A DNA stretch of 64,000 nt from Rhizophagus irregularis. Its lineage: Eukaryota > Glomeromycota > Glomeromycetes > Glomerales > Glomeraceae. Below the pieces are notes generated by a model. It made no database searches and was not told the origin of the DNA. It saw only the letters and a list, made by a program, of their open reading frames with translations. Where the stretch lies: NCBI RefSeq assembly GCF_026210795.1, contig NC_089438.1:558001-622000 (forward strand). Reading direction: 5' to 3'. Below, piece after piece: positions 1 to 64,000 of the stretch; position 1 is the stretch's first letter; each line of letters begins with the position of its first letter. A program made the translations under genes and the position numbers.

Positions 1-1
1 T

Positions 2-625
2 GCTTTAGCCATTAACATATGTAAAGGATTTAGACCAATTATTTTTGAATATACACCAAAATTACTTGCAGATTTGATTACTAAGTGTTGGGATGCTAAA
101 GCAGAAAATAGACCGACTGCTAAAGAATTGTATCAAAAACTTAAGAAAATTAAATATTATGGTTATGATAGTGATAATGAATCTCAAATAAATGAGTATA
201 ATGATAAAATCAAATTAAACCGAACAAGTGAAAAAAGATCTAACAACATTAAAACACATCCACAAGCAATATATACTAGTAGACTTTTAAATTTCAAAAA
301 TCTTCCGGAACCAGTAAATTCAGGTAATTTAATTTAATTTACTTTGACAACAAAAAAAAAAAGTTTTACATTACTAATAGACTTTTTTTATAGACGCTAC
401 TCAAACAACATTACGTAAGTAATTATTTCTATTTGCAACCAATATAATTAATAAATTCCTAATATTATGCTAATTTATAGATTCAGAATGTTTTGATTGT
501 CAATTAGACGAATCAGGTAAGATATCTACTCTTTAGTTTTCTCTTTATTTTGTTAATACTTATTAATTTATTTATTTTTAGATTTTAATGAAATTAATCA
601 AAACGAAGAAATTAATATTGAATGA
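2..625 (+). CDS. TKL-type protein kinase, 3' end only
   Basis: The gene enters from the left edge, so only the end of the kinase C-lobe (CWDAKAENRPTAKELYQKL) and the C-terminal tail are present. I model exons 2-323, 394-414, 481-516 and 582-625, all GT-AG and phase-consistent, giving 140 residues and a TGA at 623-625. The tail motif HPQAIYTSRLLNFKNLPEP is shared with the kinase genes at 30.2, 39.4 and 48.6 kb. The three tiny last exons encode a conserved acidic ending (SECFDCQLDESDFNEINQ). Reading straight through the first donor would stop at 337, so the spliced model is preferred because the same exons can be found downstream of the paralogs. Family: Glomeromycotina TKL kinases, probably cytosolic signalling. 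Substrate unknown. Confidence 0.85.
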
Positions 626-2160
626 TTTTTCTTCTTTTTTATAAGAATGAAGAATTTAATTTGATTAAATTACTAGTCTTTTATATTAGTTATTATTTAT
701 GGTTTTGTATGTAATATTTTGGTTTAATAAATTAAATTAAAAATTGGTTAGCTATTAGCTGTTTCATTTACGCAAATTAATTTTATCTCTAAACTACCCA
801 GGAAATTAGTAGTAACATTATTTTGACGCAAAATATTTAGCATATAGTACGTACTATTGAAATGCCAAATTAATCTATTAATAACTTATTTTTTTTACTT
901 TACTATGTATAAACGAAAAAATAATTTTAAAGTTTTTACGAAAATTTTTAAGAATTTTAATTATTGAATTCTAAAATGGAGAAATTATATTAAATATTGA
1001 TAGCAAATTATCTCAAAACTTGAAACAAAAACATAAATGAAAGGATGATTAAATTAAACGACCAACAAATGAAACAAATCGAAACAAAAAGAAAGATAAA
1101 GGATCAAATGAATGAAATCATAAGCGAAACAAAAATAAAAGGTTCAAATGATAAAGTTGAATCGATAGATAAAGAAAATGTAATTGAAAAAGATATTTTA
1201 TTAAGCATAACAATAATTACGATTGATGTAATAAGATGAAGTAAAAAAATGGTGTAAAATTTTTATAGGAAAAGTTTAAATAAAGCTTATAAAGATTAAC
1301 AATATCATAAAAATGAATATAAAAATGAATTTATAGAAAGTTAAATATAAGCTTATTTATAATGTTATATTAATGCATGATCAAAAACCGTCAGAACGAT
1401 AACACTTTTATTGGAAGCGAGGCTATACCGGTTACTGGCCCTCCATTGATTGTCAAAAATGACCCAGACTACATGGCCCTCGGTCCTGTGAATGATGTAG
1501 TAGCTACTTCCTATCCAATAAGATATACACATACAAGATATTAATTGGTCAAACAGTTGGTCAAGTAGTCAGCCGACATTGATCATTGGTTATACTCCGT
1601 TAACCATTGCCATCACCTAATTTTAATAAAAAAAAATAGATTAATATTTATTAAAAATGAATCAGAAAAAAGTATAATAAAAGCTTGGAGTTATAATAAA
1701 ATAAAGGATACATTATAATCTGTCTTTTAATCATCATTATTCATTAATTCACTAATGACGTTCCATAATTAGAAAGTTATTGCTAGTATTTATTGTATGA
1801 AACTAAAAAATGGTACTGTCTCGCTTGTAAGACCTAAATATTATATATCCTACGAAAAATGGTTACTGGTCTATACAATAATGTTTGCACTCGTTCATAA
1901 TCATGATTTTTACTTTTTTTGCTGCAAAGTTTAATTAAAATTGAATATTTTTATGGATTTGAATGGTTAAACATTCATGTGAGTGTAAATTATTTTAACA
2001 AACTTTAAATATACCAGACTTTTTTAATTACAGCGAATTATCTGGAAATAATACACATACAGTATATTATTATTTTTAAACACAGTATAAACATTCTGTA
2101 TATCGGTCGCATTTTTTTTTACGTAATTTTAAACATAAACGTTTTAAGAGACGATTACGA
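626..2160. other. intergenic, AT-rich
   Basis: There is no recognised gene here apart from the short GC-richer reading frame at 1377-1544. A 64-codon lysine- and isoleucine-rich frame at 1045-1239 has no recognisable motif and the low complexity expected of chance frames in such AT-rich DNA, so it is not called. Confidence 0.5.
1377..1544 (+). other. short unassigned reading frame, GC-richer than surroundings
   Basis: An ATG-to-TAA frame of 55 codons lies in a patch (about 1375-1620) with clearly more G and C than the flanks. Its residues look like real protein (for example GPPLIVKNDPDYMALGPVND), not the poly-Lys/Asn/Ile of chance frames. The patch continues about 75 nt beyond the stop with further open sequence in other frames, which suggests a decayed fragment of a larger gene or transposon. 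I do not recognise the family. Confidence 0.3.
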
Positions 2161-3847
2161 ATTATGGAATATTACACAGTTTTATTACGTGATTTAGGTC
2201 GTGATCCACCTCGGATGAGCCGAAATCACCTAGTGAATTTATTAATTGTGGGCGCAGTATAATATTTAAATTAGGTATATGAAATTTTTGAGGCGTTTAA
2301 AATATTATTACTATATTTGAATATCAATAGAATTATAATTTTATTTATGAATTATTTGGGGCTGTTTATCCCGTTAATTATGGTTATTAATCAACATTTA
2401 CTTTCTTTTTAAAATATTCGATTCTTTTTACCTTTTTCTTATGATGAAAAAGTGCCATATTAATTATTTTGATTGATGGTTTTTAATGGAATTACTAAAT
2501 AGGGGAGACTATCGAATCTTAGTTTTTTTTTGAATTTGAGTTATGGGGAAAATAAATTAGAAATATTTCGTTAAAACTTTTGTTATATGTATTGATTTAT
2601 TTTATTATGGAACTCAGGATATATTAATATTTTATTGAATTTAATAAAGGATTATTTTGTAGCTTAAAATGGCAACGTCATTAATTGACGGACTTAAGTA
2701 CTACGGTAGCGGCAAACTTTAGGTTCCGTAAATACTTTTTAGCCAGCTTATATATTAGATTTATATAAATACTTAAAAGACCCATTTTACCGTTTAAACC
2801 ATCAAAGATATATTTTATTTATGCGATTTCGTGATATTTTAATTACATACTTATGTATACATGTCCATACTCCATACTAGATTGACTTTACAACAAAAAT
2901 CTACCATCCAAATATCAACAGTAATGGAATCGTATGTGAACACTAGCGCTTACCATTTCAAAAAGTAAAATTTCAAAAATAATTTTGTTATGTAATTCGT
3001 TACAATTTTCTATGCAAAAACTTGTTTATTTACGAATGATACAGACCAGGTACAGTATATATTGTTAGCGATAGTATGCTTTTGGATGATAAATTTCTGA
3101 CGATCATCTTCCAAATTTATTCACTTTTTCGCTTAATTTGTAGTTTGTCATACGATCTACATGCATTTTTTCATAATTTCGGAAATGCTCAATGTGAACT
3201 TTTTTGATTCAATTTTATATAGCTATATATATTGCTAATTGCAATAGCTATATAGCTATAGACGTTGTTATTGCAATATTGCTTCTTTGATATCATTAGA
3301 ATAAAATCACAAAATATTCATTTTTGTGCCACTTTCGCTACATATTAACTTGAGGCATCAAGCAATAAGTTTTATATTTGTATTTGATTTTGTTGATCTT
3401 TATTGATTTTCAACAAAAATAGATTCAAATATATTTCTTGTTCGTTAAAAAAATTGAAACGTGTAGATGATCATGTAGATCTTGTGATAATCAAAATAAA
3501 AAAGTGTTAGACGAAATTTTTTTTCAAAAATTTTTCTTTTTTTATAAATTTTTTTACATTTTTTTCTATTTGTAAGATTAAATATTTGGATATTACATAA
3601 TCACTAATTAAATTTATAAGTGTATTTAAGTGTATTTCTTTTAGAAAATAATGTGATATTTCACAAAAAATATTTTTTCTTACTATTTTTATTTTTAAAC
3701 TACTTGAATTTATAATTAATGAAAAAATTAATTAAAAATTTATGTCAGGTCATTTTCAAATTTTTATCATCTCAGTTCTTAATTTTTATATTACATTTAT
3801 TTTTTATATAAAATTTTTTTAAATTAAACTTCTTTTTCCAAATATAC

Positions 3848-4800
3848 TATAATCTCCACTTTGGCCAAATGAAATCAACTTCATTTATTAATTAAAAGTT
3901 GTTCAGGCATGTTGAAACCACTTGAATATTAATTTTCATGAATATAGGTATAGTGCTTAGAGAAAATTGCATTTCTTGATGATATTAACTCTCTTTTCTG
4001 TTTTTTAATTTAGAACGTAATATTTCCACTTTAGACAAATGAAATCAACTTTATTTATTAATTGAAAGTTGTTCAGGCAGGTTGAAACCATTTGAATATT
4101 AATTTTCATGAATGTAGATGTAGTGCTTAGAGAAAATTGCATTTTTCTTGATGATATTAACTCTCTTTTTTGTGTTTTAATTTATAGCGTAATATTTCCA
4201 CTCTAGACAAATGAAATCAACTTTATTTATTAATTGAAAGTTGTTCAGGCAGGTTGAAACAACTTGAATATTAATTTTCATGAATGTAGGTGTAGTGCTT
4301 AGAGAAAATTGCATTTTTCTTGATGATATTAACTCTCTTTTCTGTTTTTTAATTTAGAGCGTAATATTTCCACTTTAGACAAATGAAATCAACTTTATTT
4401 ATTAATTGAAAGTTGTTCAGGCAGGTTGAAACCACTTGAATATTAATTTTCATGAATGTAGGTGTAGTGCTCAGAGAAAATTGCATTTTTCTTGATGATA
4501 TTAACTCTCTTTTTTGTGTTTTAATTTAGAGCGTAATATTTCCACTTTGGGCAAATGAAATCAACTTTATTTATTAATTGAAAGTTGTTCAGGCATGTTG
4601 AAACCACTTGAATATTAATTTTCATGAATATAGGTATAGTGCTTAGAGAAAATTGCATTTCTTGATGATATTAACTCTCTTTTCTGTTTTTTAATTTAGA
4701 ACGTAATATTTCCACTTTAGACAAATGAAATCAACTTTATTTATTAATTGAAAGTTGTTCAGGCAAGTTGAAACTACTTGAATATTAGTTTTCATAAGAT
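3848..4800. repeat. tandem repeat, about 171-bp unit, 5.6 copies
   Basis: A unit of about 171 bp recurs head to tail. The anchor CCACTTTAGACAAATGAAAT (or close variants) appears near 3855, 4026, 4199, 4371, 4542 and 4712. Copies share the blocks GAAAGTTGTTCAGGCAGGTT and GAGAAAATTGCATTTTTCTT and differ by scattered substitutions. The last copy breaks off near 4800. There is no long reading frame. It lies inside the remains of an E2 gene. Confidence 0.9.
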
Positions 4801-4899
4801 TTCATTTTTTTGTAGCTGTATTAACTTTAGAACACTTATTACAGCTTATGTCATTATTTTAAATTATAAAAATTAATTTATATTATTGGCTAATTATAA

Positions 4900-5217
4900 T
4901 CACATGATACTATTTGATTTAATAATTTAATAAAATATTATTATTTAAAATTAAATTCATATAAATGCAACTAATATTAATAATTATAATTTAAGCAGTA
5001 AATTCATTGACCAATTCTTGTAAATTCTATGCTCAAATTATGTAATTTCTTTGATCAAATCAATATAAATTCAGTATAAATTATGGTCAATCATACACAT
5101 GGTGCATTTTTGTGATATGGAATTGTGCATTTTCCTATATCCTTATATATAGTTTAGATACATTATTTTTAAGAAAAAATTGTATAAATCTTATTAAAAC
5201 ATGATTTTTTATAGGGT
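4900..5217 (+). mobile_element. 3' part of a CCCTATAA-family DNA transposon
   Basis: About 320 bp match, with substitutions, the last 280 bp of the element at 58682-60209: both carry the series of GTAAATTC-like short repeats, then GATACGGAATTGTGCATTTT (here GATATGGAATTGTGCATTTT), and both finish TTTTTTATAGGG. The other end of this copy was not found, so it is truncated or diverged. Confidence 0.65.
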
Positions 5218-5300
5218 CTAATTATAATAAAATTTTATTATTCAGTAACAATTCAATTTATTTATATCAAAGAATTTTTTTAATTATAAATGTTATATTT

Positions 5301-5317
5301 GGGGGACGAAGTCCCCC
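5301..5317. other. GC hairpin in AT-rich DNA
   Basis: A perfect 7-bp inverted repeat, GGGGGAC and GTCCCCC, is separated by GAA. It stands out from the surrounding AT-rich sequence. It may be the end of a decayed mobile element or a structured site. No matching second copy was seen nearby. Confidence 0.5.
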
Positions 5318-5466
5318 AGCAAATCGCATATTCTAGTTGAATTAAGAACATTTGACTGGTATTACGCGTGACAACGAAAATCATCACAATCGTCATAATA
5401 TCATACTATCATTTGTTGAAATTGTACATGTGTATAAGACTGATCGCACTCAAATAAGCTGCTAGT

Positions 5467-7119
5467 GGTATTATTAAAATTGCATATTCTGCTATTAAGT
5501 TTTTCGATATATCTGGATAATCGAACGATTCAATCAGTTTATATTAATATTATTCACTATGAACACATAAAGAAAAAAGAACCGGTAATTCAATTATAGA
5601 TTGGTACTGTATACGCAATTCATATATTCTTTTCATCTTCATAATCATTATACATAATTAACTTTTAACTTCGCTTGAATTTCTGACATTTTTTTTTTAA
5701 GCTTATAAATTCGTTTTTATAATGGTCAAAAATATCGCGTCGAAATAGAGTTATACTAGTTTTTTTTTGATAAGGAACGATTTCGATTAGGTTCTTGTCC
5801 TAGTTTAGTTGTTATGTATAATATTCGGCGTAAAAAAAATCATTCGTTGAACAACCGAATTAATATTTTTATTTTTCGTTTTATTTTTGTTTTATTTTAA
5901 TTTGAATAATTACAGTATTATTCAAAATATAATATATTTTCACTATCTTTTTTACTTAATGATACAGAAATTAATTGATATTAATTAGCAGTAATTGAAT
6001 TATGAATTGATATTAATGTAACCCAAACTCAAATCAAACTAAATTGGAATATTCGAGGATAATTTGGACAGGTTTTAGATAGAAGAATCACGTGATTGAT
6101 AATTCAAACTTTTGAAGGAACTTAACTTATTAGCGTATATTTCTATTTTTTTCAAATATAAAATGTTAGACTTCGATACTTTTAAAAATAAACATGCCTT
6201 AATGACATTTCACGTGTCAGAGAACTGATAATTGACGAATTTATCTAAAATTTATGATATATAATGTTTCACGGCATAAAATTTTAGATCCCGCTAAAAC
6301 TTTTTTTTCTTTATTTAACGTAATCACAATATTATGAGATTAAATTATTATTGATATCTAAGATTAGAATGTCAAATAATGCATTTTTGATTTAAGAAAT
6401 TAGTAAGATGAAAATTTATAATAATATTTATTAAATTAGATTTATCGGGTACAGATTTTTTCTTTTTATATGAAGAACCGAATTTTTTATATCTAACGCA
6501 ATCGAAGATGAAGAAATGAATTACATGTTACGTATGGCTTTAATAATTATTTTAATTTGATTATTTGATTATTGATGAAAAATTAGACTAGTGATCGTAT
6601 CTTTAAATACTGTATTATATATTTTTTTTATTTTTTATTTTTTATTTTTATTTTTTTTTTAAAAAAAAAGAAAGAACGAAGCAATATTTTTACCGAATTA
6701 GAAGAAAGAAAAAAATGAAAAAAATATCCAGCAAAACTAGATTTTTAAATAAAACTACAGAATTTTTTTTTTTGTTTTAACGTTTAAGATATATAAATAT
6801 ACGTAAATTTTTATTACTAAAATATTTACGAGAATTATACACGATATATTTATTCTCTCGAAAAAATTTACATATATCCAATATATCAAAATCAGAGGTA
6901 AATTCATTTTTACAGTTTTGTATTGATCAATCATTTTAAAGTTAACTTCACATAATTCATATATGTTTCCCGTATAGCTTAAAAAAATATTACTTTATTA
7001 CAAATAATTTTGCTTAATTACGTAATAACGATTCTTTACCGTAATACAAAGTCGAATACATTTTTTTTCCCATAATTTTAAAAAGTTACTAATGTCCAAA
7101 AAAAAATTTAATAAATTTA
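5467..7119. other. intergenic, no gene seen
   Basis: AT-rich sequence with poly-T/poly-A stretches around 6620-6670. No coding, RNA or repeat feature is supported. The last part (about 6900-7119) is the 3' flank of the minus-strand PH-domain gene. Confidence 0.5.
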
Positions 7120-10100
7120 TCATTTCATTTCCCTTTCTTTACAAGCCCTTTCAATTTCCACATTAATAGCCCAAACCCATTCCTCTCTCTCAATTTTACT
7201 TCTAGTTCTAAAAACCCGAATTTTTCCAGGATTATTTAACCTTGTCTTCTTTTTAAAACAAATAACATTTCCCTTTTCTTTTTTATCCTTCCCAATATAA
7301 AGTGATTGTTCTCCTTGCCATATAACAAAAGTGCAATCTTCATCATTATCAAAACAATGCATACCATCGGGATATATTCTCGGTAGTCTATGTATTCCGT
7401 TACTTCTGGCATTAAATTTTGATGTACTCGAATAAAGTAAATCATTTTCTGTTACCTTTCCAGAATATACGTAACAATCCGCTAAATTAATATTTTCATA
7501 ACGTTTATGATAGCATCGTTGTTTTGATACACCATTTATTAAATTACGCGTATATAAATTATAGCATATTAAACGTCCTCTTGTGAGAATATAATGATAA
7601 TTTCGGAATGTGCCATGAAGATGTGATTTTCGATATAATAAACCTCCTTTCTATAAAAAAAAGAAATACGTTCAAGTTAAATAGTTAATTAAAGAGTTAT
7701 TACATATCTTTCTCCACTTTATAATACAAATAAAATTTTGTCTTACAGTAATTCCACGACATCCATTTAGAATACACCAATGCCATATTGTTGGATTTAC
7801 ATAAGTTTGAAAATTATTCCAATGACTATGTAATTCATTTAGACTGTGACTATCATCATCTTCATAATCATTATTCTCATTCACTTTGGCCATATTAATT
7901 CGTAATTGGACATCTGATACTTTTCGGGCTTTCCAATATTTTATGAGTTCTTTCAATCGTTTAATCCATTCAAGCATGGTTTGTCTATTATAAGCCTATT
8001 TATAAAATTAAATAATATTAAATCAAAAAATAAAATATTTAGGCCATAAATTTTTATTCAAAGTCTCTTTCCTCACCTGTAAAACAACACTTCTACCATT
8101 ATTTAAAACTAATTGGAAAGGACATCCGTGATTCTCCATTTCCGTAACTCCATAAATTTCTTCAACACTCTTCACCTCCGCCACATCAACCAGATTTATA
8201 AATGCAATAGCATTTATGATTTGCTTTATACGTCTTTTTGTATCGGCTCTCATGAAAGCATCAGTTTGTGCACATTGTTCTTGAGATTGTGGTGCGACAG
8301 CATATATCAATGGTTGAACAATTTGACTTCCTTCATCATTTGAAATTGAAGAAGTTGGTTGTGGTGGAGGACTTGTTGCGAATGGTTTTAGAAAAAAAAG
8401 ATAATTATCATGAGAAGTAAAATATAATCTTTTTGGTTTCCATTTTCCCTTATTATTTGTAACTCGAATAAGGTATCCTTCTACTGGTGGAGGTTCCTAT
8501 GGATTAACACATAATGTTCAACAGTTATAACTTTTTCATTCACGTAAACGAAGAAAATAAAAAAAAAATCTTAATACAAACAAATAATTTCGTTCCATCA
8601 CGTAAATAAACAAAAGTCGGATAATGTTCAGTTGGACGTAATTGAAGCTGATGAGTCTAAAAATTAATAATAGTTAATTTTCTTTTTTAATAAAATAATT
8701 TTTTTTTTTAATTACACTTTCTATATTTACCCCTTCAATAAATTGTGGACAAGCCAATAAATCATTTCTAACCTTCCCTTCCTCGTTTTTCTCCCAAACA
8801 ATCCACTCTAATTGATCATATCTCTTCCAACATAATCTCAAATCACAAGATTTTAGCCATTCATTTAATATATCTTCCCATTCCGGTTCGCCGCTCAATT
8901 CATCTAAAACTAATTTAGTAACTTCCTCTGCCGTGATTTGATAAGCTTGAAAATTCTCTAATGGAATTTTTACGTGAACATCCAGATCTGGTATATATAC
9001 TTCACACGATGAAGGCATTGGTTTGACTGATGGCTCGCCGAGTGTAACATATAATGAACGATACCATTCAATACTTTGTTCTACAGTCTTTGGGTTTATT
9101 AAAAAAAGTTTTGTTTTAGATTTAGATTTTTGCTTAAGTGCAATGGTACAATCAACTGCTGAAAAAAGCGTCAACCGTATTGGTTTGTTGAACCTCATTT
9201 TATCAACTCGAGTTTTCTAAATAAATAAAATTTAATAAATTTAACAGAATAATAAAATAAATCATTTCTTATTAAAAAAAAAAATTAAAGCATCATACAT
9301 CATCTTCGTATAGTTCTATTATTCCTGAACGTAGTTTAACAATGTATTCTCTCCAACCTGATGAATGAGTTAAATATTTTCTAGGAGGATGTCTCCTTAA
9401 AAAAGGACCACCGTACCGCCGTATTGTTTCATGATTATTCAAGCGCTCTACTCTAATTAACATGCGATCTTCTTTAATAATCATTTCAGGTTCACATATA
9501 GGATGTGATATAGATTTAGCTTCTAAATTACCCATATTACTAGAAATTGCATTATCATCGTTAAGGGATTTAGCATTCTCTACATCATTTTCACGAACAT
9601 CATTGATTTCAATATTACTATCATGAACATGATTTGGATCTGTTTCTTCGTTAACATTTTCATTTGACCTTGGAGTATCATGAGATTGTTGCTTAAAAAC
9701 ATCTAACATATAATTTGTACCAAAAAATTCAGAATCTTTCATAAAGTGACGATGTGAAGGTGTATTAGGATATGAACGTAACTCTTCATTTGGTGTATAA
9801 AATATTTCATTACTGAACAAAGAACCATTACACCCATTATCATGATCAGCCAGAATTTCTTCAGGTTCGGAAACTAAGAAAGGCGCATCCGTAATTTGAG
9901 GTAAAGCTTCAGAACTTGGAAGAAAAAAAAAATAATAAAATTTTAATTATTAAAATATTATTATATACATAATTTTTTTTTTTCTCACGCTATCTCACTT
10001 AAAAAATTCAAATTAATTAAAAAAAAAATATAAATACTTTTGATTATCGGGAATTTCATAGAAATCCAACGAAGACATATTTGTAGGACCTTTAACTTCA

Positions 10101-10372
10101 GGTTCGGCTCTAAACGTTCTTTGTCTATTAGGACCTTTATGGTGAGTAGCTTGTTCACTTTTAGAAAACCAAAAAGAACTTTTTTTGTACGACCAATTTG
10201 TGGGAGTCGGACCTATGAAAATCCTACGTGTTGTAGAGTGAAGATGTTTCGACATTGATTTGGAAATAAAAGAATCATTCAACGATAATGAATGTTGTGG
10301 AGTCCATTGAATATAAGAGTTTCGATTTTTAAAACCGGTACTGCTACCGACGTAACCAGAGTCTGTGGCCAT
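7120..10372 (-). CDS. PH-domain protein, 908 residues, seven exons
   Basis: Exons (minus strand) are 10372-10038, 9914-9299, 9216-8716, 8656-8582, 8496-8077, 7995-7747 and 7650-7120. All introns are GT-AG, 59-123 nt, and the joined length is 2727 nt with no internal stop. The N-terminal ~220 residues are Ser/Asn/Glu-rich and probably disordered. A first PH-like domain starts near residue 280 (SGWREYIVKLRSGIIELYED, continuing across an intron to FLINPKTVEQSIEWYRSLY). A second PH-like part starts around residue 510 (EGYLIRVTNNKGKWKPKRLY) and a third lobe lies at the C-terminus (KGGLLYRK... to EREEWVWAINVEIERA). The arrangement recalls fungal PH proteins of the yeast YHR131C/YNL144C or fission-yeast Meu6 type, but that name is from memory. 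Expected role: phosphoinositide or protein binding at membranes. The start is the first ATG of an open exon with no upstream in-frame exon seen. Confidence 0.9.
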
Positions 10373-11822
10373 TTTTTTTTCACAATGTAATGGATGATTA
10401 AAATAATTTTAAAGAGAAAAGTTGAATTATATTAAAATAAATTAATAAAATAAAAAAAAAAAAAATAATGGGAAAATTTAGGGAGAGAGAGTAATAGTAT
10501 TCAAGAAAAATCAAGCTTATGCATTTAATGGATTCGAACAATATTAAAGGGATGTGTAACAGAAATTATTACATCATATTCAATGCCGACAATTGGCAAA
10601 ATTGCTATATTCAGAAAAAATGCTTATGATCTGCATGTGACGAAAGTCTGACGCCCCTACAATTCGTACAAATCGTAGAAAATCGTACAAATCAAAAATG
10701 GCGCATTTGGCACACTTGGCACGTTGAGTCACGTGACTCTTGTATAACGTCATTAATTTATCTTCAGAATAGGAAATAAAACAATAAATAAATACACCAA
10801 TTATGCCCAAATAACGTTAAAATGACGAAAACAAACAAATACATTATAACATTTCTACCTAATTCTTAGAACATTCAAAATCCAAAATTATCTTGATAAT
10901 AATAATTGTCATTACTGACAAAAAAGGTTAACACTATTAAGGTTAAAATGTTTGTGATTTTCAGCCAAATAGAAACACATTCCTAAATTGGGCATTTGGC
11001 CATAATTACTTGAAACCCGGCTCGGCCCGGAACTAATTATGAATATATGCCGAGCCCAAGTCCCGGCCCTGCCCGGATCGGAATTCTCATTTTTTACGTC
11101 ATATTGTTTAAAAATTTATTATTTCATTATTTTTAGTGTTTTTAAAACCAGTTATTTTTATTTTATTTATTTATTTATTTTTTTTTAATAAAGAATAGAA
11201 GAAATAATTAGTACGTGATAATGTAGATCATATAAAATATATTGTATTTTCGGCAAATACACAGTGAAATTCGATATAATGGAACCATCCGTTCCATTAG
11301 TAAAATATGTCAAAAATCAACCTTGTAAACATTTAAAATATACTGTATAAAGTAAAATAATAAAAATTCATAAATTCACATAAATAATAATATTTATGCC
11401 GTGAGATTGTCATTAAAATTGACGCAACAATTTGATGATCTTTGTCAATCATTTACCCATTATCTATTTCCTTATTTAATACAAGCCCCTGAAATATATT
11501 AATTTAGTTGTATTCCGTTTTCCAGCGGAAATCCAGAAGTTCATGGTACAATATTCCGACATTCTAATTCCGATACTCAAGATCCTGACAAAATCTTAAT
11601 CCCAATTTGGCCAATTTGGCCAGAATTAACGAAAATCCGGGTTTATCAGTGTAACATTCACTAATGAAAATGATATGATCAAAAAACCATAAGTTCATAA
11701 CTTTTAACAAATTTTATATAATCTATTCAAATAAAATTTGGGCTGATAGGATTAAAAATCTTGAAGTATCAATAGGTATGATATCGGAAAGGCGATAGAA
11801 ATAACGTTATTTCTCGGGTCTG
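10373..11822. other. intergenic with GC-rich dispersed repeat
   Basis: This is the 5' flank of the PH-domain gene. A 14-bp palindrome with an E-box core (GAGTCACGTGACTC) lies near 10725. At about 11010-11090 is a patch rich in CCCGG/GGCCCGG motifs; a diverged inverted copy lies at about 46680-46800. No gene is supported. Confidence 0.5.
11010..11090. repeat. GC-rich dispersed repeat (CCCGG motifs)
   Basis: A patch with repeated CCCGG-type words (CCCGGCTCGGCCCGG, then CCCGGCCCTGCCCGG) in otherwise AT-rich DNA. Similar words occur in the opposite orientation around 46680-46800. It is probably a dispersed repeat family of unknown kind. Confidence 0.4.
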
Positions 11823-12020
11823 CCCTATAAAAAATTTTATCCAAATATTTCCATTATTTCTCCGTGTCTTCCGTAAAATTCTGTGAAAATGATACATTCA
11901 CGGATATCCGTGTTAGCGAGATGAAAATTTCCATGATTTAAGGCTATAAATTCCATTAAAATGATACATTCACGGAAAAAAACATGGAAAGGTAAAACAC
12001 GGATCAGATTTTTTACAGGG
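11823..12020. mobile_element. 198-bp MITE, CCCTATAA family, 3-bp target duplication
   Basis: The element begins CCCTATAAAAAATTTTATCC and ends with an imperfect inverted copy (GGATCAGATTTTTTACAGGG). It is flanked on both sides by CTG (11820-11822 and 12021-12023), consistent with a 3-bp target-site duplication. The inside holds repeated GATACATTCACGGA words. Terminal bases and target duplication length match the larger element at 58682-60209. Confidence 0.75.
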
Positions 12021-12418
12021 CTGTTAGCATATCATCATTGCAGAATGTTACAAGAAAATTGGTTTAACGGTGTATCCTCTCATCAATCATTTATGCATTT
12101 TATTAAAATATAAAATAATCTGTTTCAAAAAAAAAAAAATTCTGTTTTTACTGGCCGTTAAACCTTTTTCGTTAACTGAAAGCCGATCAAAAATATATAT
12201 ATATATAGTAAATATTATGACCAAATAAGTAGTTTAAAAGGGTTACGGTAGAAGCCATTTCACCGAAGGGACGTTTCGCCAAAGGGGCGTTTCGCCAAAG
12301 CCATTTCGCCGAAAATGATAGAAATGATAGCGATTATCACTTTTATAAAAATATTAATCGCGCAATTAAAATAAAATTTTTTTTTTTTATTTATTTATTA
12401 AATTACATCTGATTATTA

Positions 12419-12641
12419 CAGCTGTACGGGACACCTAATAGTTTACCGAGAGACAACTCGGTACATTCGGTAAAACTTGGTAAAGTTCAGAATAAGGTAA
12501 AACCATATCGTTAGATTTGGAGCACTGGTCCGAGAACAGTGGTGTAGTTTTTATTTTATTCTGAGTTATACCGAATCTTACCGAGTTTCTCTCGGCATGG
12601 AGTAAAAATGATGGGTGTCCCGTATATTATGAAATCAGCTG
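12419..12641. mobile_element. mariner-like MITE, TA target duplication
   Basis: A 223-bp palindromic element with ends CAGCTGTACGGGACACC and GGTGTCCCGTATATTATG...CAGCTG, flanked by TA on both sides. The inside contains inverted ACCGAG/CTCGGT words. The ends resemble those of the element at 14205-14433, so both are probably mobilised by the same Tc1/mariner-type enzyme. No coding capacity. Confidence 0.7.
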
Positions 12642-12845
12642 TAAACCAGTTGTAAACCTATAATGGTGTAGTTAGCTGAAAAACGGAGCTGAATTCCTGA
12701 TTGCAGATCATCCTGACCCGGCAAATGACAAATGTGTAAAATAAAACTTAGACGTTGAATAATATCTTCGATTCTTACTTGTGTACTTTAATATTTTCAT
12801 TTTATAGTTTCTATTTTACATTCTTTTGCCCCGACACCTAATTTT

Positions 12846-14013
12846 TATAATGGTGTAGTTAGCCGAAAAATTCAGCCGAAGGCGCAGTAAATTTTCGGCT
12901 AACAACACCCAGCCGAAAAAAATTCATGTTGATTTTGAATATTTTATGATTGATTCAACATCTACTATTTTCGGCTGAATATTTTCGGCTAAATACACTT
13001 TTTTTAAATAATAGTGTAGTTAGCCGAAATATCCAAATAGCAGTCATTGCTCATGTAACCTCCTAATTCACTTTATTATGGCAATAGCACCCTCTTCAAA
13101 TATATAATACATTTGCAAAGTTTAAAATCAATTTAAAATTGTTTAATTGGCTAAATTAATGATTTTCGAATCCATAATTCTGGCCGAAATTTTCTTAATT
13201 CTGGCCTAAAATTTGTTAAATTGAAAATTTCAGGTAAAATGTAACATCGTATATATACAAAATAATCTCCAAACTAAATATGAAATATATAACTTCTTGT
13301 CAGTCTCTAAGTGTTTTTTGAAATATTTTTTCAAATGTCTTTTGTTTTTTGAGTTGGATCTTAGCTAAAAATTAGTATATCAAAAATAAAAAATAATGCA
13401 AAAAACTTATAATTTGTCAAAGATAGTGAATAATATAAGACTTTAAATTAAAACAAAAAATATTTTAAAAAAATAAAATAATGTATGTATATTTTCAAAT
13501 ACAATTCAAATCCCTTAAAAAAATGTCCCTTTTTTATTTTATTTGTATAATTGTATTGTTATAGTTTTAATGGTTAAATAAACTATTCATTAATTTAAAG
13601 AACAATTAAATATTAAAAATATTTCTTTTTTACAATTAAATTACTAAAAATCTAATATTAAAGTATGATTGGACAGAAATAAATGAGTTAAAATAATAAA
13701 TATTTTGTAGTTTTATTTAATAAAAAATAATAATGCACTGTCCAAAAATAAGTATAGTAAATGTTATGTACTTCTTGTTTTCTATAATAAATAAAATTTT
13801 GTCATTATTTCATATTGTTTGCTATTTTGATATTTCGGCTAACTACACTATTATTTAAAAAAAGTGTATTTAGCCGAAAATATTCAGCCGAAAATAGTTA
13901 GATGTTGAACCAATAAAATATTCTAAATCAACATGAATTTTTTTCGGCTGGATGTTGTTAGCCGAAAATTTACTGCGCCTTCGGCTGAATTTTTTGGCTA
14001 ACTACACCATTAT
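12846..14013. mobile_element. non-autonomous DNA transposon with about 180-bp inverted repeats
   Basis: The left arm (12846-13030) and right arm (13838-14013) are long inverted copies rich in AGCCGAA/TTCGGCT motifs. The outer ends read ATAATGGTGTAGTTAGCC and its complement. The ~800-bp centre is AT-rich and non-coding. A lone copy of the terminal sequence also lies at about 12658-12700. Confidence 0.75.
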
Positions 14014-14204
14014 CCTATTTTTGCAATAAAAATAAAAAGTAAATAAATGTTCAAACAAAAAATTCTTTTTATTTTTAAGTATCTTTTCTTCTATGGTATT
14101 ATTACTTTAAAATTTAAGTAACTGCCGAGTGCTGATATTAATTGTTAAGCAATAAATAAATAACTTTATTTTTCTGAAAACATTTATTCAGTAAAAAATG
14201 ATTA

Positions 14205-14433
14205 CAGCAAATTTCAAAATATACGGGATACTTGAGAAATTTGATTGTCAGGTTGTCGGGTAGCCGGGTTACTCGGCAGTAGGTTGTTTATTAGAAAAGT
14301 ATAAATAACACGTGACGAGTATAATGAATAGTATTATATCAGATTATATAATAACCTACTGCCGAGTAACCCAGCTACCTGACAACCCGACAATCAAATT
14401 TCTCAAGTGTCCCGTATATTTTGAAATTTGCTG
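14205..14433. mobile_element. mariner-like hairpin MITE, TA target duplication
   Basis: A 229-bp near-perfect palindrome: the left arm runs from CAGCAAATTTCAAAATATAC through TTACTCGGCAGTAGG and the right arm is its complement, with about 65 bp of loop. TA flanks both ends. The terminal design matches the element at 12419-12641. Confidence 0.8.
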
Positions 14434-14576
14434 TAATATATTATAAACAACAAGATAAATTTAATAAAAATTAGCTAATTCACAAATTTTTTTAGAAAAG
14501 ATTTTTTCATGTATTTAGTATAAAAACAATAATGTTTCAGCAAATGTCCATTCGGAGAAATAGCTTTGGCGAAATG

Positions 14577-14791
14577 GGGATGGCAACGGTTATGATCATA
14601 ACCATTTAACTGACCATTTAACATTTGACCAACCATTTTTAACCATTTAACCGACTATTTAACCAATTATTTAAGTAAAATGGTATAACCTACCATTTAA
14701 CCAATTTTTAGTCGACCATAACTTAGCGTTTAAATTGCTATAACCGATTATGACCAACCATAACTGACCATAACTGACCGTTATCATCCCT
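14577..14791. mobile_element. MITE with GGGATG ends and AACCATTT microrepeats
   Basis: The left end GGGATGGCAACGGTTATGA and the right end ACCGTTATCATCCCT are inverted copies. Between them are many irregular repeats of AACCATTT/ACCATAAC. It lies directly against the end of the 12251-14579 element. Boundaries are approximate. Confidence 0.5.
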
Positions 14792-15391
14792 AGTACAAAC
14801 TATACTTTTTATTTACATTATTATTAAACAAGTATGAAAATTTTAGGCCAAATGCAAGGAAGGCTTTTATGGAAAATCAATTATAGTTTTTGACAAGATT
14901 CAACAAGAAAATTATTTATCAAAAAATCTATTGCACTTTAATTTAAAAATATTATTAAAGCCATATGTAAAACTTTCTTATCAAGTATATCTTTATAATA
15001 ATACTTTTAAATAAACATATTAACTAATTTTACATTGGTGGATTGATATTGATTATTTTTTTTAAATTGACTTTTCAGAAATTAATTTAAATATAAGTAT
15101 AATACATTTACAATATAAATGGTTATTTAAATGACTTATATAAAGAACTTTCAAAAAAGTTTAATGATCCTTTATTGAATAAACGAAACAAAAAAAATAT
15201 ATAAAAATACAGTTATAATTTAATAAAAAAATCTCAAAATTCCTATAACTATGTTATAATGTTCAATAAATTCTAGAATATAAATTCATATATTTTGCTA
15301 AATACAATACTTAATTTCATTTCAATGATGAATCAATAGCTATTTATAAACTTTACTATAATCCATCAATATGATTAAATCTAAACTGTTG
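14792..15391. other. intergenic, 3' flank of the microexon gene
   Basis: AT-rich sequence without a recognised feature. It is the downstream flank of the minus-strand kinase-like/coiled-coil gene. Confidence 0.5.
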
Positions 15392-18300
15392 CTAAATTTT
15401 TAGTTCTTTTTTTTCTTGGTCTAATTCTAATTTCAATTCATTCAAATTTTTTCTCAATGAATTTATATCTTCTGCCATCATATTAGAATTTAATTGAATT
15501 CTGGTTCCTTCCTGAGAATTAGTAGCAAATTTAAAAATTTTGTATTTATCAAGATTAAAAGAATTCAGCTTAAGAATATTTTCAATCATAAGGCAAACTT
15601 CCAACTTTTTATTTTCTTGAACAATTTTCTTTAAGGAATAATAATTTTTGTTCAACTCTAATAATCCATCATTATATTTTACAAGAATACTTTGAAATTC
15701 TTTAGTATATTTGTCAGTCAATTTAGAGGTTTTCATATCTCTGATAGAACCAATAATATTTCTTTCCTTATTAATAGAACTTTCTAAATGATTACAGCAA
15801 TTTTGTAGTTTTTTAATGGCTTCTTCTCGTAAAGTTAGGAAATCACCTTTAACTTTCAGAAAATTATTGACTTGATTGAGAACCTGTTTTTTTCTATTGG
15901 CATTATAAGAAGCTGAAGTTCTTGATAATTCTTGTTGAAGTTCATCCATCTCTTTAAGTTTAGCTTCTTTTTCTTTATGAACTTCCTCAGTATTTTTTCC
16001 ACTAGTTAATTTATTTAATGATTCTTTTTCAATTTCTTTTTTTTTATCTTGTAACTTTTTAATACGCTCTTGATCAAGGTTAATCAGTCTTTGTTCCAAT
16101 TCATTTATTTTATCTTCTTTAATCTGTAAAGCTTGAGTTAATTGCATTTTGATTTGTTCTTCAATGATTAATTTTTGTTCCAATTGAGCAATTTCCTTTT
16201 CTAACTTGGCTTTCAATTCAGTAGTAAGCTTTTGATCTTGTAAAAGATCACTCACCATATTTTGCAACTTGATTCTTTCTTGTTTTGTTTGTTTATAATT
16301 AACTTGAAACTGATTTAAACTATTTTCTAATTGCTTTTTTTGTTCAATTAAACTTTCTTTGTGAGATTTTGATTCTTGAATATTAGCTTCTATTTGAGCT
16401 AATTTTTCTTGCAATTTAGTTTCATCTTGCTTTAACTGGCTGATTTGGCCTTGAACTTGCTGGTTAATGAGTTCATTTTGTTCTAACTGTTCAGTTAAAT
16501 TGATTAAATTGCCAGCTAAGTTTTGCTTTTCATTTTGCATGTCAATAATTTGGGTTTGTAAAATATTTTCTTTTTCTGCAAATTTTTTAATCTGTTTAGC
16601 TAAATTAAGTCTCAGATTTTGATTATTATTTTGTTCAAATGTAAAATTCCTTTGTTGTAAATCAAATAATTCATTCTTTAACTTAAAATTTTCTTCTTCT
16701 GTTTGAATTAATTGTTTTTTAAATTGAGAATTTCTTTGTTGTAAATTAATTAACTCATTTTGAGAACTTTGATAATAAGTTTCAGCAATTTTTTCTAATT
16801 TAAAATTTTCTTCTTCTATTTGAATTAATTGATTTTTAAATTGATTTTGCTGAGATTTTAATTCTTGAATAATGGTTTCTGTTTGGACTAATTTATCTTG
16901 CAGAATATTTTTTTCTTGATTTAACTGACTGTTTTGTTTTAACTGTTCAGTCAACTTGCCATCTAAAGCTTGTTTTTCACTTTTCAGGTTTGTAATTTGG
17001 ATTTGTAAAGTACTTTCTTTTTTTGCCAATTCTTCATTTTGTAAAGGTGAGTTTTGTTGTAAATTAACTAATTCCATTTGAATATTTTGTAATTCGTTTT
17101 GAGAACTTTGATATTTTTGTTTTGGTTCAAGAAATCCTTGAGAACCTTCTAGAATTAGAGTTTCATTTAATTCTTTACTAGTAAAATCAAGTAAATGACT
17201 TGTATAGCATGCTTTTGGATGAGATTCTACAACAATAAGGTTATTGTTCTCAATTGGTGCATTTATAAATTCCATAATATTGCTTTTTAATTCTTCATTA
17301 ATATCTTCAATTTTCTTATCCCGAGGATAAAAAATCCAATTTTTAATAATATCTAAAACTTCTTTAGAAGATGGTCTTTTTAATGGATCTTCATCCCAGC
17401 ATTTTTTCATTAAATCTACATAAAATTGTGGAGTATTTTCAATAATTTTAGGACGTTCACCTTTACAAATACTTAAAGCAAGTTGAAGATCATGTGCTTT
17501 ATCATTAAATGGTGATATTTTAGATGTAAATTCCCACATAATTATAGAAAAACTATATATATCACTAGCTTGAGTGTAAGGTTGACCTCTTAAAATTTCA
17601 GGTGCTATGAATGGTAGAACTCCATAGATATCATTTTCTTTTAAAAAAGATTTTGCAAGTTGATATAATCCTAAATAATCACTAATAAAAATCCCATATA
17701 TATTTCCTTCATATTCGTTACATAAAATATTACCATTATGAATGTTATAATGAATAAGATCTTTTTCATGAATAATATAAAGACCCTTAATAATTTGATA
17801 TAAACAAAATAATTTTTGTTTCCAATTTTTTGTTATTTCTGTTAAACATCTTTTTAAACTATTCTTATTTGTATACTCCATTATTAATACATAATTCAAA
17901 GTGTCTGGATCCTTTGTAAATCCATATATTCTAATAATTTCATTTGAATCAATAATTTTCCACTATAAAAAATAATATTTATTAGCAAATTAGTATAAAT
18001 AAATTATAATATTAAAAAAAAGATAATATTTAATCATACTTCATTTAAAAATTCATTTAAACTTTCATCTGAATTATTAAGATAATCAAAATATTTAAAA
18101 ATTACTTCAATATTACTAAATTTAGCTTTATATATAGTACCAAATCCTCCTTTATCAAGATATTCAATATTTTCAAATTTATCATAAGGAATCCATTTTA
18201 AATCATTTTTGGAAATCAATTGATCCACAATTTTACTTCCACTAGTACCAAATCTTTAAATATAAAATGAAGTTGTATTAAAAATTAAAATTTAAAATAA

Positions 18301-21300
18301 AAAATTTACAATTAAAATTTAAATATTAAACAATATTTATTATACTTACTCTAAATAAAATTATAAAAATTTAATATAATAAATAAATAATTAATTTAAA
18401 TTTTAAATAAATAGTATATAATAACTTATAATTTACCAACTAAAAAAATTTAATTATTATGAGTAAATATTATATAATTATAATAAATTAAATACAAAAA
18501 ATATAAGATTATTATAATGTTTTTTACTTCAAATCACCGGGGGTGATCATCACCGTTGGCCAGAATTAACAAATTTTACTGGCACTATTTTTTTAATGCT
18601 GGTCGATCGTCATAATTTCAGTCATCGGTGATCATCACCCCCGGTGATAGTTAGAAAAATTCTATTATAATTAAAAAATGCAAAACTTACAGGCTAAAAT
18701 ATTTTAAATAATTTTTTAAATAAATAATTTAGTTAGTTTAAATTATATGTAAATATTTATAATAAGGCAATTTCTATTTGTACACGGGGTGTTTAAACAC
18801 GGGTCATATTAGTAAATTAAAAACGGCATTCAAAACCTTCTTTAATGCCTTAAGTAAACTTGCAGAGCAGGTGAAAATACATATATTTATCTGTAATATA
18901 ATAAGAATATAAAGTAAAAGAGTATAATGTCGGTAGCATTCAATTTCAAATTAAAACACAAAAAATTAGTCTATTAAAAATTATATTTATATGACCCGTG
19001 TACAAACACCCCGTGTAAACTTAGAAATTTTCTTTTCTTATAATAAATATAATAGAATTACTTACGTTCTAAAATATTTGAATAATTTTTTAAATAAAGA
19101 GTTTAGTTAGTTTAAATTTTATATGTAAATATTAATAGAATTACTTACGATCTAAAATATTTGAATAATTTTTTAAATAAAGAATTTAGTTAGTTTAAAT
19201 TTTATATGTAAATATTATATAAATATAATAGAATTACTTACGTTCTAAAATATTTGAATAATTTTTTAAATAAGGAAATTAGTTAGTTTAAATTATATGT
19301 AAATAATATATAAATATAATAGAATTAAATATAACTTATAACTTACTAACTAACGAAATTACAAAATAATTTTTTAAATAAAGAATTTAGTTAGTTTAAA
19401 TTTTATATGTAAATATTATATAAATATAATAGAATTACTTACAATCTAAAATATTTGAATAATTTTTTAAATAAAGAATTTAGTTAGTTTAAATTATATG
19501 TAAATAATATATAAATATAATAGAATTAAATATAACTTATAACTTACTAACTAACGAAATTACAAAATAATTTTTTAAATAAAGAATTTAGTTAGTTTAA
19601 ATTTTATATGTAAATATTATATAAATAAATAAATAACATACTCCCTATATTATTAAATAAATAATTTTTTAAATAAAGAATTTAGTTAGTTTAAATTATA
19701 TATAAATATTATATAAATATAATAGAATTACTTACGTTCTAAAATATTTTTTTTAAATAAAGAATTTAGTTAGTTTAAATTATATGTAAATATTATATAA
19801 ATATAATAGAATTACTTACGTTCTAAAATATTTGAATAATTTTTTAAATAAAGAATTTAGTTAGTTTAAATTATATATAAATATTATATAAATATAATAG
19901 AATTACTTACGTTCTAAAATATTTGAATAATTTTTTAAATAAAGAATTTAGTTAGTTTAAATTATATGTAAATATTGTATAAATATAATAGAATTACTTA
20001 CTATCTAAAATATTTGAATAATTTTTTAAATAAAGAATTTAGTTAGTTTAAATAAATAAATAAATAATTTTTTAAATAAAGAATTTAGTTAGTTTAAATT
20101 ATATATAAATATTATATAAATATAATAGAATTACTTACGTTCTAAAATATTTGAATAATTTTTTAAATAAAGAATTTAGTTAGTTTAAATTATATGTAAA
20201 TATTGTATAAATATAATAGAATTACTTACTATCTAAAATATTTGAATAATTTTTTAAATAAAGAATTTAGTTAGTTTAAATAAATAAATAAATAATTTTT
20301 TAAATAAAGAATTTAGTTAGTTTAAATTATATATAAATATTATATAAATATAATAGAATTACTTACGTTCTAAAATATTTGAATAATTTTTTAAATAAAG
20401 AATTTAGTTAGTTTAAATTATATATAAATATTGTATAAATATAATAAATTACTTACGAACTAAAATATTTGAATAATTTTTTAAATAAAGAATTTAGTTA
20501 GTTTAAATTATATGTAAATATTATATAAATATAATAGAATTACTTACGTTCTAAAATATTTGAATAATTTTTTAAATGAAGAATTTAGTTAGTTTAAATT
20601 ATATGTAAATATTGTATAAATATAATAGAATTACTTACTATCTAAAATATTTGAATAATTTTTTAAATAAAGAATTTAGTTAGTTTAAATTATATGTAAA
20701 TATTATATAAATAAATAAATAACATACTCCCTATATTATTAAACAAATAATTTTTTAAATAAAGAATTTAGTTAGTTTAAATTATATATAAATATTATAT
20801 AAATATAATAGAATTACTTACATTCTAAAATATTTGAATAATTTTTTAAATAAAGAATTTAGTTAGTTTAAATAAATAAATAAATAATTTTTTAAATAAA
20901 GAATTTAGTTAGTTTAAATTATATATAAATATTGTATAAATATAATAAATTACTTACGAACTAAAATATTTGAATAATTTTTTAAATAAAGAATTTAGTT
21001 AGTTTAAATTATATGTAAATATTATATAAATATAATAGAATTACTTACGTTCTAAAATATTTGAATAATTTTTTAAATAAAGAATTTAGTTAGTTTAAAT
21101 TATATGTAAATATTGTATAAATATAATAGAATTACTTACTATCTAAAATATTTGAATAATTTTTTAAATAATGAATTTAGTTAGTTTAAATAATATATAA
21201 ATATAATAGAATTAAATATAACTTATAACTTACTAACTAACGAAATTACAAAAATAATTTTTTAAATAAAGAATTTAGTTAGTTTAAATTATATGTAAAT

Positions 21301-22695
21301 ATTGTATAAATATAATAGAATTACTTACTATCTAAAATATTTGAATAATTTTTTAAATAAAGAATTTAGTTAGTTTAAATAAATAAATAAATAATTTTTT
21401 AAATAAAGAATTTAGTTAGTTTAAATTATATATAAATATTATATAAATATAATAGAATTACTTACGTTCTAAAATATTTGAATAATTTTTTAAATAAAGA
21501 ATTTAGTTAGTTTAAATTATATGTAAATATTATATAAATATAATAGAATTACTTACGTTCTAAAATATTTGAATAATTTTTTAAATAAAGAATTTAGTTA
21601 GTTTAAATTATATATAAATATTGTATAAATATAATAAATTACTTACGAACTAAAATATTTGAATAATTTTTTAAATAAAGAATTTGGTTAGTTTAAATTA
21701 TATGTAAATATTATATAAATATAATAGAATTACTTACGTTCTAAAATATTTGAATAATTTTTTAAATAAAGAATTTAGTTAGTTTAAATTATATGTAAAT
21801 ATTATATAAATATAATAGAATTACTTACGTTCTAAAATATTTGAATAATTTTTTAAATAAAGAATTTAGTTAGTTTAAATTATATATAAATATTATATAA
21901 ATATAATAGAATTAAATAAATAACTTATAACTTACCAACTAAAAGAAATTACATGAATAAAGAATTTTAGTTAGTTTAAATTATATGTGAATATCATATA
22001 AATATAATAAATTACTTACGATCTAAAATATTTGCATAATTTGAATAAAGAATTTAGTTAGTTTAAATTATATGTAAATATTATATAAATAAAACAAATA
22101 ACTTACACCCTGTAGCATTATTAATTAATAATAATTATAAAGTGAAGTAATTATAATCAGTTAAATAAAATATTATAATTGTATATAAAAATTAAGTATA
22201 TGCAGTAACTTACAATCTAATTATTTAAATAAATAATATTATTAGTTTAAATTATATATAAATACTTTTAAATTAATAATAAAAATTAAATACTTACTTT
22301 CTGTTATATTAATTGAAAATTTAGTTATTTAAAATATTATGTAAAATACAATAAAAAAAAATAGCTATTAACTTACCAACTATAATAATATTAATAATAA
22401 AATAAATTATTTGGTATTTTGGTTATATAAAATAATAGAAGTAAGTAATTTAATTATCATTCCGATTATAAGATAACCTATTACTTACGAGCTAATATAG
22501 TGAAATAATTTTTAGAAATAGTTCAAAAATTTAAATATAATTTACAAGCAGTTAAATAATTTTCTTACCTTCATCTTTCTCAGTTTTTGAAACTAGTTTC
22601 ATTATATTGCAAATTTATTTTAGAGCAATTTCAATTTGTATTAGATATCTATATTCATGTTATATGCTTTTACCTTTATCGTTACTTTGACCCAT
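15392..22695 (-). CDS. kinase-like/coiled-coil protein with 3-nt exon array (981 residues as modelled)
   Basis: Exons in order: 22695-22674 (starting MGQSNDK), 22592-22569, then 38 exons of 3 nt (22491 down to 18437), one of 1 nt at 18350, then 18253-18040 and 17962-15392. All borders are AG/GT, the joined length is 2946 nt and no stop occurs. Residues 16-54 come from the microexons and are rich in Gln, Leu, His, Lys and Asn. The kinase-like domain spans about 75-340: Gly loop LDKGGFGTIYKA, candidate lysine in VIFKYF, APE motif FIAPEILRG. The catalytic HRD reads HYN (residue 198), and the DFG region reads SDYLGL with an extra residue, so it is probably a pseudokinase. The family motif HPKACYTSHLLDF follows near residue 370. 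A long Gln/Glu/Lys coiled coil fills the rest. The two 3' exons are certain. The 5' part is inferred from splice signals, phase and similarity and needs transcript data. Without it, the kinase exon has no ATG start. Confidence 0.75.
18534..18647. mobile_element. MITE with TCACCGGGGGTGATCATC ends, inside an intron
   Basis: About 114 bp with inverted ends TCACCGGGGGTGATCATCAC and the complement. A diverged second copy lies at 56598-56703 in the opposite orientation. Similarity continues a few bases into the flanks (ACTTCAAA, TAGTTAGAAA), so the true element may be slightly longer. It sits in the intron between the microexons at 18691 and 18437. Confidence 0.75.
18769..19029. mobile_element. MITE with TACACGGGGTGTTT ends, inside an intron
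   Basis: Inverted ends: left AATTTCTATTTGTACACGGG, continuing GTGTTTAAACACGGGTCATA; right is the complement (ATGACCCGTGTACAAACACC...). About 260 bp. It lies in the intron between the microexons at 19066 and 18691, making that intron longer than the others without touching its splice sites. Confidence 0.7.
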
Positions 22696-22763
22696 TACTA
22701 AATAATTTTATCGGAATTCTTCCTAAAAAATAGAGTAAATACAATTAAACGCCTTTATTCGAG

Positions 22764-22771
22764 TATATATA
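22764..22771 (-). promoter_or_regulatory. TATA box of the microexon gene
   Basis: On the minus strand the sequence CTATATATAC lies about 70 nt upstream of the modelled ATG (22695). This supports the first exon being a real 5' end. Other genes in the window have a TATA element at similar distance. Confidence 0.55.
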
Positions 22772-25215
22772 GTTGTTTGTGTAATATTATCTATGCAAAA
22801 CGCAGATACCAATTTTCAGCCAGATATATTTAATTAAATTAATTAGGCAACAGAAACCCGTTAGAGCGTCCGAAATGTTGATGATGTCACTAAATTATAA
22901 AAATACAACTTTCTTGTTGATCGTTAGCTTATAAAAGTGAAAAAAAAGACAAGAATTAATTAGTTTTAACTTTTAACTCTTTTATTTCTTTTGAGAGTAT
23001 CAAGCGCCAGTACAATAGTTGCTCTTTGCAAATTTTGTTATGAAGTAAAAAGGTTGGCATATGGAAAAGTCTGACAAGTAATTTCGGTTTCGACGGCTGC
23101 GGGTTGCGGCGTGGCACAAGAAATAAAGTATCTAATATCTATTCATATAAAGTACCGACACGCAAAAGGTCAACACATTATTCACACAGTAATTCTTGCT
23201 AAAGTTTGTTTATTTTTTTTTAAAGGTCAAATTACCATATATTAATTACTTTATCATAATATAATAATGTCTCATACAGTTCGTAGTATTGTCTTATTAC
23301 TTGTTACAAAAAAAGAGAAAGCGTTTAAAATGAGGAAACTTGGTTTGTCCAAAAATATTTATTATATTGGTACGTAAAGTGAATTTTCGGAAAACAAAAA
23401 GAGAATTTACAAATATACTTTCTAAATGATTGATCTTTTCTTTCAATAAGTACTTTTATTAAACGTCATTGGTTAAAAAATAATCGAAAAGATGAGAAGC
23501 TTTGGTGGTGATTGGTGAACATGAAGAATAGCACAGGTAATCAAATTTTTTGATAAAAAACGGATAATCACATTGGTTAATTAATACTTGCATTTATTTC
23601 TTTATTAACCAGTAAAAGGATATTGTGATTTTGCAATCACATTTGCATACCTAATTTTTTAAGATAATCATTCTATTTTTTAATAATGCAGTCTTGTTTA
23701 TTTATTTATATATTAATAATGTCATAAACATATTCCAACTTAAAAAAATTAAGTATTGCTGCAAAATAGATAAACTATTAGAAATCTTTTTTAAGAAATA
23801 AGGGCTGACCAGCCATCAAACGGATCATCTTAAATGAAATTCTAAAAGAAAAAATATTTCATCTTAATCTGTTGTAAGCTAAGAGGTTTAATAATTGTTG
23901 ATGAATTATCTGCTGCAATATAAGGTTTCCACTACAATTTAAATAAACTCTTTATAATTTTTGATTTAAAATTCCAAACTGACAATAATTTTCCCAAATT
24001 TCTTATATCAAATAAATCATTTTTATAATAAAATTTTAATTTTGTGATAGTATTTCCATACTTTTATTTTAAGTTAAAAAATCATGGATTAAATTATAAC
24101 TGATAAGTGTAAAATATTATATTTATTTATTAATTAATATACTGACCTTCTTTTATATCAAATTGGTCAAAATAACTGAATTAATTTATGTTATTTATGT
24201 TTTGTTACCTTCGGAAAAAAAAAAAAATTTGCATATTCACTGATTAACGTTTTTCTCTTTTCTTGGAATACCGATTTTTTACCTCATTATTATCCCTACT
24301 TTTATGGACTATAGACGTTTTAACTTTAAATTTCATTGTTCTCTATTGTAATAAAACAAAATTAAATAAAATAAAATAGTTATTTCACAAAAAATATTTA
24401 TACCAATATATATTTTTTTTCGTTTCAAAATATTCATATACTTCTTTATCAACCTTAATTTATTAGGATAACGATAATCAACATACTATTTCAATTAAAA
24501 TCTTTCATCACTAAATCAATATTATCCAAATATCACTTTAAAATGAAGAAATAATATAATTAATTCAATTAATTAGTCTTTATAATCGATCCGAACATGT
24601 TTGTAATATTTTAATTCTGGTAGAATTAGGCTAATTCCGGTTAATTTTTCCATGTTTCATACAAAATACCTTCGGGTATAATTTAATTTTTTTAAATAGG
24701 GTAAATTGATTTATACCCAGGGTATTTTAGTCAGTGTTATACGGTAAATATTATACCCTAAATATTGAAGAATAATAAGTAATAATATATATTCCTTAAA
24801 TACAAACCCAGTTCTTCGTTGATTATCGATAGAAAATTGGATTGGAAACTTCCTATAAGCGAGGCTCGAGTATCAAAAGGTACTGTATATACGGTTATAA
24901 TATTTCGATATTGTGCGATCATCTGTTTAGAATGGTTTTGGTGGAATGGAAACGTTACAAATAGTATTTGTCTAGTTATATCATAAACCAGGCGTCTTTC
25001 AAGGCCGGAATTATGTAATACTGACAATATTTCCAAAAAAAGAATAGAATGATATTACTAAATGTAAAACGTTATACAATCGGTATTTTGATGATCGCTC
25101 TTTTTTAGGATTAAAATATTTAAGGCTGACATTTTTTTTTTTATCATAAAGAGACAATAACATATTTACTATATAATTTAGTATTTGTTTTCTACCAAAC
25201 GATAAAGCAACTAAT
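22772..25215. other. intergenic, no recognised gene
   Basis: Mostly AT-rich. A GC-richer stretch around 24780-25020 is open on both strands (92 codons on the minus strand) and could be a decayed coding fragment, but I do not recognise it. Around 23060-23120 is another short GC-rich patch. Confidence 0.4.
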
Positions 25216-26059
<844 letters not shown>

Positions 26060-26837
26060 CTTTTGCTTTTTTTTTAATTATCTAAATATATATGTATTTT
26101 TTCTTATATGATATGATAGTGTAATTATCCGAATTAAATCATTTGTATATTCGGTTTTGAATTTCGCGATTTTCAATGCGTCGATATATAAATATTTTTT
26201 ATTTTGTATCTTCATTAATAATAGCTAAATAATTATTTTCTCAAATGAAATAGTTAAAATTTATCATAAAGTTAACAACTGATATGATTATAGAAAGTTA
26301 TAGGAAGTAATTATAGAAAGTAATTTATTTACTTTAAATAAAGTTAATAATTATTAATAATTTCAAATAATCAAAATACTTCGAAGGTTCTTTTAAAGTA
26401 TTTTTTATATCATAGCGCATGATCATTAAGTTGAATTTCTCGCAATTTAGGAATTACACGATTTAGGATGTGAACCGCCATCGCAGATTGCGGTCATTTC
26501 GACTACACCATAATAATATTTATTCATACTTATAACCAGAAATAGAGAAGTATTGTACTTAAAATTTAACGTTGTACTCAAGTTTCCAAGTGTTCGACAC
26601 CATTCTTTCTATTTTACATTTTTATATTTAATTATGACAATAAGTCAATAATCGAAGATATAATGAATTTTATATACAAAAAATCTTATTACCGAACGTT
26701 AAAAATTATTTTGTTAAACCTTGTGACAAACAAAGAAATTCTTTTCTAGGATTCATTAAAATATAAATATATACTTGGTCGCATATGCAAAACTACCTTC
26801 TTATATTTTACCGATTATAAATATTTTCCACTTTTTT
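26060..26837. other. intergenic between E2 copies
   Basis: AT-rich sequence with no recognised gene or repeat. Confidence 0.5.
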
Positions 26838-27020
26838 CTTAAATGAAATGATAGCACTCAGAATTAAAAAGTCGAGAAAAGTTAATTAACTCTTACCATT
26901 ATTCAAACTTATGGATTTTGAGTAGAATTCTTATTAATTATTTTTTTAAAATTTTCATTCACATGTTTATTATTAAGAATTTGCATGATAAAGGACGTGG
27001 CGCATCATCATATTGATGAC
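26838..27020 (+). pseudogene. E2 relic (first two exons)
   Basis: Near 26845 a short frame (MIALRIKK) resembles the E2 start MALKRINK and is followed by a donor-like GTTAAT. At about 26979-27020 the sequence GAATTTGCATGATAAAGGAC matches exon 2 of the E2 genes (compare GAATTGCATGATTCAGGAC at 49337) and continues to GATGACGG (compare DDD), with frame breaks. Nothing after exon 2 was found. Confidence 0.4.
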
Positions 27021-27227
27021 GGCTTATATATCAAATTTTTATAAAAATGTATAAACATTTTGTTTACTTTCTTTTTTTAGACTAACCTTTTTAGTTTCTT
27101 TTTATAATAGTTTTTTTGACATTGAATCCTTAGTAAGTTTTAAAATTGTAACCAAAAATTTTTTATTTATACTATTTTTTTTTTAAAGGAAATGTTAACT
27201 AATGTTTCTCTAATTTTTTTTTATAGA

Positions 27228-27769
27228 TTTCAATATTGGGACTCTAAAAGCACAGAATAGTAAGTTTTTGCAAGGTGAAACTTAGTTAATGTTTTCTAAT
27301 TAAATCAAAATTATAAAAAAAATTAACATTTTACACATGTATAGGGTTTTTTATAGTATTGAAATGTAAGTTTTGCAATTTCAGTTATTAATTAATATTT
27401 CTCTTTGATTTTTTTTTTTGTAGGGTTTGGTAATAAATTTCGGAATTTTTTATCTTGACTTTTTTAAAAGAAATAATTACTGATATTTTTTGTTTCTTTT
27501 GTAAATTTCAGCTTTGATTGGACTTTAGATGGTAAGTTTCAAAGTTAACTTTGAAACTTTATATATATATTTATCTTTATTTTATTTTCTTAAAATGTCT
27601 CAAAGTGTTTCAAATCAGTGACTGGAAATCAAAATGGTAAGTTTTGCAAAGAAACTTACTATTTTAATTTCTTAACTTATATTCATTCACTTTTATAGCA
27701 AATTAGCAATATCATTGAAATGGAAAAATTGAAATGTCATTCAATTATTACATTCTAAGGGGCTCTTCT
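27228..27769 (+). pseudogene. orphan small exons, probably a kinase C-terminal tail
   Basis: Several short stretches with strong splice borders follow one another: 33 nt ending at GTAAGTTTTTGC (about 27275), 21 nt ending near 27367, 20 nt (CTTTGATTGGACTTTAGATG) before GTAAGTTTC, 18 nt before GTAAGTTTTGC, and a last exon after TTTTATAG near 27700. The 20-nt exon encodes FDWTLD, similar to FDCQLD in the tails of the kinase genes here. Joining the 33-, 20- and 18-nt pieces gives an open tail; including the 21-nt piece makes a stop. No kinase domain precedes it. Confidence 0.35.
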
Positions 27770-28020
27770 AATTCTTTTATAATTATCATTTCAATGAAGG
27801 AGATGAAGGATATACCAAACTTGATAATAATAGGATTAATCTTAACAATCTCAAAGTTGAAAGCATCATAAATTTATCTGCCATAAGAACTATAATGATG
27901 TTTCTGTCATATACAACCTGAAACTTTGGAAAGTTAATGTCAAGAAAAAATGGTCAAAGATAAAATTGTTGTTACTAAAGAAAACATTGTACACTAACTT
28001 ATTTACAAATTTATGTCACG

Positions 28021-28383
28021 TTTTCATTGGTGTAAGGTTTAATCGCGTTTCAGTAATTATATAAAATTTAAAATATTTCGAAAGTAAATTACATACTTCA
28101 ACGGATCAATGATAGTTTTAATGATAAAATTGATCTTAGATCAAACTACATTTGGTTTAATTGATGAAAGTCAAATGCAAAAAAAGCAAAAAAAAATTTT
28201 TTTCACAACTCTCTTACTATAGATATTAGATAAGCAATTTATTCAATACATTTTCATTATTATTTTCTGCTGATAACAAATATTACATCCTAATGATCCA
28301 AATTTTTTTTTTTACCGAATAGTATAACGATAATGAATTATTTGATTTTAATTCTAATAAAATTTCATGAATATTTACTTATT
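28021..28383. repeat. duplicated non-coding block, copy 1
   Basis: This block and 29201-29550 share many blocks in the same order (TTTAATCACGTTT-like start, CAACGGATMAACGATAGTTTT, AAAGTCAAATGCAAAAAAAG, AATGATCCAAA, GAATTATTTGATTTTAATTC). The copies are diverged and about 1.2 kb apart. No coding potential. Confidence 0.75.
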
Positions 28384-29200
28384 GTTAAGAACAAATCAGA
28401 ACTGTACAATTTGTTTACTTTCTAAGAAAATAATCTAATTTAAATAAAAATTATACTTCTATCATCAAATCTTTTAGATTTGCAGATCAATCTAAGCCAT
28501 TTATTCCATCAAGTTAAATCTGATAAAGAAAATAAACTAAGTATTCAGAAATTATTGGCTTAGATTTGAAATAATATAATCCTATTTACCTTAGGTTTTT
28601 CAATTAGTTGCTAATTATAGAATTAATCAATAAAGTTATTTTATCCAGAAAACTTGTGTCATGTTGCTCGTCTTTATTTGTAAATGGTCTTTTATTTTAG
28701 AAATATAATTTGTAACACATTAATATCGTCAATTTTGATAGTTATCCCAGTCGTGGGAAAATCCAAATCTATGGAGTTCGCAAATTCATGTGCTGTTATA
28801 TCAAAATAATTACCACAGCTGGGAAAAGGAATATTTTTTTTTACTATTTTAATTAGTTTTAATTAGAAAAAAAAAAAGAATTTTATTTTTCACGTACAGT
28901 TTGATAATAATATGCAAATTGCTGATCAACTGATCAAGTTGCGACAAATACAAATTTCGAAATGAACCTAAAGGAAATTTTTAATACAAAATTCAAATTT
29001 TTTTTTATTTTTTTTAAAAAAAGTATTATAACAATCAATTTTATAAAGATGTAAACTAAAAGATGCATATTGCATAATAAATTTATAGAGAATACTGTAT
29101 TAATATTTTGGATTTTTTTTTTTAGTTAACGCTAAGGTAAAAAAACTGCGATCAAAGGGCGCAAAATTTGAGTAATAAAAATTCAACTTTTTTTGATAAA

Positions 29201-29550
29201 TGGTACGTACCACTTGTTTAATCACGTTTAATGATATACAAAATTTTAAAATATTTTTTACATAGTATTTCAACGGATAAACGATAGTTTTTGATGATTT
29301 AAAACTTGTGAAAATGGATTTTTAATTTTATTTATCAAACTATATAAACTATATTTATTTTAATTGATCAAAGTCAAATGCAAAAAAAGATTTTTTTTTT
29401 TTAATATATTTCATTTTTATTTTCTGTTAATTACAAATATGTATTCTTAATTAATGATCCAAAAATTTTTTTTTCCGATTAGTACTGTAATATAACGATG
29501 ATGAATTATTTGATTTTAATTCTAATAAAATTTCATAAAATATTTATTTG
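29201..29550. repeat. duplicated non-coding block, copy 2
   Basis: Second copy of the block at 28021-28383, in direct orientation. The rest of 27770-30201 is AT-rich without a recognised gene. Confidence 0.75.
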
Positions 29551-30201
29551 TTATTCACCGTAATTAATCAAAAATTTCGTAACTGTGAAAATTAGAGTTT
29601 ATGATTACTATAATTATTCATCGGTATCACATGACAATTCCACTACGGATCGACAAAAGGAAAAAGTCATATGATAACGAAATTTATAAATGATAACTCA
29701 TTTAAGTAAAGCAATTTTTTACATGATAATAATTAATAACTGAATCATCCAATTGAATTTTATGATTTTATATTCAAAGAAAAGTAGAGCCATTTTTTTC
29801 AATGCCTACTAAGTAATATAATGATTTCATTTAAATAAAAGTAGTTTATTTATTATTACAGGATTGGGTTAGAAATTATTAACTTTAATATTATCTATAA
29901 ATTTTAGCAAACAATCTTAGTTAATTTATTATTATATTATTATCAAAAGCATAATATTGACTAGAATGATTAAATAATGACTTAACCCATTTGCGAAAAT
30001 TTTTTTATGCCGATCAATTGTAACCCAGGTTTATACAGTTATACTATACTATTTATAGAAATTTTTAATAAATGTTACACATGTTGCACAAGAGTTTATT
30101 TGCGAATAAATTTACCCGAACTCCGTTACTTTTTTTTTTACGCTTTATTTATTAAAGTAACGTTATTTGTTATCTTTGAATTTAATAGATAGATTGCAAT
30201 C

Positions 30202-30211
30202 TATATATATA
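30202..30211 (+). promoter_or_regulatory. TATA box of the 30-kb kinase gene
   Basis: CTATATATATACAACCC lies 30-38 nt upstream of the chosen ATG (30240). The earlier in-frame ATG at 30225 would be very close to it, which supports the later start. Confidence 0.5.
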
Positions 30212-30239
30212 CAACCCAAATCGTATGGAAATATCCAAA

Positions 30240-32055
30240 ATGAATTCTAAAGAAAATTTTAAAAGTTTATGGGAGAATTACAATGGTGAATATCAGGTAA
30301 AAACAGTTCACGTTATCATTATTATTAATAACATTATTTTTTAAATAGTAATAGTTTTTTTTTTTAATTATTTATTATAAAAGAGCCATGTCATTACAAA
30401 TTCTACTATAGATTCAACTACTGAATTAATAGAAGAGTCAGATAGTAAAGTAGTTTATATGACTGACTTAGAAAAAAGAAAACAAGTATATGGAATATGT
30501 GGAGAATGTAATGAACCTGGTACAGGATACAAATGGTGTCAACCTTGTAATGCTAAAAGATTTAAGGATAACTTTAATAATTGGACTAGTGGAAATAAAG
30601 ATATTGATGAATTTATACAACAATCACAACTTAATGCTGTGCATTATAGAAATTATATTGAGTGGATACCTTTTAAAAATTTTGAAGATGTTACTTATAT
30701 TACCAGAGGTGGATTTGGTAAAATTTATTCAGCCAGATGGCCTGAAGGATGTATTAATTTTTGGGATATTGAAAATCAAAAATGGAAAAGGAATAGTAAT
30801 ACAGAAGTTGCATTAAAAAGTTTGGATAATTCATCTTGTATAAGTACAGAATTTTTAAATGAGGTAATTAAAATAAGAAATGTAATCTATTTATTAGTAC
30901 TTTTATTTTTATTTGTGTATTATTGACATATTATTAAATTTCACTTTCAATATTTTTATTAGATTAAATCTCATCTTCAGATTTATCTTTATGATGTTAT
31001 TCAATGTTATGGAGTAACTCAAGATCCAAATACCAAAGATTATATAATGGTATTAGAATATTGTAAAGATGGAAATTTGAGAAATTACTATATGAATAAT
31101 AAATTAAGTTTTTATTTAAAAATTTTTAGATTACAACAAATTGCAAGAGGACTTTTTGATATTCATAATGCTGGAAGAATTCATAAAGATTTTCATTCAG
31201 GCAATATATTATTTAATCCAGATCCATATATAAGTGATTTAGGAATGTGTCAACCAGCAAATAATGAAAAGCAATCAGCTAAACAAGAAGGAATTTATGG
31301 AGTATTACCTTATATGGCACCAGAAGTTTTACGTGGATATCAATATACAAAAGCATCTGATATTTATTCATTTGGAATAATGATGAATGAATATATATCT
31401 GAAGAAACTCCTTATAGTAATGTTCCTCATAATCATGCTTTATCTATTAAAATATGTAAAGGACTTAGACCAAATATTTTTAAATATACACCAAAATTAC
31501 TTACGGATTTGATTACTAAATGTTGGGATGCTAAAGCAGAAAATAGACTGACTGCTAAGGAATTGTATCAAAAACTTGTGGAATTGATAGAATTTGATGA
31601 TGAATATGATGATAAAATCAAATTAAATAGAATAAGTGAAAAAAGATCTAATAATATTCAAACACATCCACAAGCAATATATACTAGCAGACTTTTAAAT
31701 TTTAAAAATCTTCCAGAACCAGTAAATTCAGGTAATTTAATTTAATTTCTTTTTAATAAAAAAGTATATTTATGCTGCTAATTATTGTATATTTTCTATA
31801 AACAGGTGCTATTCAATCAACATTATGTCAGTAATTATATTTATTGGTAATTTATACAATTAATAAGTTAATATTTTATTAATATTACTAATTTAATTGA
31901 TTTATAGTTTCAGAAGGTTTTGATTGCCAATTAGATGAATCAGGTAATATATTTATTCCTTAATATTTTATTTTATCAATACTTTATTATATATATATAT
32001 AATATATATATATTATTATTTATTTATTTTTATAGATCTTAATGAAATGAATTAA
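30240..32055 (+). CDS. TKL-type protein kinase with CxxC N-terminus
   Basis: Exons 30240-30296, 30384-30863, 30963-31731, 31806-31826, 31908-31943 and 32036-32055 give 460 residues. The start at 30240 aligns with the paralog at 39431; an in-frame ATG at 30225 is possible. Residues ~55-80 hold a zinc-ribbon-like CGEC...WCQPC, followed by NWTSGNKDIDEFIQQSQL. Kinase domain: Gly loop ITRGGFGKIYSA, VALKSL lysine, IHKDFHSGNIL (catalytic Asp and Asn present), SDLGMC in the DFG position, YMAPEVLRG. It should be active. The tail HPQAIYTSRLLNF is followed by three tiny exons (21, 36, 20 nt). One tail intron uses a GTCAGT donor, chosen because it alone keeps phase. Role unknown; intracellular signalling is expected for the family. 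Confidence 0.9.
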
Positions 32056-35000
32056 GATGATGAAAATGAATGAAGTTTTCTTTTCAAATTAGAGAAATTA
32101 GTTTAACTAAATAACATTATTAAATTATCTTTTTATATATTGTATATTGGTTAAAAATAAATTTTAAATGGTTACATTTAATAAAAATCGAGGATTTTAA
32201 AAGACATTTTAAATGTATTATATTAAGTCAAATCTAACGATAAAAGCTTAACAAACAAATAGTTATAAATTAGTCAGAATTATTTGCAAGATAATATCAT
32301 CTTGATAATAATTTATTCTATGTATTTTTTTTAAATAATTAACAAAGATTTATCACTAACATATTAAATTGTTTTATAAGTAAAAATAAAATCTGAAGCA
32401 TGATTGCTTAAATTATCTTGAAGTGAAAGGAAACAAAGAAGTTGAAAGTGAAAATAACTCCAAAGTTAAACTTTGATAATCAATCACTGGAACTTTGAAA
32501 TGCTGTATACACATTTAATGGTACTAGAATTTTCCACAAACAGGAAATTTAGTCACAGAAATAAAAGGTATACTTATATTATTATTAGTTACTTGTAAAT
32601 ATTCTTAAAATTTTTGTCTGTTTGTTAGAATTCTCATTTTATGACAATAATATAGTATAACGATTTAATTTAAGTAATAATATTGAAGTTTATGTTATCC
32701 AGTATGGCTGAGGTAATTATTTTTATATCATGTTTCAACAAATCGTACAGGAGTTATTTAAATAGATTTATCCAAATTCCGTCAATTTTTTTTTTAAAAA
32801 TAACTTTTATATTTCACATTTATTATATAGCCAATATTCAATTATCATTCAAAGTCAATCAGATGCTTAAATAATGTTAATTTGACTAAAATTATATATT
32901 GATTTATTGATCATAATATTTTAATTTGTCTTACCTGTCACTTAAGTTAGTAATCATTATAAATTTTGCTATCATATGATTATTAAAATTAATTATCCTG
33001 AATGTATTTATAGTGCATACAAAATTGACGTATAGATTTGATGGTTATATATAAACAGTAGTTCATAATTGGAAAAGATATGATATATCATAAACTGGTT
33101 GAAGAATATTTTCAAGATAACTTTTATATATTTGTCAATGATATAATAAAATTCATAATCTGCTTACTATATAGTAGTTTATCTGAATAAAAATTATAAA
33201 TTTCCACATATGTTAAAATTAATGGGATATATTTTATTATACTTTATTGTTTTATTATTTTATTATTTACATTTTATTATTTACAATAAAAAAAAATATT
33301 TCATATAAGTTTTATCACTAAAAATTTTACAAGAACATAAACTAAAAAATATTTTACATCAATACTATTTCAATACTAATATACAATTACATATGATTAT
33401 AACATTTGTTATACATCTTAAAATACCTTCAATTTTTGTACTATATATCATCTTACAGAATTCTAAATACAAACTCATATAAAAGTTTATTTATAGTATA
33501 ACATTAATTATCTAATATATTATACAAATGGAACTAGTGAAGTTTCATTATAAAATAACTGTGTATTTTTCAGATGAGGATAATCATGATATCATGATAG
33601 CAATGTGAATTCCAAAATCAATCAAAGTATGCATCATCAGTATTATTATCAAACACTTCTCAAATTTTAACTCTTATTCAATTTGTTCAAGTAAGTATTA
33701 TTATCTGTTTGCATCAGTGTCATGTAATAGAAATAGAACAGTTTATCAAATACTGTAAAGTGTAGAATTGTGATTATTAATAAATTAAAGGTTATTTGAA
33801 ATAAAATGTATATTCTATTCAAATGTATAATGTATAATAATAAATGTAATACAATAAATGTGTGTAATAAATCCTAATAATCTAATCAATGCATAAATGA
33901 GAAAAAGAATATTGCTGCCTCCCTTGGTGATCTGCCAATAGTGAAAACTAAAACTAAAAACTAAAAAAAAAATGCATCACTTTTTCCAGCATGCTTATAT
34001 ACAATAATCCCTCTGCATGTAACTTTATACTTATTGTAAATTACACTAGGTATAAGCTGTCTAAAAAATAAGTTATACGAAGTGTAAGTTATACTGTAAC
34101 TTACACCATAAATACATCAGTTATTTTGATTATATGAGCCATATGCCAAACTTCTACCAAAATACTATCTGAAGCAGTCCATGTAACGTAAGATTAATGA
34201 TGATGAGTCATGCTTTTGCTCTGTCCACCATCAACCCGTTATAAAATATAGCACAATAAGAGTAATTTTCTCATACTATAGTGACATTTCTTCATAACGA
34301 TGATGTTCAATTAATACTTTGACATTTTGTAAATTCTGGTCTTTTTACATTTGTCACCGGAATTCTGGAATTTAGTATGGCTGTAATAAACTTTGAGCCT
34401 ATTAATTAAAATTAAAAATAATTTTAAGAATTTGTTATTTCATTACTTATTTCAGAGGTACTGACAAGAGGTAGTACATTTCACCCATAGTAACTATAAT
34501 ACACTAATTTTGGAAAGTATTCCTCTTGGATCACAATAAAGAGAAATATAAAGAATGAAATTAATATTACTTTTTGTTTCTACAAATATTTCATATATAA
34601 TGAACTGAGTGAATATTTGTGAAGATTCATCAAAACTCATAGGTGGTAAATTAAGTCTAGCAGTTCAGTATTGTGATGCACAAATAATATCCAGAGCTGA
34701 AATTTTGGATGGTAAATCTAGTAAAAATTAATTTTCCAAATATTTAGTCTAGGAGAGAGTTTTTTTCCTATCTATAATACCACTCCAAACTTTGCTTAAT
34801 TCCTCCCAAGTAATCTTGCCTCTTTCATATCTTAAATAAAAATAGATGAGTTCAGTCCAGCTTTAAATACTACTATGGTTGTAATTTGAAGATTATTTAT
34901 TTTTCTGAAATTAAAATGTTAAATTCTAGTAGGTCAAAAATGACCAGTTTTACAAAAAGAATATCAGATAGAGCTGAACAAATTAATAATTAAGATATGT

Positions 35001-37193
35001 TTAGTTCAGTAAATTTGTAATTTGATTTCATTATTAACATCGGCATTTTAATCCATTCTTTCTACTCCATCAAAGGTAATATTACATGGTGATTATCAAA
35101 TACTGACTCACTTGCTGCACCAGATTCTATTATTAGTAATTAAAGTAAGTAGATTTTCATGCCATCATTTTAAAGGTAGCTGAGATCATTACCTTTTATT
35201 GTTATTTTTCCCTAAATGTCTTAAGAAGATCACAAGAAATTGCCTAAATCATTTTTTTTCAATTACTAAGTTTCTTTAATATAAATATAATGTTGAAATT
35301 TTCATAATGATATCAAGGATCCTATTTGTTATGGTGAGTAATGAACTTGCACATTTTAGGCCCAATCAAATGTAATATGAGCGTTACCTTCAAAAGTTTT
35401 TGGTAGTATTTGAGATCTAATTGTAATTGATTTGATGATTTCTGTATCATATTCATTAATTGAATCATTAAAAATATTATTTGAAGATTTCAATTTTCAG
35501 AATCTCTAGTAAACTTCATTGTAGTGAAAAATTTTTCAACTCTATAAACAAAGTTTATTGTTATTAGAAAAAATTTCTATGTATAGTATTTTAAAGTTTT
35601 AGAAAAATATATTTAAACAAAAATTTATCAGTAGAATGAGTTGAATCTAATTATGAGTTATAGGGTATGTATAGTCATAAATTTATGTAATTGTTTTATA
35701 ATTGTAATAAGTTCATATCATACGTTTTCAATGAAGGATTTATTGCAACTTTTATGACTGATAAGCTTTTTGTGTGATCTCTTTTGCCCTTCAAACATTT
35801 TTGAAATGTCAAAAAAGAGATAATTATATAGCATCACATTAATTTATAGTTTTTTTATTGTATAGACATTTTTTATACTGTCTAAATCATCAAGAAATCT
35901 ATACCCTCAAGTAAAATTTTGATGTTTTTCAATAAAGAAAGGGGGAAAATATCAATAGGGAAATAAAGGTAAAAATCAACGAATTTTAGACTTATTTATA
36001 TTTAAATAATTTTAAAAATGAACAAATGAAAAATTTACACATTTAATTTTATAATTGGGACTATCATCTGGAACTTTGCCACATATAATATCAAAGCCCA
36101 AAATTGGGATACAAAAGCCATAACTGTATAGCCACAAAATTGAATCCTATTTTTATATATTAATACTAAAATTATCTAAATAATATATAGTAAATAATAG
36201 AGTATATAGTATAATGATTTTTAAATAATATTACATGAATTACTTATTTTTTTAAAAAAAAAACTTTATAATTCTAAAAATATTGAAATTTTAAACATTT
36301 ACTACCAATTTCGTGATTAAATACCTTTAAGGGATTTGCAATTTGTACAATTTGTTGTTTAAACTACAGTAGATGTTTATAAATGGTTAGGATTGTTAGG
36401 ATAAGAAATTAGCATTCTTGAAACTTAAAGGTACTAACATACTAGCACTATAACATGATGTCACACTAAATAATTAATATTTAATATAAAAAACTATAAA
36501 ATGTACGATAACTAAGTCAATAACAATATTTTAATCAGTATTATAATTAGAGAATTCTAAAAAATCTGTAAAATTTTCTTTTCATTTAAATTTTTCGTGT
36601 ACATCACAAATATAAAATTAGTTCAAATAATAAAGAATTTTTTTTTTTTAAAAAAAATAAAAATTTCATTAAAAAAAAATATTTAGTTATTGCTTTACAT
36701 TGGCATCTATTTTCGATTCAATTAATTTTTACAAATTATTTTTACAAAAAAAATTCAATTATTAAAAAAATAGTTTTTTTTTTATTTTCGTTAATTTTCA
36801 TGTAATTTAATACAATAAAGTTTTTACGTGATCCCGATCATTTTTAATAAAAAAAAGTTTGATTTTTTTAAAAAAATGATAAAAAGATAAGTTGTTGTTT
36901 AATTATTAGTTTTTCATTATCACACTTTTATAAAAAAAATTTAATTTCTCGTAGTGAAAAAAAAAAATATCGATATTAAAATGGCAAATATCACGTGTTT
37001 GAAATCATGTGTTTAAAATTTTTTCTTTTACTTATTAGTACTCGATCATCATACCGAATATAAATTAGTTCGAATAAAGTTAAGCAACGTTTCACAGATT
37101 CTTTATGCTAATAACTAATTAGGATAAAAATGGCGTATTTGAATGATATACACAATTTAAAAAGACCTTTCCCAATTTCACATTCTTAACGAA
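32056..37193. other. 5.1 kb without recognisable gene
   Basis: AT-rich sequence. An AT-dinucleotide run lies just upstream at 31988-32015. The stretch 33.5-36 kb has fewer homopolymers than the flanks and might hold decayed coding sequence, but I could not assign any. A short palindromic cluster of TAAGTTATAC-type words lies near 34030-34110. Confidence 0.4.
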
Positions 37194-38025
<832 letters not shown>

Positions 38026-39430
38026 TTATTTAATTTTTGCATTTTTTTAAATTTTTTATTATTTAAATAATTATTTTCATATTTGTGTTTATATATTTAG
38101 TGTAATTATCTGAATTAAATTTGGCTGATCATATTCGGTTTGGATTTTGCAGTTTTCAAAAATTTCTTATTTCAAATAAAGGTTAATAAATAAAATAAAT
38201 TAATTATTATAGAAAAGTTTCATTTTATGTATTTTTATTGTAGTTAATTCAGTTAATATAAATTATGTGAATTGTAATTTCAGAACGTGTTAGACCCAGT
38301 AAAAAAAATCAATCCGTTTTTATTTTCCATCTTTTATCATGGAATTTGTCGAATTATTTACATTTTCTGTGAATGGATCCGGGAAAGGCCCATATTTACA
38401 GAGTTTTTACAGACATAACGGATAAAATTTTTTGTAGGGAGATTGTCTTTTTTAAAAAACATTTGTTAATATTTTTATATAATTTTACACTTTATTCATT
38501 CTTAATTTTTTTACGCCTCATCAAAGGTTAGTAATATGGAAGATATTATGATGATAGACCTCAATTCAAAAAATACATCTATCGATACAAAATTAAATAA
38601 ATATCGTTAAATAATATTTCCTTTGTTTTAAATTTACCTAATTTAAAATTGCATAATAACCTTTTCAAAATTATTATTGATTCATGTATATGCAATAAAA
38701 TTTTCGATATTGGTCAACTTCGTAGTAATAACTTCTCTATATGGATATTATGAAATACCTTACATTTCATCATTTATCATATTTACTAGACAAGGTTCAT
38801 TTAACTAATCATATAATATTATTATTAATCTAAATATTATTTTCCTAGCGTAAAGACAAAAAAAAAGCTTATGTAAAAAATGATCAAACGTCATCATCTA
38901 GTTTTGATTAAAATAAATTTATTAAAATTTTTTATTCAAACTAAATTTATTTTTGATATATAATTTGACAATGGTTTTAGTATAAAGTTTTTTTTATAGG
39001 CTTATTACCACTTTATTTTTGAAAAAAAATTATAATGATATACGCATAACGACTATAACGTATACATTACCGAAAAATTAATATTTTTTACTTGAACTTT
39101 ACAAAGTATTGTCTAAATTTGGACCTGAATCTCCTTATGTAACCATCATTTTAACCATTTCGGGTTAGGTTTATTTTATGATGATCAGCTGATGCTTACG
39201 AATTTTCTTTGTCACAAAATCACAACAATAGTAATGTTTGTATAAAATAGTTGTACAAATAGTAATACAAATGGGTAATACAAATGTGCGCAATTTATTG
39301 AATTTCGTTCAATTCATAAATTTTTTTTTTCTTTTACTTTTAATAATTCTGAAATTTATTTCGAGTAACATAGTTATTTATTTATATAACTAAAATTAAA
39401 ATTATAAATTCACAACTCAAATTAATTAAT
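38026..39430. other. intergenic between E2 variant and kinase
   Basis: AT-rich. A TTTATATAAC element about 45 nt upstream of 39431 could be the TATA box of the kinase gene. No other feature seen. Confidence 0.4.
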
Positions 39431-41273
39431 ATGGATGAAAAGCCAAAAAATTTATGGGAGTATGATGATAAATATCAGGTAATAGCAATTTAATATTTTT
39501 AATAATTATAATTATTTATTGAATTTTTGTAATTAAAAATATTAATAATTTTTTGTCTATTAAAAGAGCCATGTTACAATTTCTACTATTGATTCAACTA
39601 TTGAATCAGAAAATGTAGATGAAAGAATAGTTTATATAGAAGATTTAGAAAAAAGAAGACAAGTATATGGAATATGTGGAGAATGTAAAGAACCTGGCAC
39701 AGGAGAATATTGGTGTCAATCTTGTAATGCTAAAAGATTTAAGGATAACTTTAAAAATTGGACTAGTGGAAATAAACATATTGACGAATTTATACAACAA
39801 TCACAACTTAATGCTGTACATAATGAAAAATGTCTTGAATGGATACCTTTTGAAAAATTTCAAAATGTCACTTATATTGCAGAAGGTGGTTTTGGTAAGA
39901 TTTATTCAGCAGAATGGCTTGAAGGAAATATTGAATATTGGGATATTGAAAATCAAAAGTGGTATAGATATAGTTATAAATGTGCATTAAAAAGTTTGAA
40001 TAATTCTTCTGATATATGTTCAGATTTTTTAAATGAGGTAATTTAAACTTTGTCTTATATATAAAGTTTGTTATTCGCATTTATTTATTAATAAAATTTT
40101 TTCTTTTTGATAATAATTAGATTAAATCTCATCTTCAGATTCATCTTACTGATATTGTTCAATGTTATGGAATTACTCAAGATCCAAATAATAAAGAGTA
40201 TATGATGGTTTTATATTATTGTAGCTTTGGAAATTTGAGAGATTATTTAAATAAATCTAAAAATTATATCAATTACAAATCAAAAATTGATAAATTACAA
40301 CAAATTGCAAGAGGACTTCTAGATGTTCATAATTCTGGGAAAGTTCATAAAGATTTTCATTCAGGCAATATATTATATAATGGTGTTAACAACCCATATA
40401 TAAGTGATTTAGGTATGTGTCAACCAGCAAATATAAAGCAACCAGCTAAAGAAGAAGGAATTTATGGAGTATTACCATATATGGCACCAGAAGTTTTACG
40501 CGGATACCAATATACAAAAGCAGCAGATATTTACTCATTTGGAATAATAATGAATGAATTTCTTTTTGAAGAAATTCCTTTTAATGATATTCCTCATGAT
40601 GAGTTTTTAGCTATTAAAATATGTATGGGACTTAGACCAACAATTTCTAATGATGTACCAAAGTTACTTACAGATTTGATAATAAAATGTTGGGATGCTG
40701 AAATAGAAAATAGACCAACCACTAAAGAATTGTATCAGATATTAACAAAATGGAATGATGAAATTAGAAAATATAGTAAAGGTGGCGAAGATTATGAAGA
40801 TGGTGAATATAGTGAAGATGCTAAAGATAGTGAAAATGGTGACAATAGTCAAAATAGTGAAATATATTCTCAAATAAAAGAATGTGATAAAATTAGAAAA
40901 GAAAGATTCAAAAATAGGTCAAATGTAGATAAATCCAAAAGCTTCCAAACACACCCACAAGCATTTTATACTAGTAGACTTTTAAATTTTAAAAATCTTC
41001 CAAAACCAGTAAATTCTTCAGATTTATTATCATCTTTTCAATTCAGTTCAGGTAATTAAATTTAATTTTTGTTTTAACATGTAATCCACTTTATAATATT
41101 TATGTTATTTTATTTTTATTAGATGCTAATTATACTGCTCAATCAACATCAGATCCAAGTAAGTATCTCTTAATTGTCATTATTGTAATTATTTTATTTA
41201 CATTTGTTAACATTTAAATACTATGAATACATAATATACAGTTTCAGAATGTTTAGATTGTTTAATTAAGTGA
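39431..41273 (+). CDS. TKL-type protein kinase with CxxC N-terminus, shortened tail
   Basis: Exons 39431-39478, 39567-40037, 40121-41051, 41123-41158 and 41242-41273 give 505 residues. Seen in order: MDEKPKNLWEYDDKYQ, CGEC...WCQSC, NWTSGNKHIDEFIQQSQL, Gly loop IAEGGFGKIYSA, CALKSL lysine, VHKDFHSGNIL, SDLGMC, YMAPEVLRG. All catalytic residues are present. A 30-residue acidic Ser/Asp/Glu insertion (40780-40900) separates the kinase domain from the HPQAFYTSRLLNF tail. In the tail exon the frame is shifted relative to the paralogs and stops at TGA 41271-41273. The former last exon is still visible after a TATAG acceptor at about 41346-41390 but is no longer translated. Confidence 0.9.
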
Positions 41274-42034
41274 ATTGGTAAGTTATTATTTATTTGTAAT
41301 TTTACTAATATTTCCTTTCTAATTATCTAATCTATTTTTTTTATAGAACTAAAGGAAATTTGTCAAGATAGTGAATATAATATTGAATGAAGTTTTCTTT
41401 TACATGAAAGTTAGAGTTAAAGGGTTTAAATTATTAGTTTGTGTGTTTGAAGTTGGCTTTACTTTTATTTTTCTTTTATTATTATCAGTTATGCTTTATA
41501 AATTATTATCTTTAGTTTTTTTATTTACGTACTAGTATATTATATTATATATACAGTAGATTTATTGGATTTATATTTACGAATATTCTATATAAATAAA
41601 GATTTTAAATTTTTTTATGCATATTTGATGATTATTATTTGATCATTTAAATGTAAAACTGTAATATTTGAAACTACCAATATTTCACTCAATGTATTTA
41701 AATGTTTTGGTTGGGCTGATAGTTTTTTAGGCTGCGCCTCATTTTCAACCTACCTTTAAATAACAACTGTATCTAAAGATTAATCAGCTTAATAGTTGAG
41801 TAATATATAAATTTTACATTTCATATGGAGTTTAGAAGCTTATTTATTTTCCACCTGTTTAAATATTAATAATTTTCCTTTTTATACTAATATATTTGAG
41901 ATATATTTGATCAATAATTAAATTTAAATTTAAAATAAGATATCTAAAATAGGACATTAGTAAGACTATGTAATTGTTTAAATAATAAAATTTAAATAAT
42001 AAAAATGTCAATAAAGAAAAAATATTATAATATT
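41274..42034. other. intergenic, 3' flanks of convergent genes
   Basis: It contains the untranslated remains of the last exon of the upstream kinase gene (to about 41390), then AT-rich sequence up to the minus-strand E2 relic. Confidence 0.45.
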
Positions 42035-42779
42035 TCATTTAGCGTATTTATGAGTCCATTTACTGACAGTAGCTTCATAACGATTACGATCATTCTTTTA
42101 CAATTGAGATATTTCAGGTATTAAATAACAATCTAATTTATTGATAAATTATTTTTAGTTGAAATTAATCAGATCATTCAATAAAATAATGAACATAAAA
42201 AAGCGAATTATAATACATGGGTTTGGATCTCTCAGCAATTGACAAATTCCTGAGAGTACTTGATAGAATAAAAGATTTGATTAATTTTTTTTTAAATAAT
42301 AAAAAGTTCCACATATAATAAATTATTATTACTCCTAGAAATGGTAATTGCTGGAATGCTGGTGACCATTGGTCCCTCAAGAAATCCACGCACTATCAGT
42401 AATATTCGGATGATAGATTCTTGTTGTAACTTCACCTGTATATAACAAATTTAGCACGTGAGTCAATTGAATCATGCTATTAAACAATTATACAAGCAAA
42501 AGTATACCTCTGGTGGTTTGAATAGATAATCACGCACTAGGAAAACGAGAATATCAAGATAAAATATACCTCTAGAGTATGAAGTATCCCTCTAATCCAA
42601 ATTATTATACTGTTAATATTCAAGCGAAAGTTATTATAATTTTTACATATGAAGTTTAAAAGTGATAAAATATTACTTACGAGACCTATAATTGATGCCA
42701 ATGAAAAAGATCATCATCGAACATCGATAGGACCAGCACTAAAAGATGACGGTGGGTCACGACCTAGCTCATATAATTC
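42035..42779 (-). pseudogene. UBE2D-like E2 pseudogene
   Basis: Read on the minus strand: exon 2 from 42779 (ELYELGRDPPSSFSAGPID) is broken by a 7-nt insertion and a later deletion. Exon 3, about 42590-42515, gives SYSRGIFYLDI and ends at FKPPE before a GTATAC donor. Exon 4, about 42420-42330, keeps YHPN and, in another frame, CVDFLRDQWSPAF, so the active-site Cys survives but the frame does not. The last exon, 42120-42035, has KNDRNRYEAT preceded by a TAA in place of a Tyr codon. No first exon was found. It is closest to a functional-type E2 in sequence but cannot be translated. Confidence 0.85.
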
Positions 42780-43299
42780 CTAATATTAAATATATATTTA
42801 AAGAATAAAAATTAAATAAATTAATTAGTTACAATTGAAAAAAGTAGCTTTTTTTTAGCACGTAAAAGTTCTAAAATGAATTTCATTTATGTACTACACA
42901 AATATATGAATTTTTATATTAGCCCTTTATAGTAATTATCGCTTTATTTGTTTAAGTTAATTTATAATTTTACTGTCATAATGAAATTTTTATCCGATTG
43001 TCTGGTACTGCATCACATTTTAATTCAACGTTGTGTCTTAAAAAAAGGACTTACATAATTATTATTCATGCATTTAAAATGTTAAATCTTTTACGCTAAA
43101 AATAATCTACTTACTCATATGTATTGGTTTATGCATAAAAATTTTTTTTAAAAAAAATGAACAATTAATAAATATTAACGGGAAGCTATGATTATTATGA
43201 TTCTTTAATTTAATAAATAAACGATTGAATAAGATGACCTATAGAGTAGCACAATTTGAAAAGCGCAATAAACATTACGAGAATAAACATTTTATAAAA

Positions 43300-43412
43300 A
43301 TATTCGAGAAATTGGAACTAGTTTTGGAAATGTTTATCGTGTAAAGTGGAAAAATTTTTGCATTAAAATCTCTTCTTAATATTGATGAAAATACCATTAA
43401 AGGACTTGTGAT
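43300..43412 (+). pseudogene. kinase N-lobe relic
   Basis: The frame IREIGTSFGNVYRVKWKN is a Gly-rich-loop segment of a TKL kinase. It is followed after a 1-nt shift by ALKSLLNIDENTIKG, the segment with the catalytic Lys. Neither the start nor the C-lobe was found. The flanks (42780-43299 and 43413-43900) show nothing else recognisable. Confidence 0.6.
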
Positions 43413-43919
43413 TATTATTTTACGTTTGTTCATATTACCAATAGTATATGATTGTCCCTTTAATTTACGACAAAAACCATTATAATCAAATATTTTTCGT
43501 AATGAATTTCTTTTCAGAATATTTTCACATAAAATTTTACTGTATATAGACCGAACTATTTGATCGATTTAAAATTTATAGGCAATAATATGTTTCTCAA
43601 TAATGTTCTTAATAGTACAACTTATTACTTAAATTTTCGTAAGCAAATCCACTAGATAATAAAAACAATGTCTTTATAGGTTTATCAGTTGATATTGTAA
43701 AGAAAAGTGATTTTCAGAAAATTCATGATATTTTAATATTATTCATTATAACATAAGTTTGAGTTAACTTGAAATTATATAATTATATAATTGGCATGAG
43801 TAATCCCAAAAGTTGGCCCTTATTTCAAATTATAATTTAGTCCAAAAAAGTCTCATTAATTTTTCTAACAATTGTTATTTTAATTCAAGAAAATTCATAT
43901 ACGGTAAAAATTCAAATAA

Positions 43920-44263
43920 TCAGTGAATTTAAATTTCAACAAGGAACTAATTCCTGAAGATTAAATTCGTTGGCAGCAATTAAGATCTTAATAATATCTG
44001 AAAGTTCATATACTTCTAAAGAAAGATTTCAATAAAATTGAAAATATATGTAAGACAATAATATTAGGTAATTTAATATTTGTTAAGGTTCCATCATTTT
44101 TCTTCTTATTATCCAACAAAATTCTTCTTAATTAAGGAGAACGATAATTTAAAATAACGATATGAGCCCGAAATATTTCAATTGTAATATCATAATATTC
44201 TTCATCGTTTAATATTTCAAACAAATTTTGCGATAATATTGGCAAAAGTTTATTGTCAACCAT
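43920..44263 (-). pseudogene. BTB-domain protein pseudogene
   Basis: From ATG at 44263 the minus strand reads MVDNKLLPILSQNLFEILND, EEYYDITIEIFRAHIVILNY and RSP, then a stop where Tyr is expected. It goes on in frame with LRRILLDNKKKNDGTLTNIK. Further down, LEVYELSDIIKILIAANEFN is recognisable with more stops. This is the BTB module of the large Glomeromycotina BTB family, normally followed by a TLDc or other domain. About eight residues expected before IFRAH are missing, and no C-terminal domain was found. Confidence 0.7.
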
Positions 44264-45286
44264 TATAATTTTGAAACAAGTGAAAATTGTATACATGATT
44301 GAGAACAAATTGCGTCATTATTACCCGAGGTTATTAATCACATCATTTTGTAATTCCGGTTTACGGTCAGCTTTTTTTGGCCCGTACTTCAGTTTAACCT
44401 TGGATTATTGTTGGCACTTGGTAAATAATCTTTCTGAACCAATACTAAATTTTTTTTTTGATCCATTAAACAATAACCTTACAAATTGATATTTTCCAAT
44501 TGTCTAGTAAACATTTCTTAACCTTATTTATTTATTTATTAATCAGAATAGCAATTCTAAAGGCAAAGATAAAATCTAGAACTAGAATATAATTAAGCAA
44601 TTTCTAACATTAAATTTTTTGAAATTTTTTTTTTCGCTATTATAATTCAAAATTCTAATTAACATTAGTTTTCTGTAGAACAGTTTAAAAATTGTTTACA
44701 AATTATGCTTTATCTTTATTAAAATGTGGATGATTTTTTTTTTTGCTTTTCAATAATTAGTTGAATTTGTAATTTTATTGATTTTTATTTGTTTGATAAA
44801 TTATAATTTATAAGGTCATAGTGGAAGAATAGAAGTAGGAGTAGGAATGATATTAGATAAGTCTTATTACTTAATTTATACCTGTTATTTCATCATTTTA
44901 TATTTATTCAATTTGTTAATTAAATAAAATCTTTAAAATTAAACGATTTTTAACCTTATTTAAAAGAATAATTTTTAATTAGGAATTTGACTTTTATGCG
45001 GGATGCATAAATTGCATCCCATGCATAGTAATTCTGATATACATGGGTATTTAAATTATTTAATAAATACATCATAATTGTCTCATGCGCAGCTTTTTTT
45101 GATACGCGTCTAAATTTAGACTTTTTTATTTCACATGATCACGTGTTTAAATTATATTATACTTTTTTTCCCAACGATTATCATCTTTCCTCTTCCCCTC
45201 TCTTCCTCTCTTCCTATCTCCCCTCTTCTTCTCTAGTCTCTCCTCTCAACCTCTTTCTCCCACTTATAAATTTTATTACAACTAAA
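44264..45286. other. intergenic, no recognised gene
   Basis: A 78-codon frame at 44253-44489 overlaps the start of the BTB relic on the other strand and is not supported. A CT-rich leader (45175-45270), of the kind seen before transcribed genes in this DNA, precedes the FAR1 relic. Confidence 0.4.
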
Positions 45287-45630
45287 ATGAGTGACTCCGA
45301 ATTTATGTCAAGCGATGATGAAATTTTCGATGAGGCTTTTGATAATGATTTTATTGAAAATATTCCTAATGACAGTGACTCTGATGGTGAAGATAATGGT
45401 GGTTCCTCCAATGAAACTCTGAAATTGGAAGTTGGGATGGCTTTTCTCACCTGGAAGATTGCATTTAACCACATCAAGCAATAAGCTTATCAACAGGGCT
45501 TTGGCATACGCAAAGGAAGATCAGAAAAAAATAGAATCTAAATTAAGAAAACAAACAATTGTATGTTTTTGTGAAGGAGTTTATAATAATCAATCAAAAA
45601 GGAAAGAAAAGGAAAACATCATTGTAATTT
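45287..45630 (+). pseudogene. FAR1-type/MULE transposase N-terminal relic
   Basis: ATG 45287 opens an acidic N-terminus (MSDSEFMSSDDEIFDEAFDN) followed by LKLEVGMAFLTWKIAFNHIK, the start of the FAR1-like DNA-binding region found in many Rhizophagus MULE-derived proteins. A TAA interrupts after KQ. The sequence AYQQGFGIRKGRSEKNRI continues in the same frame. A frame change then leads to KKQTIVCFCEGVYNNQSK, ending at a TAA near 45630. No transposase core follows. A perfect 54-bp palindrome lies directly downstream. Confidence 0.65.
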
Positions 45631-45638
45631 AATGGCTC

Positions 45639-45692
45639 AAATCACTACTGTAATTCAAGCCGCTGCAGCGGCTTGAATTACAGTAGTGATTT
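45639..45692. other. perfect 54-bp palindrome
   Basis: Two 27-nt halves are exact complements and meet at CCGCTG|CAGCGG (45665/45666). Transcribed RNA would form an uninterrupted 25-bp hairpin. It begins a few bases after the end of the FAR1 relic, so it could be a terminator-like structure, a transposon end-to-end junction or an sRNA source. Confidence 0.9.
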
Positions 45693-46862
45693 GATCGGCT
45701 CCCTTCGGTCGCCTGTTTGCATTTTAATAGTATTTTAATAGTATGAGCTTATCTTTGATACTTTTTCGGCATATAATTTAATTAATAGAAAAAATAATTT
45801 TTTTATGTAATAGAAGGGATGCGTACAGAAATACATATGCATTGTTTTATTTTTAGAAAATTTATTTAAATTTTTTTACCAGTGCGTAAAATATTCAAAA
45901 ATCGAAAATTTTATATATAATATATGCACCCTACAATTTATGCAGGTGCGTAGAAAATAAAAACCTTTTTTAATTTAGCATTGCCGTCGGCTGATTTTCG
46001 TATCTAGAATTTTCCAAAAATCGGCCAAATTTTTAAGCCCTAGTTCAGCCTAAACTGTCATGCTATTTCCGACCGAATTGGATCGTATCGATATACATAT
46101 TATTTTTACACATTTTTAATAAACTTTACTAATAATAATAAATTAAGTAATACTTTTCTAAAATTAAAATATTGTCAAATTCTACATCATGACATTTTAT
46201 AATTTAACTAATTTAAAATAAAAAATTAGGTAAGAATTCTTTAAAATACTATTTATTTATTTTTTTTGTTAAATTCTAGGTGAAATGAATTTTGATCATT
46301 GAATTTGCTGCGTCACAATACTTACACATGTGATTGGATATTTTCGAAAGCCTAACGCTGGCCGTTTGATCACGTGTTCGTACATAAACCCTGCATAACT
46401 CTGGCCAAACTTGGGAAATCATCCGTGTGCCGTAACCGATTTAAATTACAACAAATATTAATTTATGAATTTTTCATTATTTAAAACTTTTACTTTATAA
46501 ATTTAAAATAATATTTTTCGTACAAATATTAATACTTTTAATTAATGAATGTAAACATTTTGTATTGTTTATCACGTAAGTCTCATTAACGCTATTTTTA
46601 TTATTAAAAAAATCAAAATATTAAAATTTAAAAACATAAATAACAATAAAATGTGAAACACATTTATAAGAGAACTCCAGTCCAGGTTCAGGCAGGGCTA
46701 AGGTTTTCATACTTATAATTCTCGGGCTGGACCGAGTTGACACAAAATTAATGATTAAATCTGAGCCGGGTCGGATGCTAAATATAAATGCAGGCCTCTA
46801 TAAGTAATAACTAGTATAAATTAGTTAGCTGTTTGATTTTATAAAAAGAAATGAAAACTCAT
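45693..46862. other. intergenic with GC-rich repeat at 46680-46800
   Basis: AT-rich. At about 46680-46800 GC-rich words (CAGGCAGGGC, CTCGGGCTGGACCG, GAGCCGGGTCGG) resemble, in reverse orientation, the patch at 11010-11090. Nothing else recognised. Confidence 0.4.
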
Positions 46863-48645
46863 TCAGTATTATTTTCGCCATCTTGATTAATTTCATTAAG
46901 ATCTATAAAACAAATAAATAAATATCATATTAACAAAACAAAAAAAAAAATAAGAATAAATAACATATTACCTGATTCATTTAATTGACAATCAAAACCC
47001 TCCGAAACTATTAATAATAAAAATAACGTTAAAAAAGTCTGAATATTTTTAATTATATTAATTATATTAACTATCAATAAATATTAATTACTTACATAAT
47101 GGTGATAGAATAACATCTACTAAAAAACAAAGTTGTTAATAATGCAAATTTGTTTTATGTTATCAAAATAAATTAAATTAAATTACCTGAATTTACTGGT
47201 TCTGGAAGATTTTTGAAATTTAAAAGTCTACTAGTATAGATTGCTTGTGGATGTGTTTGAATGTTATTGGATCTTTTTTCACTTGTTCTGTTTAATTTGA
47301 TCTTATTATCATATTCATCTATTTGAGAATAAATATCACTATCTTCATATTCATCATTATACCATTTATTTAATTTTTGATAAAATTCTTTAGCAGTTGG
47401 TCTATTTTCGGCTTTAGCATCCCAACTTGGTAATCAAATCTGCGAGTAGTTTTGGTGTATATTTGAAAATATTTGGTCTAAATCCTTTACATATTTTGAT
47501 AGCTAAAACATGATCATGAGGAATATTGTTATAAGGAGTTTTTTCAGACATATATTCATTCATCATTATTCCAAATGAATAAATATCAGATGCTTTTGTA
47601 TACTGATATCCACGTAAAACTTCTGGTGCCATATAAGGTAATACTCCATAAATTCCTTCTTTTTTTGCTGATTGACTCCCATTATTTACTGGTTGGCACA
47701 TTCCCAAATCACTTATATAAGGATATGAAGTAAATAATATATTTCCTGAATGTAAATCTTTATGAACTTTTCCAGCATTATGGATATCTAGAAGTCCATT
47801 TGTAATTCGTATTAAATTTCCAATTTTTGAATAATAATTTGGTTCATAATTCAGATAGTAATTTCTCAGATTTCCGCCTTTACAATATTTCAAAACCATC
47901 ATATAATCTTTGGTATTTGGATCTTGAGTTATTCCGTAACATTGAATGATATCATAGAGATAAATCTGAAGATGAGTTTTAATCTAATAAAAGCATTGAA
48001 AAGAAAAGTTTTAAAATACAGTAACTAAAATTAATTACATTTTTATTTTAATTACCTCATTTAAAAATTCTGTACTTATACAAGATGAGTTATCCAAACT
48101 TTTTAATGCAACTTTTTCCACATTTTTATCCCTTTTCCATTTTTGATTTTCAATATCCCAAGAAGTAATATATCCTTCAGGCCATTCGGCTGAATAAATT
48201 TTACCAAATCCACCTCTGGTAATATAAGTAATATCTTTAAAATTTTCAAAAGGTACCCATTCAAGATATTTTTTATGATGCACAGCATTGAGTTGTGATT
48301 GCTGTATAAATTCATCAATATCTTTGTTTCCACTAGTCCAATTTTTAAAGTTATCCTTAAATCTTTTAGCATTACAAGGTTGACACCATTTTTCACCTGT
48401 ACCAGGTTCGTTACATTCCCCACATATTCCATACACTTGTTTTCTTTTTTCTAAATCTTTTATATGAACTATTTTTTTATCTGCCTCTTCTGCTGATTCA
48501 GAAATTGAACTAATAGTAGAAATTGTAACATGTTTCTTTTAAAATAAATGATTAAAAAAGTATTATTATTCAAAATTTAATGATGTAATTAATGATAAAA
48601 TGATTGTTTTACCTGATATTTATAAGAATCAACAAAACCTTCCAT
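46863..48645 (-). pseudogene. TKL-type protein kinase gene with frameshift in the C-lobe
   Basis: Exons 48645-48613, 48535-48056 and 47983 onward encode the same architecture as the paralogs: CGEC...WCQPC, NWTSGNKDIDEFIQQSQL, ITRGGFGKIYSA, VALKSL, VHKDLHSGNIL, SDLGMC, YMAPEVLRG. At about 47427 the sequence reads ACCAAGTTGGGATGC where the paralogs have AAGTGTTGGGATGC. Two bases are lost, and translation ends at LGC plus stop (47414). The rest of the C-lobe and the tail (HPQAIYTSRLLNF, then small exons ending at 46863) remain open in the shifted frame, so the lesion is young or a sequencing error. The original start (ATG 48674) is also out of frame with the next exon; the used ATG would be 48645. 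Confidence 0.8.
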
Positions 48646-49179
48646 AAATTTCTTTTATTTTCTTTTGGATCCATTTTTGATATTTCCATACTAAATTAAT
48701 TGAATTGTATATTGAATTAATAAAGATAACATTAACCGTAAAATGAAATGTGAAAAATTTTTAAATTGGTTTATTCACAATAAGCCTTTGTGCAACATGT
48801 GTAACATTCAAAATCTACATACAGTAATAGTAATATTTTATCGACTTTATATATATATTTTTTTTTTTACACTTTTTCCGAAATTGAGCATAAAAGAATT
48901 AACAATGCTATTATTAGAAAAGATTTAAAAGATTTAAAATTATACACTTTTTTAACTGCGGAAACCATCATTCATTCTTTTTTTGTCCAACGCTAAACGA
49001 ACTGCAGAAAATTTATTTAATGGTGCACTAAAAAAAATATTTTGTTGATCTTGGTAGTAAAAAATTCTTTTTAGGATTTATTAAATTGATGGGCGTACAA
49101 CATGTGTTAATTAACTTAAGTAACACGTTTTACTAAAATTAAAATTCTTTTTTACTTTCTTCAGTTACTAAATAACGAA
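48646..49179. other. divergent promoter region between kinase and E2 gene
   Basis: About 530 bp between the minus-strand kinase start and the plus-strand E2 start. AT-rich with a TATATATATTTTTTT run near 48847. No gene; the 61-codon frame at 48743-48928 is not supported. Confidence 0.4.
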
Positions 49180-50111
<932 letters not shown>

Positions 50112-51079
50112 CTTCAGTATACAATTTTGTTGTTCTGTTTGTGTTTTTATATTTAGCATTGTATCTTACGGAATTCCTTGTTATCAATATTAGTGCTATT
50201 ATCTGAATTGAATTAGGTCCATCCGTATATACAGTATGTTATCATATATACAGTACAATACAATATTTTGTTCTTCGTTTTACGATTAATATTTCACTTA
50301 CAGTAAATCCAATAATGTAATCAAATCTAGTTTTATTGAATAATATTACAGATAATGGCAATGAATTAATAAAGATTATAGGAAATTATTAAAAAAAAAA
50401 AAATTTTGGTTAGTTAGCGTCGAATCCTTAAGTTTTCATGATTTCTCCTAACTAGAGCCTTGAATTAATAGTCTGATCACAAACTTGAAGTTTTTAAATA
50501 TTTGTAAGGCCATTTCAACTTAAGATTTCTTTTAACATAACCTCGCTTCCCACTGATTTTCAAAAAACCCGATGAAAAAAATAAAATTTTAGGCCGAAAT
50601 TATAAAATTTGGCCAGAATTACAAAACGAAATTATAAATCACATGACATATACAGTACATGATTCTGGTGATGATTTTGATCACGTTCTATCCTCCACAA
50701 GTTGTGGTTAAAGAATTGGCTTGGAGTAATTTTATCACTTTTATCATATACTATCAAACCAAAAATGAGGAAAGTGGTTAAAATTTAAAATATATAATAC
50801 AATCAACACCATCCTTCCATATTTACATGTTTTAATATGTAATTACGGTATGACAATAATGAGAGCACTATTAAAATCTCCATTGATCTTGATAATGAAA
50901 GAATTTTTTTTTAGGACTAAAAAGGCACTAAAAAAGCGTACAGTATTTGCATGTTAGGTAGCTTAAAAAGACGACCTTATCAGTTCCCACGTTTTTTTTA
51001 TTAAATAAATTTAATCTTTAAATAGTTAAAATCAACGTTACTTAAAAAATATAATTGTTATACCGTTATATCATTAAAA
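50112..51079. other. intergenic
   Basis: AT-rich. Around 50590-50640 are two copies of a GGCCGAAATTA/GGCCAGAATTA word that recurs elsewhere in the window. No gene. Confidence 0.4.
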
Positions 51080-51470
51080 CTTATTGCCTTGTAAAAGATC
51101 CTGAAATAGAGGATTATATATTAGTAATGAGATACGCGCAAGTATCTACAAAAGATCTTACAAATATTACGCGAAATAAACATTTTCAGAAGGGGAATAT
51201 ATTTTAAATTTTAGACTTGACAATTCCATAGTGTAAGCATATTATTAATTCAAATGATATTTATGGATATTAATATGGAATTGAAGATTTATTATCACAA
51301 GCTGTATTGTAAAGTAATAAATCATCAAATAATGAGATATGTATATGGAGTAATACTTTAATTGTACCAGAAATCTTTAAAGGCTCCGAATTTTTTAAGG
51401 AAACTTATATATAAATATATTGGGTATAATTATGTTGGGAACTTATAATAGGTTATAAAACTCAAGATGA
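51080..51470 (+). pseudogene. degraded kinase domain fragment
   Basis: Pieces of a TKL kinase are recognisable in order but with stops and frameshifts: CLVKDPEIEDYILVMRYAQ (hinge region) near 51085-51140, GNIL-like sequence near 51197, IYGVIL then VAPEIFKG near 51335-51385, and IIMLGTY (compare GIIMWEL) near 51425-51450. No start or tail was found. Confidence 0.6.
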
Positions 51471-52279
51471 ATGAACGTCAAATCTTAGCCAAAGAATTCT
51501 AAAATATAACCATTTTATTTAATACGTAATCATAAAAACTTTATAAAAAAATTAACATTTTTCCTTACCAAACTCGGACATGGTTATAAATTAGGAAAAA
51601 AAGTTTTTTTTTTGAAAAAAAAAATCAATTACTATGACGTAATTTTTTTTTCTCATGCAAAAGTAATTAATCAGCGTACAGTATGTCTCAAGCATTCGCA
51701 CTTTTAAAAATATAACTACTAAGGAACAGCGATTAATAATGATTTATAAATGTATTCTTATTTTCTTATTTTATTATATACTGTACTATAGACTTCTCGC
51801 TCCACCTCATAATAATCTTTCATTTTGTCATTATTAAACACATTACATTATACTGATTCATATATGAATAAATTTAAATTCATTTTTTTTTTACTTCCCC
51901 TCCTTTTTATTTAAAATTTTAATTATTTTATTCCATAAAATAAAATGATTTAAACTAAATAACAAATGTTGGAGAATCTAGAAAATTTTATTATAAAGAA
52001 TGGTTATTAGATCACCGTAATCACGTGGCTCACGTGTATATGATACCAATCGTCATCAATTTCATATATATATGAACTGTAGCCCAAAAGCCAAGTTATT
52101 AGTTAATAAAAAAAATTATGAGACTCTTATGAAATAATAGATTGGACTTTTGAGTTTCATTGAAAAAAAAAAAATAATAATAATTTTATTGATCCACTCG
52201 AAATAACTTTTCTAAATAATATTCTTCGAATCGAATATTGATCGAATTGCATAACTATTACATTTTAAAGAGTAAAGAT
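51471..52279. other. intergenic
   Basis: AT-rich, with homopolymer runs near 51601-51650. No feature recognised. Confidence 0.4.
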
Positions 52280-52492
52280 TTAATAGATTTTTTAATTATG
52301 ATGAACAATTTTATTTATTATACAACAATTAAAAGAATGTTAACAAGAATTAAACAAATAAATAAATTTCATTACAGTATAAAATTTTCTTTAGAATTTA
52401 ATATAAGTAGTAAATAAAAAAAATTATTTGAAATAAACTAACAATTAACCAGTAATAGTACTCATGCAACAGCCTAACGCCATGGTGCAAGA
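52280..52492 (-). pseudogene. 3' end of an ML-type secreted-protein gene (relic)
   Basis: The minus strand ends with CTMALGCCMSTITG and TAA at 52445, matching the last residues (GCSMGTVTG) of the gene at 55783-56232. The 3' flank (52280-52444) matches that gene's flank closely. Upstream of the last ~16 codons the similarity switches to the promoter-proximal repeat seen near 56395 and 62330, so the middle of the gene is deleted. Confidence 0.7.
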
Positions 52493-54339
52493 AAAAATAA
52501 AGTGTGGCGTAAATTTACTATTCAATAATATATGTGCACCATAAAAGTCAAGATGCTTAGTAGAATATATATAAAATAGGAAATTAAAATCGTTAACATG
52601 CAGAAAATGTTCAAAATTTTTATTGTACAATCGGAATATCGGGGATTGACTCCAAAAAAGTTATAAAAACTTTTACGCAAATGTTTGAATATTGTATTAC
52701 AATATTTATTTATTTTAAACCCGCATTTATGTAATTTTGGTAAAATTTACTTTTATATTTGTAATTAATTAAAAATTAGAATATTGGAAGTGATCCGAAA
52801 TTCCCAACGAAAAACGCCACATATTTAATAATATGACCAAAAGAGTCATTACTGTACATAGAGAACTTCCTCAAAAAATTTGTTCTAGGCACTTCTTTTA
52901 TTACATCACTATTGAAATTAGGTTGAAGTAAGTATATATAACTTAATTAGGAAATTAACATGGAATTTTCTCTAATACAAAGTTAGCGGATAATCTGTAT
53001 TACTTGTACATCGGAATTTGCATAGGAATTTTTTTAAAAAACTTTTCGTAAAAAAATTACAAATTTACAATGGCATAGGAATCTTTAATTTTTTTTTTTT
53101 TTTTTGGAAAAGAATTACATTAGCTAATTATTGTTCTATAGTCTAAAAAAAGTTTACATTGGATAATTTAATTTATAAATAGAATGAATTCACTTGACCG
53201 ACATTTAAATCACATGATACGCGTGATAATCGTGATATCGACTTGTACAATTCTTCCATATCAAAAACTTTCGTTCTATGCATCTTTACTACAAAACCAC
53301 TTTTTCTATATAAATAAATTTTTAAAACATTGAAATCAATTTCTAATTAACAGCAGTCCAATCAAAATCCAATTTTTATTGAAGTTTAAGCATGATTATA
53401 AAGTACACGAATTCAGGTAATTAAGTTGTTTATTACATCATGTTGTGTAACATTTTAAAGAGTGACCAGACTTTTCGGATAATTTATTTATCCGCTATGC
53501 AAATTTTTTTTGTACAAATGGTTAAGATAAAAAAATTTAAATGACAGAAAAACAACTTGAAACTGGTCACATGTAGAAAAATATAATGAGTCCATAAAAA
53601 TATGTACTCGTTATACTGAACCAAGCAAATTTTTTCTTAAAAGTCATTAAAGTAGAAACCGTAGAATTTGCGGACGAAATTGCCAGCCGGAACAAAAAAA
53701 TTTCTAAATATTTTGTTACAGAACAATCTCATAAAATTCAGGCCGGAATTTTAAACTTAACTAGAATTATTGTCGTTCAGAAATAGCTTTCGAATCATTA
53801 TTTAAAATTATTAATCCAATAGTGTATTTCTTACAATTTCACTTTGAAATTAAGCTTTAATAAGCAATATCTAATTTTGTTAAAATTATTATTTGCTTTG
53901 TACTTATTGCTTTTTCAGAAATGTTGGTAGTATTGGACCATGCATTTTAAACCAAAACAAAAATAAAAAAAAAATCATTTCTTCTTTTATAAAACGCATA
54001 CCCATATTTTAGTAATGTATGCATGAATAATATGATATCATTCACATGAATAATATGATATTATTCACATGAATGTTTACTTGTATTTATTTGTTTGTTT
54101 GTGTTCAGTGTAAATAATCAACATTCAGTAACTTATTAAGATATCACATGATATGTAATCTTTTATGAAATATCACCTCTGGTGATTGTCACCTTACCAG
54201 AATTAGGGGAAATTTTGGGTAGAATTAAAAATGTAATGAAACTCTGCCCGTTAATATTTTCTAATGCTGGTGCGATTTAGAAATGCCCATATTATCTCAA
54301 TTGTACCTAGAAGTAAAGAAGAACATGAAATTATAACAA
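52493..54339. other. intergenic, includes upstream repeats of the ML relic
   Basis: 52500-53000 matches, with divergence, the upstream regions of the two ML-type genes (57100-57480 and, inverted, 61790-61920). About 54020-54080 holds a 2.5-copy direct repeat of ATGAATAATATGATATCATT. No gene. Confidence 0.45.
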
Positions 54340-54362
54340 ATTGAGTGACGAATTCAGCATGA

Positions 54363-54477
54363 GAATTGAGATGATCAACGAAAATACGATAAAGATGAGG
54401 AAATGGACAAGATTAACGAAAACAAGAAACGTGTAGCGACAAATCAAGGAAATAGGGACGACTCCGATAGCGAATGA
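54363..54477 (+). other. possible coding fragment, charged C-terminal end
   Basis: A short frame ending at TGA 54475-54477 reads DQRKYDKDEEMDKINENKKR and then VATNQGNRDDSDSE. Codon use is richer in G and C than the surroundings, and the acidic ending looks like a real C-terminus. No upstream exon could be assigned, and I do not recognise a family. Confidence 0.25.
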
Positions 54478-55599
54478 ACAATTAATTTATCATTCTTTAT
54501 CAATCAATTAAACAAATTTAGAATTGAGGATCATTTTATTTGCGTTGGAAAAGGGTTGAAAATACGCGATTGAGTGGAGAATTTTCAATCGATTTCGAAA
54601 ACGTTTCCGTCAAGACGCGGATTAAGTGGGCTTTAATTTTTAATGTATAAATTTTTACTTTGTTTCCTTTTTTTTTTAGATATATTTTGTTTTTTGTTAA
54701 TATCAATTTTAGTTTAATTATAACAATGAAAGGGTGTAATAAGTATCTTAGAAAAGATAGAAAAGATAGAAAACATGGGAAAAATATTAAAAAAAAACCA
54801 AAAAAATATTAAAATACTTTTAGTTTAGTAATATGACAAACAAAATTTTTTTTTTAGGATTCAACAATTAGAATTTAGATTATTAGTTGTTTAGATCATT
54901 TAGATAGAGTAGGATTAAGTAATTAATAAATGCATTACTAACTTAAAAAAAAAAGAAAAAGAAATGTCCATATTATTCTGGTTCTGACGTACTTTATTTC
55001 ATCAGATAGTACCTAAAAACATTAACTTATAAATATATTTATCTCAGTAAAATGAATAAAATTAATAATAAATATCAATAAATAAATTAAAAATGAAACA
55101 ATAATCTACTAAATAGTTTAACAATTTTATTTGCTTTTTTTTTCTTTGCAGATTTATTGTCCGGAACGAAGTGCGTACTATGAAAAATGATCAATCACGT
55201 GTGTTTCTCTTTTTTTTTGCTCCGGACTTGCAGGACTTGCAACGGTTTCCATTTCCTAGTAATAATGATAACATAAAAGATGCTATGCATTTTTACGTCT
55301 AAAATATAAATATTCCGAAGATTTAATTTTTGACACAATGTTAAATATTAATGTTACAATATAGTACCGTAGTGATTATTTATTGAATTTCCTTTTTACT
55401 GAAGTTGAATTATTAAGAAAAGCAAGAAAGTAATTTGAATAATTGGGCGTATACTTTGTATAACGAAACGTATATATCTGATTTAACGACAAGATTATAT
55501 TTATATTCATTTTTATCAATTCTATTTTTCTTTTTAGCGTATATTAGTAATAGTTAACATTTGTCATCACTTTTAATACGATAGATTATTTTTTAAATT
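54478..55599. other. intergenic
   Basis: A GC-richer patch lies at 54535-54650; otherwise AT-rich. No gene recognised. Confidence 0.4.
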
Positions 55600-55782
55600 A
55601 TGATGGACAATTTTATTTATTACATCATATGTGAGTTAACGATTAAAAGAAAGTTAACAAGAATAAATAAGTAAATAAATTTCATTTCAGTATAAAATAA
55701 AAATAAATAGCAAGAAAAATTTTCTTTAGAATTTAATATAAATAGTAAATAAAAAGAAATTATTCGAAATAAACTTTAACAA

Positions 55783-56232
55783 TTAACCAGTAACAGTACC
55801 CATGGAACAGCCCAAAACAGCACCCGTTTCACTTAAAATCGAAACTACAATAGAGTATGTTCCAGATAAACTAGCAGATATTGCAACTGTTTCAACTATA
55901 CTGAAAGATGTGACGGGACACGTTATTCCAGGTACAGTACAAATGTCGTTAACAATGGGATCGCCTATTTGATTGCCAGTAGTATCAAGCCCTTGGACAA
56001 CCATTTTGGCGCCCGGGTTAATACCACTATCTACAGTTCCAGTAACGGTAAAAATACAATTTTGTCCAGGAACAGGAGGATCAGGTTGTAGCGATACAGT
56101 AATTGGAAATGGAGATCCCGTAAAACATGGACCGAACGTAGTAGCTCTTTTATCGAGTTGATAGTATGGAATAGCATTGACCATTGAAAGTGTAGTCAAT
56201 AAAGCGACGAGAAAAATAAGATGTTGTTTCAT
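55783..56232 (-). CDS. small secreted protein, ML (lipid-recognition) type
   Basis: A single-exon gene of 149 residues. The N-terminal signal peptide (LIFLVALLTTLSMVNA) is followed by YYQLDKR, a likely Kex2 processing site, then a ~120-residue beta-rich domain with five cysteines (FGPCF, GQNCIF, NDICT, GITCP, LGCSMG). The pattern VSLQPDPPVPGQNCIFTVTG fits fungal ML/phosphatidylglycerol-phosphatidylinositol-transfer-like proteins, which bind lipids or sterols outside the cell or in vacuoles. This is a family assignment from memory. A TATA box lies about 95 nt upstream. The gene is nearly identical to 63533-63982 in inverted orientation. Confidence 0.85.
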   Translation of the reverse strand: MKQHLIFLVALLTTLSMVNAIPYYQLDKRATTFGPCFTGSPFPITVSLQPDPPVPGQNCIFTVTGTVDSGINPGAKMVVQGLDTTGNQIGDPIVNDICTVPGITCPVTSFSIVETVAISASLSGTYSIVVSILSETGAVLGCSMGTVTG

Positions 56233-56320
56233 GATTTCTTTGATGAATGTTCAGAGGTGAATATTAATTCAAAGTAATTGATTTCAATTGCTTGATATCA
56301 GAGTGAGTTTGAATCTCTGC

Positions 56321-56330
56321 CTTTTTATAA
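56321..56330 (-). promoter_or_regulatory. TATA box of ML-type gene (minus)
   Basis: CTTATAAAAAGGC on the minus strand, about 95 nt before the ATG; the surrounding leader is nearly identical to that of the plus-strand copy. Confidence 0.65.
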
Positions 56331-56597
56331 GAAAAAAAGTGAATCATCTTTGCCTTAATTGTACTCATTCTATTTTAAAGATTTCGTGACAAAGTATGGC
56401 GTGCTTGCTATTTAATTAATATATGCACCATAATTCCTATAAAAAAAATTCTGGTAAAAACTCCGATAAATGATCATTTTTCTAGTTTTTTATTCCGAAG
56501 AAACTTAGACATGTGATTATTTTTCTGAAAAATTTTTTATAAGGTAAAAGTCAATTATTAATTTAATGTCATAAAAAATAAAGAATTTTTCTAACTA

Positions 56598-56703
56598 TCA
56601 CCGGGCACCGGTGACTGAAATTATGATGATCGACCAGCATTAAAAAAATATAGTGCCGGTAAAAATTGATAATTCTGGCCAACGGTGATGATCACCCCTG
56701 TGA
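56598..56703. mobile_element. MITE, second copy of the 18534-18647 element
   Basis: Ends TCACCGGGCACCGGTGAC and CGGTGATGATCACCCCTGTGA are diverged forms of the 18.5-kb element, in opposite orientation. The internal GATGATCGACCAGCATTAAA also matches. It lies upstream of the minus-strand ML-type gene. Confidence 0.7.
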
Positions 56704-56911
56704 TTTGAAGTAAAAAACTAAAATAAAAATAGAAATTAACGTGTAGAAAATAATTAGTCACCATAAATAATTATGCTCTCTCAAAATTTTAAAAAGGGAA
56801 ATGATTTCTTCAATAGAAATGGAGATTTTCTCATTTTCTCAAGTAAAATTTTAAATTGAACAATCGGAGTATCGGAGATTGATTGATACTAGCGCTAAAA
56901 AGGATTATATA

Positions 56912-57098
56912 GAAAACAAGTACAGTATGGAATCCTATGTATGTATGTATGGTGGTCAATGTATGGTATGTATGGTGTTAATTTTCATACGGTATAGTTA
57001 TCACAATAGTAATATACTATACATAGGCCACCATACATACTGTACATACATAGGTCACCATACATACATACATAGGATTCCATACTGTACTTGTTTTC
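56912..57098. mobile_element. hairpin MITE with 43-bp near-perfect arms
   Basis: The left arm (56912-56955) begins GAAAACAAGTACAGTATGGA; the right arm (57056-57098) is its complement. The loop holds further ATACATAC repeats. The word CGCTAAAAAGG occurs on both sides (about 56894 and 57107) and may be a target duplication. It is inserted in the upstream repeat region of the ML-type gene. Confidence 0.7.
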
Positions 57099-58210
57099 GT
57101 CACCCCGCTAAAAAGGTATAAAAAATCTTACACAAACGTAAATATTGTGTTACAATATTTGAAATAACTTGTTCAGTTACTTATTTCATTCCTTCATAAT
57201 ATGTATTCCTTCATAATATGTAATTACGTAAAATTTGCAATTTATAATCAACCCCCAAAAATTGGAATATTGAAACTGATCGAAATTATAAATTAATATT
57301 ACCAAAAGTGTCATTACAATATGTAATACACAAAGAACTTTCTTCCAGGCAATGTTTTGTTTTGTTACATCAGCACATCACTATCGAAATTAGGGTTGTG
57401 TGTATAACTTATTAACTTAATTAGGAAATTAATATGAAAATATCTGACACAGGACAGAGTATTACATTATCACATCATTTTTTGCAATTGATAACACTTG
57501 TACGAATTTGAAAACTTAATTATTAAAATCATTTTTATGTAAAAAATTGATCGACATCTAATTGATATGATATTCGTAATATGAAATCTTTAACCATGAC
57601 TATAATATCTACCCTTCCATATTATATTTGATTTAATAGCAGAGATCTCCAGTGGAATTACTTTTTCATGTAAACATACATTATTTTTGTCATGTAAAAA
57701 AATTTTATGTATTAGATAGGAATTGTAGACTTCGTTTGTGCTAAATGGTATAGTTGACTTGTCATATTAAATTTAGAAGTCTAATTACAGAAGTAAAAAC
57801 AACAGATTTGTTGGAGAAGTTTTGAAATAAATTGCTATTTATTTAAAATTTAGACAGAAAATTTACACTAAATTCGATATTAAGCATGAATATGTAATAA
57901 CATTAGCATCTAAAATATTTAAAAATTTTATTAATGTAATAGAGCGTTCGGACGGCTGAAATTTCGGCAAGCGGTTGCACGTGACTTAATTAATTCTGGC
58001 CGGAATTATAATTTGTCCAAAATTAGGATCGTCTTTTGATCTTGGAAAATTAACTACAAAATCTCGGGCAGTCGGGCTTAAAGTTAATGACTAAAATTAC
58101 AATAACTAGCTAAAAAACAAATATGTAAATAAAAACTCATGAAACTTTTGAAAGTGAAGCCAATTCTGAAAGTGAAGATAATTCCGAAAATGAACTTAAA
58201 AAAACAAACT
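57099..58210. other. intergenic, upstream repeats of ML-type gene
   Basis: 57120-57480 matches the upstream regions of the other two ML copies. About 57990 carries the palindromic word AATTCTGGCCGGAATT. No gene. Confidence 0.45.
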
Positions 58211-58506
58211 ACTGATACTTTATTACTTTGCTAGAAGTTTACGGCCAAGGCTTTCCAATCCACCCGTCTATAGGGCAGGTCCGCCTAGTATCCTATCATC
58301 CCCAAGGGCAACCATACTACCGACTACTTAATTCCTCAGATAGACAGCACCATGTATGAGGACATCACCCATCGGGATTACCCAGCACCGATAGTACAGT
58401 TGTGAACCCCAAGTGGTATACTTTGTAGTGACCACTCAGACAGGAAGTAGCAGGCTAGTATCCAGGATCACCCCTTATGGTGGGTATCAACTGATACTTT
58501 ATTACT
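58211..58506. mobile_element. SINE-like insertion, 17-bp target duplication
   Basis: A 262-bp GC-balanced insert (58228-58489) is flanked by the identical 17-bp direct repeat ACTGATACTTTATTACT (58211-58227 and 58490-58506). Its composition contrasts sharply with the AT-rich surroundings, and it has no long reading frame. Long target duplications without terminal inverted repeats are typical of retroposition. Neither clear tRNA-type A/B boxes nor a poly-A tail could be recognised, so the SINE class is open. Confidence 0.7.
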
Positions 58507-58681
58507 AATTTCATGACGACATATATTATTATATTATGTCCAAATACTGTTTATGATGTTTTGTCAGTTCGGTAAAATTAATCTTTTTTTGATTTAGATG
58601 TATTCGTATTTATTTATTTTATGTGAAATTAATTATAAACCCAAAAATTTTATCTAAAATTCTTAAATTATGTAAATTATG

Positions 58682-60209
58682 CCCTATAAGAAATATTTAT
58701 ACGGAAAGGATACGTTTTGTATACATTTTTTGTACGTTTCTATAGATTCCGTAATCCGTATACAAATTCCGTATATTTAATAAGCAATTCATTTTTGAAC
58801 ATTTTTTAAGTATAAGAAATGTATACAGAAAAAATTAATCATACGGAATGTATACGGAATTTTTAAACTTTAAAATATTTTTAGAAGATAATTTTACAAA
58901 AATCCGTATCATAACACGAGATCACATGATTGTTTATTGTTTTGTTATGATACGTTTTTTGTTTTTTATATAAACCCTTACTTTGATGAGTTTGATCTTC
59001 CGATCTTCCTTTCTGTCTTTTCTGTCTTTCCTTTCCTTTCTCTTTCTCTTGTCTTATTTTTGTTATTTTTTCTAAATTTTTCTTTCTTCGTCACCCCCTT
59101 TTAAAAATAATTTTTTTTTTCGTACCTCACTTTAAAAAAAATTTTTTTTTCGTCACTCTTCTTTGAAATTTTTTTTTCGTCACTCCTTTGAAAAAAAATT
59201 TTTTCTTTTATTCCCACTCTTTTTTTTTTAAAAAAAAATTTCTTTCTATTTCTATTTCCTCTTTATAAAAAATTTTTTATCTTTCTAACTTTGACGTCCT
59301 CCCTTTAAAAAAAAATTTTTTTTTAACTTTCCTAACTTCGTTACCCCTCTTTTTAAAAAAATGTTTTTTTTTGTTTATTCTTTATTTCCCTTTCTTTTTT
59401 ATTTATATTTAATTTCATAGACCAGCAGATTTTTTTTTGTGAGAATATTCAGTTTCTTTTTTCTTTTTTGTAGATCAGTTTTTTTTTGTATGATGATTCA
59501 GGATTTTTTTCTTTTTTTAGGTCAGTTCAAATTTTCTTGTTTTTTTGTAAGTTGGGTTCAGATTCTTTTCTTTTTGTAGGTTGTTTCAGTTTTGTTGCTT
59601 CAGAGTCTTCTTTTTTTGTAGGTCAGTTTTGGATTTATTTTGTTGTTTTGGTTTCTTTTTCATTAGACGTCTCATAATTCTTTTCTTTTATGTAGGTCAG
59701 ACATTCTGGAGTTCTCTTTCTTTTTTTGTAGGAATGCTGACCTTTGGTGACTTGGACGATTGCAGATACTATATGGGGGTTTTGTTTCCAATCTTTTTTT
59801 TTTGTTCTTTTAGGTTGTTTGACTCCAAATGAACCTGAACTCATAGATAATTTTGGTTGCAATAGGTGGTTTTAATAATGAGGGAATTTTCATAATGTAT
59901 TTGTACTTTGTTTATTTTTTATTTTTTTATTTAATTTAATAAAGTAAAATTAGATTTATGTAAATACAATTATAGTAAACTGTAATACAAATAGTAAATT
60001 CAGTGACCAAATCGTATAAATTTCGTGATAAAATCAGTGATCAAATCATGTAAATTCCATGTAAATCCCGTGCAAATTCCGTATCCAAACCATATTTTTT
60101 AGTGATACGGAATTGTGCATTTTTCCGTATCCTATTATGATACGTTATTTCTAAGGGGAAAAAAACGTATAAAAACTTTATAAGAAACGTATCCAATTTT
60201 TTTATAGGG
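58682..60209. mobile_element. 1.5-kb non-autonomous DNA transposon, CCCTATAA family
   Basis: It begins CCCTATAAG and ends ATAGGG. The subterminal GGATACGTTT recurs inverted near the right end, and ATG flanks both sides (3-bp target duplication). Inside are, in order: AT-rich arms with repeated GTATAC/CGGAAT words, a TATA-like TTATATAAACCC near 58967, a long pyrimidine-rich leader (58995-59090), a degenerate repeat of CTTCGTCACC plus A- and T-runs (59090-59360), a series of T-rich tracts ending in TAG followed by GT (59440-59740), and AT-rich right arm. No transposase frame is present. The T-rich frames at 59486-59862 are compositional. Confidence 0.75.
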
Positions 60210-61789
60210 ATGTGTAACTTATCTTGAACTAAGTGAATTTCACAAATTTATCGGGTTGTTAGAATACAGAAAAATCGAAGGAACTATTATCTCCCGTGAA
60301 AATTACAATTTGTATTGCATAAAATAGCTTACTTTGATATCTTGTTTTAATCTAGAAAATCCAAAAAATATCTGATAATATATAAAATTGAAATTATGGA
60401 TAAAACATGGATGAAAGTTTCACCATAATTAACGAAAAGTTCGATCTGCTCTTTGAAATTGTCGTGAATAATTGTAATATTTATTTGATTAATCTAATAA
60501 TTTAAATATAATTTTTTTTACCAAGAAACATGAAAAGAAGCATTATGATGGTAAGGATGATAAATCCTAAAATCTAGTTTTTTTAGCACTCCGCGACAAC
60601 TGAATAAATTCATAAAGCATATACATTATTTAGTTTCACTTAATTTTGAGTGTGATTCGTCTGCGCCTGATCTATTCCGTAATTATTATCTGTTATGGTT
60701 TTGAATAATTTGATTGACTTCGGTTATGTGTACGTTTCGATGGCCAATCTGAGAGATTTTCATCGCTAATACAACGAAAGGATGATGCGATCGGCCGCAG
60801 CAGATATAAAATATTCTTTTTCGGTCTTTTTTTTTTAGACTGGATCTTTTTTCTTAATATTATTTTTTTTTGGTCTTTTTTCTTTCCAATTTTTTTTAAA
60901 ACTGAATTTTTATTTTAATATTTTTCATTCCGGTTTTTTTCTCTTTATAATAATCTATACTAATATTTTTATTATGTAATTTTTTTATTTTTATACATAT
61001 TTTTTGTTTTTATTAATTTTATTAACTTTTATATGTATAGGTATGTTATTTATTTTGTCTTTTGGGCTTAGATCTAGATCAGTGATCGATTTACGCTGTC
61101 GTCTTACGATAACCGTGATTTTATATTTTTCTTTTTTTCGTTCTTAGGTTTGGATCGGCGATATAATCAAAAAAAAAAAAAATTTTTTTTATTGAATAAA
61201 TTTGCTTTATATGATTTTTTTTTAGTTAGAATAAATATATTTTTTTTATTTAAAATAAAAAAATGAGATAATATTATATAAGGTCTAATTTATCTAAATA
61301 TAAAACAAAAATTTTATTGTTATATTAATTTAAAGTTTAGTTTAATCCTGTTGCAACGCAATAATTTCTTCCTCTTCCATCTAGCTGGTATATTATAGAA
61401 TATCATTCTGATATTTCTCATTACCTAAATTCATTACAGCTTTCTTGTAATAATCGGCGCTACCGGAACTTCGGTAATTTTTTTATCCGGTTCTTCGTTA
61501 CTCGATTATGATCCGCGTAAGCCGATCCTTGCATTTTTCAACTCTCTCCTTTTCTCATTAAATAGAAAAAAAAGTTCATCATATTTATAAAATTAAGTAA
61601 ATAAATAAATAAATAAACCATGTGAACATTACAGTCATTACTAAAGGCGTATGAATCTGTGACATAAAATAAAAATAAATTTATAAAATTAAATTTTTTA
61701 AATTCTCACAATTGTAAAACAATAGCAAGTAATTTTTTGGGGATTTTTTTTTTTTTAAAGTTCCTGCAAAAAAAAATCTGGTATGCAGA
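60210..61789. other. intergenic
   Basis: AT-rich with short GC-richer patches at 60650-60810 and 61430-61540. The second could encode NEEPDKKITEVPVAPIITRK on the minus strand between stops, possibly a decayed exon. Nothing assignable. Confidence 0.35.
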
Positions 61790-63400
61790 TTATCCTCTAT
61801 CTTGTGTTCAGAGAATATTCCATGTTAAACTTCTTAATTAAGTTATATATGTAACTTAATTTCAACCTAATTTTAATAGTGATGTACATCGTAATGACTC
61901 TTTTGGTTAGGATTTTTTTTTTTTCATTGATTATTTTTAAATGATCGGGTAATACCGATATTCATAATTTTTAATTGGATTAATCGGTAAATTATACTGA
62001 AATTATAAAAAAATATTTTTACGCGTTATATTACTATTTACGTTTGTGTAAGTTTTTAGGCGCAAATAAATTTAATCAAACTCCGAATACTCCGATTGCT
62101 CATTAAAAATAGCTTATTCGTTCTTTTACAAGTCTATCAATTTCCATATCAAATCTTAACGGAACAATGAAATACCTATTTTTTCTATTTTAATTTACTA
62201 AGGCTTATAATTGAATGTGAAAATTAAAAATTCTTCACATTATATTCATTACATTCCAAAAAAGTATCAATAAATAAAAAGTCTACTAATTTATTAAGCG
62301 CTCTTGACTTTTATGATACTTTAATGCATTACGCCACACATTGTTTGTTACACATTATCCCATGACGTTCAAATTCGTGTGAGAATGAATAACGCTTATA
62401 TATTAATACTGTGACACAATATTCACGTTCGTGTGAGAAGTTTTAAAAAATTTTTAGGGCAAATTTAATCAATCACTAATACTCTGATTGCAACTAAAAA
62501 AATTCTAAATGATTAAGCGCCTTGACTTTTATGGTACTTTATTGCATTGCGCCACAGTGCCACACCTTATTTGTCACACGATATATCATGTCGTTCATTT
62601 CTGTTCTTATTCGTGTGAATGAAATGTTTTAAAAAAAGAAAAAAAAGAATGAATAACGGTCATATTAATACTGTAACACAATATTTACAAGTTTTAAATT
62701 TATTAGGTACAAAATTTTAATTAATCTCTAATATTCCGATTGCTCAAGGAATACTTAATTAAAAATAGCTTAAAAAGAAAATAATTTTTACATCAAAAAT
62801 TAACAGAACAATAAAATTCTCACTTCTATTTTAATTTACTAATGCTTATAATTGTTACACTAAATTGGGATGTGAAAATTAAAAATTCTTCATACTATAA
62901 CCAATAAAAAAAAAAAGTTAAGCACCTCTGAATTTTGTGGTACTCTAATGCATCACATATTATTTGTTGCACATTATACCTTGACTTCGTGTGAATGAAA
63001 TTTTAATAACGCTTATATCAATACTGTGACACAATATTTACGTTTGTGTAAAAAGTTTTTAAACTTTTTAGATGCAGATTTCAATCAAACTCTGATACTC
63101 CGATTGTTGAAATGGTTAAAAAGAAATTGGGAAACTTCCTAAGTCCATCAATTTTCAAATCAAAACTTTGCGGAACAATAGGATACTCATTTTTTCTATT
63201 TTAATTTATTGGAGATTAAATTCCATTACATGATTCATTACATTCCAAAAAAGGAACAATCAATTAAAGTCTACTAATTTATCAAGCGCCTTGACTTTTA
63301 TGGTACTTCAATGCGTTACGCCACACATTACCATGATGTGCATTTTCGTTATTCGTATGAATGAATTTTAAAAAGAGAATAAATACCGTTTAAGGACAAA
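61790..63400. repeat. degenerate tandem units upstream of ML-type gene
   Basis: Four diverged units (about 62020-62440, 62440-62690, 62690-63050, 63050-63400) share CTCCGATTG, then AACAATAAAAT and TTTTAATTTACTAA words, then TTGACTTTTATGGTACTTTA and ATGCATTACGCCACA, and a final GTGACACAATATTTACG. Parts recur upstream of the minus-strand copy (56395, 56860-57160) and near the 52.4-kb relic, so the upstream region was duplicated with the gene. Confidence 0.7.
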
Positions 63401-63430
63401 GATGATGCACAAACTTTTACTTTTTTTTCT

Positions 63431-63440
63431 TATAAAAAGG
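63431..63440 (+). promoter_or_regulatory. TATA box of ML-type gene (plus)
   Basis: CTTATAAAAAGGC lies about 100 nt before the ATG at 63533 and is the same as in the inverted copy. Confidence 0.65.

Positions 63441-64000: not shown

Follow-up and report, generated by a model that had tools for sequence, protein, structure and literature searches.

The 64,000-nucleotide stretch of Rhizophagus irregularis DNA analyzed here (the window) very probably contains a kinase gene whose N-terminal segment would be assembled from 38 single-codon exons and one one-nucleotide exon, and this gene would be a member of a larger family in the same genome. The conclusion is drawn without RNA or peptide data. If true, the gene represents an extreme form of split gene, in which the coding sequence is cut to single codons at up to 115 sites per locus. 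Its predicted parts and the two insertions within it are as follows.

22674..22695, minus strand: exon 1, 22 nt, encoding M G Q S N D K plus 1 nt, phase 1.
22569..22592, minus strand: exon 2, 24 nt, encoding VSKTEKDE, phase 1 to 1.
22107..22491, minus strand: first five single-codon exons, CTC 22491, TTG 22379, AAA 22300, ATT 22216 and GGT 22109.
19066..22022, minus strand: 31 further single-codon exons of 3 nt each, varying between loci and starting at 22022, 21938, 21831, 21740, 21649, 21559, 21468, 21331, 21236, 21142, 21051, 20960, 20824, 20730, 20641, 20550, 20459, 20369, 20232, 20141, 20004, 19913, 19822, 19738, 19644, 19550, 19445, 19349, 19244, 19151 and 19068.
18776..19020 (approximate), minus strand: insertion with inverted repeats (MITE-like), located in the intron that separates the AAC exon from CCT; it fits the 372-nt length of that intron.
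18691..18693, minus strand: single-codon exon CCT (P of PFE).
18532..18649 (approximate), minus strand: another inverted-repeat insertion, located in the intron that separates the CCT exon from TTG; it fits the 251-nt length of that intron.
18437..18439, minus strand: last single-codon exon TTG, donor GTAAAT; 15 of 20 close paralogues also end their strict triplets with TTG.
18350..18350, minus strand: one-nucleotide exon A (TTTAG-A-GTAAGT).
18040..18253, minus strand: kinase exon 1 (FGTSGSKIVDQL...GGFGTIYKA), starting without ATG.
15392..17962, minus strand: last exon with the remaining kinase domain, catalytic loop HYNIHNGN and a long tail that looks coiled-coil-like to the eye; stop codon at 15394-15392.

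The earlier note on this DNA had described 38 minus-strand sites, each composed of an AG acceptor, three bases and a GT donor, between two short 5' exons and the kinase exon. All of them are borne out, from 22491-22489 to 18439-18437. The donors are of the kinds it had named (35 GTAAGT, two GTATGT at 20730 and 19644, one GTAAAT at 18439), and joined in phase 1 the triplets form 38 codons with zero stops, the first five of which, with neighbouring bases, read ALENW. Introns between successive triplets, put there at mostly 76-140 nt, are 76-134 nt long with the exception of two (372 and 251 nt), each containing an inverted-repeat insertion. The predicted distance of about 115 nt from exon 2 to the kinase exon matches 38 x 3 + 1.

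The reading frame into the kinase depends on the one-nucleotide exon. The single A at 18350 keeps the kinase of the window gene open; a triplet at this place, or omission of the site, produces stops in the kinase. With 38 triplets and the one-nucleotide exon, an uninterrupted reading frame of 981 residues is obtained. A site of this kind lies ahead of the kinase exon in all 21 close loci, in the case of L028 as a variant (G, donor GTAAAT). By the strict pattern, exactly one is present in 42 of 45 loci, L028 having only the variant and L056 and L058 none. Inclusion of the one-nucleotide exon leaves the kinase part free of stops in 20 of the 21 close loci, and its omission in none of the 21 (the window gene being joined using all 38 triplets). 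In L015, where exon 2 was not found, a stop arises at the kinase junction (last triplet TTT). The lenient site pattern used in the family-wide counts misses the last triplet of the window gene (donor GTAAAT), and the scripted join therefore shows a stop there, which is absent when all 38 triplets are used.

The earlier note had treated a single gene; the architecture is common to a large family. Arrays were found in all 45 related kinase loci with upstream DNA examined, with 6 (in a cut stretch) to 115 sites, and paralogues on many contigs repeat similar first codons and the one-nucleotide exon. In eight of eight other kinases taken as controls, the 2.5-2.6 kb inspected contained no strict 3-nt site. 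The first kinase exon occurs at no fewer than 150 places in the genome, and a rough count gives 3,000 to 4,000 single-codon exons in the family. A script located exon 1 in 17 of the 21 close loci, with a length of 22, 31 or 19 nt that always leaves a remainder of 1 on division by 3, and exon 2 in 15 of the 21, where it always measures 24 nt. Several limits apply to these counts: L050 and L054, which were wrongly cut (251 and 201 bases), were left out of every count; in 7 of 16 extra loci (L045, L046, L047, L052, L053, L055, L057) the stretch stops at the kinase exon, so that the array is visible and the kinase junction is not; and arrays outside the close set are mostly cut by the 2.5-3 kb taken. 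A related kinase with a plain contiguous N-terminal exon was sought among eight loci with long open frames or matches; all eight carry arrays, and the ancestral form was thus not found. No relatives outside the R. irregularis genome were confirmed in scans of genomes and viral contigs, which included no other Glomeromycotina genome.

The window protein matches the kinase profile PF00069 (E 3.3e-33, 115.6 bits, residues 81-329, above the curated cut-off in a Pfam profile search) and also PF07714 (E 3.9e-33). The aspartate of the HRD motif is required for kinase activity, not for the fold. This residue is absent from 10 of 10 close loci including the window gene, which have HYN, HHN or HYS; as judged from the motif, a pseudokinase is therefore likely. 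It is kept in six of six distant array-bearing kinases. Inspected by eye alone, the protein start MAQSNDKVSKIEKDK does not resemble a signal peptide. N-myristoylation from MGQ was considered and dropped: of the 17 leaders found, 15 begin with MAQ and two with MGQ.

Splice-like signals in the arrays are held at a fixed spacing. On the minus strand of 18000-22800, [TC]AG lies exactly 3 nt upstream of 37 of 38 GTA[AT]GT donors and 1 nt upstream of the remaining one; in the rest of the window, the 3-nt spacing is seen at 1 of 32 such donors on the plus strand and 0 of 27 on the minus strand. Upstream of the 21 close kinases, [TC]AG stands exactly 3 nt before 594 of 636 GTAAGT donors and 1 nt before 20; no other distance between 0 and 40 nt accounts for more than 4 of the 636, and distance 0 (the AG-GT, or zero-length exon, by which a recursive splice site is defined) accounts for none. 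The antisense strand of the same 21 stretches gives the 3-nt spacing at 1 of 29 GTAAGT donors. Genome-wide, the pattern TTAGNNNGTAAGT has 2114 matches and its reverse 515, as against 292 and 817 for the version with four N. Array introns are short (median about 95 nt). Within the 45-locus set, a branch-like CTAAY motif is present in 798 of 1055 introns, commonest 38-43 nt before the intron end, and missing from 257.

If the triplets are consecutive exons translated in phase 1, stop codons should be avoided only between true neighbours and only in the 5'-to-3' order. Among 1055 neighbouring pairs from 45 loci, one phase-1 stop occurs, against 40.9 expected from shuffled order. The reverse order of the same pairs gives 58 phase-1 stops, that is, no avoidance. 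The second triplet begins with AA, AG or GA in 1 of the 268 pairs whose first triplet ends in T, as against 234 of the 787 pairs with another first triplet (Fisher p 3e-33). The array pairs are not fully independent owing to shared ancestry, for which the distinct-pair, lag and direction controls correct only in part; distinct pairs alone (n = 395) yield 1 stop against 28 expected. Close and distant loci agree (1 of 720 against 29.4 expected; 0 of 335 against 11.8). The window by itself, with stops in 0 of 35 pairs and 1.6 expected, provides too few pairs. The single stop is found in L025 (ATT-AGA), and joins across gaps, where a cassette has decayed or was missed, give further stops in L014, L030, L031 (two) and L047. 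Phase 2 contains 163 stops in the same 1055 pairs. Phase 0, in which a triplet equals a codon, is nearly stop-free too (2 stops) and cannot be tested by order shuffling; the frame of the array consequently rests on the junction test together with exons 1 and 2 and the one-nucleotide exon. The earlier claim of consecutive single-codon exons joined in phase 1 is supported by this neighbour- and order-specific avoidance, although only in the pooled loci and without transcript or protein evidence. In all likelihood the triplets are spliced together in sequence, with each one normally retained, and are translated.

The codons vary more than the sequence around them. Their GC content is 35.5%, compared with 9.0% in the flanks, and near-identical units of one locus differ at 16.5% of triplet sites, compared with 0.3-6.7% in 25 flank windows (mean 2.3%), so that the per-site difference is about seven-fold higher in codons than in intron flanks. 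Such an excess would be expected if the array encoded a hypervariable peptide that evolves as single-codon cassettes are gained, lost and exchanged; the possible causes (selection, local mutation, cassette exchange) have not been separated. At its beginning the array is conserved. The first five triplets are the same as in the window gene in 13, 14, 14, 16 and 14 of 18 leader-bearing loci (the window included), while the flanks of these exons differ from it by 15-33% on average. The triplet difference is lower than that of the flanks in four of these slots; in the fifth it is higher (mean 0.196 against 0.155). Three loci without a leader were omitted from this comparison and some slots are mis-assigned.

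A mechanism could be inferred from these properties. Short introns would be recognized one by one by intron definition and removed sequentially, each step adding one codon to the mRNA, with every exon normally included. The arrays may evolve as cassettes, each a codon with half an intron on either side, undergo unequal exchange and conversion. A cassette carries 3 nt, phase 1 to 1, and its gain, loss or swap therefore preserves the frame; the peptide between ALENW and the PFE-kinase part can thus rapidly change in length and sequence. The most speculative step, for which there are no functional data, is that the hypervariable peptide might set the binding specificity of kinases and pseudokinases. 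It can be proposed only tentatively that the arrays constitute a dedicated system of protein diversification at codon resolution, in which cassettes of one codon, flanked by introns, would be reshuffled, swapped among loci on different chromosomes and diversified by selection. The result would be a large repertoire, perhaps more than 100, of hypervariable kinase N-termini serving as recognition surfaces, possibly where a coenocytic symbiont has to recognize partners or tell self from non-self.

Constructive neutral evolution could also account for real and translated exons: arrays would have grown by unequal crossing-over without benefit, the peptide being merely a tolerated linker. The wide range of site numbers, the very diverse composition and the harmlessness of cassette loss to the frame suit this possibility, which has some force without being the expected outcome. 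The roughly seven-fold divergence of triplets over introns is not obviously predicted by simple drift with homogenization, and the architecture is present in 45 of 45 loci examined.

Free exon skipping, with many peptide isoforms per gene as proposed for schistosome micro-exon genes, is an unlikely alternative, even though the array exons, all of them 3 nt long and in phase 1, could be skipped singly without loss of frame. If skipping were frequent, the junctions between a triplet and the next but one would face selection, yet they show no avoidance of phase-1 stops: the 34 in 925 pairs match the 35.8 expected from shuffling. Transcripts lacking a single exon are consequently improbable as one of the main selected products, but skipping could still occur rarely.

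An intronic satellite, in which a splice-like unit was multiplied and either remains untranscribed or is spliced out as one large intron with no triplets in the mRNA, is very improbable. The units do repeat in tandem, with one period near 91 bp and another near 182 bp, and many are near-identical within and between loci; the earlier statement that more than the copying of one satellite unit is involved holds for the array ends and not for the middle with its many near-copies. Nothing obvious would lead a DNA repeat to avoid T-AA, T-AG or T-GA across about 95 bp, between nearest neighbours and in one direction only. The triplets are also GC-richer and more variable than their flanks, and the one-nucleotide exon is located where the frame requires it. 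Recursive-splicing ratchet points that only remove a long intron stepwise, leaving nothing in the mRNA, are scarcely tenable: the sites resemble them in the closeness of acceptor and GTAAGT, but of the 636 donors 594 have three intervening bases and not one has zero, and the avoidance of stops indicates that these bases are read in mRNA.

Ordered joining of single-codon exons, as favoured here, would test the lower limit of exon size, the repeated handling by the spliceosome, within a single transcript, of an acceptor and a donor 3 nt apart, and the fidelity of splicing. The arrays would illustrate a route of codon-by-codon protein evolution without the risk of frameshift. The results suggest that many kinase N-termini are wrong or missing in present annotations of R. 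irregularis, an ecologically important arbuscular mycorrhizal fungus; this is an inference, no annotation having been inspected.

The single-codon exon runs of this kinase family appear to exceed any use of tiny exons found in the literature. In recursive splicing, an acceptor and a strong donor lie very close and the intron is removed stepwise. The arrays share this closeness, but 3 nt would be retained in the mRNA at each step.

In the bicycle and megacycle genes of aphids, the small exons exceed one codon in length. According to the portions of the source available, these genes have many very small internal exons of near-uniform phase, more than 100 microexons in megacycle (PMC9168663). Many tiny internal exons of the same phase and a highly divergent family are features shared with the R. 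irregularis arrays; the aphid exons differ in being in phase 2 and in belonging to putative gall effectors (PMC9168663; sequences were not compared).

Isolated tiny exons are described in the consulted sections of several papers: exons of 1 nt in APC11 of Arabidopsis (PMC4674806), CYP621A of Fusarium (PMC12940212) and plant VPS55, with conserved GTRAGT donors (PMC8831610), and exons of 3 nt in the mouse gene Ncam and the fly gene TnT (PMC8042270). Splicing of 1-nt or 3-nt exons is possible, in a fungus as well, but in these otherwise ordinary genes, unlike the arrays, such exons are single. The only adjacent tiny exons seen there were a 5-nt and 12-nt pair in one rice gene (PMC8831610). An array of single-codon exons was not found in the literature search, for which sources were available in part and subscription papers and preprints were outside the scope; the word 'microexon' is absent from the main text of PMC10234402 (supplements not covered).

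Schistosome micro-exon genes, as far as the accessible part of the source describes them, have 6-36 bp exons spanning about 80% of the coding region and almost always secreted or membrane-anchored products, with variation by splicing proposed (PMC5825161). Short coding exons that are symmetric, with a length divisible by 3 and equal phase at both ends, as the array exons are, and a dynamic, fast-evolving gene family are common to both systems (PMC5825161). Unlike those genes, the R. irregularis gene is a kinase, its array exons are one codon each, outside the 6-36 bp range, and account for 114 of 2946 coding nucleotides including the stop instead of about 80%, and the stop pattern argues for their constant inclusion.

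The minus-strand kinase gene of the window contains 38 triplets, each flanked by an AG acceptor and a GT donor (22491 to 18437). The donors are GTAAGT in 35 cases, GTATGT in two and GTAAAT in one, so the earlier note's claim of 38 AG-triplet-GT sites, three of them with GTAAAT or GTATGT donors, is borne out. The same applies to its kinase exon without an ATG of its own, as far as the start of the exon is concerned. The other parts of the predicted gene are as follows.

5' of the array, minus strand: 5' exon with ATG, 22 nt
5' of the array, minus strand: second 5' exon, 24 nt
18350, minus strand: 1-nt exon (TTTAG-A-GTAAGT) between the last triplet and the kinase exon
18253-18040, minus strand: kinase exon, no ATG at its start
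17962-15392, minus strand: long last exon

The 1-nt exon brings the phase-1 array into register with the phase-2 kinase, and three bases or none at this point lead to stops. The predicted coding sequence (2946 nt including the stop) has no internal stops, and protein kinase models match residues 81-329 of the predicted protein. Two array introns each contain a MITE-like element; the two elements differ, have inverted ends (GTTTACACGGGGTG... and ATCACCGGGGGTGATGATCACC...) and lie on the minus strand at 19020-18776 and 18649-18532 (limits approximate). Their presence suggests that these introns can accept insertions. At 3855-4795 the window carries 5.5 tandem copies of a 172-bp unit, with 94% matches.

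The gene is a member of a family. Searches with the N-terminal peptide and with a distant kinase exon each give at least 150 places in the genome (the best 150 of 3166 and 3566 candidates, respectively). From these ranked lists of a single genome we chose 45 loci: the window, the 20 best-ranked places after it, 8 lower-ranked ones picked because their open frames or matches were long, and 16 further down the list. Two mis-cut pieces were left out of the set and of all counts. Arrays are present in the upstream DNA of 45 of 45 loci. The number of sites per locus runs from 6, where the DNA taken was truncated at 2.5 kb, to 115, in a joined stretch of 12 kb. The largest array seen (loci L039 and L017, G000:C22:2757600-2770000) contains repeated multi-cassette blocks (TTG/AAC/GAA/GGA), which suggests growth by blocks. 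Strict (narrower-pattern) sites are absent from the 2.5-2.6 kb taken for each of 8 other kinases from a general PF07714 search.

Among the first 100 listed matches of the pattern TTAGNNNGTAAGT, 87 are located on contig C1, 79 of them in five clusters and 8 as scattered singles; each cluster lies directly upstream of a kinase place from the N-terminal-peptide search. Genome-wide this pattern has 2114 matches (515 when read backwards), and its variant with four N has 292 (817 backwards). Since the strict form catches 596 of the 1218 sites in the 45 loci, the excess of ~1,600-1,820, multiplied by 1218/596, gives a rough genome total of ~3,000 to 4,000 single-codon exons.

Acceptor and donor are held at a fixed distance. 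In the upstream stretches of the 21 close kinases (the nearest relatives, window included), [TC]AG stands exactly 3 nt before 594 of 636 GTAAGT donors and 1 nt before 20; across the rest of the 0-40 nt range, no single distance accounts for more than 4 donors. The antisense control has 29 GTAAGT donors, one at 3 nt and six at 2 nt.

Ordered splicing of the triplets in phase 1 would build each junction codon from the last base of one triplet plus the two bases that open the next. Among 968 neighbour pairs of strict sites there is one phase-1 stop vs 38.8 (s.d. 4.5) after shuffling of triplet order within runs, and none of 2000 shuffles is as low. The same pairs contain 148 stops in phase 2 and only 2 in phase 0, which shuffling cannot test. 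Lenient (wider-pattern) sites also give one phase-1 stop (1055 pairs), or one in 395 vs 28 expected when distinct pairs are counted once. AA, AG or GA follows a T-ending triplet in 1 of 268 cases and other triplets in 234 of 787 (Fisher p 3e-33). Avoidance is found in close loci (1/720 pairs, 29.4 expected) and in distant ones, the remaining array-bearing kinases (0/335, 11.8 expected); the window alone (0/35, 1.6 expected) is too small a sample. The single junction stop between neighbours is ATT-AGA in locus L025, and stops occur in L014, L030, L031 and L047 when triplets are joined across gaps. We are aware of no feature of repetitive DNA that could produce such avoidance at neighbour junctions. 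Translation of the complete triplet set in order would explain it, and in the pooled loci it agrees with the phase-1 joining proposed in the earlier note, transcript and peptide evidence being absent. Lag-2 pairs have stops at the chance rate (34 vs 35.8 expected), and this difference from neighbour junctions argues against single-exon skipping as a major product. Stops are not depleted at lags 3 to 7 (z -0.8 to 2.8), and reverse-order pairs have 58.

One [TC]AG-N-GTA[AT]GT site occurs in 42 of the 45 loci. In all 21 close loci a 1-nt site follows the last triplet, ahead of the kinase (G with donor GTAAAT in L028), and seven distant loci also have one before the kinase; the lenient-site scan of the 45 loci found none in L056 or L058. 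Including the 1-nt exon leaves the kinase part free of stops in 20 of 21 close loci; omitting it does so in none. The exception is L015, in which the last triplet, TTT, creates a stop at the kinase junction and exon 2 was not found in the scan for leader exons; L015 and L025 may be decaying copies. Exon 1, found in 17 of 21 close loci, is 22, 31 or 19 nt long, a length that equals 1 modulo 3 in every case. In L013 it is 9 nt longer (MAQSTQSNNE) through a duplication-like in-frame insertion, in line with a coding constraint on the leader.

The ends of the arrays are conserved. The triplets of the first five cassettes (CTC, TTG, AAA, ATT, GGT) are kept in 13, 14, 14, 16 and 14 of 18 loci, with flanks 15-33% different from the window. 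Mean triplet difference is below flank difference in four of these slots; the fifth (0.196 vs 0.155), with mis-assigned units, runs against the trend. Most predicted peptides with a leader start with ALENW or a near variant, and many, in distant loci too, end with PF or SF. Predicted array peptides are otherwise diverse (Q/L/E-rich, W/N/R-rich, D/Y-rich). Among same-locus units with near-identical flanks, triplet sites differ by 16.5% and 25 three-base flank windows by 0.3-6.7% (mean 2.3%); with 42 distinct combinations of locus and triplet at the strictest flank cut-off, these pairs cannot be treated as independent. GC content is 35.5% in triplets vs 9.0% in flanks. A neighbour in another locus at no more than 12/54 flank differences exists for 1032 units, the nearest differing at a median of 3 and sharing the triplet in 377 (36.5%; 7.3% expected by composition). 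From these near-identical flanks and shared triplets, cassettes are inferred, on sequence grounds, to be common to, or exchanged between, chromosomes. Owing to the uniform 3-nt, phase-1 design, the reading frame is preserved whenever a cassette is lost, gained or exchanged. Array gaps measuring ~180-200 nt, a few of them or more with a weak site midway, look like decayed cassettes, although they were not inspected one by one.

The HRD aspartate is lost (HYN, HHN or HYS) in all 10 close loci examined (window and L001-L010 set) and kept in all six distant array-bearing kinases examined. The window gene thus probably encodes a pseudokinase that carries a variable segment at its N-terminus and a tail resembling a coiled coil (judged by eye). 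Any function of the array peptide is only inferred, without functional data.

The introns have a median length of 95 nt (1055 introns, lenient sites), and 798 of them contain CTAAY, most often 38-43 nt before the intron end. Splicing could proceed by intron definition and sequential removal, a model inferred from general principles of splicing: once the preceding intron is gone, GTAAGT would be brought beside the growing exon, so that simultaneous binding of an acceptor and a donor separated by 3 nt would not be required.

Within limited literature coverage, neither an array of single-codon exons nor microexon work on R. irregularis was found. Isolated exons of 1 nt or 3 nt have been described (PMC4674806, PMC12940212, PMC8831610, PMC8042270), as have genes rich in microexons, in schistosomes (PMC5825161) and aphids (PMC9168663).
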